Shown here piece after piece: positions 1-64,000 of a stretch of 64,000 bases of DNA. A program made the position numbers and the translations under genes. A model generated the notes under the pieces. The model was given only the letters and a program-made list of their open reading frames with translations. It made no database searches and was not told the DNA's origin. The DNA comes from Candidatus Ruthia endofausta (GTDB taxonomy: Bacteria > Pseudomonadota > Gammaproteobacteria > PS1 > Pseudothioglobaceae): assembly GCF_013342985.1 (NCBI RefSeq), contig NZ_CP054490.1, positions 434,001 through 498,000 on the forward strand, written 5' to 3'. Each line of letters begins with the position of its first letter. The stretch's first letter is position 1.

Positions 1-412
1 ATCCTTCTGCTGCTGAATAATTCATAGCTGTTGCAATAGTGCCTGGCCCAGCAAGAAGTGGTACAGCTAGAGGTGATACGGCCACATTTGAATGGATACT
101 TTCTTGGGTTGTATGTAACTTTGAGACATTTCCTTGAAGCATATGATATCCAACAAGAAATACCAAAATACCTCCCGCTATTCGTAATGCAGGAAGAGTT
201 ATTCCAAAAAGGTGGAAAATTGATTTACCTAAAACAGAAAATAGCAAAATTATAACAAAGGTGATAATGAGGGATTTAATAGCAATTTTAGTTTGTTCAG
301 ATTTCCCTATATTTCTTGTTAATCCAGCGAAGACTGCCGTGCTTGCAATAGGATTCATAATGGCAAAAAATGCCATGAAAATTGTCACTGCATGCTCAAA
401 TAATAAATTCAT
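1..412 (-). CDS. MarC family integral membrane protein, C-terminus beyond window edge
   Basis: The reverse strand is open from an ATG at 412 to the window edge, giving 137 codons of an incomplete gene. The protein starts MNLLFEHAVTIFMAFFAIMN, continues with PIASTAVFAGLTR, and later has PLAVPLLAGPGTIATAM. These are typical of the MarC / UPF0056 family of inner-membrane proteins with about six helices; two to three hydrophobic stretches are visible here. The family's function is not settled: an early link to multiple antibiotic resistance was not upheld. Short open frames on the opposite strand here are shadows. Confidence 0.85.
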   Translation of the reverse strand, partial: MNLLFEHAVTIFMAFFAIMNPIASTAVFAGLTRNIGKSEQTKIAIKSLIITFVIILLFSVLGKSIFHLFGITLPALRIAGGILVFLVGYHMLQGNVSKLHTTQESIHSNVAVSPLAVPLLAGPGTIATAMNYSAAEG

Positions 413-1086
413 TTTTCCAACACCTTTACCTTTGGTAGGTAAACGCCAAAACTCACCTGACAAGTTGGAGTAGGCGACATAGGAACCAGCGGAAAGGCGG
501 TCATCAGGTGGAACGTCTTGTTAGGGGTAACAACTTGTACAGAGTTGGTGTTGTTGATAAGGTTTGTTGAGGCTTGCATGGTTTGTGTTTGTTCTTCCTT
601 AAAATGATGAATGCTTTTTCGTTGTATGTTCTTTTTCTTCTTTTTTTAAAATGATACGTGTTTTTAAACAAAGGTTTGGTAAAGTTAATATTGTCACTTA
701 ACATAACGGATAACTATAACCTGCCTAATAACTTACCAAATTTTACTCTATTTTAAATTACTAGGGCAGGGCAATTGATTTGTTAGACAGCAAAGTCGGA
801 TTAAATAAGAAAATCTGTTATCGCCACCCATTAGATGCGACTGCTCTACGGTTACGTCTAACTATTATTAGAAGGATATACCTTATAATTCGATTTTGAA
901 ATAAATTTATGTAAAAATATCCATATTTTTTGAAAAATCAATATTTACTTGATATAAGCTTAAGCTATTGTAGTAACAAAAAATAACCAACTTAAACCAC
1001 GATTTCAATTTAGTAAACATAATAACATAATAATTGAAATTTTCTGTGATACCCTATGAATGATATTCTTTGCATTTTATATAGTG
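413..1086. other. 674-bp spacer without a supported gene
   Basis: Between the marC-like gene and nadE I find no reading frame resembling a known protein. The left part holds the attC-like inverted repeat listed separately. The right part, from about 860, is very AT-rich and featureless. A 66-codon frame on the minus strand near 504-704 has low-complexity Lys/Arg-rich composition and is probably spurious. Confidence 0.5.
438..526 (-). repeat. attC-like inverted repeat, about 89 bp
   Basis: On the minus strand the element begins CCCTAACAAGACG and ends GGCGTTTACC. Nested inside are the perfectly complementary arms CACCTGA and TCAGGTG (plus-strand 504-510 and 454-460). The order AAC-box, inner arm, spacer, inner arm, GTT-box is that of integron attC sites (RYYYAAC ... 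GTTRRRY). The outer boxes pair only over the AAC/GTT core, so this is a weak match. No integrase gene is visible in the window. It could equally be an unrelated stem-loop. Confidence 0.3.
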
Positions 1087-2970
1087 TTAAGGCTGAAATT
1101 TTGATGTCATGGGGTAACGACGTTCTTTGCCAAAGGCATTTTGGCTAATCTTAGGGCCAGGTGCACTTTGTCTGCGTTTGTATTCGTTGTTAAGTACCAT
1201 TTTGGTAATGCGTTTAACGGTTTGTTCACTAAAGCCTTGTTTGATGATGCGTTCAACGGAATATTTTTGTTCGATAAATAGTGCTAGAATTGCATCCAAT
1301 TCCTGATAAGGGGGTAGGGAGTCTTGGTCAATTTGGTTAGGAGCAAGTTCGGCAGAAGGTGCTTTCTCGATAACACGCTCTGGAATGATGATTGATAGGG
1401 TATTTCTGTATTTAGTCAGTTGGTAAACTAAGGTTTTACTAACGTCTTTAAGAGGGGCAAAGCCGCCTGACATATCGCCATATAAAGTAGCATAACCTAC
1501 TGCCATTTCAGATTTGTTGCTTGTGGTGAGTACGATTTTGCCTAATTTATTAGAGATTGCCATTAGTAGAGTACCACGCACACGCGCCTGCAGGTTCTCC
1601 TCAGTGGTATCAGCTTCCATGCCGTTAAATAGTGTGTTAAGTTGTGTCTTAAAGCTATTCACTATAGTGTGAATGCTGATTTCATGATAATCAATATTCA
1701 TTGCTGTGGCTTGTATTTTGGCATCTTCAAGGCTTATGTTTGAGGTGTATTCATAGGGCATCATAATGGCTTTAATATTCCCAGTACCGATGGCATCAGC
1801 AGCAATAGCAAGGGTCAGTGCAGAATCGATACCGCCAGATAAGCCAATTACCACGCCATTAAAAACTCCGTTTTTCTCAATGTAGTCTTTAGTGGCGAGC
1901 ACCAAGGCATTATAAATAGTTTTTTCAATAGGATCAGTATCAGCAGGCAGTGTGTTAGGGGGGGTAAAGCTAACTCTTTTGACTGTTTCTTTAAATAAGG
2001 GTAATTGCAGAGTGATTTCGGCATTTGAGTTCATCACAAAAGATGCACCGTCAAATATCAATTCGTCTTGTGCACCAACCATATTAACGTAAATAAAATC
2101 AGTTTTGGTTGCTAATACGCGTTGCTTAATTTGCTCAATTCGTTGTGAGTGTTTGCCAACTTGGAATGGGGAGGCGTTAATACTGACGATGATTTGTGCG
2201 CCCTGATTAGCCGTGGTAGAGATAATCTTTGGTGTCCAAGCATCTTCACAAATGACCAAGCCAATTCTTTTACCTTGGCATTCAAAAATAAAAGCCTCAT
2301 GACCCGATTCAAAATAACGCTTTTCATCAAACACGCCATAATTGGGAAGGTTTTGCTTGTGATAAACTCGCAGTTGCGAATCTTGGATAAGATAAGCGCC
2401 GTTGTATAAAGCGCCGTCTTGTTTAGAAGGTGCGCCAAATATAATGGCAATATCTTCAGGAATGGTTTGTTTGATTAGGATTATTTTGTCTTCCATCTGT
2501 TGAATAAACCCCTCACGTAATAATAAGTCTTCGGGAGGATAGCCAATCAGTGATAATTCGGGGAAAATCAACAAATCACACTCTTGAGCATGTGCCTCTT
2601 TAGTTAACTTGATAATTTTTTGAAAGTTTCCATCCAAATCGCCAACAATGGGGTTAATTTGTGCAATATCTATTTTGATAGACTTTGAGTTGTTTGCAAG
2701 TTTTTCTAGTTGCTCTTGCCAAAATACGGCCTTTGATTTACTGCCAGTAATTTTTGCATGTTCAAGTTTGGTGTGAGCAACAACTTCTGCAGGATTGATG
2801 CCTAAAATATTGGCAAATAGCCAAGCGTGGGTTTCAGAAAGGGCGGCTTTCCCTGATTTATATTTGCTTAAATTGGATTGATTGATTGAATATTCTTGTG
2901 AGATTTTATAATCTGAAAAGCTAGTCTTCTTACGTACTTTAGCCAGATAGTCTTTGGTTTTATTTGCCAT
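1087..2970 (-). CDS. nadE: Glutamine-dependent NAD+ synthetase with an extra N-terminal HTH domain
   Basis: This enzyme makes NAD+ from deamido-NAD+, ATP and glutamine as the last step of NAD biosynthesis in the cytoplasm. The 627-residue product has three parts. Residues 1 to about 95 form a small helix-turn-helix domain (SQEYSINQSNLSKYKSGKAA) resembling phage-type DUF3693/Cro-like proteins. Residues from about 98 form the nitrilase-like glutaminase, with the likely triad Glu138 (FPELSLIGYPPEDLL), Lys205 and Cys241 (GLVICEDAW). From about 372 comes the synthetase domain, with the PP-loop SGGIDS at 378-383. Without the first 97 residues the protein has the normal family length of about 530. 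No ATG, GTG or TTG lies at the junction, so the fusion appears real in this sequence. The gene stands alone on this strand. Confidence 0.93.
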   Translation of the reverse strand: MANKTKDYLAKVRKKTSFSDYKISQEYSINQSNLSKYKSGKAALSETHAWLFANILGINPAEVVAHTKLEHAKITGSKSKAVFWQEQLEKLANNSKSIKIDIAQINPIVGDLDGNFQKIIKLTKEAHAQECDLLIFPELSLIGYPPEDLLLREGFIQQMEDKIILIKQTIPEDIAIIFGAPSKQDGALYNGAYLIQDSQLRVYHKQNLPNYGVFDEKRYFESGHEAFIFECQGKRIGLVICEDAWTPKIISTTANQGAQIIVSINASPFQVGKHSQRIEQIKQRVLATKTDFIYVNMVGAQDELIFDGASFVMNSNAEITLQLPLFKETVKRVSFTPPNTLPADTDPIEKTIYNALVLATKDYIEKNGVFNGVVIGLSGGIDSALTLAIAADAIGTGNIKAIMMPYEYTSNISLEDAKIQATAMNIDYHEISIHTIVNSFKTQLNTLFNGMEADTTEENLQARVRGTLLMAISNKLGKIVLTTSNKSEMAVGYATLYGDMSGGFAPLKDVSKTLVYQLTKYRNTLSIIIPERVIEKAPSAELAPNQIDQDSLPPYQELDAILALFIEQKYSVERIIKQGFSEQTVKRITKMVLNNEYKRRQSAPGPKISQNAFGKERRYPMTSKFQP

Positions 2971-3004
2971 TATTTGTACCTTAATTTCAATGTAATTTTT
3001 ACCT

Positions 3005-3064
3005 ATTATAGTTAATTTTTACTGCCCATATTTGGTCATAAATTAGTTAAAAAATACTAGTATT
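3005..3064 (-). promoter_or_regulatory. Candidate nadE promoter region with palindromic operator
   Basis: On the minus strand a TATAAT hexamer (3005-3010) lies about 35 nt upstream of the nadE start, without a good -35 match. Further upstream, 3053-3064 is the perfect 12-bp palindrome AATACTAGTATT. Because the downstream protein carries an HTH domain, this palindrome is a reasonable guess for an autoregulatory operator. No binding motif is known to me for this domain. Confidence 0.3.
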
Positions 3065-3292
3065 GGTAAAAACATCATAAATACTATATAACAAATTAAG
3101 AGGAATTAATGAGCTAAATTCACAAACACTTATTAGCAGAATCAAGCCTATTTAGACAAGAAATAGTCGTATAACATTATCAAACAAATTGATAATTATT
3201 CTGTTAATACGCCAATTAACATTACTTAGAGGCTTAAATACCTTATGAAAGATGGTGATATTTTATACTCACCGCCATTTAGATAAACCCTC

Positions 3293-3324
3293 AAAAAACA
3301 GTTTTAATTTAAGACTGTTTTTTT
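3293..3324 (+). terminator. Rho-independent terminator
   Basis: A 10-bp stem, AAAAAACAGT paired with ACTGTTTTTT around an 11-nt loop, runs into a T tract. No intact gene precedes it on this strand, so it may be the leftover end of a deleted transcription unit. The rest of 2971-3458 holds no recognisable gene. Confidence 0.6.
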
Positions 3325-3458
3325 AATCTACACTATGTGTTCAAAGATCACCATGTTGGTTTAATTTCAAATTATTGTAGTATTTACAACATTGATCGTT
3401 GCTACTCAAAAAGCTTTTATAAAGACGCTTTAATACAAACGATTAAAAGAGAGTTAAC

Positions 3459-3667
3459 ATGAAAACAAACAACATTATTACAATTAAAGGGGGGGTTAAA
3501 CAAGCGGCATGGTGATTTTCGGACCTTCTGGCAGTGGCAACAAAGTTAACACTGATACGTTGCGTTATGAATAAGGGATAAATTATTGAACAGAATGAGC
3601 TAGATACCTTCTTTAACAACCCAGAATCAGATTACGCCTGTTTCTAAATCAAATATTGACTCAATGA
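3459..3667 (+). pseudogene. Remnant of a polar amino-acid ABC transporter ATPase (GlnQ/AapP type)
   Basis: Two pieces of one family are recognisable. The first, about 3510-3545, reads GMVIFGPSGSGN in one frame and corresponds to the Walker A motif GPSGSGKS; the invariant lysine is lost through a local change. The second, about 3569-3667, reads MNKG, stop, IIEQNELDTFFNNPESDY and CLFLNQILTQ; it corresponds to the C-terminus of GlnQ-like ATPases. Everything between (signature motif, Walker B) is deleted, and several stops occur. An advanced pseudogene. The permease and binding-protein partners are not in the window. Confidence 0.7.
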
Positions 3668-3745
3668 TACCTATATTGAAATATTTATTCAAACTTTGGT
3701 TTTTGGTAAACTATTCTTATTGTCTTTAAACTAATTTATCTAACA

Positions 3746-4168
3746 ATGGGCTTATTCAGTAAATACAAAAAACACACACAAAAGTTTGATAAAAATCAGG
3801 ACTGGTGTAAAGATTTAAAACGCAATAATGCGTTAAAAAATATTGCAGAACAACAAGAATTTAATTTTAAAGAAAACATTGATAAAAATAGTGATTTAGA
3901 TATACTTTGTCCTAAGAAAGGACTAAGTTTGAATTATGTAGAAATAAGCTCAGACCAAGTCAAAATTTTAAAACAATGTAGTGCTGAAAGTAGTGCTGAC
4001 GAATTGATGAAAATTCTAAAAAGAACACACAAGACAAGATTCAAAAATGATATTTTAAATCCGCTACTTGAATACGGCTTTTTTGAGCGAACCATTCCAG
4101 AAAAACCCAAAAGCCCGAAACAAAAGTACAGGCTCACCAAACAGTTTGTTAACGTAAATGCGATATAA
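3746..4168 (+). CDS. Small protein with a C-terminal winged-helix domain
   Basis: A 140-residue protein of unknown role. The first 60 residues are charged and match nothing I know. The last 75, including RTHKTRFKNDILNPLLEYGF and TIPEKPKSPKQKYRLTK, look like the winged-helix module that ends many Fic-family and RecG-like/AlbA_2 proteins. The gene may therefore be a free-standing DNA-binding module or the surviving tail of a larger gene. No clear ribosome binding site precedes the ATG. It lies in a decayed stretch, so it may itself be on the way out. Confidence 0.5.
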   Translation: MGLFSKYKKHTQKFDKNQDWCKDLKRNNALKNIAEQQEFNFKENIDKNSDLDILCPKKGLSLNYVEISSDQVKILKQCSAESSADELMKILKRTHKTRFKNDILNPLLEYGFFERTIPEKPKSPKQKYRLTKQFVNVNAI

Positions 4169-4289
4169 ACTTTAGCTAAAACCTTTTTTACTCCTTGCCC
4201 TAAATTCTAATTTTTACAAGCTTTTATAAAAAAGTAATGACTAGCCTTAAATTTACATAAAATCGTTTAAAAAATAAAGCAAAATTTGA

Positions 4290-5264
4290 ATGAAAACAGG
4301 TATTTTACTAACCAATCTTGGCACTCCAGATACCCCTACAAAGAGTGCTTTAAGGCGATATTTGTCTGAATTTTTGTCAGACTCTAGAGTGGTCGACCCG
4401 CCTAATAAATTAATATGGTGGCTGGTATTAAATGTCGTTATTCTTAATATTAGACCTAAAAAATCAGCCAAAATTTACGCCAAAATTTGGGACAAAATTG
4501 GCACTGGTTCTCCATTATTAAGCATCACCAAGTTGCAATTACAAGGCGTTAAAAAAACATTGCTTAAACAGCATGAAAACTTAGTATTTGAAATAGGTAT
4601 GCGTTATGGAAATCCTTCTATTTCATCAGCTTTGGATAAGTTACGCGCTCAAGGTTGTGAAAAAATCATTGTGCTGCCACTTTATCCTCAATATTCAAAC
4701 ACAACGACACTTTCAACATTAGATACCATTAATCAAACACTGAGCTCTTGGACACAAAAGCCTAAAATAGCCTTCATTGAGTATTATTACGACAATGATG
4801 GCTATCTTCAATCTCTCGCTAATTCGGTATTAGAGCATCAAACTAAGCATGGGAAGCCGGATAAATTAATGATTTCATTTCACGGCATTCCTCAACGATA
4901 CGTCGATAATGGAGATGTATATTATGATCATTGTATTGGCACGGCTAGATTACTTGCTAAAAAGCTAGATTTGGATGAAAGCGACTATTTGTTCAGCTTC
5001 CAATCTATTTTCGGACGAGAGCTGTGGACTAAGCCACAAACCAAAGAAAGATTAGAAGCATTGGCCAGTAATGGTGTTGCACATATTCAAGTTATTTGTC
5101 CAGGGTTTTCAGCCGATTGTTTGGAAACTCTAGAAGAGATTGAGTGTGAAAACCGTGATTATTTTATTCAAGCTGGCGGTCGTCAGTTTAGCTATATCCC
5201 TGCATTGAATGATAGAAATGATCATATAAAGATGCTCATCGATTTAATTTCCATTCATTTATAA
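4290..5264 (+). CDS. hemH: Ferrochelatase
   Basis: The enzyme inserts Fe2+ into protoporphyrin IX, the last step of haem synthesis, at the inner face of the cytoplasmic membrane. The 324-residue protein is of normal length. Diagnostic stretches are LLTNLGTPDTP at the N-terminus, LPLYPQYSNTTT, SFHGIPQRYVDNGDVYY with the catalytic histidine, and CPGFSADCLETLEEIE near the C-terminus. It stands alone, with pseudogene debris downstream. Its retention fits an organism that still makes cytochromes, such as the pentahaem protein at 58.4 kb. Confidence 0.95.
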   Translation: MKTGILLTNLGTPDTPTKSALRRYLSEFLSDSRVVDPPNKLIWWLVLNVVILNIRPKKSAKIYAKIWDKIGTGSPLLSITKLQLQGVKKTLLKQHENLVFEIGMRYGNPSISSALDKLRAQGCEKIIVLPLYPQYSNTTTLSTLDTINQTLSSWTQKPKIAFIEYYYDNDGYLQSLANSVLEHQTKHGKPDKLMISFHGIPQRYVDNGDVYYDHCIGTARLLAKKLDLDESDYLFSFQSIFGRELWTKPQTKERLEALASNGVAHIQVICPGFSADCLETLEEIECENRDYFIQAGGRQFSYIPALNDRNDHIKMLIDLISIHL

Positions 5265-5682
5265 CAACTTCGTATAATTTATATTATGTTAAATAATATA
5301 TTTTCAAGTCAAACCTTACAAGATTTTGACATAATCACCCTATTGAAGCTATGTCTAATTTATTTAATGTTAGAATAAAAACTATGAGGAGTGCTCATCA
5401 AACGATTCTTTGCTTGAAAGTGGGCTCCATCATAGTTATAAATGCAGTAATGATGCTTACAAAACCGAGTGTGCTGCAACTCTGTTGCGTCAGATATTGA
5501 ATTATCCTTTCAAGGAAACACTTCTAGGTAGGTATCCTTGCACTTGAAATTTCACACTCGTAACAACAAATCCGATGCTTTTGCACGAACAATTTTTAAC
5601 AAAATCACTTTAAGGTTAAAAGTAAAGTTGCCTTAGAAGGACCTAAAGGCATCTCCGTTCTTAAAGAGACATGTCGTCACTC

Positions 5683-6045
5683 CCCTTTTTGTCATTGCTA
5701 AGGGTTAATGTTAATCGAGCCATGGACATTCATGGTGGTAAAACACTCATGCTCGGTTAAGCGCAACTATTTGACCAACATTTACCAAAGCATTCCAATT
5801 GCCATCACACAGTTGAAGGGGTAAATATTTTAACCAGATCAATGATTATATTTAGCCAAGGATTAATGCGTTGCAACCCTTTCTTAAAAAATGAGCTAAC
5901 AAGTTTAGAGAATCAAGATCATGTTTCATTTAATAAAATGCTGGGTAAACACCTTGCTTATTTATCTGCTGTTAAGGCTAAAAGCTTTATTCTTGCACTA
6001 AATAATGGCAAAGTTGCCATTATTCCAAAAAATAACAAGGGGTGA
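5683..6045 (+). pseudogene. fadE: Remnant of acyl-CoA dehydrogenase FadE
   Basis: Recognisable pieces in shifting frames are NVNRAMDIHGGKTLMLG (about 5707-5757), HTVEGVNI and MIIFSQGLMRCNPFLKNE (from 5842), and FNKMLGKHLAYLSAVKAKSF. They correspond to the C-terminal half of the large proteobacterial FadE, which catalyses the first oxidation of beta-oxidation. Frameshifts and stops separate the pieces, and the N-terminal half is unrecognisable or deleted. The stretch 5265-5682 upstream contains no identifiable gene and may be the eroded front of the same gene. Confidence 0.75.
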
Positions 6046-6321
6046 TTAAAGCTTACCAAATTTTGAGGCTGATTATGACATAGACGCCTCCGTTGAAGAG
6101 ATTTTTAAAAAAGATACCTCACAACAGATTACTCGCTCTGTTCGAGATATTGATTGGGCTTTGTGTGGTATTGAGCATGAAATAAGTGGTCAAATTGTCA
6201 AAGCATTTGTGGTAAAAAAACCAGTTTAAGGCTAGAAAAACAAGTATTGATTGATTATTGCAAAGAGCATTTGGCTCATTGCAATAATCCAATATTGGAA
6301 AAATTCTTAAAAGAAAATTAA
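6045..6321 (+). pseudogene. C-terminal remnant of an acyl-CoA synthetase (AMP-forming ligase)
   Basis: Two adjoining frames read VRDIDWALCGIEHEISGQIV, KAFVVKKP, a frameshift, then LEKQVLIDYCKEHLAHCNNP to a stop at 6319-6321. This matches the C-terminal domain of AMP-forming acyl-CoA ligases, whose usual form is GEVVKAFVV..G..LTEEEL..YC++HLA. The catalytic body of the gene is gone. Placement directly after the fadE remnant suggests a former fatty-acid degradation cluster. Confidence 0.65.
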
Positions 6322-6328
6322 CGGGCTA

Positions 6329-6357
6329 AGCAAGATCAAAAATCTTGCTATTTTTTT
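6329..6357 (+). terminator. Strong rho-independent terminator
   Basis: AGCAAGAT pairs with ATCTTGCT around CAAAA, followed by seven T. It sits right after the acyl-CoA ligase remnant stop codon, so it is the surviving terminator of the dead operon. It now also insulates the nrd operon. Confidence 0.8.
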
Positions 6358-6423
6358 CAATCTAACAATCCCTTTCATAGCAATATTTTAAGCATTTTCT
6401 TTATAAATTGCAAAATTTAGCAC

Positions 6424-6490
6424 TTGCAAAAATAATTCAAATACACTATATTTAGTTACAATTAACTTTTACTAACACTATATGTAGTGT
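6424..6490 (+). promoter_or_regulatory. nrdA promoter with two NrdR-box-like sites
   Basis: A sigma-70 type promoter is visible: TTGCAA at 6424-6429, a 17-bp spacer, TATATT at 6447-6452. Two 16-bp sites resembling the NrdR consensus (ACACTATATATAGTGT) follow: ACACTATATTTAGTTA at 6443-6458, overlapping the -10 element, and ACACTATATGTAGTGT at 6475-6490. They are 32 bp apart, close to three helical turns, as expected for cooperative NrdR binding. The ribosome binding site AGGAG precedes the nrdA ATG. An nrdR gene is not in this window. Confidence 0.75.
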
Positions 6491-6508
6491 TTTTTACTAG
6501 GAGCACTA

Positions 6509-8782
6509 ATGAACCAAGACATTAAAGTCACCAAGCGCAACGGACAACAAGAATCCATTGATATGGAGAAAATTCATCGAGTTGTGCACTGGGCTTCACA
6601 AGATTTAAAAGGTGTGAGTGTAAGTCAAGTTGAAATTAATGCCCAGTTGGCATTTTTTGATGGCATTAAGACAGAAGACATTCATGAAACCATTATTAAA
6701 TCAGCAGCAGATTTAATCTCAATAGAGGTGTTAGATTATCAATATTTAGCAGCACGTTTGGCTATTTTTCATTTGCGTAAAAAGGCATTTAAATCCTTCA
6801 CCCCGCCCCCACTTTTTGAACATATTAAAAAATTTACAGATTTGGGTATTTATGACAAAGACATTCTTAATAAATACTCAAAAGAAGAAATTGAAACCTT
6901 AGATGTCTATATCGACCATTGGCGTGATATGAAGTTTTCTTACGCCGCAGTTAAGCAATTAGAAGGCAAATATTTAGCTCAAAACCGCGTCACTGGCGAA
7001 ATCTACGAATCCCCACAATTGCTTTATGTGTTGGTGGGTATGTGTCTATTCCAAGAGTATGAAGCTAGCGTACGCATGGATATTGTGAAGCGTTTTTATG
7101 ATGCAGTGAGTTTGTTTAAAATCTCTCTTCCCACCCCTATTATGGCGGGTGTTAGAACACCCACACGCCAGTTTTCATCTTGTGTATTAATTGAGGCAGA
7201 CGATGATTTAGACTCAATTAGTGCTGCTGCTGGTGCTATTGTAAAATATGTCTCCCAGCGTGCTGGCATTGGTATTAATGGTGGCAAAATTCGCGCAATT
7301 GGCAGTCCAATTCGGGGTGGCGAGGCAACACATACGGGTTGTATCCCTTTTTATAAACACTTTCATACTGCGGTTAAATCTTGCTCCCAAGGAGGAGTGC
7401 GTGGTGGCGCAGCCACCTTATTTTACCCTTTGTGGCACTTGGAAGTTGAAAGCTTGTTGGTGCTTAAAAATAACATAGGTACGGATGAAAACCGCATTCG
7501 TCACCTTGATTATGGCGTGCAATTTAACGGACTAATGTATCAACGCTTTCTAAAAGATATTGATATTACTTTATTTTCACCACATGATGTACCTGGTTTG
7601 TATGACGCCTTTTTTGCTGACCAAGAAGAATTTAAACGTTTGTATGAGCAATACGAACAAGACGACTCGATTAGAAAACAAACCATTAAAGCCAGAGAGT
7701 TGTTTGCCAAATTTATGCAAGAACGCGCCAATACAGGCCGTATTTATTTACAAAATGTTGATCATTGTAATACCCACAGTGCCTTTGATGCCAAGCAAGC
7801 CCCTATTAAACAATCCAATCTTTGTATGGAAATTACCTTACCAACCAAGCCTTTGTACTCAGTTCAAGACGAGCAAGGCGAAGTGGCGCTTTGTACGTTA
7901 TCAGCGGTCAATCTTGGTGCATTAGACTCTTTAGACGAGATGGAGGCACTAACTGATATTATTGTACGCTCATTAGATTGTTTGCTTGATTATCAAGATT
8001 ATCCAATTAAAGCAGCTGAACTTGCTAGCAAAAACCGCCGTACACTCGGTATTGGTGTCACCAACCTTGCTTATTATTTAGCCAAAAATGGTGCAAAATA
8101 CTCTGATGGATCAGGTAATCAGCTCATTCACAAAACCTTTGAAGCATTGCAATATTATTCATTAAAGGTTTCAAATACATTGGCAAAAGAATTGGGTGCT
8201 TGTCCATTATTTTCTCAAACCCAATATTCACAAGGTATTATGCCCATTGATTCTTATAAAAAAGACATTGACGCGTTCTGTGATTGCGAATTAGAGCTTG
8301 ATTGGGATACGCTACGCCAAAATATTAAATTAACAGGGCTTAGAAACTCAACTTTAACAGCGCTTATGCCATGTGAAAGTTCATCACAAATCTCCAATTC
8401 AACCAATGGTATCGAGCCACCTAGAGGATTTGTGTCTATTAAACAATCTAAAGACGGCATCTTAAAGCAAATTGTGCCTGATTATGAGTTATTGAAAAAT
8501 CAATATGAATTACTTTGGGACATTAAAGACAATGAGGGTTATCTACAACTTTGTGGGATTATGCAAAAATTTGTAGACCAATCTATTTCTACTAACACGC
8601 ATTATGACCCTTCACAATTTGAAGGTAATAGAGTGCCGATGAAGTTGTTTTTAATGGATTTGTTAAAGGCATATAAATACGGCATTAAAACGCTTTATTA
8701 TCACACAACTCGCGATGGTGGTAATGAATGGCAAGAAAAAGAAGATGGTAACGCATGTGCAGGTGGTGTTTGTAAACTATAA
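6509..8782 (+). CDS. nrdA: Ribonucleoside-diphosphate reductase class Ia, alpha (catalytic) subunit
   Basis: NrdA reduces ribonucleotides to deoxyribonucleotides using a radical delivered by NrdB. The 757-residue product has full family length. An N-terminal ATP-cone begins KVTKRNGQQESIDMEKIHRV. The active-site region includes SSCVLIEADDD, NLCMEITLPT, LCTLSAVNLG and MPCESSSQISNSTNGIEPPR. The C-terminal tail CAGGVCKL carries the redox cysteine pair that re-reduces the active site. The ATP-cone suggests the usual allosteric activity control. It forms an operon with nrdB 69 bp downstream and a YfaE-type ferredoxin. Confidence 0.97.
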   Translation: MNQDIKVTKRNGQQESIDMEKIHRVVHWASQDLKGVSVSQVEINAQLAFFDGIKTEDIHETIIKSAADLISIEVLDYQYLAARLAIFHLRKKAFKSFTPPPLFEHIKKFTDLGIYDKDILNKYSKEEIETLDVYIDHWRDMKFSYAAVKQLEGKYLAQNRVTGEIYESPQLLYVLVGMCLFQEYEASVRMDIVKRFYDAVSLFKISLPTPIMAGVRTPTRQFSSCVLIEADDDLDSISAAAGAIVKYVSQRAGIGINGGKIRAIGSPIRGGEATHTGCIPFYKHFHTAVKSCSQGGVRGGAATLFYPLWHLEVESLLVLKNNIGTDENRIRHLDYGVQFNGLMYQRFLKDIDITLFSPHDVPGLYDAFFADQEEFKRLYEQYEQDDSIRKQTIKARELFAKFMQERANTGRIYLQNVDHCNTHSAFDAKQAPIKQSNLCMEITLPTKPLYSVQDEQGEVALCTLSAVNLGALDSLDEMEALTDIIVRSLDCLLDYQDYPIKAAELASKNRRTLGIGVTNLAYYLAKNGAKYSDGSGNQLIHKTFEALQYYSLKVSNTLAKELGACPLFSQTQYSQGIMPIDSYKKDIDAFCDCELELDWDTLRQNIKLTGLRNSTLTALMPCESSSQISNSTNGIEPPRGFVSIKQSKDGILKQIVPDYELLKNQYELLWDIKDNEGYLQLCGIMQKFVDQSISTNTHYDPSQFEGNRVPMKLFLMDLLKAYKYGIKTLYYHTTRDGGNEWQEKEDGNACAGGVCKL

Positions 8783-8851
8783 ACCATCAACATTAAATCT
8801 TGAATAAAAGATTAAAAGCTTTGCTTGGGAATCAAATAAAGGAGTTATATT

Positions 8852-9988
8852 ATGTCGTACAGTATTTTTAACAAAAAAATTAGTGATACACTAATCCAGC
8901 CTATGTTTTTTGGCGACAGCGTGAATGTTGCACGTTTTGATAAGCAAAGATTTAAGATATTTGAGAAACTCACCGAAAAACAACTTTCATTCTTTTGGCG
9001 TCCAGAAGAGATTGATGTTTCTAAAGATAAAATAGATTTTGCTAAATTACTACCTAATGAAAAGCATATTTTTATCTCCAATCTACAATACCAAATTTTG
9101 TTAGATTCAGTGCAAGGGCGCGCTCCTAATATTGCTTTTTTGCCAATTGTGTCACTGCCAGAGTTGGAAAATTGGATTGAAACTTGGTCATTCTCTGAAA
9201 CCATTCATTCACGTTCTTATACGCATATTATTCGCGCTATCGTTAATGAACCAGATGTGATATTTGACGATATCATGAAAACAGATGAAATTATTCAACG
9301 TGCTGAAAGTGTCTCCAAACATTATGACGAGCTAATTAAATGCACTCAGGCCTATTTGCTACATGGCACAGGCAAGATTAAGGTCCAAGAAAAAGAAGTG
9401 TCAATTGACTTGTACTGTTTAAAAAAGCAACTTTATCTTACGATTATGTCGGTCAATATTCTTGAGGCAGTGCGATTCTACGTTAGTTTTGCTTGTTCAT
9501 TTGCTTTTGCTGAACGCAAGGTTATGGAGGGCAATGCCAAGATTATCAAAATGATTGCTCGCGATGAAGCGCTCCATTTAACAGGCACTCAACATATGCT
9601 TAATTTGATGAGCGATGGCAAAGACGACCCTGATATACAAAAAATTGCCAAAGAGTGTCAAAATGAAGTAATTACCATGTTTAGAGAGGCTTGTGAGCAA
9701 GAAAAAAACTGGGCAGAATACTTGTTTCGTGATGGTTCTATGATTGGCTTAAATGCACAGATTTTAAAACAATATTTAGAATACATCACCAACGTACGTA
9801 TGAAAGCTTTAAACCTAAACCCCATATTTGATGAATGCATCAATCCACTACCTTGGATTAACCACTGGCTAGATTCCGATAATGTGCAAGTTGCACCACA
9901 AGAAACTGAAATTACCTCTTATTTGATCAGTGCTATTGATAATACTTTGGATGAAGAAGACTCTGATTTTAACGGCTTTAAATTGTAG
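8852..9988 (+). CDS. nrdB: Ribonucleoside-diphosphate reductase class Ia, beta (radical) subunit
   Basis: NrdB carries the di-iron centre and tyrosyl radical that start catalysis in NrdA. The 378-residue product keeps the expected residues: Asp in the [12 protein letters not shown] region, Glu and His in [16 protein letters not shown] together with the radical tyrosine, and the second Glu/His set in [15 protein letters not shown]. The C-terminus ends in an acidic peptide before NGFKL, like the tail that docks to NrdA. The ribosome binding site AGGAG lies upstream of the ATG. The ferredoxin gene follows after 8 bp. Confidence 0.97.
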
Positions 9989-9996
9989 TTAACTAA

Positions 9997-10260
9997 ATGT
10001 TCAGAATAGAGGTCGATAACATTAATGGCAAAACTGAGTTATTATATGTCCATGGAGACCGCTCCATTCTTACCGAACTTGAACAGCATAATGTGCTTAT
10101 TAACCACTCTTGTCGTCAAGGGCATTGTGGCAGTTGCATATTACAGCTTTTATCTGGTGATGTCATCCATCAGGATTCTCTAATGCCTTTATCACAAGGG
10201 GAAATTTTAGCTTGTAGAGCGACGCCCGTTAGGGATATTAAAATTGGCCCAAGAGATTAA
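9997..10260 (+). CDS. yfaE: YfaE-like [2Fe-2S] ferredoxin for NrdB maintenance
   Basis: An 87-residue plant-type [2Fe-2S] ferredoxin. The cluster cysteines are visible in HSCRQGHCGSCILQL and LACRA. In E. coli, YfaE encoded downstream of nrdB supplies electrons to assemble or repair the NrdB di-iron-tyrosyl cofactor. The same position here, 8 bp after nrdB, and the short single-domain length support that role. It closes the operon. Confidence 0.88.
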   Translation: MFRIEVDNINGKTELLYVHGDRSILTELEQHNVLINHSCRQGHCGSCILQLLSGDVIHQDSLMPLSQGEILACRATPVRDIKIGPRD

Positions 10261-10269
10261 ACAAGTGTT

Positions 10270-10830
10270 TAAATATTCCAATATTCCAAGACTTCGCTAG
10301 TATTTGCCTTTAAATACAATTCTTTTGTTCTTTTTCTTAATTTGGTAGAGCTATACATTGGATCATAATAAATGTTGGCTAAGTGCATTGGTAATCATTT
10401 TTTGCATTACTTTATAACGCGCCAAATCTAATCTTCTTTGAATCTTTTGCAAACTACCCAGCCAACCTAGCAAAATTATTAATCACATCTTGGTAAATAA
10501 AATCTTGATGCATATTAATCACATACGCATCCATACTAACGATGATACGCTCTTGTATACTAACTTTGAGTAAAACTCAATCAGCTTGAGCGATTTTATC
10601 TTTAATACAAGTTGGAATATGTACTGTACCTATATTTAAGCAACTCACTCAATCGGCCAGTTCATTTTCAAAATTAATTTAGCTAGATTGGCTTGTTGTG
10701 GTATTGTCAAAAACTGAACCTCGATGATTGGCCAAGCCTTTTAAATCAATTTTTGCCTTAATTTTATCCAATAATAGTGTCTTAATAAAAAGTTGGCTAA
10801 AGTCTTCTATTTGAGCAACCTTGTCAAATT
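10270..10830 (-). pseudogene. selU: Ruined tRNA 2-selenouridine synthase
   Basis: On the minus strand scattered pieces match the C-terminal half of SelU (MnmH/YbbB). FENELAD and IGTVHIPTCIKDKIAQA correspond to the region before the LWQ-like motif. IVSMDAYVINMHQDFIYQDV follows. IYYDPMYSSTKLRKR matches the conserved YYDPMY...K+R tail. Several frameshifts and in-frame stops separate them, and the rhodanese half with the catalytic cysteine is not recognisable. SelU replaces sulfur by selenium at the wobble uridine of some tRNAs using selenophosphate from SelD. Its neighbour selD is also dead. Confidence 0.75.
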
Positions 10831-11720
10831 ATACTTGCGCACTACTAGAAATCATAACCAGCAAGCCACCACTGGTTTGTGGATTGCAAATAATTGATTG
10901 CGCCTCGTCATTCATTTGGCTTAAATGATACCCATAACTTTCAAAGTTACACTGCGCGGGGGCCTCTCGGCGAACAAAGCCCCCCTGGCTAGATACTCTA
11001 TAGTCTTTAATATTAAGCAGAATAAAGCACTTTGCTATAATCAATTTTTTCTACCATATTGGAGCCCTATGTATATCTCAGATAAATGACTGCCTAAATC
11101 AAAACCACTCACATCAGTCATTACGTTTACGCCATCAATTTTTGCAAAATCAGCACCAATATCATTTAACTGACACATGGTCTTAATTGCTTGATTTTCA
11201 TCTTCCGGTGTAATTTTTTTCTGTTTTTGAGCTGTGGTTAAAATGTCGATATCCAAAGGCTTGGTTAAATAAATTTTATCACCTATCCCTAGCAGTTGAA
11301 TTTTCTTTTAAATACTCGGTCTTTACTCGCTCTATGACGCACAAACCAGAAATAGGCTTAGGAAAGTCAATGCTATGCCCACCTGCTAGAACCCATACCA
11401 ACAGCATGACACACTTCTACCGCTATCAATAACTTATCGTCCTTTACCTCTACAGGGAGTTTCTCTTGTGGCCAGCCAAAAACAGCAATTGCCATAAATA
11501 GGCGTGCCACCCATTGCATAAATATTACCAATGGCAGCAATGCGTCCGAAGGTAAAAGAATCATCTACAATTAGCATAAAGAAATTTGTTATACTAATTA
11601 TATCATTACCTAATGATGATGCTAGAATAGTGCTCAACACTTTAGGCGAAATTTTACAACCTTTAATTGTACGAGTTCATATTCAAAACATACCCTTATT
11701 AAATAAAAAAATCAAAACAT
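10829..11720 (-). pseudogene. selD: Ruined selenophosphate synthetase
   Basis: Pieces in order along the minus strand are [12 protein letters not shown] (active-site region), [44 protein letters not shown] and CNPQTSGGLLVM. All are classic SelD motifs, but they fall in different frames broken by at least three frameshifts or stops. At the place of the catalytic Cys/Sec (C-G-C-K in E. coli) the sequence reads K-G-C-K, so the key residue is also lost. SelD makes selenophosphate from selenide and ATP for SelU and for selenocysteine. No other selenium gene is seen in the window. Confidence 0.85.
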
Positions 11721-11831
11721 AATTCTCAATTAAATAGTGCTATTATTGGCATAATGTACTTGCTCTAGCAATTTTGGTTTAATTTGGATTGTACAGCAAC
11801 CCTAGCACTTATCAAACAAGGAATATTGACC

Positions 11832-12485
11832 CTAGCTAATTAGTTCGTATTCTTTTTCTAATTCTTTATACAATTGTTCTGACGTTAAATCAGGATGTTC
11901 TTCCATAATACGAAAGGCAATAACGTTATCCTCCACCGCACCCCAATTCTTAATATAAGTGCCTTCTTTATAGCCATACTTTCGTCTAAAGGTATTGAGT
12001 TGATTTTTAACAAGATAGCGTTTGTAAAGCTCTGGCACGTCCATACTCATAGTTGCTAGCGCCTTAAAAAAAAGTCCCGTAATTTCATATAAAGCATTTT
12101 GAGATTTATCTACATTAGCACCACTTGCTACAGCCACCAGTTTTTCTAAAATCTCTATCACAAGTTCTGGATTTGCCTGCCTTTCTGACTCTGTATTTTC
12201 ATAGCTCTGAGCAAATTGAGTATCGCCAAAATGAATGGCCTCAGACATAATAAAATGCCAAATATCCACCAACTCAACTTTGACGTTATCCAAATCATGC
12301 GCCCCTTCAATATCTTTCCAGTGTTTCCAGTTAAATGAATCAATCGCCTCAGTGGCCTCCATATAAATACAACGCAACCAAGAAATATAACGTCCATCTT
12401 TGGTTATGCCACTACGCCACTCAGGACCGTTGGTGTTGTCATTTAATTGCTGTTGCAATTCAAACATTTTCTTAATTTGACTCAT
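11832..12485 (-). CDS. dUTP diphosphatase, dimeric (all-alpha) type
   Basis: The enzyme hydrolyses dUTP to dUMP and pyrophosphate, keeping uracil out of DNA and feeding dTMP synthesis. The 217-residue protein belongs to the dimeric dUTPase / MazG-like all-alpha NTPase group, not the trimeric Dut usual in gammaproteobacteria. The metal-binding motifs are visible: EATEAIDSFNWKHWK (ExxE) and VELVDIWHFIMSE (ExxD). The start is supported by AAGGAT seven bases before the ATG. It diverges from pxpA across 40 bp. Members are known from epsilonproteobacteria, phages and trypanosomatids. Confidence 0.85.
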   Translation of the reverse strand: MSQIKKMFELQQQLNDNTNGPEWRSGITKDGRYISWLRCIYMEATEAIDSFNWKHWKDIEGAHDLDNVKVELVDIWHFIMSEAIHFGDTQFAQSYENTESERQANPELVIEILEKLVAVASGANVDKSQNALYEITGLFFKALATMSMDVPELYKRYLVKNQLNTFRRKYGYKEGTYIKNWGAVEDNVIAFRIMEEHPDLTSEQLYKELEKEYELIS

Positions 12486-12525
12486 TATAAATCCTTATAA
12501 TAAATATAAAATATCAAGGATTATA

Positions 12526-13224
12526 ATGCAATACTTGACAAATAAAAAATTAATTAATTGTGATTTAGGCGAGTGCTTAACACCCAATCCTGATACACAT
12601 ATTATGCCACTTATTGATATGGCAAATATTGCCTGTGGCGGGCATGCAGGTGATGATAAAAGCATGGTTCAAACTATTCAACTTGCTGCGCAAAATAACA
12701 CTGCAATTGGTGTACACCCCAGTTATTTTGACAAGGAAAATTTTGGTCGTTTGAGTCATGATTTAAATAAAAATGAGTTGTTTGATTTGATTTACAATCA
12801 AGTTTTACACTTTCAACAATTATGCACTGAGAATAGCGTACAACTTAGCTATATCAAACTACATGGTGCACTATACCATGATATCATACACAAGCAATTT
12901 GTGCTAAATATTGTGTGTGATGTTATTAAGGCAATTAATCAGAACATAAACCTTGTCGTGCAAGCGGGTAACGAAGCTCATTTTAAGCACATTGAAACAA
13001 ACAAAAAAATTCAATTATTGCATGAGGTGTTTGCTGATCGTGGTTATCATAGTACACATATCATTCCTAGAGGCGAGAAAGGAGCTGTTTTGGATAATGC
13101 ATATGCCATTGTTAAACAATATCAAGATTTTTTAAATAAAAAATCTTTCAAAATAGACACAATTTGCTTTCATAGTGATAATATAGCCTCCGTAAAGGCT
13201 TTAAAAATACTAAAAAATGCATAA
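12526..13224 (+). CDS. pxpA: 5-oxoprolinase subunit A (LamB/YcsF family)
   Basis: PxpA works with PxpB and PxpC to open 5-oxoproline (pyroglutamate) to glutamate using ATP, clearing a damage product of glutamine and glutamate. The 232-residue protein has family motifs NCDLGECLTPNPD, ANIACGGHAGDD, IGVHPSYFDKENFGR and IKLHGALYHD. AAGGATTATAATG gives the ribosome binding site and start. pxpB overlaps its end by 8 bp, and pxpC follows with a 4-bp overlap, so the three are translationally coupled. Confidence 0.92.
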   Translation: MQYLTNKKLINCDLGECLTPNPDTHIMPLIDMANIACGGHAGDDKSMVQTIQLAAQNNTAIGVHPSYFDKENFGRLSHDLNKNELFDLIYNQVLHFQQLCTENSVQLSYIKLHGALYHDIIHKQFVLNIVCDVIKAINQNINLVVQAGNEAHFKHIETNKKIQLLHEVFADRGYHSTHIIPRGEKGAVLDNAYAIVKQYQDFLNKKSFKIDTICFHSDNIASVKALKILKNA

Positions 13225-13900
13225 AATTATTCTAGCAGGTGAGCACTCCTTATTGATTTATTTTGGTCATAAAATCGACCCTAACTTACCTAAAAATATT
13301 GCAAGTTTTTCTGAGCAACTCATTGCTAAATTCCCTAATCTTATCATTGATTTAACCCCTTCCTATACTTCCCTATTGGTCAGTTATAATTTAAATTTAA
13401 CCACCTATCAATCATTTGCAAAGCAAGTGGAACAATGCCTAAATGCCTTTGAATATAAATCTAATCACGTAGCATCTACCTTACTGTCCATTCCTGTGTA
13501 TTATGGTTTTGAAACTGGACTTGATCTTGAAAGATTATTGACTGAGAAGCAACTTGATTTGAACGCTTTTATTGACATTCATTCATCCGTTGAATACTTG
13601 GTTTATGCTATTGGGTTTAGTCCAGTATTTGCTTTTTTAGGCGAGGTGGATAGTCGTATTCGCGCACCAAGGCTAGCTACACCAAGAATTAAAATTCCTG
13701 CAGGGTATGTTGGTGTTGCGCAGAGCCAAACTGCCATCTACCCTACTGACTCTTCTGGTGGGTGGAATATTATTGGCCGTACACCTATTGATTTATCTTT
13801 AAACAATCCTAGTAATATTGATAAATTTAAAACAGGTGATCGGGTTAAATTTTACCCAATCAACAAGAATGAGTATATTAAGCACGGTGGTAAGTTATGA
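13217..13900 (+). CDS. pxpB: 5-oxoprolinase subunit B (KipI-like)
   Basis: A 227-residue allophanate hydrolase subunit 1 / KipI family protein. Characteristic segments are IPVYYGFETGLDLERL, VYAIGFSPVFAFLGEVD, RLATPRIKIPAGYVGVAQSQ and YPTDSSGGWNIIGRTP. It forms the 5-oxoprolinase complex with PxpA and PxpC. In Bacillus the homologue KipI also inhibits a sporulation kinase, but the operon context here points to the metabolic role. Confidence 0.92.
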   Translation: MHKIILAGEHSLLIYFGHKIDPNLPKNIASFSEQLIAKFPNLIIDLTPSYTSLLVSYNLNLTTYQSFAKQVEQCLNAFEYKSNHVASTLLSIPVYYGFETGLDLERLLTEKQLDLNAFIDIHSSVEYLVYAIGFSPVFAFLGEVDSRIRAPRLATPRIKIPAGYVGVAQSQTAIYPTDSSGGWNIIGRTPIDLSLNNPSNIDKFKTGDRVKFYPINKNEYIKHGGKL

Positions 13901-14805
13901 GTTTTAAAGTAATTAAATCAGGATTTTTAGCAACCATACAAGATTATGGTCGTTTTGACCATGCCAAACATGGCATGAGCCGTTGTGGCGTGATGGATGA
14001 ACACGCTTACAGTTGGGCAAATTATCTATTGAATAATGCATTTGATGACGCAGTGTTAGAAATTACCTTTGGCGCAGTTGAACTTGAAGCGCAACTTGAT
14101 GTGTTAATTGTTGTTACTGGTGCAGATTTAGATTTTAAAATTAACCACAAATCAGCAGCAATATGGCACAGTATACAAATACATAAAGGTGATACACTTA
14201 GTTGGAATAGCCCAAAGAGTGGCATACGTACTTATTTAGCCGTTAAAAATGGATTTGATGCTAAAGTGTTGTTTGGCTCAAAATCGGTTAATTTACGTGA
14301 GCACATTAGCACAAAAATAAGCCAAGGCAAAACATTGGATTATACTGAATCTTTCGATACAAGAGAACGTTTGATACCTATTCAATACATCCCAAATTAC
14401 AACAAAGACATTACTTTGCGTTTATTACCCAGTTATCAATTTAATGAATTTAGCGTTAGTCAACGTGATTTATTTTTTAATCAAACTTATCAAATTACCA
14501 ATGACAGTGATAGAACAGGCTGTCGCTTGCAAGGCGCACCTATTGATTTAAAACAAACTAAAATGATTTCTGAAGGCATGAGTTACGGCAGTGTAGAAAT
14601 TACCACAAATGGCTTGCCCATTATTTTATTAAAAGATGCACCAACCATTGGTGGCTACCCGAAAATTGGTACCGTATTCTCACTAGACTTAGCCAAACTT
14701 GCACAAAAACAACCTAATGACCATCTTAGATTTGAATTAATCAATATTAATGAAGCACAAGAAGAAAGAGTGGTGTTTAATCAATTCTTCAACATTAAAC
14801 ATTAG
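13897..14805 (+). CDS. pxpC: 5-oxoprolinase subunit C (KipA-like)
   Basis: A 302-residue allophanate hydrolase subunit 2 / KipA family protein. It starts MSFKVIKSGFLATIQDYGRF and carries HGMSRCGVMDEHAYSWANYL, DRTGCRLQGAPI and LKDAPTIGGYPKIGTVFSLD, all conserved in the family. The ATGA overlap with pxpB indicates coupled translation. It is the last gene of the operon. A perfect hairpin lies 13 bp past the stop. Confidence 0.92.
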   Translation: MSFKVIKSGFLATIQDYGRFDHAKHGMSRCGVMDEHAYSWANYLLNNAFDDAVLEITFGAVELEAQLDVLIVVTGADLDFKINHKSAAIWHSIQIHKGDTLSWNSPKSGIRTYLAVKNGFDAKVLFGSKSVNLREHISTKISQGKTLDYTESFDTRERLIPIQYIPNYNKDITLRLLPSYQFNEFSVSQRDLFFNQTYQITNDSDRTGCRLQGAPIDLKQTKMISEGMSYGSVEITTNGLPIILLKDAPTIGGYPKIGTVFSLDLAKLAQKQPNDHLRFELININEAQEERVVFNQFFNIKH

Positions 14806-14818
14806 ATATTTTGTTGCT

Positions 14819-14841
14819 ATAAGGAAACCTTGTTTCCTTAT
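14819..14841. repeat. Perfect 10-bp hairpin after pxpC
   Basis: ATAAGGAAAC and GTTTCCTTAT flank a 3-nt loop. It lies just past the pxpC stop and may stop or stabilise the transcript end. It lacks a T tract on either strand, so it is not a classical terminator. The following 150 bases, up to the acetyltransferase gene, hold nothing I recognise. Confidence 0.5.
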
Positions 14842-14995
14842 GAATCGTTGTGATGTTAACCTCCTTAATTGCTATTCTAAATGGATTATCAACATCAATA
14901 CCATTGAACTTTAGCGCACTAGGCGCTCTAACACACTACCTTTGAAAGGTTCAAGTATGTCAATGATTACTGGCAAATAGCTACGAATTCTGTCT

Positions 14996-15424
14996 TTAAC
15001 TAACATCTTTAAAAAAAATTGATGAGTTGCGGTCTTGATTAAATAAGGCTTGACGTTTTTTTGGCAAATTAGTAATTTTCATTTGGGTAAAGCCATTTTT
15101 AATAAACCAATCTGTGCCGTCGTGTTTGGTCAATGCAAAAACCTTGGAAAATTTTTCAGCTTTTGCTTTTTTCATAATCTTATCAAGTAGTTTTAATGAA
15201 AGTCCTATTTTTTGCGCTTTTTTAGATACTGCCAATGAATAAATCTCCCCTATACCACCCTCTTTACAGTCTTTAAGACCTGCACAAGCAAGTAATTGAT
15301 TGTCGCCCATCAAACAAACAAAATCCCCAAGATTTTCATTGATTTGCGCCTTGCTTCTGGGCAATATTTTGCCCTCCTCAACAAAAGGCTTGACTAGGGT
15401 TAGAATTTGTTCAGCTTTAATCAA
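14996..15424 (-). CDS. GNAT acetyltransferase, ArgA-type N-acetylglutamate synthase candidate
   Basis: A 142-residue GNAT protein. EGGIGEIYSLAVSKKAQKIG is the acetyl-CoA binding region, followed by LLDKIMKKAKAEKFSKVFAL and the family-typical WFIKNGF near the end. The pattern LVKPFVEEGKILPRSKAQIN resembles stand-alone GNAT domains similar to the acetyltransferase half of ArgA, which make N-acetylglutamate for arginine synthesis. The only usable start is TTG at 15424. In frame upstream the sequence would read SLNI-stop-AVSL, which looks like the missing first beta strand (usually IRxA) cut by TGA. The protein may therefore be slightly truncated. Confidence 0.65.
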   Translation of the reverse strand: MIKAEQILTLVKPFVEEGKILPRSKAQINENLGDFVCLMGDNQLLACAGLKDCKEGGIGEIYSLAVSKKAQKIGLSLKLLDKIMKKAKAEKFSKVFALTKHDGTDWFIKNGFTQMKITNLPKKRQALFNQDRNSSIFFKDVS

Positions 15425-15500
15425 GCTAACGGCTCAAATGTTTAATGAAACGCCTATTTTAGTCTAAAATTTAATCTTTTTATCATACGAAGAAAATATT

Positions 15501-17165
15501 ATGTGCAATCCAAGAAAATATTCCTCACAAGTTGTTGATGGGTTTGAGCGCGCACCAAGTCGCGCTATGCTTTACCCGGTTGGTTTTACAAAAGAGGATT
15601 TTAACAAACCTCAAGTAGGCATAGCAAGCACTTGGTCAATGGTAACGCCGTGCAATATGCACATTAATAAATTGGCTGATGAAGCATCAAAAGGAGTCAA
15701 TACCACAGGTGGCAAAGCCGTTATTTTTAACACCATCACTATTTCAGACGGCATTTCTATGGGTTCTGAAGGCATGAAGTATTCTTTAGTCTCACGTGAA
15801 GTCATTGCTGATTCAATTGAAACTGTTGTTGGCTGTCAAGGTTTTGACGGTGTGGTTGCTATTGGTGGTTGTGATAAAAACATGCCTGGTTGTATTATCG
15901 GCTTAGCACGCCTTAACCGTCCTAGTATTTTTGTTTATGGTGGTACCATTCAGCCAGGTAAAAATCATACAGATGTAGTGAGTGTTTTTGAAGCAGTTGG
16001 CCAATTTGCCAATCATGCAATTAATGCAATTGAACTGGAAAATATTGAAAAAACAGCCATTCCTGGTTCTGGCTCTTGTGGCGGTATGTACACGGCTAAC
16101 ACTATGGCATCAGCAATTGAGGCATTAGGTATGAGTTTGCCAAATTCTAGCGCGCAAAATGCTATTTCAGATGATAAAAATAACGACTGCGTTCAAGCTG
16201 GACAAGCCGTTCTTAATTTATTAAATAAAGACATTAAACCTCGTGATATCATGACTATGAAAGCATTTGAGAATGCCATTACCGTGATTATTGCACTGGG
16301 CGGCTCAACCAATGCTGTTTTGCATTTAATTGCCATGGCAAGTGCTGCTGAGGTTAATCTTAAAATTGATGACTTTACTCGCATTGGCAAAAAAGTGCCT
16401 GTTATTGCTGACCTTAAACCATCAGGCAAATATATGATGAGTGAATTGGTTGAAATTGGCGGTACATTACCACTAATGAAGACGCTACTTGATGCAGGAT
16501 TATTGCACGGAGACTGCCTAACAGTAACAGGTAAAACTCTAGCTGAAAATTTAGAAAACGTTAAGTCATACGCTGATTCCCAAGAAATCGTTAGAACATT
16601 AGATAACCCAATAAAAAAAGATTCACACCTTAGGATTCTACGTGGTAATCTTGCAACTGATGGCGCTGTGGCAAAAATTACTGGCAAAGAAGGCTTAAGC
16701 TTCAAAGGTAGCGCAAAATGTTTTCTTCGCGAAGAGGATGCGCTTGAAGCCATCCTAAATGACCAAATAATAGCAGGTGACGTTATCGTCATTCGCTATG
16801 AAGGCCCTGTCGGTGGTCCTGGTATGCGCGAAATGCTCGCCCCCACTTCTGCAATTATGGGCAAAGGCTTAGGCGGCAAAGTTGCCCTTATTACCGATGG
16901 TCGCTTCTCTGGCGGTACACATGGTTTTGTAGTTGGTCACATCACCCCTGAAGCCTTTAAAGGCGGTGTACTAGCTGTGGTTGAAGATGGAGATGAAATC
17001 TTAATTGATGCAGAAAACAACATTTTAGAATTATTAATTGAGCAAACTATGATTGATAAACGTTTATCTAATTGGACACAACCTAAGCCAAACTACACCA
17101 AAGGTGTATTGGCTAAGTTTGCCAAGTTAGCTAAATCTGCTTCTGAAGGTGCGGTTACTGATTAA
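15501..17165 (+). CDS. ilvD: Dihydroxy-acid dehydratase
   Basis: IlvD dehydrates dihydroxy acids to the 2-keto acids that become valine, isoleucine, leucine and pantothenate. The 554-residue protein shows the three cluster cysteines of the [2Fe-2S] form: MVTPCNMHI (Cys51), GCDKNMPGC and [16 protein letters not shown]. It also has [18 protein letters not shown] and [12 protein letters not shown] near the C-terminus. It is the only branched-chain amino acid gene here. A long inverted repeat lies between its 3' end and that of rnr. Confidence 0.96.
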
Positions 17166-17207
17166 CTACTCAATTACTTAGTTAAATCTTAATGAGAATC
17201 CTTTATA

Positions 17208-17340
17208 TAAATAAGGTGCTATAAAATGACAAACTTTGCCGATTTGATGTTTATGTAAAAGATTCTATTTGCATCTGATAAATTATCAAACCTAGTAATA
17301 GTAAGATCTATAAGTGGTTCTTTTTATAGCACCTTATTTA
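17208..17340. repeat. Perfect 19-bp inverted repeat enclosing 95 bp
   Basis: The left arm TAAATAAGGTGCTATAAAA (17208-17226) is the exact reverse complement of the right arm at 17322-17340. The right arm overlaps the stop and last codons of rnr (minus strand, ending at 17334). The 95-bp interior shows no open frame. The arms do not extend on either side. It lies between the convergent 3' ends of ilvD and rnr. It could act as a two-way terminator/stabiliser or be a small MITE-like insertion; no target-site duplication is obvious. Confidence 0.75.
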
Positions 17341-19451
17341 GCTGGCACAAACACCATTTGCCTATCGTCAAGATTAACAGAAGCGACTTGAATTTTGATG
17401 GTGTCGCCTAGTTGATAAACTTTGCCAGTGTGTTCGCCTTTGAGTTGATGATGGAGGTCGTCAAAAATATAATAGTCTTCTTTCATGTCACGTATGGCAA
17501 TCATGCCTTCGACAAATACGTCGGTGAGCTCGATAAAGATACCAAAACTAGCAATGCCAGAAATAACACCGTTAAAGGTATCTCCTACTTTATCACGCAT
17601 GTACTCGCATTTTAGCCATTGTTCAACATCGCGTGAGGCGTCGTCTGCTCGGCGCTCGGTCATGGATAGGTGTGCGCCAATTTCAAGCATTTTTTTGCTG
17701 GGTTTTCTGATCTTTTTGTCTAAAACGCGTTTAATGGCGCGATGTACCAAAAGATCAGGATAGCGTCTGATGGGTGAGGTGAAATGGGTATAGTCTTCAA
17801 ATGCCAAACCAAAGTGGCCTTCGTTGGCAGGGGTGTAAACGGCTTGTTTCATGGTGCGTAGAACAACGGTTTTAATGATGTTTTCATCGTCTCTGCCTTT
17901 GGCACTTTCAAGCACTTTGGCAAAGTCTTTAGAGTTTGGTTGCGCACCACCTTCAAGCGTTAAGCCAATGGCGGTTAAAAACTGGCGAGTAACTTCTACT
18001 TTTTCTGCCGTAGGTTTGGGATGAATTCGGTATAAAAAATCCTCATTATGATGGTTTAAAAATTTAGCACTGGCTTGATTGGCCATTAACATGCACTCTT
18101 CAATCAACTTGTGGACATCGTTGCGAGAACAGGCAACAATGTTGTCAATTTTGCCATTATCGTTAAATAAAATTTGTGATTCAATGCAGTTAAAATCCAT
18201 CACCCCGCGCTTAATTCTGGCGTGTTTAAGGGCTTTGTATAAATCGTACAGTGCATTTAAATTATCCATCACTGATGCGTACTGCTGAGTGAAGTCGACA
18301 TCATGGTGTTCCAAAATTTGGCTCACCTTGGTGTAGGTCAATCGTGCGTGTGAAAACATAACAGCAGGATAAAACTTATAATCTAATAAACTGCCATGAA
18401 TATCAATATTCATCTCACAAGTCATACACAAGCGTTCAACATCAGGATTGATTGAACATAAGCCGTTCGATAAGGCCTCAGGCAGCATTGGCACAACACG
18501 GCGTGGAAAATATACCGAATTGCCACGATTTGCGGCATCTTTGTCTAAGTCTGAGCCTTCTTTCACATAGTGCGATACATCAGCAATGGCAACAACCAAT
18601 TTCCAGCCTTTGCTGGTGGCTTGCGCGTAAACGGCATCGTCAAAATCACGAGAATCTTCACCATCAATCGTAACTAACTTCATTTTAGTGATGTCAATTC
18701 GACCTTTTTTATCGCTATCGATTACTATACTTGGTAATTTATCGGTTTGCACGAGTGCTTCGGGTGAAAAATCAACTGGAATACCATTGCGATAAAGGGC
18801 AGAATCTATTTCTACGCCTTCATCCATGTAACTGCCTAAAATTTGGACAATTTCACCCACCGCTTGACTTTCTAGGGTTGGGTATTTGGTGATTTTAACA
18901 ATCACAATTTGTTCATCAAGATGTTCTTTATTAATCTTTGGAATGCTAATATTATGCTTAATACGCTTGTCGTCAACCACAACATAAGCCCCTTCTTTTT
19001 CAAGATGTAGGCACCCTACTACAGTTTCAATACTTTTGATAACTTTAATAATTTGCGCGTCACCGCGCTGGTTAAGCAAGCGTGCTTTGACTCGGTCGCC
19101 ATGAAAAACCAATTGCATTTGTTTTGATGACAGTCTTAAATCTTTAACACCTTCACCTAGTGCAATAAAACCAAAGCCTCTTGGATTGGCAATCACTGTA
19201 CCAGTCATCATCCCGCTTTTTGCACTAAATTTGTGATACACGCCACGCTGATCACAATTTAGCTGTTGGTCGCGAACCATGGACTTAAGGCGGTGCGTTA
19301 AGGGTCTTTTTTGATGATGGCCAATGACCAATAAATCGCACAACTCATGTAATGTGTGTGATTTTTTTTCAAAAAAACTAAGGATATACTCCCTTGAAGG
19401 AATTGGGTTGTCGTATTTCTCTGACTCTCTTTTATAATGGGGATCTGACAT
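17334..19451 (-). CDS. rnr: Ribonuclease R
   Basis: RNase R is a processive 3'-5' exoribonuclease that degrades structured RNA and helps in rRNA and tmRNA-linked quality control. The 705-residue protein has N-terminal HTH and cold-shock domains, the RNB catalytic region with VTIDGEDSRDFDDAVYAQ, HFTSPIRRYPDLLVHR near the end of RNB, and a C-terminal S1 domain. It ends right after S1 and lacks the lysine-rich tail of the 813-residue E. coli enzyme. It lies 4 bp after purA in the hflK-hflC-hisZ-purA-rnr operon. Confidence 0.95.
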   Translation of the reverse strand: MSDPHYKRESEKYDNPIPSREYILSFFEKKSHTLHELCDLLVIGHHQKRPLTHRLKSMVRDQQLNCDQRGVYHKFSAKSGMMTGTVIANPRGFGFIALGEGVKDLRLSSKQMQLVFHGDRVKARLLNQRGDAQIIKVIKSIETVVGCLHLEKEGAYVVVDDKRIKHNISIPKINKEHLDEQIVIVKITKYPTLESQAVGEIVQILGSYMDEGVEIDSALYRNGIPVDFSPEALVQTDKLPSIVIDSDKKGRIDITKMKLVTIDGEDSRDFDDAVYAQATSKGWKLVVAIADVSHYVKEGSDLDKDAANRGNSVYFPRRVVPMLPEALSNGLCSINPDVERLCMTCEMNIDIHGSLLDYKFYPAVMFSHARLTYTKVSQILEHHDVDFTQQYASVMDNLNALYDLYKALKHARIKRGVMDFNCIESQILFNDNGKIDNIVACSRNDVHKLIEECMLMANQASAKFLNHHNEDFLYRIHPKPTAEKVEVTRQFLTAIGLTLEGGAQPNSKDFAKVLESAKGRDDENIIKTVVLRTMKQAVYTPANEGHFGLAFEDYTHFTSPIRRYPDLLVHRAIKRVLDKKIRKPSKKMLEIGAHLSMTERRADDASRDVEQWLKCEYMRDKVGDTFNGVISGIASFGIFIELTDVFVEGMIAIRDMKEDYYIFDDLHHQLKGEHTGKVYQLGDTIKIQVASVNLDDRQMVFVPAK

Positions 19452-19455
19452 TTAA

Positions 19456-20784
<1,329 letters not shown>

Positions 20785-20827
20785 CTATTTAATGTTTTAA
20801 AAAAAAATATTTGCTAAAAATCATTTA

Positions 20828-21784
20828 CTAAAAATGACGTTGAGATAAAAATTTCAAATCAAATGAAAAACCAGTAGCCGCTCTTGATTTGCCAAAAGAT
20901 TTGCCAATGCCATTATAACGCCCCCCTTGTACCAATGCTTTGGAGTAGTTTTCGTTATAAGCTGAAAACACAATGCCAGTGTGATACTCATGAACTTGTA
21001 ATTCACTAAGGTCAAAAATGGCTTTAATGCCTTTGGTATTAAGTTGTTTCTCAATGGTAATTAAATCCTCAATGGCTACCTTGGCTTGATCAAGATGGCT
21101 AAATATTGTCAATGCCTTGCTTAAAATATCTGACTCCCCTTCTAGTTTGATCAAACGAGCAAATAAATCAGCATTTTTAAGCGCATTATTATTTAAAAAT
21201 ACTGACAAATCTGGGGTTGAACGATGTGAGAGAATTGCTCGCAGTTGTATGATAGTTTGTATTGAAATGTCTTCTTGTGCTATCAGTGCATCAAAAATTG
21301 CAACATTGCCCAAGCTTAGCACGATTGGGCTAATTGATAATAATTTTAAGCTTTCCAGCATTAGCTCAATCACTTCAATATCAGCGCTAATTTCACCTGA
21401 ACCATACAACTCAGCACCAGCTTGAATGGGGGAGCGTGAGGCATAAAAATCATCCGCTTTGGTTTTTAGAATTGAATTAATATAGCAATATTTTTCAACT
21501 AAATCACTGCTACGTTTGGCATCAATACGTGCAATTTGTGGAGTAATATCGGCATGCACACCTAGCATCTTGCCACTGATAGGGTCTAATAATTTAAAGG
21601 TTTTTTCATCAACAGCATCACTATTCAGCAAGAGTGAGTTGACATGTTCAACCATAGGTGGAATGACTAAGCCAAAACCTTTGTCAGCGTATAAATCCAA
21701 AAGCTGACGGCGCAGAGATTCAAAAACTAATGCTTGATTGTTAGTAAGTTCATCTATGCCTTCAGGTAGTTGCCATGCCCCCAT
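20828..21784 (-). CDS. hisZ: ATP phosphoribosyltransferase regulatory subunit
   Basis: HisZ is a catalytically inactive histidyl-tRNA synthetase paralogue that completes the short-form HisG in the first step of histidine synthesis. The 318-residue protein begins MGAWQLPEGIDEL and carries FGLVIPPMVEHVNSLL, HADITPQIARIDAKR and, near the end, QGGRYNGIGKSFGKSRAATG. It is somewhat shorter than many homologues (up to about 390) because the C-terminal part is trimmed. Its presence implies a short HisG elsewhere. It lies 5 bp after hflC. Confidence 0.92.
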   Translation of the reverse strand: MGAWQLPEGIDELTNNQALVFESLRRQLLDLYADKGFGLVIPPMVEHVNSLLLNSDAVDEKTFKLLDPISGKMLGVHADITPQIARIDAKRSSDLVEKYCYINSILKTKADDFYASRSPIQAGAELYGSGEISADIEVIELMLESLKLLSISPIVLSLGNVAIFDALIAQEDISIQTIIQLRAILSHRSTPDLSVFLNNNALKNADLFARLIKLEGESDILSKALTIFSHLDQAKVAIEDLITIEKQLNTKGIKAIFDLSELQVHEYHTGIVFSAYNENYSKALVQGGRYNGIGKSFGKSRAATGFSFDLKFLSQRHF

Positions 21785-21789
21785 TTTAA

Positions 21790-22647
21790 TTATTTAATTT
21801 GCGGGTTGAAGTGACGGAAAAATTTCGTATTTGGATTAAGTACTAAAATATTGTTTTGATTAGAAAATGACTTTTTATATGACTCTAACGCACGATAAAA
21901 AGCATAAAAATCTGCATTCTTATTATAGGCTTGCGCATAGTTATTTGCACCAACTGCATCACCTTCACCTCGAATTTTCTCAGAATCGCGATAAGCATTT
22001 GCCAAAATAATAGTACGCTCTTTGTCAGCTGCCGCTCTGATGATTTCAGCCTCTTCTGCGCCTTTGGATCTAAACTCCTTGGCCACTCGTTGACGCTCTG
22101 CTTGCATACGACGATAAACTGAATTAGACACTTCTTGTGACAAATCAATTCGTTTAATACGCACATCAATAATTTCAATACCAAATTGAGCAATGTCTTC
22201 TTTAGCAAGTCTGACAATATTGGACATAATCTCACTACGCTCGCCAGAAACCACATCAGCAATCGTGCGTTTTGAAAATTCACTCTTAAGACCGGTTTTA
22301 ATAATCTGTGTTAGACGATTATTGGTTCTTGCTATATTACCACCCGTTGATTTGTAGAACTTCTCAGCGTCAATAATGCGCCATTTAACATAAGAATCAA
22401 CAATTACATTTTTCTTCTCACCTGTTAAAAACCGCTCGGCTGGTGCATCTAAAGTTTGAATACGATTGTCAAATTTTACAATGTTATTAACAAACGGCAT
22501 TTTGAATTTAAGACCTGGAGATTCCTCAATAGTGACAATTTCACCTAAACGCAATTTAATAACGGTTTGGATTTCGTTAACTGTATAAAGTGCTGAACTC
22601 AACACTAAGAATAAAACAGAAATTATTAATAAACCTATTTTTTGCAT
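21790..22647 (-). CDS. hflC: HflC, FtsH-associated SPFH membrane protein
   Basis: HflC and HflK form a large cage of SPFH/prohibitin-type proteins around the FtsH protease in the inner membrane. The 285-residue protein has one N-terminal membrane helix (KIGLLIISVLFLVLSSALYT) followed by the SPFH domain. A long helix with the repeats VYRRMQAERQRVAKEFRSKG and AEEAEIIRAAADKERTIILA follows. Its start codon overlaps the hflK stop by one base. Confidence 0.95.
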   Translation of the reverse strand: MQKIGLLIISVLFLVLSSALYTVNEIQTVIKLRLGEIVTIEESPGLKFKMPFVNNIVKFDNRIQTLDAPAERFLTGEKKNVIVDSYVKWRIIDAEKFYKSTGGNIARTNNRLTQIIKTGLKSEFSKRTIADVVSGERSEIMSNIVRLAKEDIAQFGIEIIDVRIKRIDLSQEVSNSVYRRMQAERQRVAKEFRSKGAEEAEIIRAAADKERTIILANAYRDSEKIRGEGDAVGANNYAQAYNKNADFYAFYRALESYKKSFSNQNNILVLNPNTKFFRHFNPQIK

Positions 22648-23816
22648 TATCTGCCTCCTCTATTGCGGAAAATGTCTCTAATATTACCACCTTGATTGTT
22701 TTGTTGTGTTGATGATTCTTTGGCAAAAACTTGAGTATTCGCTTGTCTAGCATTAATCAATTTGTCAATAGGTAAGTACATCATACTATTAGCCTTAGAA
22801 TCAACCACTACCTTACTGGTAGAAGCCAGTACATTTTCCATGGTTTCGCGATACAAACGCTCCCTAGTAACTTTAGGTGCTTTTTCATACTCTGCTAAAA
22901 TTTGCTTAAAGCGCGACGCCTCACCTTCTGATTTAGAAACCACCTTAGATTTATAAGCTTTTGATTCCTCAAGCATACGCGCAGCTTTACCACGAGATTT
23001 TGGCAAAATATCATTAGCATAAGTTTGTGCTTCATTAATCAAACGTTGTTTGTCTTCGCGAGCCTTAACCGCATCAGAAAAAGCAGATTGCACCTCTTCT
23101 GGTGGCTGCGCATCTTGCATGTTAACCGTTGTTATTAACAAGCCAGTCTTATATCTATTGAGTAAACTTTGAGATTTTTCTTTAATATCATCAGCGATAC
23201 TAACTCGACCTTCAGTTAAGATGTAATCCATAGTGTTTTGACCAACAACTTGTCGAATGGCACTTTCAGCGACGTGACGAAGTGTTGTGTCTGGATTGAC
23301 AACATTAAATAAATAAGCTTGAACATCATTAATTTTATATTGGATTGCAAACTTAGCTTCAATCATATTTTCATCTTTAGTCAACATTAAAGATTCGGAT
23401 GAAATATTACCGCCAAAGCGTCGATTGCCGTTAATCACATTACGATAACCAATTTCAACTGTTCTAATTTGTTCAACATTAATTCTATTTAAAGTTTCAA
23501 TCGGATAAGGAATATGCCAATGAGGTCCTTGAGAGGTTTCTTCTTGGAATGCACCAAAACGTAATACAACGCCTTTTTCAGCTGGATCAATAATATAAAT
23601 ACCTGACAATAACCAAACTAGTAAAACCAAAATGAATATATATTTAAAACCACTACTTGAGAGCGTTTTGGATGCGCCACCAGCACCCGATGATTTTTTA
23701 TTACTAAAGAAACCGTTAAATTTATTTTTAAAATCTTTAATCACTTCCTCTAATTCTGGTGGTGTTTGATTACTGCCAGCCCAAGGGTTTTTATTCTTGT
23801 TGTCATTCCAAGCCAT
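22647..23816 (-). CDS. hflK: HflK, FtsH-associated SPFH membrane protein
   Basis: Partner of HflC. The 389-residue protein has a proline/glycine-rich cytoplasmic start (MAWNDNKNKNPWAGSNQTPP), one membrane helix around residues 55-75 (YIFILVLLVWLLSGIYII) and an SPFH domain beginning DPAEKGVVLRFGAFQEE. A coiled coil and a glutamine/asparagine-rich tail ending FRNRGGR follow. It is the first gene of the five-gene minus-strand operon. The 140-bp gap to lptD must hold both divergent promoters. Confidence 0.95.
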   Translation of the reverse strand: MAWNDNKNKNPWAGSNQTPPELEEVIKDFKNKFNGFFSNKKSSGAGGASKTLSSSGFKYIFILVLLVWLLSGIYIIDPAEKGVVLRFGAFQEETSQGPHWHIPYPIETLNRINVEQIRTVEIGYRNVINGNRRFGGNISSESLMLTKDENMIEAKFAIQYKINDVQAYLFNVVNPDTTLRHVAESAIRQVVGQNTMDYILTEGRVSIADDIKEKSQSLLNRYKTGLLITTVNMQDAQPPEEVQSAFSDAVKAREDKQRLINEAQTYANDILPKSRGKAARMLEESKAYKSKVVSKSEGEASRFKQILAEYEKAPKVTRERLYRETMENVLASTSKVVVDSKANSMMYLPIDKLINARQANTQVFAKESSTQQNNQGGNIRDIFRNRGGR

Positions 23817-23956
23817 TTTATTTATGTGTGTCCAAATATAGTGAAAATTGGGGTTATTTTACCCAAACTAAAGCAAGCTTATGTAATTAATAAGTAATCT
23901 ATTATTACGGTATATAATGTTAAAATAGCGAGTTTTGAGTAGATATTACAACCATC

Positions 23957-26164
23957 ATGAAAAAGCAACTAGCTCTTTATTCATTATTTACCCTACTATC
24001 TAGTACTATTAACGCCGAAAGCTTAGTATTAAATTGTCAAAACAATGCCTTACTTTTTCCGAAACAAATCCTTTCAGACAAAATCAAAGATCTTGATGTT
24101 CAAGCAGATTATAGTGAAGTTGTTAAAGGTGGCAATTATCTTTTAAAAGGCAATGTCTCATTAAATTCAAGTGCTTATTTTTTAGGTGCTGATGAAATCA
24201 GTATTGACAAATCTAGTAAAACATCTACAGCAATTGGTCATGTTAAATTTCAAGATAACGAGCTTATGCTGACTGGTGATAAGGCTGTGGTTAAAAAACA
24301 AGGCGAAGTGACTCACACAACACTAAATCAGGTCAAATTTCACTACTCTAATTCAAGGATAAATGGTCGCGCTCAAGTTATAACTAATGATGGCACTAAG
24401 CAAGTATTTAGCTCAGGTAGCTATGGTTTATGTCCGCTTGGTAATTCTGACTGGCAAATGAAGGCTGATAAAATCACATTAAATTCTTCAACAAACAAGG
24501 GTGTAGCAGAGGATGTTACTATTGAGTTTTTAGGTGTGCCTATTTTTTATTCTCCCCACCATGAATGGCTGTTGGAGGGTCGTAGCTCTGGATTTTTAGC
24601 GCCAGCATTTGGTGGTTACAATGAATCAGACACTGACAAAGGTAGCAACTACCAAGTTAAAATACCTTATTATTTTAATATTGCCCCTGATTGTGATTTT
24701 CTTTTAACGCTCAATCAGCTCTCAAGTCGTGGCAGTGTACTTGAAGGCAAATATCGTCAAATTATTACTAATAATAATAACTTGGATGATGGACGTTTTG
24801 AAATTGAAGCTCATTATTTAAATAAAGATAAAATTACCAACAATAGGCGCTGGCTATTAAATTCAAAATTAGATTTATCACTTAATGCCAAAACTGATTT
24901 AAGTGTTGTTATCAACCGAGTGTCGGATTCAGATTATTTTAAAGAAATTGCTCATAGCAATGCTTCGAATTCAGAATTGCAATCTCATGTTGATTTGTCC
25001 TATAAAGACCAAAAGAAAAATTTAACCATGTCTTTATTTGCTGAGTCAGAACAACTCATTAATAATGGCAGTGCCTCGTACACGCGTGCACCAGAACTAT
25101 CCATTAACAAAGGCTATAAAGGCTTAGGCGGACGTCATGTTAATTTAACATTAGTTAGTACAAAATTTACGCACAAAAACTCAAATACCGCAACCAATAA
25201 AACCGGGGTTCGCACTTACGCACAAGCAAAATTTAGCCGCTCAATAAGGACTAATAACTATTCCCTCACCCCAAGTTTGAATTTATCAACAACTGATTAC
25301 GCGATGGATGATATTGCTAATCAAAAGCGCAATATTGTTAATTTTAACCTTGATTCTAAATTATTTTTAGAAAGGAAAATATCCTTATTTGGTACAAATT
25401 TAACCCAAACTCTAACCCCAAGACTGGCTTACAATTACACACCTAAAAAAGACCAAAGTGCTTTGCCTAATTTTGACTCAGATGATAAAAATAATTCATA
25501 TCAAGGTTTGTTTTCAGGGCAAAAATTTACAGGTATTGATAGAATTGCCAGTGCCAATGACCTTACTTTTGGCCTTGAGTCAGATTTTATTGATGAAGAG
25601 ACAGGTGATACCTATTTAAGTTTAAAAATAGCTCAAGTATACCGATTTGATGACATGGGCATGAATAATAGTGGCGCCTTAGTTAGTCAAAGAAAATATT
25701 CTGATATTGCCATGTCAGCTAATTTAACGATTCATGATTTTGCCTTTAATAACTCACTACAATACGACCCAAAAACCAATAAAATAAATAAGCGCAATAG
25801 TTCGGTTAGTTACATTCTAAGTCCTAGAAAGTTTTTAACCTTGGCACATCATGATGATAGTGGCAAAAAATCAGCTGAATTGTATGGTGCTTATCGATTA
25901 ACACAAAAAATACATCTATTTGCTGGTATTAACCGATCCATTAGTGATTCAATTACCAACAAAGAAACCACAGGCATTGCTTATGAATCTTGTTGTTGGG
26001 CGCTACGTTTAGCGCACTTTAAAGATCGTGTTAGTGATGGTGATTACGACTACGTGACTAAAATTGAGCTCATACTCAAGGGCTTAGCCACCACTTCTCC
26101 AAGTTTATACAAACGCTTAGAAAAAGATGTACCTAATTATTTAGCCAACCTTGATGATTTTTAA
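23957..26164 (+). CDS. lptD: LPS-assembly protein LptD
   Basis: LptD is the outer-membrane beta-barrel that, plugged by LptE, inserts lipopolysaccharide into the outer leaflet. The 735-residue protein has a signal peptide (MKKQLALYSLFTLLSSTINA) and a periplasmic jellyroll with GNVSLNSSAYFLGADEISID. The C-terminal barrel carries ESCCWALRLAHFKDR. Cysteines sit where the essential disulfides form: one early (LNCQNN), one at SYGLCPLG and the CC pair near the end. surA follows immediately. Confidence 0.93.
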   Translation: MKKQLALYSLFTLLSSTINAESLVLNCQNNALLFPKQILSDKIKDLDVQADYSEVVKGGNYLLKGNVSLNSSAYFLGADEISIDKSSKTSTAIGHVKFQDNELMLTGDKAVVKKQGEVTHTTLNQVKFHYSNSRINGRAQVITNDGTKQVFSSGSYGLCPLGNSDWQMKADKITLNSSTNKGVAEDVTIEFLGVPIFYSPHHEWLLEGRSSGFLAPAFGGYNESDTDKGSNYQVKIPYYFNIAPDCDFLLTLNQLSSRGSVLEGKYRQIITNNNNLDDGRFEIEAHYLNKDKITNNRRWLLNSKLDLSLNAKTDLSVVINRVSDSDYFKEIAHSNASNSELQSHVDLSYKDQKKNLTMSLFAESEQLINNGSASYTRAPELSINKGYKGLGGRHVNLTLVSTKFTHKNSNTATNKTGVRTYAQAKFSRSIRTNNYSLTPSLNLSTTDYAMDDIANQKRNIVNFNLDSKLFLERKISLFGTNLTQTLTPRLAYNYTPKKDQSALPNFDSDDKNNSYQGLFSGQKFTGIDRIASANDLTFGLESDFIDEETGDTYLSLKIAQVYRFDDMGMNNSGALVSQRKYSDIAMSANLTIHDFAFNNSLQYDPKTNKINKRNSSVSYILSPRKFLTLAHHDDSGKKSAELYGAYRLTQKIHLFAGINRSISDSITNKETTGIAYESCCWALRLAHFKDRVSDGDYDYVTKIELILKGLATTSPSLYKRLEKDVPNYLANLDDF

Positions 26165-26165
26165 A

Positions 26166-27062
26166 ATGAATAAAACTTTACTACTAATTTTTATATTTTC
26201 ATTGAATGCATTTGCCACGCTTAACAGCATTATTGCCATTGTTAATGATGATTTAGTCACTTTTGACCAAATTAGCGCTGACATCAAACCTGACCATACC
26301 AGAGTTCAAAAGTTGGTCTTGCTCAATCAGCAAATAAACTTAATTTTACAATTGCAGAAAATTAAACAACTAAACATTACGCCAAAAGCAAATGCGATTA
26401 ATGGCATATTAAGTAATATTGCCTCAAATAATGATTTAAGTTTAATGCAATTACAATCTCTACCTAAATTTGATGAAATTGTTGACCATGTCAAACAGAG
26501 TTTATCGTTAGAGGGTCTTAGGCAGTTTATTGTTGAAAATCTTGGTATTAAACTTACTAAGGCTGAAATAACTAAGCAATTTCTCAAAATTCCTAATCAT
26601 TCAAACAAGTTAGAGCAACAAATAAAAATTGCACAGATCGCCGTTGATTCTGTTAATCAAGCAAACTTATTATTACGATCAAAAGATGATTTAATTAAAG
26701 ACTTCTTAATTGATTTAAGTGAGAAAATTAACAAAGGTGATTCATTCTCTACTTTAGCAAAACTTCACTCGCAAGATGCTTCTTATAAAAATGGCGGGGA
26801 ATCTGATTGGCTTGTTCTGTTAAAATTACCAAAAATTTTTCAACAGAACTTAAAAGACCTTTCAGTAGGTGACTTATCACAGCCATTTAAAATAGGACAA
26901 GTCTGGAGAATTGTTAAAATTATTGATAAGCGTAGTATTGATAACAACTTGATTGAGCTTAAAGCTAAATTAGTGCGTCAAAAAGAAAATATCTATTTTA
27001 ATGACTGGATAAAAAAAATAAGGAAAGAAGCTTATATTGAAATTTTTGATAATAAGTTGTAG
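26166..27062 (+). CDS. surA: Periplasmic chaperone SurA, single-parvulin form
   Basis: SurA escorts outer-membrane proteins to the BAM complex. I chose the ATG at 26166, which gives the signal peptide MNKTLLLIFIFSLNAFA, over in-frame starts at 26151/26154 that overlap the lptD stop. The 298-residue protein has the N-terminal chaperone region (LNSIIAIVNDDLVTFDQI) and one parvulin-type PPIase domain (FSTLAKLHSQDASYKNGGES ... VGDLSQPFKIGQVWRIVKII). E. coli SurA has two such domains and 428 residues. The TAG stop abuts the rlmB ATG. Confidence 0.85.
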   Translation: MNKTLLLIFIFSLNAFATLNSIIAIVNDDLVTFDQISADIKPDHTRVQKLVLLNQQINLILQLQKIKQLNITPKANAINGILSNIASNNDLSLMQLQSLPKFDEIVDHVKQSLSLEGLRQFIVENLGIKLTKAEITKQFLKIPNHSNKLEQQIKIAQIAVDSVNQANLLLRSKDDLIKDFLIDLSEKINKGDSFSTLAKLHSQDASYKNGGESDWLVLLKLPKIFQQNLKDLSVGDLSQPFKIGQVWRIVKIIDKRSIDNNLIELKAKLVRQKENIYFNDWIKKIRKEAYIEIFDNKL

Positions 27063-27806
27063 ATGTCAAAACCAATTATTATCACTGGTTTTCATGCTAT
27101 TCAAGCACAACTAGAATCCAGTCCTGAATGTTTTATTAAGGTCTTTACACTAAACAGCAGGTGTGATAAACGCTTAAATACCCTTACCTCTGAGCTTAAT
27201 AATTTTGGCATTAGTGTTCAGCAGTGCGCCAAAATTCAATTAGATAAATTAAGCAATCATCAAACCCATCAAGGCGTTGCAGCTGAAATATTATTACCTG
27301 CCCTGCCCAATCAAGACGAATTAATCTCTTATGTATCTAAATTGGATAATGCTGGTTTAATTTTAATACTTGATTCTATTCAAGATCCTAGAAATTTGGG
27401 CGCTTGCTTACGCAGTGCTAATGCAGCTGGGGTTGATTATGTGGTCATTAATAAAGATGGCTCAGCACCTATTAACGCACTGGTGCATAAAACTTCTGCA
27501 GGTGCACTTAATCAGCTAAAAATTTTCCAAGTGACCAATTTGTCACGTACCATTAAAGCACTACAGCAACAAAATATTTGGATAATTGGTTTAGATGCTT
27601 CTGCCAATACCTCCATTTACCAAATAGATTTAACCACACCAAATGCTATTATTATGGGCGCTGAAGGCTCTGGTCTTAGAAGGCTAACCAAACAATCTTG
27701 TGATCAATTGGCTAGAATCCCCATGCAAGGCATGGCGGAGAGTTTGAACGTGTCTGTCGCCACAGGGGTGATACTCTTTGAGGTAAATAGACAACGTCTT
27801 TTATAG
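27063..27806 (+). CDS. rlmB: 23S rRNA Gm2251 2'-O-methyltransferase
   Basis: A SPOUT (SpoU) family enzyme that methylates the ribose of G2251 in the peptidyl-transferase region of 23S rRNA. The 247-residue protein has an N-terminal substrate-binding domain and the three SPOUT motifs: LDSIQDPRNLGACLRSANAA, IIMGAEGSGL and IPMQGMAESLNVSVATGVIL. Its ATG directly follows the surA stop, indicating co-transcription with lptD-surA. It converges with the dead iclR. Confidence 0.93.
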   Translation: MSKPIIITGFHAIQAQLESSPECFIKVFTLNSRCDKRLNTLTSELNNFGISVQQCAKIQLDKLSNHQTHQGVAAEILLPALPNQDELISYVSKLDNAGLILILDSIQDPRNLGACLRSANAAGVDYVVINKDGSAPINALVHKTSAGALNQLKIFQVTNLSRTIKALQQQNIWIIGLDASANTSIYQIDLTTPNAIIMGAEGSGLRRLTKQSCDQLARIPMQGMAESLNVSVATGVILFEVNRQRLL

Positions 27807-27809
27807 CTT

Positions 27810-28454
27810 AAAGGTATGTGAATATTGCGCACATATTTGGTTAACAATGATAATAATTCCTTCTGTCTTATATCGTTAAAACGACTAATAGGCCCAGATA
27901 GGGTTAATATCCCTAGAAAATGACCATTATCAGCAATAACTAGCATTGAAATTGTAAACAAAGAAATATTATGTTCATTAACTGAAACATAATAACCCTT
28001 GTCACGAATATTTTTTAAAAACCACTTAAGGTCATTTTTACGCTGACCATAGACCAAAATTATTCACTCTGAAATGCCCCGATTAAGCTCTAATCCAGTA
28101 CCTTAGTCAATACTATGACGAATTTTGTCAAAAAAATCGCCGCGATATAGACAAATACGATGATTATCCTCTTCAATAAAAAAACGAAGCCATTTCATCA
28201 CAGAAAGCATCCCTAATGCCATCAACAATAGCTCTAATTTGGATTAAATGATTAACATTTTTAAAAATAAAGACTTGGGTGCCAATGCAATAGTTTTTGT
28301 CTACAGTACGTACAACGTAGCCATAATCAGCTAAAGTTTGCAATATTCGATACGTGGTTGAGGGATTAAATTCTACCCTGGTGTAAATTTCTTTCAAACT
28401 TAACATGGATTTATCAATAGAAAAAATAGACAAACTTTTTTCTATCACAGTCAT
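27810..28454 (-). pseudogene. iclR: Broken IclR-family transcriptional regulator
   Basis: The first 93 codons from the ATG at 28454 encode the IclR winged-helix (EKSLSIFSIDKSMLSLKEIY, STTYRILQTLADYGYVVR) and then run into frameshifts around 28060-28180. The effector domain resumes in another frame (GYYVSVNEHNISLFTISMLV, FLGILTLSGPISRF) toward 27810. Divergent placement next to aceA matches the enteric IclR, which represses the glyoxylate-shunt operon. With it gone, local control of aceA is presumably lost. Confidence 0.8.
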
Positions 28455-28616
28455 TTCTTTTATTCGTTATTTTTTTCATATTGTGAAATAATAAGCTATA
28501 TGGTGAAAAAAACCTTAAATTCAAGCCACCTATGTATGATTGATGTTGAAACAAACATTTAACTATTAAATTAATACAACACCATTTAAGTAAAAATAAC
28601 ACACTAGGAGATTTTC

Positions 28617-29921
28617 ATGAATAGACAAAAACAAGCGGATGTATTAACAAAGGACTGGGCTGAGAATCCACGTTGGAAAAATGTGAAACGTGCTTATGAT
28701 GCACAAGACGTTGTACGTCTACGTGGCTCCATACAACCTGAATATACTTATGCACGACTAGGTGCTGAAAAATTATGGAAACTGATTAATGGCTCTTCTA
28801 AAAAAAGTTATGTTAATTGCATGGGTGCAATCACAGCAGGTCAAGCAATGCAACAAGCAAAAGCAGGTATTGAGGCAATTTATTTATCAGGTTGGCAAGT
28901 TGCTGCTGATGGCAACACATCAGAAACTATGTACCCTGATCAATCTTTGTATGCATATGACTCAGTGCCAACAATGGTACGTCGCATTAACAATACTTTT
29001 AAGCGTGCTGATGAAATTCAGTGGGCAAAAGGTATTAATCAAAACGATAAAGAACATGTTGATTATTTTTTACCTATTATTGCTGATGCTGAAGCTGGTT
29101 TTGGCGGTGTATTAAATGCTTATGAGTTGATGAAAAATATGATTGTCAATGGTGCAGCGGCGGCTCATTTTGAAGACCAACTAGCCTCAGTTAAGAAATG
29201 TGGACATATGGGTGGTAAGGTTCTAGTCCCCACTCAAGAAGCGATTCAAAAACTCACCTCAGCACGCTTAGCAGCAGATGTAATGGGCGTTCCTACAATT
29301 GTATTAGCACGAACTGATGCTGAAGCAGCAAATTTATTAACGTCTGATGTAGACCCTAGAGATGAAAGATTTATGACTGGTAAACGTACCCCAGAAGGGT
29401 TTTATATTGTTAAAAATAGTCTTGACCAAGCCATTTCACGCGGGATTTCATACGCACCATATGCTGACTTGGTGTGGTGTGAAACCGGAAAGCCAGATTT
29501 AGGTTTTGCTCGTGAATTTGCTCAAGCAGTATTAGCTGACAATTCAGAACAACTACTGGCATATAACTGCTCACCTTCGTTCAATTGGAAAAAGAATTTA
29601 ACCGATAGTCAAATAGCTTCCTTTCAAGAAGATATTGCTGCCATGGGATATAAGTATCAATTCATCACTTTGGCTGGTATTCATAATATGTGGTATAACA
29701 TGTTTGAGCTTGCTCATGAATACGCTCAAGGTGAAGGTATGAAGCACTATGTTGAAAAAGTTCAAGAGCCTGAATTTGCAGCAGCAGAAAAAGGCTATAC
29801 ATTTGCCTCTCATCAACAAGAAGTTGGGGCGGGTTATTTTGATGATGTTACTACCGTTATTCAAGGTGGCATATCTTCAGTAACCGCCTTAACAGGTTCA
29901 ACAGAGGAGACGCAATTTTAA
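28617..29921 (+). CDS. aceA: Isocitrate lyase
   Basis: AceA cleaves isocitrate to succinate and glyoxylate. The 434-residue frame is intact and of normal length. The catalytic loop motif is [13 protein letters not shown] with the active-site cysteine. Other family segments are [38 protein letters not shown] and [16 protein letters not shown] precedes the ATG. Its usual partners are all present but broken: iclR upstream, aceK and malate synthase G downstream. AceA can therefore form glyoxylate, but no local enzyme would use it. Confidence 0.95.
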
Positions 29922-30018
29922 AGCACTACCCCATTTCAAATTTGCTTGAGGTGGCGTCTAAATGTAGATAAATAAAGTGATAAATTAAGTAAATTAACAC
30001 AACTCGAATGATAATACC

Positions 30019-31280
30019 ATGGAAAATAATCTTTCAACAATCACTGCAAAAAAAAATACTAAATGGCTTTAAGGTACATTACAAGGCTTTTAAAGAAAGG
30101 CAATGGGTGTAATTATTAAAAGACTCAAAACAAACAAATCTTTTGGAGGGGTAATCTTGTGAAATTCTAGTAATTAGCTCGCCATTTTTCAAAAGAAAAG
30201 CAAATTATCTAATTGGTAAAATTATTTCACACAATAACACATCCCATCCTTTGCTAATTGCCATTCTGAATGATAAAAAAAACTGGCTTATATATGAATG
30301 CTTTGTTAACGAATGTTAGTAGTATCTCTATGGTTTTTGGTTTTTCAAGATCATATTTTTTATTAATATTCACTACTCTGCCGCGATTGTTGATTTTCTA
30401 AAATCAATCTTATCCAGAAAAATTAAAGTAGATTTGTACAGTACAATTGGCTTACACAAACACGGTAAAACTTTGCTTTATGGAACATTTTTAAAATACT
30501 CCAAAGTGACTGATGAGAAATTAATTATTGCACCAGGCATTATAAGGTATGATGATGGTCGTATTCACTTTTTCTATGTTTCCTTATGTTTTTAAGGTGA
30601 TTAATGATAAATTTGCACCCTCTAAATCAAGCACGCCAAAAAAGGTTAAAGATAAATATTTCTTTGTTAAAAGCCATTGCAGAATTGGAGGTTCGGCAGA
30701 TACTTGAGAGTTTTCCAATGTGACATTTCCCATTCGTGATTTAGGCTCAGATTTATTAAAAGAGTTGGCTGATAAAGTTAGTTCTAGTATCTCCATAGAA
30801 GGAGATCTTTTGATTATTAAGCACTTCTATATGGAAAATAAAATGATGCTGTTAAACCTATACATCAACAATACAAATGATAAGCAATTAAAACATATTA
30901 TTAATGATTATGGCAGTGCCATTAATGAGCTTATTAATGCTGATATTTTTCCTGGGGAAATGCTCGCTAAAAATTTTGGCGTAACTCGACAAAATCGAGT
31001 AGTTCTCTATGATTATGATGAAACAATATCAATGAACAGTCCTGTTTTTAGAAAAATTCTAACCGCTAAATATGAAGAGGATGAAATGGCATCTGAACTT
31101 TGGTATTACGTAGGTCCAAATGATGTATCTCCAGAAGAGTTTAAATTTTCTATCTTTTCTGATCAGAAAAGATAGACAAATATTTAACCAGCATTATAAC
31201 AAATTACTAGATATTGACTATTGGCAAACAATACACAACAGCAGACAAATCAGACAAATTACAATCATTGCAGCGCCATA
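30019..31280 (+). pseudogene. aceK: Ruined isocitrate dehydrogenase kinase/phosphatase
   Basis: Fragments in family order, in changing frames, include ILNGFKVHYKAFKERQW near the start, then FVFKVINDKFAPSKS-like and KDKYFFVKSHCRIGG pieces. A long readable stretch at 30720-31172 contains DIFPGEMLAKNFGVTRQNRV and VLYDYDE, a hallmark of AceK. The tail LLDIDYWQTIHNSRQ lies in another frame. Many stops and frameshifts make it non-functional, although a 151-codon frame survives inside. AceK switches isocitrate dehydrogenase off to send isocitrate to AceA. Confidence 0.88.
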
Positions 31281-31284
31281 ATTA

Positions 31285-32738
31285 GTGGTACCAATTTCCA
31301 GTGTGCGCTTTGCACTAAATGCAATTAATGCTTGCTGGAGAAGTTTGTATGATGCGTTGTATGTTAGCAACGTTATTGCAAATAAAGACAAAACTTCTAT
31401 TGGCTCTAGTTATAACCCAGTTTGTTGTTCAGTGAGTTAATGACTTTTTAGATAAAACAATATCATTAGCTGATGGTTCTTATTCACAGCTTAAATCCAT
31501 CAACATACAACAAAACAAATTAGAATTTACACTAGACAATGGAAATCATACACAACTAAGTAAATACACAGGCTTATCGAAATTTTCTAGGTTTAGTGAG
31601 AGAAAGACTTGAAAGTGGCTTTTCAAAAAGGCGATCGAACAATCAATCGAAGTATTAACCAAAATAAGCTGTACACCAAAATATCAGGTGAATCTGGCAT
31701 ATTATCTACCACAAGCTTGATACTAGTGCATAACGTGGATCATCATATGCTCTCAGATTTAATTAAAAATAGTAACGGCGATGAACTTGGTGAGGGTATT
31801 TTGGACACCATGGTAACAACATTAATTAGTATGCACGACTTAGAAAAATCACGTACAAACTCAACAACAGATAGCATTTACATTGTCAAACCAAAAATTC
31901 ATGGTCCAGAAGAAGTGGACTTTACCGTAAAGCTGTTTGCCAAAATAGAAAAGGCACTAAGGCTTAAAAAAATACCATTAAAGTAGGCATCATAGATGAG
32001 GACGGCGGCGTACTAGTATTAATTTAAAGGCTTGTATTAAAGCTGCTAAAAATAGAGTCATCTTCATCAATACAGGCTTTTTAGACCGTACTGGTGATGA
32101 AATACACACCGGCATGTTAGCAAGCCACCATAGTGGCTAGAAATGACATTAAAAATGAGCCATGGATTCAGGCTTATGATCGACAAAGGCATGTGACACA
32201 AGCAGACCCAGATGAGTGAGATGCTTGAACAAAAAATGACGCATCTTTTAATAGGGGCAAATTGTGCTTGGGTGCCCTCATCCACTGCAGCAACACTATA
32301 CGCTACACATTATAGTTAATTTGATATTTTTAAAAGACAAGTTGAGCTAATGAATGGTGGCATTAATCAGGATGATTTATTAGTCATTTCGCTGATGAAT
32401 GGCAATACCAAATTAACTATAATGATGCCATTCAAAAAGAATTAAATAACAATACTCAAAGTATTTTAGGCTATGTAGTCAAATGGATAAATCAAGGTAT
32501 TGGTTGCTCCAAAGTGCAAGATATTAATCATATTGGCTTAATGGAAGATAGAGCCACATTTCAAATTTTTAGCCAGCATATAGCCAACTGGATAGAGTAC
32601 AAAATCTGTAGTAAAGTACAAGTTGAAAAGACTTTTAGAACAATGACCATTGTTGTAGATCAACAAAACAAAAATGGCTCTTATTATGTCAGCATGGCAC
32701 CTCTAAGTATGCTAGCTATACATTTCAAGCAGCTTTAG
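31285..32738 (+). pseudogene. glcB: Ruined malate synthase G
   Basis: Fragments in family order are [19 protein letters not shown], then HGPEEVDFTVKLFAKIEKAL inside a 125-codon frame at 31609-31986. They continue with [35 protein letters not shown] and ILGYVVKWINQGIGCSKVQD followed by GLMEDRATFQIFSQHIANW. All are malate synthase G motifs, but they are spread over several frames with stops, and the first quarter is missing. This enzyme would condense glyoxylate with acetyl-CoA. The remnant ends at the 3' end of the convergent rhodanese gene. Confidence 0.9.
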
Positions 32739-32740
32739 CA

Positions 32741-33055
32741 CTAGTATTGCACCATTGAATCATCAAGTTGTTTAGCCCAAGCATCAATTCCACCACGTAG
32801 GTTAATAATACGACCAAAGCCAATAGACTCAAAATAACGCGCAACTTGCATTGAACGAATACCGTGGTGACAAATGAGCACCGTTTCTTCTGACCTATCC
32901 AAGGTATCTAGGTTGGTCATAATTTCCCCCATGGGTAATAATTTTGCCTTATCAAAATGACACTTGTCCCACTCCCATTGTTCTCGAACATCTAGCATTA
33001 ACGGATGGTTGTGTTTTAAATGCACTCTTAGTTCAGATGGCGTGAAATTCTTCAT
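32741..33055 (-). CDS. Single-domain rhodanese-like sulfurtransferase
   Basis: A 104-residue rhodanese fold with LMLDVREQWEWDKCHFDKAK and the active-site loop LICHHGIRSMQVARYFES, the cysteine being the sulfur carrier. Such GlpE/PspE-like proteins move sulfane sulfur or buffer persulfides in the cytoplasm; no signal peptide is present. It lies 19 bp after the broken VWA gene on the same strand and may once have been co-transcribed with it. Unlike its neighbours it is intact. Confidence 0.88.
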   Translation of the reverse strand: MKNFTPSELRVHLKHNHPLMLDVREQWEWDKCHFDKAKLLPMGEIMTNLDTLDRSEETVLICHHGIRSMQVARYFESIGFGRIINLRGGIDAWAKQLDDSMVQY

Positions 33056-33074
33056 AATTATGAAAATATCTCTA

Positions 33075-34528
33075 TTAATTTAATTGAATGCGATGCCCCC
33101 ATGGCACATTTTCTTTACCTTTAACAAACCACATCACTGGATAACTTGGTTCAAATTCTGGGAATTTTCCCTTAGCATCGGTAAAGTAAATTAACACACT
33201 AGAGGCGGTGTCTTGCACGCTAACATAATCAAAAACAGGGTTAAAATTAGTGCCTTTGCCACCACCTAATGATACTGGAAATGTTAACTCGTCCCAAGCC
33301 TCAAAACGCCATATCAGCTCTTTACTGATTTTTTCATCACAAGCAATCAATGTAATTGAAGCACGTATATTGCTTTTAATGGCATTGATTTCTGCCACAA
33401 ACTCATTAATCTCATCTTTAGAAATTGAGCCAGAAGTATCAATGGCAACAGTAATATCAATTTGGCTAGATCTAGGTGATGGTAATATTGCATTGCCACT
33501 ACGACGTGATGGTCTAGCATAGGAGAAATCATCACGTGCAAATAATTTAACAAATTCACCGCTCAATTTTCCCGCTTGTTGTGCAAGTTGTGCGCTTGAG
33601 GCAAGATTTTTTTGCCATTTACTGCTTAATTGTTGAATTTCATCAGGTGTTAAAGGATTGGGTTTATCTGCTAAACCAGAGGAATTTGTGTTATTTTGAT
33701 GATTATTTTTGTCGTTGTCTTTTCTTAAATTGCTTTGTAAGTCACCCTCACACAGCCCCCATCAGACTCATTTGCGTCATCTTTTGGATCGTCATCATAT
33801 AAATGTTGGTCCATGGGTTCAGTATCAATACTATCATCAATCATTGGGTAGATTTCTTCTGCAATCATACCTTTATATTTATGAAAAATAGGCAAATCAA
33901 GTGGCGGATGAAACCCCTCTTTTACCAAAAGTGGATTAATAGCAAAATCGCAAGCTAAATCCCATTTATGTTTAAGCCGATTGCCACAACGAGAAAAATG
34001 CGTTAATGCACAATGCAAGGCTTCATGAATAAGAACAAACTTAACTTGATGATTATCAAGCTGGTTAATAAAACTTGGATTGTAGTAAAAACTTTTGGCA
34101 TCAGTAGCACTGGTCCTACACCAAGAGCCAGCAGCTTTAAGCGGTAATCGAAGTACTAAATTACCCAAAAAAGGCTTGTCAAGAATAAGTTGTGTGCGTG
34201 CTTTAGTTAGTTTTGCTTTAATTGCTTGTAAGTCAATGTTATCAATGTTGTTTTCAATCATAACATCTTCACCAATAACTTTTACCTGCGGTTCAAGCTC
34301 AATGTTGTTTTGCCAAAATTGATAGTTTATTTTAACCATGGGCGTATGATATAAGCTTGATTTAATAATAGCAAATTTTTCGCTGTCTGATAATTCAATT
34401 TTTAGAAATAGTTGTCTGTCTTCTAATCGAGAATGAGACTTTAATAAGCCACCAAAGCTTAGCAAGTATTCTGGATGATTAGGTAAATCTTTAGCTAGCT
34501 TATACAATCGTTGATGTTCATCAATCAA
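33075..34528 (-). pseudogene. VWA-like putative metallopeptidase (DUF2201 type), frameshifted
   Basis: One gene of about 484 codons appears as two frames. The N-terminal part (34528-33725, TTG start) carries the zinc motif LIHEALHCALTH and DLACDFAINPLL. The C-terminal part carries a von Willebrand A domain with the MIDAS motif AIDTSGSIS. The frames join smoothly if one G is restored in a five-G run (plus-strand CCCCC at 33756-33760): the reading then passes through EGDLQSNLRKDNDKN into the VWA part. The MoxR ATPase upstream is the usual partner, and it is broken too. Function of the pair is unknown. The single indel could be recent decay, slippage-corrected expression or an assembly error. 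Confidence 0.8.
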
Positions 34529-34559
34529 TTGGTATAAATATCACTAATAAAATCAAGCT

Positions 34560-34888
34560 TGATAAATCCAAGAATTTAGAATTTTTTAACTCATAATCAA
34601 GCCCCAACCCGCGCTCAATAAAAAAAAATCAACCTTCTTATCATCATAAAAATCAGACTCAATACCAAATAAAAACCCGCAATAATCGTCATTGTGTAGG
34701 CAAAAATCATCTCATGCGCATGCCAAATAGTACTGTTGATATTGCTAGTTAATATCGATGTGTGAAAAAACACTCCACAACAACATTGAAAAAACACTAA
34801 CTAAACCTGCTTGCCATAAAAAACACTCTAAATCCTGAGCGTAAAAAGGCGTTATTGGATAGGTGTTATTTTGATTAGGGCTAATCAT
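34560..34888 (-). pseudogene. N-terminal remnant of an NnrS-like membrane protein
   Basis: Pieces on the minus strand start MISPNQNNTYPITPFYAQDL, pass FLWQAGLVSVFSMLLW, and include WHAHEMIFAYTMTIIAGFYL. The last piece matches the conserved WHAHEM...AGF segment of NnrS, a haem/copper membrane protein tied to nitric-oxide metabolism. Only the first two helices remain, with frameshifts and stops. It sits between the MoxR and VWA genes. Confidence 0.6.
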
Positions 34889-34893
34889 CGGTT

Positions 34894-35934
34894 TTAGTCA
34901 AACATGACATCGGCAATTTTATTTACCCAATCGGAAAATTCAGAAATGGTAAAAATGTCACCGCCAATGGCGTGCTGCATATCTGATACTAGCATAACGC
35001 CCAATTCTTTTTGTGGAAAATTTTTAGCAAAATTAAGAATATTACCCCACACTTTTTCAGCATGATCGGTACCTTTAACGCCGATTGCTCTACCTGCTAG
35101 TGCTGCACAAATTGCATATTGCAAATCAAGCTCTTTGGGAATTGAGACGCTTTCGCCATTAATAATAGCATTAAGATCAGGCAAATTAGCCATGTGTTCA
35201 ACAAACGTGGTAATTTCAACCCCTGCCACTTCACCAACACAAGCGCTAGCAGCCTGCCTAAATAAAGACAAATCAGTGCCAAATTTATTCAGCGCCCTAT
35301 GTACAAATTCCCAAGTTCTTGGTGAAGGAAAGGCAACTGGGTTGTGTTTAGCATCAAACTCAAACAAATGCTCAGGACGGTAGCGCAAAAAACCAATAAT
35401 ACGCTCATCAATGTTGTTTTCATATGCCCACGCCACCCAATCATCCAAGTTAACATCAAGCGCAAAATGCGAAAATCGATTTGCCAAAGGTGCAGGCATG
35501 GAATAAGTAACACCTCGATCACCTTGACGATTGCCTGCAGCAAATATCACCCAACCCTCAGGCACAATATAATCACCTAAACGACGGTCAAGAATGAGTT
35601 GATAAGCCGCTGCTGATACGGTCGGTGGTGCTGAGGTAATTTCATCAAGAAACAAAATACCTTGCTCGCCATGACGCTTTGAATCGGGCAATAATGAAGG
35701 CACTGACCACTCAACCAAACCTCCATTTTTAAACGGTATGCCATGAAGGTCACTAGGCTCCATTTGTGATAAGCGAATACCAATGATATTAACCCCATTC
35801 TTGGTCGCCACTTAAAAGATGATTTGGGACTTACCAATTCCTGGTGCACCCCATAACATAACAGGTGTATGATGGCCTTGCATCACTGATATTAACTCTT
35901 CATTAAGAATTTTACTGACTTGCTCTGGACGCAT
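34894..35934 (-). pseudogene. MoxR-type AAA+ ATPase with a premature stop at codon 41
   Basis: From the ATG at 35934 the frame reads to VMLWGAPGIGKSQIIF, which holds the Walker A motif, then hits TAA at 35812-35814. After it the same frame continues to 34894 with VATKNGVNIIGIRLSQMEPS, Walker B GILFLDEITSAP, AAGNRQGDRG and PSPRTWEFV. The total of 346 codons is a normal MoxR length. One base change (CAA to TAA) would explain the stop. A GTG restart right after it would make a protein without Walker A. MoxR ATPases act with VWA proteins, and the linked VWA gene is also broken. Confidence 0.82.
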
Positions 35935-35996
35935 GAATACTTGAAATTATTAAAACAGACCCTATTCTACAGTAACAAAAGATATAATCACCTGAT

Positions 35997-36275
35997 ATGA
36001 TTACCGCTAATCCCACTCCAAAAGCACTGTTTAATTCCCCTTGCGATTACCCTATTAAGATACTTGGCAAAGATTGTGAAGCGCTTCAGCACACAATTTG
36101 CAGCATTGTTGAGCGTCACACTGACAAATTACACCCCAATCAAATAACAAAAAAGTACAGTTCTAAAGGTAGTTATGTATCTTTTACCATCCGTATTATT
36201 GTCAGTAGTAGAGCTCAATTAGATACCATTAATCAAGATTTACAAGACTGCCATCTAGTGTCTTATGTTTTATAA
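35997..36275 (+). CDS. ybeD: DUF493 family protein YbeD
   Basis: A 92-residue protein of the DUF493 / UPF0250 family, with the pattern FNSPCDYPIKILGKDCEALQ and SYVSFTIRIIVSSRAQLDTI. The fold is ferredoxin-like and the function unproven. A position just ahead of lipB, with a 6-bp gap, is conserved in gammaproteobacteria and suggests a link to lipoate metabolism. Confidence 0.85.
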   Translation: MITANPTPKALFNSPCDYPIKILGKDCEALQHTICSIVERHTDKLHPNQITKKYSSKGSYVSFTIRIIVSSRAQLDTINQDLQDCHLVSYVL

Positions 36276-36281
36276 ATTCTT

Positions 36282-36896
36282 ATGCGTATTATCAACTTGG
36301 GGCGTCAAGACTATTTAAACATCTGGGAACGGATGAAAATATTTACTAACACTCGTGATAAAAACACTCAAGATGAGTTGTGGATTGTAGAGCACAGCCC
36401 TGTATTTACGCAAGGTATTTCTAGTAAACCAGAATATGTTTTGTCAAGCAGTAATATTCCCATTATTCAAACCGATCGTGGCGGACAAATTACTTATCAC
36501 GGCCCTGGTCAAGCGGTTATTTATTGTTTAATTGACCTCAAACGTCTTGAGATTGGGATTAAAAAAATGATTGAAATCATTGAAAATTCAATCATTGATT
36601 TATTAAAAACTTACGCCATTAAAGCGCATCTAAAATCAGGTGCACCGGGTGTGTATGTTAATAACGCTAAAATTGCAGCGCTGGGCTTAAAGGTTAAACA
36701 ATCAAAAATTTATCATGGTTTGAGCTTTAATGTGGATATGGACTTGTCTCCATTTATGCAAATTAATCCCTGTGGATATCAAGGCTTGAAAGTAACACAG
36801 CTTTGTGATTTAACGGGTAATAGCGATACCTTAAATACCGTTGCTGAGAAACTTAGCCTAATACTTATTAATTATGTTACAAGAAATAGACATTAA
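36282..36896 (+). CDS. lipB: Octanoyl-[ACP]:protein octanoyltransferase
   Basis: LipB moves octanoate from acyl carrier protein to lipoyl domains, the first step of lipoate synthesis. The 204-residue protein carries [40 protein letters not shown] with the catalytic lysine, and [14 protein letters not shown] with the catalytic cysteine. Its end overlaps the lipA start by 23 bp. Confidence 0.95.
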
Positions 36897-37821
36897 AAGC
36901 CTAAAAGGCAAATCCAAAGTAGCGCGCTTAAAAATTAAGCCTGATGCTGACAAACTACCCATTAGAAAGCCAAGTTGGATTCGCATTAAACACACTGCGG
37001 GCTCAAAAGTTGATGAATTAAAACACACACTTCGATTACAAAGATTATTTACAGTTTGTGAAGAAGCGCAATGTCCAAATTTAAGCGAGTGTTTTAATCA
37101 TGGTACTGCCACTTTTATGGTTATGGGACAAATTTGCACGCGTCGTTGCCCATTTTGCGATGTGGCTCATGGCAAGCCAAAAGCGCTTGATCTAGATGAG
37201 CCTAAACATTTGGCTGATACCATTAAAAAAATGCAGCTTAAATATGTGGTGATTACGTCAGTAGATAGGGATGATTTACGTGATGGCGGCGCTCAACATT
37301 TTAAAATGTGCATTGATAATATCAGGCTAAACACGCCCAAAGTAAAAATTGAAATTTTAACACCAGATTTCAGAGGTAGGATTGATAAAGCACTTAAAGT
37401 CTTTAAATCTTGCCCGCCTGATGTCTTTAATCATAATCTGGAAACAGTGCCAAGCTTATACCCAAAAGTTCGCCCTGGTGCAAATTATGAGCATTCATTA
37501 AGGCTACTTAAAGAATTTAAACAACAACACCCATTTGTTATTACCAAATCAGGATTAATGCTAGGGGTGGGTGAAAGTAAAAAACAAGTTATTGATGTAT
37601 TAAAAAACTTGCGCACACACAATGTAGATATGCTTACCCTAGGTCAGTATTTACAGCCAAGTAAACATCATTTGGCTGTTGAGGCGTATATTCATCCGAA
37701 TCAATTTGATAAATACAAAAAAATTGCACTTAAGCTAGGCTTTCTTCAAGTTGCTAGCGGACCTATGGTACGTTCTTCTTACCATGCTGATTTACAAGTC
37801 AAGGGCGAGTTAATGAGTTAA
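36874..37821 (+). CDS. lipA: Lipoyl synthase
   Basis: A radical-SAM enzyme that inserts two sulfurs into protein-bound octanoate. The 315-residue protein has the auxiliary cluster motif [12 protein letters not shown], the radical-SAM [15 protein letters not shown], and the C-terminal VRSSYHAD with the serine ligand of the auxiliary cluster. It completes the ybeD-lipB-lipA operon. Confidence 0.97.
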
Positions 37822-38058
37822 AAGTTAGTAGGAATAAAGATGGAAATATACATCGGATAGGTGTGGGAATAATATACAGGCAATAGCAGCTTTCCTTGAT
37901 GTTAATCTTTCTTTTTTGTGCAACAAAGAGTGAGAGTGTATTATTCACCGTCTATAAATTGAGCATTAGAATATTTAACAAACTCTGAAGGTCAGAGGCA
38001 TTATTAGCAGCAGACCTAAACAAAAGCGATATTACTATTATTGCTTTAATGTTTCGAA

Positions 38059-41000
38059 TCATAATAAATCGCTCTTATCTTCTTTCTTCTTGCCACTAGC
38101 CTCTTCAGTTTGGTCTTTTCTGTCCAGAACCGTTTTTATCCATTCTTTAGGGTCTTTGCCTATCTTTTCAGATTTTGATTTTTTAGCTTTGACTGGCTTT
38201 GCAACATTGTATTTTTCATCTGCATCTGTATCACCAGGAAGAAGCTCCATGTTAACTGCAATATTCCTACAAGCAACCTCACCAGCAGACAAAGTACCTA
38301 ATGGAATTACAATTAGAGTAAGTATAGTAGAAATCAGTACGCCGAATAACAACGAAATTGCCATGCCTTGAAAGATAGGATCTGACAAAATAACACTAGA
38401 GCCCCCAACTAATGCAAATGCAGTAATCATGATAGGTCGTGTGCGTGAAGAGCATGAACTAATCACTGCATCAAAAAACGGCATACCTTTAGCATATTCT
38501 TGAACAGTAAAATCAACCAATAAAATTGAGTTTCGCACAATAATACCTGCTAATGCAATCCAGCCAATCATTGAAGTAGCTGTAAATTCTGCACCTAACA
38601 ACCAATGACCTGGAACAATACCTAGTAATGTTAATGGGATTGGTGCCATAATAACAGCCGGGATAATAAAGTTACCAAACTGCCATACAACCAACATATA
38701 AATTACCACCAATGCCACAGCAAATGCACTGCCCATATCACGAAAAGTCTCATAAGTAACCGTCCATTCGCCTGTCCATTCAAAACTTGGAGAGGTTTGA
38801 TCTGTTGGTGGTCCAAGATATTCACCTTGTAATTGCTTGCCATCAATCGTTTGGTATTTAAGCAGCAAGTCATCCACACCCATCATTGCATAAATTGGTG
38901 CGCTTAAGCGACCCTTAGGTTCTCCCAACACATATTCAACATCTGCTAAGTCTTTGTGAAAAATTAAGTCATCTTGCTTTTTATAACTAAACGAGCCTAA
39001 CTCTGAAATTGGAATCATACCACCATGTTGTGAAGGTACGGGCAATTGAGTTAAATAAGACAATTGAGAGCGTTTAGATAACGGTATTTGCAGGCAAATT
39101 CGCGAAGGTTCAAGTGCATTCTTTAATCGAATCGTACCTACATTAAGACTACTCATAGCCATAGAGAGTGTCTCTTTAATACTCATAACACTAACACCAA
39201 ATCGAGAAGCTTTTGCCGTATCCACTTGAAAATCAATAACGGGATATTTATCACGCATTAAATTATCAATATCTGTCATTGTACCAGATTCTTTAAATAA
39301 CTCTGTCAAATCGTTTGCAAGTTTGCGACGCGTTTCTTTATCTGGACCATATACTTCAGCAACTACGGGGCGCAACACCGGAGGGCCTGGTGGCATTTCA
39401 ACAACAGCATAATTAGCACCCGCATCTTCCACAATTTGTTTAACCAAAGTTCTTGCTTCTAAAGAAATCTCATGACTAGAACGGTCGCGTTCTGACTTTT
39501 CCACCAACTGAATTTGTAATTCGCCTTCTGAAGGGGCTTGTCTTAAATAATAATGCCTTACTAGTCCGTTAAAATCAAAAGGCTTAGCAGTACCTGAATA
39601 AGACTGAACGGCAACCACTTCTGGCATATTACGCAACACTTGTGCCATTTTATGCAAAGTTGAAGCAGTATTTGCTAATGCTGTACCATCAGGCATGTCC
39701 AAAACCACGCCAAATTCAGACTTATTATCCAATGGCAGCATTTTGACAGGAACCAAAGTAGTATAGAACATTGACATTGATATAAAAAAAGCAACAACCA
39801 ATCCAATTAAGAAACTCCAGCCATATACTTTTATATTGAACAGTTTAGAAATGGTTGAATAAAAAAAATCAAACATAATCTTCGTTTCTTTTTCTTCTTT
39901 TTTGTGCATTTTCCGCAATACCTTTAAAGGTGGTGCGAACACCATAATAAAATAAGGTGTAAAAACGAATGCTGCAAATAATGAAAACATCATTGCAACC
40001 GATCCCAGCACAGGAATTGGCGCCATATATGGACCCATCATACCACTCACTACTGCCATGGGCACCAAAGCTGCCACCACAGTAAAAGTTGCTAAAATTG
40101 TTGGGTTGCCCACTTCACGTACTGCATCAATTGCAGTGCCAATGGTGATTTTATTATCAATCAGCCATCGTCTATAAATATTTTCGGTAACAACAATTGC
40201 GTCATCCACCAAAATACCAATTGAGAAAATCAAGGCAAATAAACTTACTCTATCAATGGTCATACCTAACATCCATGCAGAAAAAATGGTCATCAATAAT
40301 ACAACTGGAATAACCAATGTGACAACAATAGCTGGACGAATACCCAAAGCAAACCAAACAAGTATAGTCACCGCGCCTGTGGCAATAAATAATTTTTTAA
40401 TCAAAGCGTTTACTTTGTTTTTTGCAGATTCTCCGTAGTTTCTAGTAATACTAACTTCTACATTATCGGGGATTAATCTGCCCTTTAACGCTTCAATTTT
40501 AGCAAGAATATTTTGCGTTACTTCCACGCCATTGGTGCCATATTTCTTTGCAATAGCAATGGTTACAGCTTGTTCTCCAGTAGCTTTTTTGCCTGTTTTG
40601 TTTGCTTTTCCCGTATAATAACTGACCATGTGCTCGGCATCTTCTGGCGCATAATATACATCAGCCACATCACGTACATAAATTGCCTTACCATCGCTGA
40701 CTGTAATTACTAAGTTTTCAATATCTTCAACTTTACTAAAAAAATCACCTGAATAGACTTCCATCTTAAAACCATTGAGTTCAATATTGCCTGTATGCCC
40801 CCTAACGTTAGCATTACCAACTGTGTTAGCGATTTGTTGAATAGAGATACCATGTCCAGCCAAACGACCTGGATAAGCATCAATATGAAAAATTTCCTTA
40901 CGCCCGCCAACAATAAAGCCGTTATTAGTATTTTTAACCTTGGCAAGCTGTTGTAACAACTCTAAACCCAATGAGCGTAACTGTCCATCATCAAGTGATT

Positions 41001-41505
41001 TTGACCAAAGCGTTAAATTAATAATTGATACGTCATCAATTTCTTTGGGCTTAATGAGTGGTTGTCTAACACCTGGTGGCATAAAATCAAGATTTGCCAA
41101 CATTTTGTCACGCACTTTGATAATAGAGGTGTTCATTTCCTGGCCCACATCAAACTCAACAGTAATAATGCCTTGACTTTTATCACTAACAGAATAAACA
41201 TGCTTAACACCTAAAATATTTGACATTAAACGTTCTAAAGGCTTAACAATAATATTCGACACTTCCTCAGAAGAGGCGCCTGGATACTCGACAAATAAGT
41301 CAATAAGTGGCACAGAAATTTGAGGGTCTTCCTGCCTCGGGGTTGAAATTAAACCAATAATGCCCGCACCCATCATAGCAAAAAATATGATAATGGATAA
41401 TGGCGAAGTAATGAAAGCTTTGGTGAGCTTTCCAGCAATACCTAACTCAAAATCTTTATAAGTCTCATCAATTTTTGTTTGATCAACGTGATTTTTATTT
41501 GCCAT
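38059..41505 (-). CDS. RND-family efflux transporter inner-membrane pump
   Basis: A 1148-residue RND pump of the AcrB/CzcA superfamily that would export substrate from membrane or periplasm using the proton gradient. It has the first helix after FITSPLSIIIFFAMMGAG, the porter segment STPRQEDPQISVPLIDLFVE and YPGASSEEV, the proton-relay pair in GILVDDAIVVTENIYRRW, and the second-half helices ending LFGVLISTILTLIVIPLGTL. It is about 100 residues longer than AcrB. A hydrophilic, lysine/aspartate-rich tail of about 60 residues follows the last helix. The fusion protein is 7 bp upstream. No TolC-like gene is in the window. Substrate cannot be told from sequence. Confidence 0.9.
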   Translation of the reverse strand: MANKNHVDQTKIDETYKDFELGIAGKLTKAFITSPLSIIIFFAMMGAGIIGLISTPRQEDPQISVPLIDLFVEYPGASSEEVSNIIVKPLERLMSNILGVKHVYSVSDKSQGIITVEFDVGQEMNTSIIKVRDKMLANLDFMPPGVRQPLIKPKEIDDVSIINLTLWSKSLDDGQLRSLGLELLQQLAKVKNTNNGFIVGGRKEIFHIDAYPGRLAGHGISIQQIANTVGNANVRGHTGNIELNGFKMEVYSGDFFSKVEDIENLVITVSDGKAIYVRDVADVYYAPEDAEHMVSYYTGKANKTGKKATGEQAVTIAIAKKYGTNGVEVTQNILAKIEALKGRLIPDNVEVSITRNYGESAKNKVNALIKKLFIATGAVTILVWFALGIRPAIVVTLVIPVVLLMTIFSAWMLGMTIDRVSLFALIFSIGILVDDAIVVTENIYRRWLIDNKITIGTAIDAVREVGNPTILATFTVVAALVPMAVVSGMMGPYMAPIPVLGSVAMMFSLFAAFVFTPYFIMVFAPPLKVLRKMHKKEEKETKIMFDFFYSTISKLFNIKVYGWSFLIGLVVAFFISMSMFYTTLVPVKMLPLDNKSEFGVVLDMPDGTALANTASTLHKMAQVLRNMPEVVAVQSYSGTAKPFDFNGLVRHYYLRQAPSEGELQIQLVEKSERDRSSHEISLEARTLVKQIVEDAGANYAVVEMPPGPPVLRPVVAEVYGPDKETRRKLANDLTELFKESGTMTDIDNLMRDKYPVIDFQVDTAKASRFGVSVMSIKETLSMAMSSLNVGTIRLKNALEPSRICLQIPLSKRSQLSYLTQLPVPSQHGGMIPISELGSFSYKKQDDLIFHKDLADVEYVLGEPKGRLSAPIYAMMGVDDLLLKYQTIDGKQLQGEYLGPPTDQTSPSFEWTGEWTVTYETFRDMGSAFAVALVVIYMLVVWQFGNFIIPAVIMAPIPLTLLGIVPGHWLLGAEFTATSMIGWIALAGIIVRNSILLVDFTVQEYAKGMPFFDAVISSCSSRTRPIMITAFALVGGSSVILSDPIFQGMAISLLFGVLISTILTLIVIPLGTLSAGEVACRNIAVNMELLPGDTDADEKYNVAKPVKAKKSKSEKIGKDPKEWIKTVLDRKDQTEEASGKKKEDKSDLL

Positions 41506-41512
41506 AATTAAA

Positions 41513-42688
41513 CTAAATACTCATACCTGAAACCATTAAGATGTTTGGATTAACAACAATTCTTTCGCCAATTTTCAAACCTGATAGAACGCTTTTCTTA
41601 TCCTTGCCAACTTGTTCGCCTAAACGTATGAATCTTAACTCTGTTTTATTGGTTGATGAATTAATAACGAACACGCTTGGTAGTGAAGAACGCCACATAA
41701 TAGACACTTCGGGAATAACAGGTGTTAGTATGCCAGAGTATGTTTCAAAAATTTCTACTTCTGCATATGCACCTGACAATACTGGCACATTGGCTGGTAA
41801 ATCAAACTTAACTTTAACGCTGTGTTTGGCATTATCTGCAATGGGATAAATTTGTGCAAGTTTGGCATCAACCACAATGTTGGCAATGTCCAATTTAATG
41901 CGATATGTTTTATTAAGTTTAAGGCTTCTGACTAGTCTCGAAGGCACATTCACTTCAACTTGAAGATTTTTAATATTGGCAAATTTTATTAAAATTTGTC
42001 CAGACTGGACAACATCACCCTTATTAATACTTTTAGCCACAATCACACCATCAAATGGTGCACTAATATTGGCATCTTTTAAGCGTAATTCAGCTTGCTT
42101 TAAATGCAATTCAGCTTGCTTGAGTTTATTTTTAGCCTGCTGATAGTTTGTGTATCTAGAAGTTCTATTGGCAAACTTGTCAAAATCTGGATTACCTTGG
42201 CCTGATATCTTTAGCATAGGATCAGTAAACATTGAAAACATACCTGGTACGCTACCAAACATACCACCTGAGTTTGGGGATACGATTGATTGTGAATATT
42301 GAACACCTGCATTTCTAAGCGCTTCATTGGCTGAGGCAATTTCAGCATAAGCTGAATCTCTTTGTGCTTGAATGGATTCTTGTTCTAATGTAACTAAAAT
42401 TGAACCTTGTTTAAATATGTCACCTTCTTGACCGCCAATACTTAACACATCGCCAGAAACCTGAGCAATTAAATTAACCTGCGAAGAAGAAATGACTGAA
42501 CCGCCCAAAAGTGCTCTTTTATCAAGTGACATTCCACTCACAATCTGGACGTTATAAACAGATTCAAAATTATTAACGCTTTGATTTACGCCTCTCAAAG
42601 GCGCACCAAATGATGTAATTTGCGCCTGAGAAAACAACGAAAATATCAATAAAATTGATGTGAATAATAGTAAGACTGATGAATTCAT
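41513..42688 (-). CDS. RND efflux membrane fusion protein
   Basis: The 391-residue periplasmic adaptor that links the RND pump to an outer-membrane channel. It has a signal peptide (SVLLLFTSILLIFSLFSQAQ), the split lipoyl domain (LIAQVSGDVLSIGGQEGDIF and DANISAPFDGVIVAKSINKG) and beta-barrel and membrane-proximal segments. The hairpin is interrupted around residues 138-175 by a glycine/methionine/phenylalanine-rich insert (NSGGMFGSVPGMFSMFTDPM). It is the first gene of a two-gene operon, divergent from pdxA. Confidence 0.88.
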   Translation of the reverse strand: MNSSVLLLFTSILLIFSLFSQAQITSFGAPLRGVNQSVNNFESVYNVQIVSGMSLDKRALLGGSVISSSQVNLIAQVSGDVLSIGGQEGDIFKQGSILVTLEQESIQAQRDSAYAEIASANEALRNAGVQYSQSIVSPNSGGMFGSVPGMFSMFTDPMLKISGQGNPDFDKFANRTSRYTNYQQAKNKLKQAELHLKQAELRLKDANISAPFDGVIVAKSINKGDVVQSGQILIKFANIKNLQVEVNVPSRLVRSLKLNKTYRIKLDIANIVVDAKLAQIYPIADNAKHSVKVKFDLPANVPVLSGAYAEVEIFETYSGILTPVIPEVSIMWRSSLPSVFVINSSTNKTELRFIRLGEQVGKDKKSVLSGLKIGERIVVNPNILMVSGMSI

Positions 42689-42888
42689 AGCTGGCCTGTT
42701 TTTTTTGAAGTGAAAAAAATAAACTTTAGCGAGAATTTTATATGATTAAAATACGCCATATTTATTATTTTCTTTAAATATGAACAGCTTGCTTTTATCT
42801 TACTTGATACAAGTTTTTGTTTTTAAATAACTTTATTTATTTTCATGGACAAATTTCGCTTGTATAGAAACCTCACAATATTAACCTA

Positions 42889-43887
42889 ATGACGACCATT
42901 GCTTTCACCGTTGGAGAACCATCAGGTATCGGACCTGATTTGGCTGTTATTTACGCTCAAATAAAATCAAATAAAAATCTTTTGTTATTTGCAGATCCAG
43001 ATATTTTATTAAATCGTGCAAAACAACTTAATCTAAACATAAAAATCGTTGAATCCGAGCAAGCCAGTTCAGCTTATGAACTGGCTGTTTATCCAATTAA
43101 AGTTAACACTCCTGTAGCGTGTGGTATTTTGAATAGAAACAATGCGCAATATGTGTTAAATACACTTGATTGCGCAACTAAGTATTGTCTTAACTCACAA
43201 TGCGATGCTTTGGTTACTGGTCCAGTACATAAAGGTATTATTAACCAAGCAGGAATTAGTTTTACGGGGCATACTGAATATTTAGCCAACTTGTCTAATA
43301 CTGATAAAACAGTCATGATGTTGGCAACAAATGACTTAAAGATTGCTCTAGCAACCACGCATATGCCGCTTTCAGAAGTGCCCCAAAGTATTACCACGCA
43401 ATCTTTGCAAAAAACCATTAGTATTATTCATCAATTCTTATTAAATGACGGTATCGACATGCCTAAGATTGTTGTATGTGGCTTAAATCCACATGCAGGC
43501 GAAGATGGCTATTTAGGCATGGAAGAGATTGAAATTATCAATCCTTTAATCAAAAAACTAAACAGCCAAGGATACAATCTTGTCGGCAGTGTGGCTGCTG
43601 ATACAGCCTTTACATCTGATGCGCTGACTGGTGTTGATTGCGTGCTTAGCATGTATCACGACCAAGGTTTGCCAGTGTTAAAAACATTGGGATTTAAAAA
43701 AGCGGTTAATATTACACTAGGCTTGCCATTTATCCGAACTTCGGTCGATCATGGCAGTGCACTTAGTCTTGCAGGTACTGGAAATATTAGCCTTGGTAGT
43801 CTAAATACTGCGCTGAATTATGCACAAATGCTAGTAGCCAATCGTAAAAAACGCCAACCTTCACAAGGTGCATCATCTTATGCATAA
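42889..43887 (+). CDS. pdxA: 4-hydroxythreonine-4-phosphate dehydrogenase
   Basis: PdxA oxidises 4-phosphohydroxy-L-threonine in the DXP-dependent route to pyridoxal phosphate. The 332-residue protein has GEPSGIGPDLAV at the start, the metal-binding histidines in GHTEYLA and MYHDQGLPVLKTLGF, and SVDHGSALSLAGTG. Its end overlaps the rsmA start. The pdxA-rsmA-apaG-apaH order is classic for gammaproteobacteria, but surA-lptD, which usually precede it, are at 24-27 kb. Confidence 0.95.
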   Translation: MTTIAFTVGEPSGIGPDLAVIYAQIKSNKNLLLFADPDILLNRAKQLNLNIKIVESEQASSAYELAVYPIKVNTPVACGILNRNNAQYVLNTLDCATKYCLNSQCDALVTGPVHKGIINQAGISFTGHTEYLANLSNTDKTVMMLATNDLKIALATTHMPLSEVPQSITTQSLQKTISIIHQFLLNDGIDMPKIVVCGLNPHAGEDGYLGMEEIEIINPLIKKLNSQGYNLVGSVAADTAFTSDALTGVDCVLSMYHDQGLPVLKTLGFKKAVNITLGLPFIRTSVDHGSALSLAGTGNISLGSLNTALNYAQMLVANRKKRQPSQGASSYA

Positions 43888-44632
43888 AGCTCGCAAGTGT
43901 TTTGGACAAAATTTTCTCATTGATAATAGAATTATTGACCGTATTGTTGCCACCATCGCTCCAAAGCATGATGATAATTTACTAGAAATTGGTCCTGGGC
44001 AGGGCGCCATAACGCTGCCCTTATTAGATTATGTTGAGCAATTGAATGTCATTGAAATTGATCGAAATTTAATTTCAATGTTGGAATCACTGAAACATCC
44101 TAATTTAATCATTCATCAAGGTGATGTGCTTAAATTCGACTTAAACACCCTACCCGCACCAATTAGGGTGATTGGAAATTTACCTTACAATATTTCTTCC
44201 TCCGTTCTTTTTCATTTGCTTGAAAATTTAGACAAAATAAAAGACATGACCTTCATGTTGCAAAAAGAAGTTGTAGAAAGAATGGCAGCAAACAATGGCT
44301 CTAAAATATATGGACGTTTAAGTGTCATGATGCAAACGTTTTTTGATGTTCAGATGATTTTTATCGTACCACCAGAATCATTCAATCCTGCACCAAGAGT
44401 AGAGTCTGCCATTGTACACTTAAACCCCTTAACACAAGCAAAAACCAAAGATATTAAAGTACTTGAAAAAGTTGTAAAATTAGCGTTTTCACAACGCAGA
44501 AAAACGCTTAGGAATTGCTTGAAATCAATACTAACTCAGGAGCAAACTGATATTGACTTATCTCAACGCGCTGAAATGCTAACAATTGATGATTTTATTA
44601 CCTTAACACAAGACCATGAAAAACAACATTGA
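43880..44632 (+). CDS. rsmA: 16S rRNA dimethyladenosine transferase (KsgA)
   Basis: RsmA dimethylates two adjacent adenines near the 3' end of 16S rRNA during small-subunit maturation. I chose the ATG at 43880, giving MHKARKCFGQNFLIDNRIID and 250 residues. A GTG at 43868 is also open. Motifs are LLEIGPGQGAITLPLLD (SAM binding) and IGNLPYNISSSVLFHLL (the NLPY catalytic motif). It overlaps pdxA by 8 bp. Confidence 0.95.
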   Translation: MHKARKCFGQNFLIDNRIIDRIVATIAPKHDDNLLEIGPGQGAITLPLLDYVEQLNVIEIDRNLISMLESLKHPNLIIHQGDVLKFDLNTLPAPIRVIGNLPYNISSSVLFHLLENLDKIKDMTFMLQKEVVERMAANNGSKIYGRLSVMMQTFFDVQMIFIVPPESFNPAPRVESAIVHLNPLTQAKTKDIKVLEKVVKLAFSQRRKTLRNCLKSILTQEQTDIDLSQRAEMLTIDDFITLTQDHEKQH

Positions 44633-44987
44633 AATAAAGGTTAAAGTGGTCTATTTAGAGCATCAATCGGATGTTTATGCGAGTCAATATGCCTATACTT
44701 ATACCATTACAATCACCAACAAAGGCGATGCTGGCGTGCAACTTTTAACGCGTCATTGGCGCATTCAAGATGAAACTGGGCATACTGAAGATGTTATTGG
44801 CGAAGGTGTAATTGGTCAACAGCCTCATTTGGCATCAGAAGAATCTTTTCAGTACACCTCAGGTGTCATTATCAAAACCTTAACTGGCTACATGAAAGGA
44901 TCCTATGGTATGGTTGATGACCATGGCGAGCGTTTTAATGTGCAAATTCCTGAATTTGTGCTTAGTAAGCCTTATACGCTACATTAA
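44616..44987 (+). CDS. apaG: ApaG domain protein
   Basis: A 123-residue immunoglobulin-like fold protein with YTITITNKGDAGVQLLTRHW and SGVIIKTLTGYMKGSYGMVD, typical of the ApaG/DUF525 family. Its biochemical role is unclear; it is nearly always linked to apaH. The start overlaps rsmA by 17 bp and the stop overlaps the apaH start by one base. Confidence 0.92.
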   Translation: MKNNIEIKVKVVYLEHQSDVYASQYAYTYTITITNKGDAGVQLLTRHWRIQDETGHTEDVIGEGVIGQQPHLASEESFQYTSGVIIKTLTGYMKGSYGMVDDHGERFNVQIPEFVLSKPYTLH

Positions 44988-45784
44988 TGTCAGATTATTT
45001 AATTGGCGATATTCAAGGTTGTTTTAACTCCTTACAAGCCTTGTTAAAAAAAATTAAATTCTCAAGCGACAAAGACCAGCTGTTTTTTTTAGGCGATGTG
45101 GTTAATAGGGGTAAGAAATCTCTAGCCACATTGCACTTTATTAAAGATTTAAAAGGCAATGCCTCAATGGTATTAGGCAACCATGATTTTCACTTGCTGG
45201 CTTGTTCACTGGGCAGCAAAAAGCCTAACAAAAAAGACACGTTTATGGATATTATCAATGCCAATGATGCAGATTCACTACTGGGCTTTCTGCGTAACCA
45301 ACCCTTGATGATTAAGCATAAAAATGCTCTCATGATTCATGCTGGTGTGCCACCAAATTGGGGTGTTGATAGACTTCTTCAACAATCTAAGCAAGTGCAA
45401 AAACATCTTCGAGGTGCTAATATTTCACAGTTTTTAGACAACATGTATAACAATAAGCCTAATATTTGGTCTACAGATTTGACCGAACTAGAACAATGTC
45501 GATACACTATTAATGCCCTAATGCGGCTACGCTTTTGTAAAGCTAATGGCGAGTTGGAATTTAGTCATAAAATGAATTACACATATCCACCAAAAGGCTT
45601 TCAAGCTTGGTTTATGCACAAAGATCGATTGTTAAAAAATACCGATATATTCTTTGGTCATTGGTCTAGTTTGTCAGGTGTTAATCAAACACACATTTAT
45701 CCTATGGATCACGGCTGTATTTGGCATGGACGATTAAGCGCTATCAGACTAAAGGACAAAAAAGTCTTTTCTATTAGTTGTTAA
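44987..45784 (+). CDS. apaH: Symmetrical diadenosine-tetraphosphate hydrolase
   Basis: ApaH splits Ap4A to two ADP and removes nucleoside-tetraphosphate caps from stressed RNA. The 265-residue metallophosphatase has the metal motifs [30 protein letters not shown] and [11 protein letters not shown], plus GHWSSLSG near the end. Its 3' end overlaps the convergent dapF by 4 bp. Confidence 0.94.
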
Positions 45785-46596
45785 ATTTCTACTCTGCCTT
45801 CAAATACAAATTGTGCAGGGCCTGATAAAAATACATGCCCACCCTGTGTGTATTCAATCAAAGCATCGCCGCCACTTAAGTGAGCAACCACATTTTCTTT
45901 TAACAGAGTTTGTTCAACACCATAAACCACTGCTGCACAAGCGCCAGAACCACAAGCCAAAGTTTCACCAGAGCCACGCTCATAAACACGTAAGTTAATT
46001 TCATGAGTATTCAAGATTTGCATAAAGCCAATGTTGGCTTGATTGGGTAGCAATTTACTTTGTTGAATTTTGCGTGCAATACTACTAACATCAACTGTAT
46101 TAACATCTTTAACCAGTATCACGCAATGAGGATTGCCAATTGAAACAACACCTAAATCAAACCCTTCGATTTGATAATACGCACTTTGTTGTGGTACTAG
46201 GAGGGGAATGTCAATCGGATTAAGACTTGGCTTTCCCATGTCAACACGCACTGTATTGTCATTGTTCAAATATAAACTAATAATGCCAGAGCAAGTTTCG
46301 ACAATAATTGGATTATTGCTACTTAAACCTTTTTCGCTAACAAAACGCGCAAAACAACGTGTGCCATTGCCACATTGTTCTACCTCTAAACCATCGGCAT
46401 TATAAATAACATAACGAAAATCAACATTCTTTGTACTGCTAGTCTCAACCACCAATAGCTGGTCAAAGCCAATGCCAAAATGTCGATTGGCTAAATTTAC
46501 TATTTGTTCAGCATTAAAAGTAACATCAGCAGCAAGGTTATCAACCACCATAAAGTCGTTACCAAGCCCGTGCATTTTTGTAAAATTAATCAACAT
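45781..46596 (-). CDS. dapF: Diaminopimelate epimerase
   Basis: DapF turns LL- into meso-diaminopimelate for lysine and peptidoglycan. I chose the ATG at 46596, giving [20 protein letters not shown] and 271 residues; a GTG at 46614 would add six. The two catalytic cysteines are in [14 protein letters not shown] and [15 protein letters not shown]. The gene is alone on its strand, with its 3' end overlapping apaH. Confidence 0.95.
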
Positions 46597-46685
46597 ATCT
46601 TGTACATTATCCACTTATAACTCTCAAGGTTAAGAATAATTGAGTTCTGATAAAATATGGCTTAATTTCCACATCAAGGCAATCA

Positions 46686-47039
46686 ATGCAAACACCAACT
46701 AATATTACCCTAAACAAAGAAAAAACCTTATTAACCATCACCCTTGGCAAGATTAATTATCCACTTAGCGCTGAATATTTAAGGGTTTATTCGCCCTCAG
46801 CTGAAGTGGTTGGTCATGGCAAGGGGCAAGAAACTTTGCAACTTAATAAAGAAAACGTAACCATTTTACGCATTCAGCCAACAGGCAATTATGCCGTTAT
46901 TTTATTTTTTAGCGATGGTCATGACAGTGGCATTTACTCTTGGTCGCATTTACACAAACTTGCTTTGGATCATGACAAGCTTTGGAGTGAATATTTGCAA
47001 AAGCTCAAAGACATTGGACATGCTCATCCACAAATATAA
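46686..47039 (+). CDS. DUF971 (GBBH-like N-terminal) protein
   Basis: A 117-residue protein of the DUF971 family, with LRVYSPSAEVVGHGKGQETL and the typical ILFFSDGHDSGIYSWSHLHK. The domain resembles the N-terminal zinc-binding part of gamma-butyrobetaine hydroxylase and occurs alone in many proteobacteria, with suggested but unproven roles near iron-sulfur metabolism. It is 6 bp ahead of rseP. Confidence 0.82.
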   Translation: MQTPTNITLNKEKTLLTITLGKINYPLSAEYLRVYSPSAEVVGHGKGQETLQLNKENVTILRIQPTGNYAVILFFSDGHDSGIYSWSHLHKLALDHDKLWSEYLQKLKDIGHAHPQI

Positions 47040-47045
47040 ATCCTA

Positions 47046-48383
47046 ATGGCATTTATTTCCTCCCTAGGGTTTTTCTTAATTACTATTGGTATTTTGGTAA
47101 CTATCCATGAGCTAGGTCATTTTTTAGTCGCCAAAAAACTCAACGTCAAGGTATTGCGTTTTTCTATTGGGTTTGGCAAGATCTTAAAATCATTCAAGTA
47201 TGGTGAAACACAATACACATTGTGTGTGCTCCCTTTAGGCGGTTTTGTTAAAATGCTTGATGAAAACGAAACGCCAGTTGAGGCGTCAGAAAAACATCGT
47301 GCTTTTAATCAACAAAGCGTTTATAAACGCATCATGATTGTTGCAGCCGGACCGCTTGCTAATTTTCTTTTAGCCATTGCCCTCTATACTGTTGTTTTTG
47401 TTATCGGTGTTAATGGCGTTAAGCCTGTTGTAAATGTGCTTGAAAGTCCTGGCATTGCTCAACAAGCAGGCATTCAAACAGGCGATCAACTATTAAGTAT
47501 TAATGGTGTTTTAACACCAACCATTAGCGAATTTTCAATTAATTTTATTCAATCAATGGATGAAAATCCTCTTTATGTTAACGTTATTTCCAGTACTTCA
47601 AATCTTAAAAAATTAGAACTTAACTTATCTGGTGATTTCTTATCTAATCCAGAGCAAGGTGTTGATAACTACTTGGGATTTAAATTTGCCATGCCTAAAC
47701 TTGAGGCAATTATTAACCAAGTTGTGCCTAATTCACCTGCCTCAATAGCGGACTTGCAAACAAATGATAAAATTCTAAGTGCAAATCATACTAATATCGA
47801 TTCATGGCATGATTTTGTTAATGTTATTCAAAATAGTCCAAATAAAGAAATTAATCTACAAGTTAAACGCAATGGCAATATTTTAAATACGACATTAACA
47901 CCAAAAATTGAGAACGGTTTAGCCAAAGCAGGTGTTAGCGTCTTAGTGCCCACTGGTTATTTAGATAAATGGCTCGTACTAGTTAAAAAAGATATGCTTG
48001 ATGCTTTTATAGCGGCCAATGATAAAGTCTATCAACTTACCCTGCTTAATCTAAAAATGATTAAAAAGATGATTATAGGTGACACATCACTTGATCAAAT
48101 TAGTGGCCCTATTAGCATTGCTAACTATGCTGGCAAAAGTGCTCAAGTGGGTTTTGTTCCATTTTTATCTTTCTTAGCTCTGATTAGTATTGGCCTGGGT
48201 TTGCTTAATTTATTACCTATTCCGCTATTGGATGGTGGGTATTTATTTTTCTATTTAATAGAGCTTATTAAAGGTTCGGCTGTTAGTCAATCATTTCAAC
48301 AAGTTTTAACGAAATTTGGCTTGTTTGTTATTATCTCACTAACGGTTGTTGCTCTGTATAATGATTTGTCACGTTTATTATAA
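47046..48383 (+). CDS. rseP: Site-2 protease RseP
   Basis: RseP is an inner-membrane zinc protease that cuts anti-sigma factors such as RseA and cleared signal peptides. The 445-residue protein has HELGH in the first membrane helix (LVTIHELGHFLVAKKL), two periplasmic PDZ-like domains around residues 115-300, and the third zinc ligand in LLPIPLLDGGYLFFYLIELI. It opens the envelope operon rseP-bamA-lpxD-fabZ-lpxA. The dxr-cdsA-uppS genes that often precede it are not here. Confidence 0.95.
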   Translation: MAFISSLGFFLITIGILVTIHELGHFLVAKKLNVKVLRFSIGFGKILKSFKYGETQYTLCVLPLGGFVKMLDENETPVEASEKHRAFNQQSVYKRIMIVAAGPLANFLLAIALYTVVFVIGVNGVKPVVNVLESPGIAQQAGIQTGDQLLSINGVLTPTISEFSINFIQSMDENPLYVNVISSTSNLKKLELNLSGDFLSNPEQGVDNYLGFKFAMPKLEAIINQVVPNSPASIADLQTNDKILSANHTNIDSWHDFVNVIQNSPNKEINLQVKRNGNILNTTLTPKIENGLAKAGVSVLVPTGYLDKWLVLVKKDMLDAFIAANDKVYQLTLLNLKMIKKMIIGDTSLDQISGPISIANYAGKSAQVGFVPFLSFLALISIGLGLLNLLPIPLLDGGYLFFYLIELIKGSAVSQSFQQVLTKFGLFVIISLTVVALYNDLSRLL

Positions 48384-48386
48384 TTT

Positions 48387-50693
48387 ATGAAAAAATATAA
48401 TATGAAAAATATAATCACCTTATTTGTCTTAGCAGCAAGTATCTTAACTTGTTCAGTTGCACTAGCAGCGCCTATTAAAAATATTGAAATTCTAGGTCTT
48501 AATGTTATTTCTAGGGGGGCAGTTTTGAGCTATCTTCCAATTGAAGCAGGTGATGATTATAACAATCAAGTGTCAGGACAAATTATTCGCGCCCTGTATA
48601 AAACTAATTTTTTTAAAGACATTGAAGTTTCTCAAGAGGGTCAAATTTTAAAAATTAAGTTAACAGAAAACCCCCACATTAAATACATTGATGTGACTAA
48701 TTATTCAAACAAAGTAATTGAAGAAAAGTCATTAAATCAAATTTTAAAAACCATGGGGCTTTCTCAGGGAAAATTTTTCAATAAAAGACAACTTGATAAA
48801 TTAATTGCCCAACTAAAAGTTGTATATGCATCAAAAGGTTATTATGGCATTAGCATCGCCAAAACTATTAAGATTGACACACAAAATAGAGTGGGTATTG
48901 AGCTTAATATTAGTGAAGGCAAAGTGGCAAAAATTAGTTCAATGAAAATTACTGGCAATCATGTTTTTGATGAAAGTGAGTTATTAAATTTATTTGAAAT
49001 TGGACAAGCCGACTTTTTTATTATCAATTATTTCACTAAAAAAGATCATCACTCTAAAGTGGCATTAGATGCTGGTATTGAATCTATGAAGTCATTCTAT
49101 ATTAACGCCGGTTATCTTGATTTTAAAGTTAATGAAGTCAAAACAGATTTATCAGAAAATAAACAAAGTGTTAGTATTAACATTCAGATCAGTGAAGGTG
49201 CTGAATACAAAATTGGTACCATTCAATTTACGGGCGACTTGCTTAGTCATTCCATTGAAGATCTTAGAAAATTATTGAGTTTTAAAAAAGGCGATGTGTT
49301 CGAACGTAAAAAAATGATGCAGAGTTTGCAGTCCATTAATGACGTATTCGCTAATCAGGGTTATGCTTTTTCTGATGTCAAAGTTGCAACATTAGAAAAT
49401 ACAAGTACACATACGATTGATTTAAATATTGACATAACGCCCAATAAAAAAGTTTATATTAACCGCATCACTATTGTTGGCAATACTCGCACTCAAGATG
49501 AAGTTATTCGTCGTGAAATTGACATTCATGAGGGTGGCTTATACTCCAATACTGAACTTAATGAATCTATCGAAAAAATCAAACGCTTAGGTTTTTTCTC
49601 CGATGTAAAGATGCAAGTTTCAAAACTTGAAGGTTTTAAGGATAAAATTAACCTACATTTTAGTGTTGAAGAAACCCAAACTGGTACTTTTTCAATTGGC
49701 TTATCACACTCTAGTAGCACGGGCGCATCACTCAACTTAGGCGTACAAGAAAGAAACTTTTTAGGTACGGGTAATACACTAAATCTTTCTTTATCTAATT
49801 CTAAAGCAGCAAGAGATATTAGTTTTTATTTTTCTGATCCGTATTTCACTCAAGATGGGCACAGAATTAGTTACGGCGTATTTTCAAAAAAATTAGACGC
49901 ATCTGAACTAGAACTAGATGAATATAAGATTGATGAGAACGGCTTTGGTTTAGGCTATAGCATACCAATAACAAAAGAAACAAGAATTGGTGCTGACTTA
50001 AGAGCTTCAAAACGTGATGTTACTTGTGGAGAAACCTTTAAAGATAATGATCATGAACCAACACAATGTGCCAGTAAAGATGAAACTGAACTGAAATTAG
50101 ACTTGAATTGGAGTAACAATACATTAAATGACTTTAATTTTCCAACCAAAGGGCAAAAAAATAGTTTAAATTTTAGTCTGGCCTTACCTGTGGCAGATTT
50201 TCGTTACTACAAATTAGACGCCTCTCATAAAAGTTACTACCCACTGAAAAATGATCTGACTCTCTCTTTAAAGGGAAATCTAGGTCTTGCTCAAGGTTAT
50301 GATGGCAAAGAACTGCCTTTCTTTAAACGCTATTATGGTGGTGGCTCCTCATCAGTGCGTGGGTTTGACTTTAACTCCTTAGGTGCAAAATATATAGGTA
50401 GTGATAAAGCCAAAGGTGGTGAGCTTTCCTTTCTAACTAGTGTTTCAGCCATCTCGCCAATCAAATTTATGGATGATAGTAAGAATATGCGCATTAGCAC
50501 CTTTGTTGATTTAGGGTCTATTAGTGAAAAAGCCTCTGGATTTGACGTAGATGAACTACGCCTTTCAATAGGTGTTGCATTTTCTTGGCTAACACCTATT
50601 GGACCATTAGGCTTTTATGCTGCCCAGCCTTTAATTAAAAAATCAGGCGACAAAACCAAAACATTTGACTTTACATTAGGCACTAGTTTCTAA
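48387..50693 (+). CDS. bamA: Outer-membrane protein assembly factor BamA
   Basis: BamA is the Omp85 core of the machine that inserts outer-membrane beta-barrels. The 768-residue precursor has a signal peptide (NIITLFVLAASILTCSVALA), five POTRA domains starting with IKNIEILGLNVISRGAVLSY, and a 16-strand barrel with the conserved lid motif SSVRGFDFNSLG. It ends in aromatic-rich LGTSF, as outer-membrane barrels do. The chaperone gene skp, commonly next, is missing. Confidence 0.95.
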   Translation: MKKYNMKNIITLFVLAASILTCSVALAAPIKNIEILGLNVISRGAVLSYLPIEAGDDYNNQVSGQIIRALYKTNFFKDIEVSQEGQILKIKLTENPHIKYIDVTNYSNKVIEEKSLNQILKTMGLSQGKFFNKRQLDKLIAQLKVVYASKGYYGISIAKTIKIDTQNRVGIELNISEGKVAKISSMKITGNHVFDESELLNLFEIGQADFFIINYFTKKDHHSKVALDAGIESMKSFYINAGYLDFKVNEVKTDLSENKQSVSINIQISEGAEYKIGTIQFTGDLLSHSIEDLRKLLSFKKGDVFERKKMMQSLQSINDVFANQGYAFSDVKVATLENTSTHTIDLNIDITPNKKVYINRITIVGNTRTQDEVIRREIDIHEGGLYSNTELNESIEKIKRLGFFSDVKMQVSKLEGFKDKINLHFSVEETQTGTFSIGLSHSSSTGASLNLGVQERNFLGTGNTLNLSLSNSKAARDISFYFSDPYFTQDGHRISYGVFSKKLDASELELDEYKIDENGFGLGYSIPITKETRIGADLRASKRDVTCGETFKDNDHEPTQCASKDETELKLDLNWSNNTLNDFNFPTKGQKNSLNFSLALPVADFRYYKLDASHKSYYPLKNDLTLSLKGNLGLAQGYDGKELPFFKRYYGGGSSSVRGFDFNSLGAKYIGSDKAKGGELSFLTSVSAISPIKFMDDSKNMRISTFVDLGSISEKASGFDVDELRLSIGVAFSWLTPIGPLGFYAAQPLIKKSGDKTKTFDFTLGTSF

Positions 50694-50737
50694 ATCAAAC
50701 GTAGTAGATATAATCACCTTTTGGTTTAATTTGAATA

Positions 50738-51736
50738 ATGTACACATTGGGAGAGATTGCTAAAACTATCAACGCCAAACTTGTGGGTGATACCGATATT
50801 GAGATTACAGGCATTGCTACGAGTTTATCTGCCAATCAAGCGCAACTAACCTACATCAACGGTAAAAAATATAAGCAAACATTAATAAACTCCAAGGCTG
50901 GCGCTGTTATTCTTAATAATGATTTGCTAAAAAACTGTCCTACCAATGCTTTAATAGTTGATGATGTCTACTTGGCATTTGCAAAAGCCACACACTTATT
51001 TAAAAAACAAGTTGTGCCTTATCAAGGTATTCATCCAAGCGTCAAAACTAATCATGCAAAAATAGCACCGAACTGCACTATCGGTAAAAATGTTGTTATT
51101 GGCAATCACTGCACCATTGCTTCAAATGTTGTTATTGAAGATAATGTTACCATTGGTAATGACGCTCTGATTCAGCCAAATGTGAGTATTTTGCAAGGTT
51201 GTTCAATCGGCAACAAGGTTGTTATATCTCCTGGTGCGGTAATTGGTTCAGAAGGATTTGGCAATGCTCAGGATCAACAAAAACACTGGCATAGCATTGC
51301 ACACCTTGGTTGTGTTGTTATTGGCAATAATGTGAGCATTGGCGCAAACACAACCATTGACCGAGGCACGATTGAAGATACTCAAATTCACAACGGTGTT
51401 CAAATTGACAACTTAGTACATATTGCACACAACGTTATTATTGGCCAAGACTCTGCCATTGCTGCTACAGTGACTATTGGCGGTAGTTGCATGCTAGGAA
51501 AAAGATGCATGGTGGGTGGTGGTACAACCATTGCCAGCCACATTAGTTTAGTAGACGATATTATTGTAACAGGTGCCAGCACCGTTGATAGAAATCTATT
51601 TGAGCAAGGGCATTACACAGGCTTCACTTCTATTAGCAAGCATCAAAAATGGAAGAGAATACAAGTATGGCTGTTAAATCTTGATAAAATCGCTCATTAT
51701 TTAAACATTAAACTTAAAAAATTAAAAGAAAAATAA
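50738..51736 (+). CDS. lpxD: UDP-3-O-acylglucosamine N-acyltransferase
   Basis: LpxD adds the second hydroxyacyl chain in lipid A synthesis. The 332-residue protein has an N-terminal uridine-binding domain and a long left-handed beta-helix of hexapeptide repeats ([20 protein letters not shown]). The catalytic histidine lies in [18 protein letters not shown] one-base gap leads to fabZ. Confidence 0.95.
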
Positions 51737-51737
51737 C

Positions 51738-52181
51738 ATGGAAATGAATATTCAAGACGTCAAAAACTACCTGCCCCATCGTTATCCTTTTTTACTCATT
51801 GATAGAGTGTTAGAGTTAGAAGTTGGCAAGTCAATTGTGGCATTAAAAAATGTTACCTTTAATGAGCCTCAATTTACTGGACACTTCCCTGATCAGCCAA
51901 TTATGCCTGGCGTTATGATTGTTGAAGCTTTAGCCCAAGCAACAGGAATTTTGGCTTTTAAATCTGAAGTTGGCAGGCCAATTGATGGGCAAATATATAT
52001 GCTTGTCGGTATTGATAAAGTCAGATTTAAACGTATGGTTGAACCTGGAGACCAATTGCGTTTAGAGGTAGAGATTATGGTAGTTAAACGCGGTATTTGG
52101 AAGTTTAAATGCAAGGCAACTGTGGATAATCAAATTGTTACGAGTGCTGAACTTATGTGTACTCAAAAAGCAGCGGATTAA
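51738..52181 (+). CDS. fabZ: 3-hydroxyacyl-ACP dehydratase
   Basis: FabZ removes water from 3-hydroxyacyl-ACP in fatty-acid elongation and balances supply with lipid A. The 147-residue hot-dog protein has [16 protein letters not shown] and [20 protein letters not shown], which carry the catalytic His and Glu. It lies between lpxD and lpxA as in most gammaproteobacteria. Confidence 0.96.
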
Positions 52182-52201
52182 TTAAAATTAAGGAGCGTAA
52201 A

Positions 52202-52993
52202 GTGGCTATAAACCCTAGTGCAATTATCGACCCTAGTGCAAAAATTCATAAAAATGCTGAAATATGCGCTTATGTCATTATTGGTGCTAATGTAGAAATT
52301 GATTCTGGTACAATTGTTGAAGCACACGTCGTTATTCAAGGCCCAACTAAAATTGGAAAAAACAACCATATTTATTCTTTCGCTTCAATAGGTGGAGATC
52401 CGCAAGATATTACTTATGCAGAAGGTCAAGAATCTAGTTTAATTATTAGCAATGACAATCTCATTCGTGAATTTTGCACCATTAACCGCGGTACAGAAAA
52501 AGAAAACTCCATCACTCGAGTAGGCTCAAATAATATGTTAATGGCTTATGTTCATATTGCGCATGATTGCCAAGTGGGTAATCATATTATTATGTCCAAC
52601 AATGCCTCTCTTGCAGGTCATGTTAGAATTCATGATTGGGCAATCTTGGGTGGTTTTACCTTGGTAAAACAATTTTGCATGATTGGTATGCATACCTATG
52701 TTGGCATGGGCTGTCAAATCAACAAAGACATTCCTGCTTATATGGTCGCCTCTGGTGTGCAAACTCGGGTTAGAAGTATTAACGCCGAAGGCATGAGGCG
52801 GCGAGGTTTTAGCCTTAATGCGATTGCCGCTATTAAACGCGCTTTCAAAGCAGTTTATCGTGAATCTGGCTTGTTAGAACAATCTCTTAAAGAATTAGAA
52901 CAATCAGAATCTGACCATCCAGAAGTGGTGCAATTTGTTAAATGCATTCGTAGTTCTAAAGTTGGTATTATGCGCGGCCCAACTGAAGAGTGA
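52202..52993 (+). CDS. lpxA: UDP-N-acetylglucosamine acyltransferase
   Basis: LpxA starts lipid A synthesis by acylating UDP-GlcNAc. I set the start at GTG 52202 because AAGGAG lies just upstream and the protein then begins MAINPSAIIDPSAKIHKNAE, 263 residues, the normal length. An in-frame start at 52157 would overlap fabZ. Hexapeptide repeats run through the first two thirds, with the catalytic histidine in YVHIAHDCQVGNHI and a C-terminal helical domain. lpxB, often next, is replaced by murJ. Confidence 0.94.
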   Translation: MAINPSAIIDPSAKIHKNAEICAYVIIGANVEIDSGTIVEAHVVIQGPTKIGKNNHIYSFASIGGDPQDITYAEGQESSLIISNDNLIREFCTINRGTEKENSITRVGSNNMLMAYVHIAHDCQVGNHIIMSNNASLAGHVRIHDWAILGGFTLVKQFCMIGMHTYVGMGCQINKDIPAYMVASGVQTRVRSINAEGMRRRGFSLNAIAAIKRAFKAVYRESGLLEQSLKELEQSESDHPEVVQFVKCIRSSKVGIMRGPTEE

Positions 52994-53010
52994 TATTTTA
53001 GAGATGCCCC

Positions 53011-54540
53011 TTGGATAAGTCTTTTTTAAAGTCCAGCAGTGTTATTGCTGCCATGACTTTTCTTTCACGCATACTAGGCTTGGTGCGTGATTATTTTATT
53101 GCCCGATATTTTGGTGCCAACGGTCTGACTGATGCCTTTTTAATCGCTTTTAGAATCCCCAATTTTTTTAGGCGTCTATTTGGCGAAGGTGCTTTTTCAC
53201 AAGCTTTTGTGCCTATTTTAGCTGAGGCTAAAGCCAATAATACACAGGTCAAGGTTCAAAATATCATTAACCATATTGGCACAAAATTTCTTTTTGTGTT
53301 AATTATAATCACACTCATTACAGTTATTATTGCACCCATCATCATCTTTATGTTCGCTTGGGGGTTTTATTTTTCACCTGATCCAATGCAATTTAATCTA
53401 GCATCAGATATGCTAAGAATCACCTTTCCTTATTTGTTGTTCATCTCTTTAACAGCTTTTTCTGGTGCTATTTTAAATACTTATGATCAATTTGCAGTAC
53501 CTGCATTTACGCCAGTTTTGCTCAATATTTCTATGATTTTGAGTGCTATATATTTATCTGAACAGATGGACACCCCTATTATGGCACTGGCATGGGGGGT
53601 ATTTTTTGGTGGCATTGCACAACTTTTGTTTCAAATACCTTTCTTAATAAAAATAAAAAAATTACCCAAATTAACATTTGGCGACCATCAAGCGGTTAAA
53701 ACCTTAAAAAAACGTATGTTACCTGCCCTATTTGGCGTATCAGTATCGCAAATAAATTTACTAATCGATACCATGATTGCTTCAATTCTTGTTAGTGGTA
53801 GTGTTTCATGGCTATATTATTCAGACAGACTATTAGAACTACCCTTAGCACTTATTGGCATTGCTTTAGCCACTGTATCTTTAGCCAAATTAAGTCATCA
53901 TTTTTCTGATAAAAATGATGAGAAATTTGTGCAAACAATCAATAATGCTTTAACAATTGGATTGATACTTGGGCTACCAGCCTGTGCTGGTTTAGTGTTA
54001 CTTGCTGAACCTTTAATTATCACCTTGTTCCAATACGATCAATTTGATGCATTTGCTGCATTACAGTCATCATTGAGCCTGATGGCTTATGGCTCAGGGT
54101 TAATGGCTTTTATTTTTGTTAAGATTTTAGCCCCTATTTTTTTATCCAGAGGAGACACTAAAACACCAGTTAAAGTCGGGATAATTGCCATGATATCTAA
54201 TGTTTTCTTAAACATTATTTTAGGTTTTTATTTTGCTCATGTGGGTTTGGCAATAGCCACTTCTATTTCTGCTTTACTCAATACCAGCTTGCTCTATTAC
54301 TATTTAAACAAACAATCTATCTTTAATGCTTCTAGTAACTTATATCAAACTTTTTTTAAAGCCCTGATTGCAAGCTTTATAATGATTGTCTTTATTTTGA
54401 TTTCTGGATCAGAAGTTAATATTTACTTAAAGGCTGATGTTAGTTCAAGAATAACATTGCTAGGTACAACTATTGTGCTTGCAATTGTTGTATATTTTTC
54501 CAGCTTAAAACTGCTAAACATGGGAATGAAAAAACAATGA
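53011..54540 (+). CDS. murJ: Lipid II flippase MurJ
   Basis: MurJ flips lipid II across the inner membrane for peptidoglycan synthesis. The 509-residue polytopic protein has about 14 helices and begins KSSSVIAAMTFLSRILGLVR, then DYFIARYFGANGLTDAF and FRIPNFFRRLFGEGAFSQAF, family hallmarks with the functional arginines. The start is a TTG at 53011: it matches the usual MurJ N-terminus and no ATG fits. The end overlaps yggX by 4 bp. Confidence 0.93.
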   Translation: MDKSFLKSSSVIAAMTFLSRILGLVRDYFIARYFGANGLTDAFLIAFRIPNFFRRLFGEGAFSQAFVPILAEAKANNTQVKVQNIINHIGTKFLFVLIIITLITVIIAPIIIFMFAWGFYFSPDPMQFNLASDMLRITFPYLLFISLTAFSGAILNTYDQFAVPAFTPVLLNISMILSAIYLSEQMDTPIMALAWGVFFGGIAQLLFQIPFLIKIKKLPKLTFGDHQAVKTLKKRMLPALFGVSVSQINLLIDTMIASILVSGSVSWLYYSDRLLELPLALIGIALATVSLAKLSHHFSDKNDEKFVQTINNALTIGLILGLPACAGLVLLAEPLIITLFQYDQFDAFAALQSSLSLMAYGSGLMAFIFVKILAPIFLSRGDTKTPVKVGIIAMISNVFLNIILGFYFAHVGLAIATSISALLNTSLLYYYLNKQSIFNASSNLYQTFFKALIASFIMIVFILISGSEVNIYLKADVSSRITLLGTTIVLAIVVYFSSLKLLNMGMKKQ

Positions 54541-54803
54541 ATACTGTAAAATGTATTAAATTAGGCAAGCAACTTGAAGCCTTGGATAGAGCGCCCTACC
54601 CCGGTGAATTAGGTCAGAGAATACTAGGCAACGTATCCAAACAAGGCTGGCAGCTCTGGCTTGAGCATCAAACTATGTTGATCAATGAAAACAACTTAAA
54701 TCTGATGGATTCAAACTCACAAAGTTATCTTAAAGAGCAAATGGATAAGTTCTTCTTTTCAAAAAAAGGTGCAGACAACATTCAAGGTTACACACCTAAA
54801 TGA
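54537..54803 (+). CDS. yggX: Fe(2+)-trafficking / oxidative protection protein YggX
   Basis: An 88-residue protein of the YggX family, with VKCIKLGKQLEALDRAPYPG (conserved cysteine), GQRILGNVSKQGWQLWLEHQ and MDKFFFSKK. The family protects iron-sulfur proteins from oxidants and may carry Fe(II). It overlaps both neighbours by 4 bp, so it is translationally coupled with murJ and gmk. Confidence 0.92.
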   Translation: MNTVKCIKLGKQLEALDRAPYPGELGQRILGNVSKQGWQLWLEHQTMLINENNLNLMDSNSQSYLKEQMDKFFFSKKGADNIQGYTPK

Positions 54804-55411
54804 GTAACGGCGTGTTGTTTGTTATTTCCGCCCCTTCAGGATGTGGAAAAACTTCATTGGTTAAAGCGCTCATTAAAAAAATTGATCATTTGTGTGTTTC
54901 AGTTTCACATTCTACAAGAGTGCCACGCTTAGGCGAAGTACAGGGCGAAAACTACTTTTTTGTCTCTAAAGATGAGTTTAATAAAATAAAAAATAGCAAT
55001 GGCTTTATTGAATCAGCACAAGTGTTTGATAATAACTATGGCAGTGCTAAACAATCGGTTCAAAATTTGTTAAATAATGGCTCTGATGTTATTTTAGAGA
55101 TTGACTGGCAAGGTTTTAGACAAGTTAAACAAACCTTTAATCGTTCAGTTGGTATTTTTATTCTCCCACCTTCTCAAACAGCATTAAAAGAACGTCTAAC
55201 TAACAGAGGAGAAGACAATCAAGGTATTATTGACAGAAGAATGCATGATGCAGTAAGTGAAATGCAACATTTTAATGAATTTGACTATTTGGTTATTAAT
55301 GATAACTTTGACGTGGCTCTGAATGATTTATCAACCATTGTGCAAGCTGCACGCCTAACGCTAACACAACAATCAGATAAGTATCAAGATTTGCTTAAAA
55401 CATTGATATAA
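54800..55411 (+). CDS. gmk: Guanylate kinase
   Basis: Gmk phosphorylates GMP to GDP. The 203-residue protein has the P-loop ISAPSGCGKTSLVKAL, the GMP-binding SVSHSTRVPRLGEVQGENYF and the arginine motif RLTNRGEDNQGIIDRRM. It starts within the last codon of yggX. The usual downstream rpoZ is absent; rpoH follows after 48 bp. Confidence 0.95.
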   Translation: MSNGVLFVISAPSGCGKTSLVKALIKKIDHLCVSVSHSTRVPRLGEVQGENYFFVSKDEFNKIKNSNGFIESAQVFDNNYGSAKQSVQNLLNNGSDVILEIDWQGFRQVKQTFNRSVGIFILPPSQTALKERLTNRGEDNQGIIDRRMHDAVSEMQHFNEFDYLVINDNFDVALNDLSTIVQAARLTLTQQSDKYQDLLKTLI

Positions 55412-55459
55412 CCTATAATATCAATCCTTACTGATATTTATCATTAGTTATTTAATAAA

Positions 55460-56302
55460 ATGAGTCAAGAGTTCGCATTATTACCTGCTAAAAAAACCTC
55501 AAGCCTGGAGGTTCAAAAATATCCGCCAATTCTGAGCAGTGAACAAGAACATGAATTAGCCGTTCAATTGTATGAAAATCACGATTTAAGTGCAGCCAGA
55601 AAATTGGTTTTATCACACATGCGCTTTGTCGCCTTTATTGCCCATGGCTACAAAGGCTATGGTCTTGAACAAGCCGATCTTGTGCAAGAAGGTACCATTG
55701 GGTTAATGAAGGCAGTTAAGCGTTTTAATCCAAATAGAAATGTGCGTCTTGCCTCATTTGCAGTATATTGGATTCGTGCGGAAATTCACGAATTTATTTT
55801 CAAGAATTGGAAAATCGTTAAAGTTGCCACAACCAAGGCACAACGCAAATTATTTTTCAAACTTAAACAAGCTAAGGCACATATTTATAGCTCATTGAAC
55901 GAAGAACAGGCGGATAAAATTGCCAACGATTTGGGCGTGCGTCGTAAGGATGTATTGGAGATGGAATCACGCTTGCAATTTAACGATGTAACGTTTGAAG
56001 TGTCTGATGATGAGGATTCTCATGCACCAGAACAATATTTAACCAATGAAAACGTCCAAACACCTGAGCAACTATTACTAATAGACGATTCAAAACAAAA
56101 CCAACAGCAGCAACTTTACAAAGCCTTGTCGTCGTTAGATGAAAGAAGTTTGGATATTTTACAATCTAGATACTTGAAAGAAGAAAAAACAACCCTACAT
56201 ACTTTAGCAGACAAGTATGGCATCTCAAAAGAAAGAGTGCGCCAACTTGAAACTAAAGCCATGCAAAAGCTTAAATCAAATTTACAAGAGCAAACTCTTT
56301 AA
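55460..56302 (+). CDS. rpoH: Heat-shock sigma factor RpoH (sigma-32)
   Basis: RpoH directs RNA polymerase to heat-shock promoters. The 280-residue protein has region 2 ([40 protein letters not shown]), the RpoH-box-like segment [13 protein letters not shown] that affects stability and core binding, and region 4 ([20 protein letters not shown]). It stands 59 bp upstream of groES, an unusual closeness between the regulator and its main target. No clear sigma-32 promoter was found in the gap. Confidence 0.93.
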
Positions 56303-56361
56303 AGACCGACTTAAACTTAAGTATCAGCTTAAAAATTAATTTATTAACTAGGAGAAAAAAA

Positions 56362-56649
56362 ATGAATATTCGCCCCCTTCACGATCGTGTGATTGTCCGT
56401 AGAACACAAGAGGAAAAAACCACTGAAAGTGGATTAATTATTCCAGATTCAGCCACAGAAAAACCTTCAAAGGGTGAAATTTTGGCGGTTGGTCATGGTA
56501 GAATTAACGACAATGGTGATGTTATTGCATTGGACGTTAAAGTTGGAGACCAAGTATTATTTGGACAATATGCGGGTAACGAAATTAAAGCAGATGGTGA
56601 AACATTGCTAGTTATGCGTGAAGACGATGTTGTCGCAGTTATTGAATAA
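56362..56649 (+). CDS. groES: Co-chaperonin GroES
   Basis: GroES caps the GroEL ring. The 95-residue protein starts [20 protein letters not shown], carries the mobile loop [20 protein letters not shown], and ends [17 protein letters not shown] lies before the ATG. groEL follows after 12 bp. Confidence 0.97.
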
Positions 56650-58293
<1,644 letters not shown>

Positions 58294-58319
58294 CCATGTT
58301 ATATAACCTTTAAGTAAAT

Positions 58320-58346
58320 AAAAAGCCCCATTTTATGGGGCTTTTT
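58320..58346 (+). terminator. groEL rho-independent terminator
   Basis: AAAAAGCCCCA pairs with TGGGGCTTTTT around a five-base loop, ending in a T tract, 27 bp after the groEL stop. Confidence 0.92.
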
Positions 58347-58435
58347 ATTATGATAGAAAGCAGTATAAGTTATTTTTTATGCTGAAATAATGTTTTATAA
58401 TGGTATATTTTTAACACCAAATAAGAGGCTTTAAG

Positions 58436-59686
58436 GTGAAAATAACACAACGTTTATTAATTATTTTAACAATATCTTTGCTGGAATTACAAGCACAAGC
58501 AAATATACAATCTTTCATAAATTCAGAAGCTGATATCATGATGAATTTTACTAGAAGTGGCAATAATTCACATTCAAGCATTGACAACCTATCTTCAAAA
58601 AAATGTAGTAGATGTCATAGTGATATTTATGAACAATGGGAAAGTTCAATGCATGCTAAAAGCACAGCATTAAAAGACCCTATTCATGGTCTTTTTTATG
58701 ATGCAGTTGTAGGCAATCCTAGAGTTAAAGGTGTTAGAATGGGAAAAAATAAAGATAAATACCCAGTTTGTTTAGAGTGTCATTCGCCCGCAGCTGCAAA
58801 AGAAGGGAAAACCCAACTTAATGCCAAAAGATCATTCTCTGAAGGGGTTAATTGTATCGCTTGTCATTCTTTAACTAAATTCAAAGGAACAAAGAAAAAA
58901 AGTGGTGGGCTAAAATTAGGCATGAAAGCTTATGAATATTCATCCAATCAAATACAGGGTCCTAATGGCACTAGTAAAAAACATAAAAATTTTGGTAAAG
59001 GCGGTGTTGCAAACAATCCAGGTTTATTTAAAACTTCCAAGGTGTGCTTAGGTTGTCATGACCAGCGTAACAATTCTAAAAAAGTACCACTTTGTCAAAC
59101 TGGTGGAGAAATTATATCTGCAGGAGGTTCTACCACTTGCCAATCTTGTCATATGCCAGTAATTGAAGGTATTAGCAACCATACAATGGCGGGTGGGCAT
59201 TCTGCTGAAATGGTAAGCAAAGGTTTGGTTATGACAATTAATATCAAAAAGGTTTCCGATATGTTTCAAATTAAAGTAAATGCAACTAACTTATTGCCAC
59301 ATAATTTCCCAACAGGCGCACCATTTAGGAATTTCTATATTACTGTTACTGCACAAAATTCTCATGGTGACGTCTTGTGGCAAAGCTCTAAAACTCACCC
59401 TATGAAGGATGACAAGCAAGCCATGTTTATGTACATTATTGGTGATGATAATAACAAGCCAACATCACCACCTAAAGCAACCAAAGTTTTGGGAGATACT
59501 CGTTTAAAGCCAAATGAAACTCGCGTATTAAATTATACGATTTCATCAAATGGCGTTGCCATAATTACAGCAAAAGCTTATTATGATTTGCTGCTAGTAG
59601 CAATTAAAGATAAATTTGGCTCAAAATTATCTAAGCGCTTATTAGAACCTAAAGAAATAGCAAAAGCTATCGTAGTTATTGAATAG
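58436..59686 (+). CDS. Secreted pentahaem cytochrome c (cytochrome c554-like)
   Basis: A 416-residue periplasmic protein with signal peptide (RLLIILTISLLELQAQA) and five CxxCH haem sites at about residues 57, 112, 140, 204 and 235: CSRCH, CLECH, CIACH, CLGCH, CQSCH. The first half resembles the cytochrome c554 / multihaem NrfB-type domain (SDIYEQWESSMHAKS, EGVNCIACHSLTKF). The second half, from about residue 262, is haem-free, beta-rich and includes HNFPTGAPFRNFYITVTAQN. The likely job is periplasmic electron transfer; donor and acceptor cannot be named. The start is GTG with AGAGG eight bases upstream; TATAAT at 58396-58401 is a candidate -10. It is a single-gene unit between two terminators. 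Confidence 0.82.
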   Translation: MKITQRLLIILTISLLELQAQANIQSFINSEADIMMNFTRSGNNSHSSIDNLSSKKCSRCHSDIYEQWESSMHAKSTALKDPIHGLFYDAVVGNPRVKGVRMGKNKDKYPVCLECHSPAAAKEGKTQLNAKRSFSEGVNCIACHSLTKFKGTKKKSGGLKLGMKAYEYSSNQIQGPNGTSKKHKNFGKGGVANNPGLFKTSKVCLGCHDQRNNSKKVPLCQTGGEIISAGGSTTCQSCHMPVIEGISNHTMAGGHSAEMVSKGLVMTINIKKVSDMFQIKVNATNLLPHNFPTGAPFRNFYITVTAQNSHGDVLWQSSKTHPMKDDKQAMFMYIIGDDNNKPTSPPKATKVLGDTRLKPNETRVLNYTISSNGVAIITAKAYYDLLLVAIKDKFGSKLSKRLLEPKEIAKAIVVIE

Positions 59687-59694
59687 TCTTTATT

Positions 59695-59725
59695 AAAAAA
59701 GCCTCGTTTTTTCGAAGCTTTTTTT
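59695..59725 (+). terminator. Terminator after the pentahaem cytochrome gene
   Basis: AAAAAAGCCTCG pairs with CGAAGCTTTTTT, with one mismatch, around a T6 loop and ends in a T tract just past the cytochrome stop. Confidence 0.8.
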
Positions 59726-59761
59726 GGTATGATACTTGCCAAATTATCACATTTAAACATC

Positions 59762-61645
59762 ATGAGTAGCTACGATTCATCCTCTATTGAGGTTTTAACA
59801 GGCCTTGACCCAGTACGCAAACGTCCAGGAATGTACACTGAAACTGAGCGCCCAAACCACCTTGCCCAAGAGGTTATTGACAATAGTGTTGATGAAGCAA
59901 TTGCAGGATATGCTTCTAAAATTAGCGTTGTTTTATACAAGGATGGCTCCTTATCCGTTGAAGATAATGGCAGAGGCATACCTGTGGATATTCACCCTAA
60001 GGAGGGTAAGTCAGGTGTTGAGGTTATTTTAACCAAACTTCATGCAGGTGGAAAATTTTCAAATGATTCATATCAATTTTCAGGTGGCTTACACGGTGTT
60101 GGCATTTCACTGGTTAACGCCCTATCCACTTTGGTAGAAATTTGGATTAAAAGAGATGCTAAAGAACATTACATCACTTTTTCAAACGGTTTTAAGCAAA
60201 CAGAACTTGAAATAACTCGCGCCGTTGGTAAGCGCAACACGGGTACTATCGTTAAATTTAGACCTGATGCACAATTCTTTGACACTATTAAATTCTCCGC
60301 AACTAAATTACGCCATAACCTACGCTCTAAAGCAATTTTATGCCCAGGTTTAGAGGTTCATTTTTATAATGAAATAGATGAAACAATAGAGAAGTGGGTT
60401 TACAAAGAAGGCTTAAAAGACTATCTACTCATGTCTTTAGATGGCTTAGATTGTCTACCACCCGCCCCCTTTATTGTTAATTATAAAACTGACGAACAGC
60501 AACTTAATTGTTCACTCGCATGGACGCGATACACCACCAATGTTGTAGCTGAAAGCTATGTTAATCTTATCCCAACCATTGGTGGTGGCACGCATGTTAA
60601 CGGGCTAAGATCAGGACTTACTGAAGCCTTAAAAGAATTTTGTAAATTTAGAAATTTAATCCCAAGAAACATCAAACTCACACCTGATGATATCTGGCAA
60701 AAAATTGCCTATGTATTATCCATAAAAATATTAGACCCGCAATTTTCTGGGCAAACCAAAGAAAGACTCTCTTCCAGAGAATGTGCTAGTTTTGTTGCCA
60801 ATGTTGTTAAAGATGCTTTTAGTCTTTGGCTAAATCAACATACCAGCATTGCGGAGCAAATCGCTCAACTGGCTATTGTCAATGCGCAAGCAAGACTTAA
60901 AACCAACAAAAAAGTCATTCGCAAGAAAATAGTTAATGGTCCTGCCCTGCCTGGAAAATTATCAGATTGCACCAGCACTGACCTTAATCAAACAGAAATA
61001 TTTTTAGTTGAAGGTGACTCCGCAGGTGGCTCTGCCAAACAAGCAAGAGACAAAGAGTATCAAGCTATTTTACCACTGCGCGGTAAAATTTTAAACACTT
61101 GGGAGTTGGATTCTGAACAAGTATTGGCCAGTAACGAAATTCATGACATTAGCATTGCTATTGGTCTTGAGCCTAATAGCGAAGATTTATCTGGCTTGAG
61201 GTATGGTAAAATTTGTATTCTTGCTGATGCCGATTCAGATGGTGCGCATATTGCCACGCTCATTTGTACTTTGTTCGTGAAACATTTCCCAAAACTTATT
61301 CAAGAAGGTCATATATTTATTGCAATGCCGCCTTTATATCGTGTGGACGCAGGAAAACAAGTTCACTACGCCCTTAATAACAATGAACAAGACGCCATTA
61401 TTAAAAAAATAGAAAGTGAGAACAAGCGTGTTAAAATTCAAGTTCAGCGCTTTAAAGGTTTGGGTGAAATGAACCCTTCTCAATTAAGAGAGACCACTAT
61501 GCTACCTGATACTAGACGCTTAATTCAACTCACATTAGATAATCCATTGCAAGTTTTTCAAACCATGGACATGTTATTAAGTAAAAAACGTGCAGCTAAT
61601 CGAAAAAAATGGTTAGAAGAAAAAGGTAATTTGGCCAATGTTTAA
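59762..61645 (+). CDS. parE: DNA topoisomerase IV subunit B
   Basis: ParE is the ATPase subunit of topoisomerase IV, which separates daughter chromosomes. I chose the ATG at 59762 (MSSYDSSSIEVLTGLDPVRK), giving 627 residues; an upstream in-frame start at 59729 overlaps the terminator. The GHKL site is in VIDNSVDEAIAGYA, VEDNGRGIP and GGLHGVGISLVNALS. The TOPRIM motifs are LVEGDSAGGSAKQARD and ADADSDGAHIATL. parC is not in the window. The queC remnant overlaps its end by 8 bp. Confidence 0.96.
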   Translation: MSSYDSSSIEVLTGLDPVRKRPGMYTETERPNHLAQEVIDNSVDEAIAGYASKISVVLYKDGSLSVEDNGRGIPVDIHPKEGKSGVEVILTKLHAGGKFSNDSYQFSGGLHGVGISLVNALSTLVEIWIKRDAKEHYITFSNGFKQTELEITRAVGKRNTGTIVKFRPDAQFFDTIKFSATKLRHNLRSKAILCPGLEVHFYNEIDETIEKWVYKEGLKDYLLMSLDGLDCLPPAPFIVNYKTDEQQLNCSLAWTRYTTNVVAESYVNLIPTIGGGTHVNGLRSGLTEALKEFCKFRNLIPRNIKLTPDDIWQKIAYVLSIKILDPQFSGQTKERLSSRECASFVANVVKDAFSLWLNQHTSIAEQIAQLAIVNAQARLKTNKKVIRKKIVNGPALPGKLSDCTSTDLNQTEIFLVEGDSAGGSAKQARDKEYQAILPLRGKILNTWELDSEQVLASNEIHDISIAIGLEPNSEDLSGLRYGKICILADADSDGAHIATLICTLFVKHFPKLIQEGHIFIAMPPLYRVDAGKQVHYALNNNEQDAIIKKIESENKRVKIQVQRFKGLGEMNPSQLRETTMLPDTRRLIQLTLDNPLQVFQTMDMLLSKKRAANRKKWLEEKGNLANV

Positions 61646-62290
61646 TGCTAAACATAAAACCAAAGCTGTTATTCTTTTATCTAGCGGGCTAGATTCTACA
61701 ACAACTTTAGCCATTGCTAAAACAAAAGAATTTGAATGCTATAGTCTGGGTTTTGATTATGGGCAAAAGCAGAAGTCAGAGTTAAAATCTGCTGAAAATA
61801 TTGCCCAAATTTTTGCCACTACTGAAGATAGAGTTATGAAAATATCTTTATCTGATATTGGTGGTTCTACCTTAATAGATAATAAGATTGACATACCTAA
61901 ATTTTCTCAAAGCAATAATATTCCGATTGCGCTAGCATGTCAGAGATGCTAAATTGCCAGCATGTATTTATTGGCGTTGATGCGTGGACTATTTGGTTAT
62001 CCTGATTGTAGAGAGTCTTATATCAAAGCATTTAAAGTGATGGCTAATCTTGCCACCAAACAAGGTGTTGAAGGGAAAAAACTAACCGTTCACACACCAC
62101 TAATTCATTTAAATAAAGCACAAATTATCAAAAAAGAGGCCTTTCTCTTGGTATTGTCTATTCACTGATAACAAGGTGTTATCAGGCGGATAAAAATGGA
62201 AAAACTTGTGACATTTTTGATGCATGTGAATATAGAAAATTAGGCTTTAAAGAGGTGAAAATAACAGACCCAACCCAATATCAAATCTAG
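61638..62290 (+). pseudogene. queC: Broken 7-cyano-7-deazaguanine synthase
   Basis: QueC makes preQ0, precursor of the tRNA base queuosine. The first 104 codons are readable, with the PP-loop VILLSSGLDSTTTLAIAKTK and LGFDYGQKQKSEL, but end in a stop after ALACQRC. Further pieces in other frames are [45 protein letters not shown], and CYQADKNGKTCDIFDACEYR up to the natural stop at 62288-62290. At least three frameshifts are needed. The last two zinc-site cysteines are altered or lost. It lies downstream of parE with an 8-bp overlap. Confidence 0.88.
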
Positions 62291-62335
62291 CATTATTTAT
62301 ATAAAACACTTTAATAAAAAAATTAAAATTTAGTC

Positions 62336-62363
62336 TTGTATAACCTCTTTTTGACGATAAAAT
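62336..62363 (+). promoter_or_regulatory. Candidate acpP promoter
   Basis: TTGTAT (62336-62341) and TAAAAT (62358-62363) are 16 bp apart. An alternative -35, TTGACG, begins at 62351. The ribosome binding site AAGGAAAT lies at 62382-62389, ahead of the acpP ATG at 62396. Confidence 0.35.
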
Positions 62364-62395
62364 AATGATTTTAAAATAGTTAAGGAAATAGACAG

Positions 62396-62623
62396 ATGAG
62401 TATTGAACAAAGAGTAAAAAAAGTTGTAGCTGAACAATTAGATGTAAGCGGTGATATTGATAACAATGCTTCTTTTATTGATGATTTAGGTGCAGATTCT
62501 TTGGATACTGTTGAATTGGTCATGTCTCTTGAAGAAGAATTTGACTGTGAAATTCCTGACAATCAAGCCGAAAACATTACCACAGTTCAACAAGCAATTG
62601 ACTACATTAACAATAATTTGTAA
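62396..62623 (+). CDS. acpP: Acyl carrier protein
   Basis: The 75-residue carrier holds growing acyl chains on a phosphopantetheine arm for fatty-acid, lipid A and lipoate synthesis. The attachment serine is in [19 protein letters not shown]. The composition is acidic as expected. It is followed by a stem-loop and fabF. The usual fabD and fabG neighbours are absent upstream; the ruined queC is there instead. Confidence 0.97.
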
Positions 62624-62645
62624 TTTCCGTTCATCAACTTAACGC

Positions 62646-62682
62646 AATAAGGCGCTTCTTTCTTTGAATTAAGCGCCTTATT
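62646..62682 (+). terminator. 12-bp stem-loop between acpP and fabF
   Basis: AATAAGGCGCTT and AAGCGCCTTATT form a perfect stem around a 13-nt loop, followed by a weak T-rich stretch (TTTATATT). It ends 21 bp before the fabF ATG. It may partly terminate transcription after the highly expressed acpP, lowering fabF, or protect the acpP mRNA. Confidence 0.65.
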
Positions 62683-62703
62683 TATATTAAATTTTAAAAC
62701 ATT

Positions 62704-63942
62704 ATGAGTAAAAGAAAGGTTGTTATTACAGGCATGGGTATGGTTTGTCCAGTGGGTTTAAGTGTAGACGAATCTTGGGATAATATTCTTAAAGGTCATT
62801 CTGGCATTGCCCCACTCACTAATATTGATACCAAAGGTCAGTTAGTCACATTTGGTGGTTCGGTTAAGGATTTTGAAATTACTGACTACTTAAAACCTAA
62901 AGATGCCAAAAAAATGGACACCTTTATCCATTACGGCATGGTCGCTGGCATTCAAGCTATTGAAGACAGTGGTATTGAGATTACTGAGCAAAATACTCAC
63001 CGCATCGGTGTTGCCATCGGTGCTGGCATTGGCGGTCTTGGCACAATTGAAAAAACTGCAGATCTATTCAGAGAAAAAGGTGCAAAGCGCATTTCACCTT
63101 TTTTCGTTCCTTCGTCAATCATTAATATGATTTCAGGCAATCTTTCTATCAAATATGGCTTAAAAGGCCCTAATTTTTCCATTGTTACCGCTTGCGCCAC
63201 AGGCACTCATAACATTGGTGATGCTTCTCGCTTAATTGAATACGACGATGCTGATGTGATGATTGCTGGTGGTGCTGAAATGTCAACCACTAATTGTGGG
63301 CTAGGTGGTTTTTCTGCGGCACGCGCATTATCCACTCGTAATGATGACCCGACAAGCGCTTCTTGCCCTTGGGATAAAGACAGAGATGGTTTTGTGCTTG
63401 GTGACGGTGCGGGTGTTGTGGTATTAGAAGAATTTAAACACGCTAAAGCACGTGGTGCAAAAATTTATGCACAAGTGTCAGGCTACGGTATGAGCGGGGA
63501 TGCTTATCACATGACACTACCTTCAAAAAAGGGGGAAGGGGCAGCCAGATGTATGCAAAATGCGCTGAGAAACTCAGGTATTAACGTTGATCAAATTGAT
63601 TACATTAACGCCCATGGCACCTCTACGCCAGCAGGTGACCAGGCAGAAACAGATGCTGCAAAATTAGCCCTTGGCAAGCATGCTTATAACATTGTCATGA
63701 GTTCAACCAAATCTATGACTGGGCATTTATTGGGCGCTGCCGGTGGCATTGAAGCCATTTTTACTGCACTTGCCATTCAAAATCAAATAGCACCACCTAC
63801 CATTAATATTATCAATCAAGACCCAAATTGTGATTTAGATTATTGTGCTAATGAAGCACGAGAAATGACAATCAATCATGCCATTTCTAACTCATTTGGG
63901 TTTGGTGGTGCTAATGGCTCAATTGTATTGAGCAAGATTTAA
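62704..63942 (+). CDS. fabF: Beta-ketoacyl-ACP synthase II
   Basis: FabF condenses malonyl-ACP with acyl-ACP in chain elongation, including the temperature-controlled step to cis-vaccenate. The 412-residue protein has the catalytic triad Cys (IVTACATGTHNIG), His (NAHGTSTPAGD) and His (KSMTGHLLGAAGG), plus the C-terminal SFGFGGANGSIVLSK. The last 58 bases of the window after it contain no recognisable feature. Confidence 0.96.
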   Translation: MSKRKVVITGMGMVCPVGLSVDESWDNILKGHSGIAPLTNIDTKGQLVTFGGSVKDFEITDYLKPKDAKKMDTFIHYGMVAGIQAIEDSGIEITEQNTHRIGVAIGAGIGGLGTIEKTADLFREKGAKRISPFFVPSSIINMISGNLSIKYGLKGPNFSIVTACATGTHNIGDASRLIEYDDADVMIAGGAEMSTTNCGLGGFSAARALSTRNDDPTSASCPWDKDRDGFVLGDGAGVVVLEEFKHAKARGAKIYAQVSGYGMSGDAYHMTLPSKKGEGAARCMQNALRNSGINVDQIDYINAHGTSTPAGDQAETDAAKLALGKHAYNIVMSSTKSMTGHLLGAAGGIEAIFTALAIQNQIAPPTINIINQDPNCDLDYCANEAREMTINHAISNSFGFGGANGSIVLSKI

Positions 63943-64000
63943 AAAAATCTTATTCTGAAAACAACTTAGAATATTAACTATTTTGTTGTTGTTAAATCAA

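Follow-up and report, generated by a model that had tools for sequence, protein, structure and literature searches.

The moxR gene analysed here, which would encode a MoxR-type AAA+ ATPase, is a pseudogene within a decaying operon, and on balance we favour the explanation that MoxR, its VWA-protein partner and DsrS together mature or reactivate a component of the reverse dissimilatory sulfite reductase (rDsr) system, and that these symbionts can do without this activity. As a pseudogene the gene is ordinary. It lies in a stretch of 64,000 nucleotides (hereafter the window, G000:C1:434001-498000) of a genome designated G000, a single contig of 1,188,809 bases (completeness 99.97) in which the moxR locus is present once. 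The source, a sulfur oxidiser, is a close relative of the symbionts of vesicomyid clams, and it is from this kinship that the label “clam symbiont” is inferred.

The decayed moxR operon

The features of the locus are as follows.
34894..35934, minus strand: moxR pseudogene (MoxR-type AAA+ ATPase), a 346-codon frame with one nonsense codon
35812..35814, minus strand: TAA at codon 41 of moxR, absent from the sister genome G002 and from seven translated relatives
34524..34888, minus strand: nnrS remnants (NnrS family; 393 amino acids in G004), four fragments with large deletions
34328..34531, minus strand: C-terminal remnant of a hemerythrin-domain gene (147 amino acids in G004), N-terminal half gone
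33755..34339, minus strand: 5' part of the vwa pseudogene (DUF2201_N, putative metallopeptidase domain), start codon deleted
33078..33758, minus strand: 3' part of the vwa pseudogene (DUF2201 VWA-like domain), downstream of a 1-bp frameshift
32741..33055, minus strand: rhodanese-domain gene, an open frame and the last gene of the former operon
35997..36275, plus strand: DUF493 gene, a conserved divergent neighbour
36282..37821, plus strand: lipB-lipA, conserved neighbours used in the tree

The moxR frame runs from an ATG start to a terminal TAA and showed no indel when aligned to relatives. A preliminary description of this DNA had held that the codon 41 TAA is the only internal stop and that it falls just past Walker A; the translation indeed shows no other stop, and GAPGIGKS lies a few residues upstream. 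The consensus of 67 MoxR rows keeps the stretches WG.PG.GKS and LFLDEITS, which we take to be the Walker A and Walker B motifs, and in the window copy the first stands before the stop and the second after it. Codon 41 is a sense codon in all seven translated relatives (7/7). The intact MoxR orthologue of G004 matched AAA_5 (34.2 bits against a cut-off of 22), and a Pfam search of the stop-shortened window ORF gave no match.

The intact operon of G004 (L051) reads moxR-nnrS-hemerythrin-vwa and runs divergently from DUF493-lipB-lipA; several members of the family, G004 not among them, have a rhodanese gene after vwa. The earlier name for the module, moxR-VWA-rhodanese, covers part of it and omits nnrS, hemerythrin and, elsewhere, dsrS and the dsr operon. 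The VWA partner had been described as carrying just one lesion, but the window copy has three: an 11-bp deletion has removed the vwa start codon together with the end of the hemerythrin gene, a 1-bp deletion at codon 195 (near 33757) causes a frameshift, and 63 bp are gone in frame at codon 268 (near 33542), this last being found in neither G002 nor G011. The G004 VWA protein matched PF13203 (130 bits) and PF09967 (77 bits), both over cut-off, and the corresponding window sequence is split across two ORFs. An HExxH metallopeptidase motif is present in 47 of the 53 VWA rows with letters at that place, the other six having D or Q for E. As separate observations, similar 151-amino-acid ORFs recur every 600 bases downstream of vwa in G004 (L051, 12377-15832), and in G014 the full vwa is preceded, some 2 kb upstream, by a copy of its N-terminal part (L061, 8763-9134).

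Other genes of this genome are also decayed. Between 28617 and 31986 of the window the isocitrate lyase frame is open, AceK (30720-31175) is a fragment only and malate synthase G survives only as fragments (31255-31561 and 31609-31986); a fragment of an IclR-type regulator (27704-28057) adjoins these glyoxylate genes. Outside the window, narG is decayed into many pieces (G000:C1:631049-632954), while it is whole in G001, G004, G005, G006, G008 and G009.

Order of loss and selection on moxR

A tree built from the neighbouring RND pump, lipA, lipB and DUF493 genes placed G002 as sister to G000 (support 100), followed by G011 (support 65), with other nodes within the genus partly weak. Two vwa lesions, the 1-bp deletion at codon 195 together with the changes that flank it and the 11-bp deletion across the start, are common to G000 and G002 and absent from G011; the moxR of G002 carries its own 1-bp insertion and large deletions and no codon 41 stop. 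As the frameshift and start loss of vwa are shared with G002 and the moxR stop is private to G000, the VWA gene died before the two lineages split and moxR after it, separately in G000 and G002. The idea of a recent double hit, with moxR and vwa each struck once, is rejected by the lesions shared with G002, which make the vwa damage older than the moxR stop; nor were these two single hits, given the three vwa lesions and the additional loss of nnrS and hemerythrin.

The first moxR lesion differs among the six genomes of the genus in which the gene is broken (the codon 41 stop in G000, codon 31 in G002, codon 39 in G003, codon 100 in G005, codon 19 in G006 and a codon 12 stop in G009). G009 may begin moxR at a later start, so its intactness is doubtful, and its vwa lacks the usual start, so that the protein would begin further in. 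moxR is open in G001, G004, G007, G008, G010 and G011 and vwa is open in the same six, although the usual vwa start is missing in G001 and an internal start would be needed. This pattern of breaks suggests that the MoxR-VWA machine was lost several times in the group.

The private codon changes of G000 moxR comprise 13 non-synonymous (counting the nonsense change) and 6 synonymous, compared to 39 non-synonymous and 82 synonymous private changes pooled over G004, G007, G008, G010 and G011 (Fisher p=0.004). The private changes in G000 thus show relaxed selection on moxR, which supports the earlier suggestion that the pair had become dispensable and that moxR is drifting. Across 152 MoxR positions whose conservation reaches 95% or more in 59 rows taken outside the genus, G000 has the private substitutions D52G, R64H and R321H in addition to F14L, which is genus-wide and is the sole departure in G004, G007, G008 and G011. 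Beyond F14L, G010 departs at one conserved position, G009 at three and G001, with an unbroken moxR, at four; as the unbroken G001 also departs, such departures are by themselves no proof of loss.

Association with the reverse sulfite reductase genes and DsrS

A survey of 369 genomes of the class (match thresholds E<=1e-40 for moxR and E<=1e-60 for dsrA) found moxR in 107, dsrA in 117, soxB in 150 and aprA in 106; the G322 match to moxR, with 41% identity, is a possible paralogue. moxR and dsrA were found together in 95 genomes, moxR only in 12, dsrA only in 22 and neither in 240, with Fisher p-values for co-occurrence that ignore the common ancestry and lifestyle of the genomes. Within the 58 relatives, moxR was present in 35 and dsrA over cut-off in 34, the exceptions being G025 with dsrA only and G016 and G027 with moxR and a fragmented dsrA; in G015 moxR is missing and dsrA is a fragment. 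Of the 21 genomes outside the family, five had moxR, and it was these five that had dsrA over cut-off. Since 22 of the 117 dsrA-bearing genomes lack moxR, and since rDsr persists in the window's genus where the pair is gone, the pair is not essential. Five of the genomes with dsrA and no moxR (G075, G177, G289, G321 and G384) are 1.0-1.1 Mb in size and are also without DsrS.

Gene position gives a second line of association. moxR and dsrA lie on the same contig in 31 of the 95 genomes with both, and within 25 kb of each other in 17 of these 31, from 11 families; among single-contig genomes, only 2 of 13 moxR-dsrA pairs are within 25 kb. Eight of the 17 close loci were selected for reading. L133 and L139, from one genus, have the order dsrABEFHCMKLJOPNR-moxR-vwa-third gene, L132, from a different family, has moxR-vwa-third gene-dsrA on one strand, and in the remaining five moxR is near dsr. 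In L153 and L154, from two families, the third gene stands directly after dsr...NR. We take dsrS to be the gene that closes the dsr operon, behind dsrN-dsrR, and the position of the third gene directly 3' of dsrR in these two loci led us to name it DsrS, by position. vwa adjoins moxR in all 18 moxR-bearing loci read, and the third gene follows vwa within 2 kb in 16 of the 18 (not in L136 or L157); in part of the window's family nnrS and hemerythrin separate moxR from vwa. Seven of these 18 loci (L039-L045) had been found by similarity to moxR, in a search whose eighth outside-family locus (L046) was left out, and the third gene is present in all seven, in L044 in pieces at a contig end. It matched no model in Pfam or NCBIfam; the predicted DsrS-like fold (six sequences, mean pLDDT 64.3) is mostly helical, shows nothing further and had no PDB match at E<=0.001. 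In the window's genus, both dsrS and moxR-vwa are located away from the dsr operon.

Some other neighbours were noted in passing. In L041 and L045 the gene directly after moxR-vwa-dsrS is a CysG-like siroheme synthase (by Pfam in L045, as a similar ORF in L041), and an S24-peptidase gene is also among the neighbours of such loci. A search of plasmids for moxR returned 8 records, every one below 60% identity.

DsrS was then scored in 80 genomes picked by state, including 24 chosen of the 95 with moxR and dsrA and 22 chosen of the 36 with soxB only. It was present in 23/24 genomes with moxR and dsrA and in 9/12 with moxR only (32/36 with moxR in total), in 4/22 with dsrA but without moxR (two of the four being partial) and in 0/22 with soxB and neither of the others. 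In the 58 relatives a DsrS match, counting broken copies, was found in 35, a set identical to that with moxR apart from G015 and G017. Seven members of the genus (G000, G001, G004, G007, G008, G010 and G011) have an uninterrupted dsrS; the gene carries a single stop in G009 and is broken in G002, G003, G005 and G006. The state of this unlinked gene equals that of moxR/vwa in 11 of 12 genomes (p=0.015), the exception being G000 itself, or in 10 of 12 (p=0.07) if the G009 moxR is counted as intact; the corresponding agreement is 6/12 for narG and 7/12 for nnrS. The other 14 dsr genes (dsrABEFHCMKLJOPNR) showed no stop in their aligned parts by tblastn in 12/12 genomes, the matches for dsrJ and dsrR being weak or part-length in some. 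In G003 (L143, L161), dsrJ, dsrN and dsrR (the last in part) were matched without stops and dsrS is broken. According to a 2008 genome comparison (PMC2642828), dsrJNRS are encoded by V. okutanii and are absent from R. magnifica.

In other genomes, then, the MoxR-VWA pair together with DsrS tracks the rDsr gene set, which is an association only. It could also arise if the pair served some other need of sulfur lithotrophs, followed rDsr through lifestyle and descent and was lost here by generic genome reduction, an account that we consider less likely. aprA and soxB correlate with moxR as well (phi 0.72 and 0.69, compared to 0.78 for dsrA, in the 369 genomes), the 12 of 107 moxR-bearing genomes counted above as moxR only had no dsrA at the threshold, and moxR occurs in 5 of the 8 genomes with aprA and no dsrA. 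Against this, soxB alone predicts moxR poorly (9/45 soxB-bearing genomes without dsrA, compared to 91/105 with it), and moxR is kept in 15 of 19 genomes with dsrA and no aprA. Moreover, some loci have moxR-vwa within the dsr operon or next to it, and in the genus it is the unlinked dsrS that decays with the pair while other dsr genes do not.

Proposed role of the MoxR-VWA pair

Under the favoured explanation, a role in rDsr maturation or reactivation, MoxR would act as an AAA+ motor and the VWA protein as its substrate adaptor, in the manner of NorQ/NorD and CbbQ/CbbO. By this analogy the pair may, helped by DsrS, mature one of the Dsr components or return it to activity, and if the module is helpful and not essential, host-bound lineages could lose the pair and keep the other dsr genes. 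The metallopeptidase-like domain of the VWA protein, with its HExxH motif, also makes a processing role possible. A more specific proposal, which we put forward only tentatively, is that MoxR, DUF2201-VWA and DsrS form a dedicated rDsr activase or maturase in which DsrS is a third subunit or the link to the enzyme.

In PMC9976466 and PMC13036017, NorQD is described as needed for iron insertion into the nitric oxide reductase of Paracoccus denitrificans, and these, with PMC4660213, assign the motor function in NorQD and CbbQO to the MoxR ring and the adaptor function to the VWA protein. The present system resembles NorQ/NorD in pairing a MoxR AAA+ ATPase with a VWA protein encoded beside the system served, but its partner is a DUF2201 protein with an N-terminal metallopeptidase-like domain and its gene set is that of rDsr and DsrS. 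It shares with the CbbQ/CbbO rubisco activase, as presented in PMC4660213, a MoxR motor and a VWA substrate adaptor in a chemolithoautotroph, whereas the link here is to rDsr. RavA/ViaA of Escherichia coli, for which PMC3893208 reports synthetic lethality with isc, cys and nap-ccm, is likewise a MoxR/VWA pair, and differs in that the pair described here is linked to dissimilatory sulfur oxidation. The third gene agrees with DsrS of the dsr operon in its place after dsrN-dsrR and differs in that the gene in the window's genus is away from the dsr operon.

Another reading is a nitric oxide or denitrification module, in which MoxR-VWA would act like NorQ/NorD together with NnrS and hemerythrin; it fits the gene order in G004 and further family members, where nnrS and hemerythrin separate moxR from vwa. 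We nevertheless rejected it as very unlikely, as narG and COX1 did not track the pair: the state of narG agrees with that of moxR/vwa in only half of the genus genomes, and COX1-family matches, from which NorB was not separated, number 1 to 3 per genus genome in the same way for broken and unbroken pairs. Furthermore, G014 and G016 keep moxR-vwa with no nnrS or hemerythrin match, and neither gene was matched in 13 more distant loci (some with short flanks). A functional MoxR, with the stop either read through or due to a mistake in the assembly, is hardly credible. In favour of this reading, the stop is one base change in an otherwise open frame; against it, the stop is accompanied by the three vwa lesions, the nnrS and hemerythrin losses, a raised rate of amino-acid change in moxR and separate breaks in relatives.

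The preliminary description had also called the function of the pair poorly described, and this is fair: a literature search, with most subscription papers outside its scope, found no paper joining “DUF2201” and “MoxR”, none among the matches listed joined MoxR with dsrAB or dsrS, and a word search of PMC11406059 found neither MoxR nor AAA. The link of MoxR-VWA-DsrS to rDsr looks new in the literature searched. DsrS is a dsr gene without a settled function, and no target was found to be assigned to the DUF2201 MoxR pair; linking the two gives a testable set of partners and a first candidate MoxR/VWA machine for the reverse sulfite reductase, a sulfur-oxidation enzyme of many Gammaproteobacteria. 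The separate losses within the symbiont genus provide ready natural comparisons and, if the proposal is true, the clam symbionts would serve as natural knock-outs, with an rDsr that works in the absence of MoxR-VWA-DsrS.
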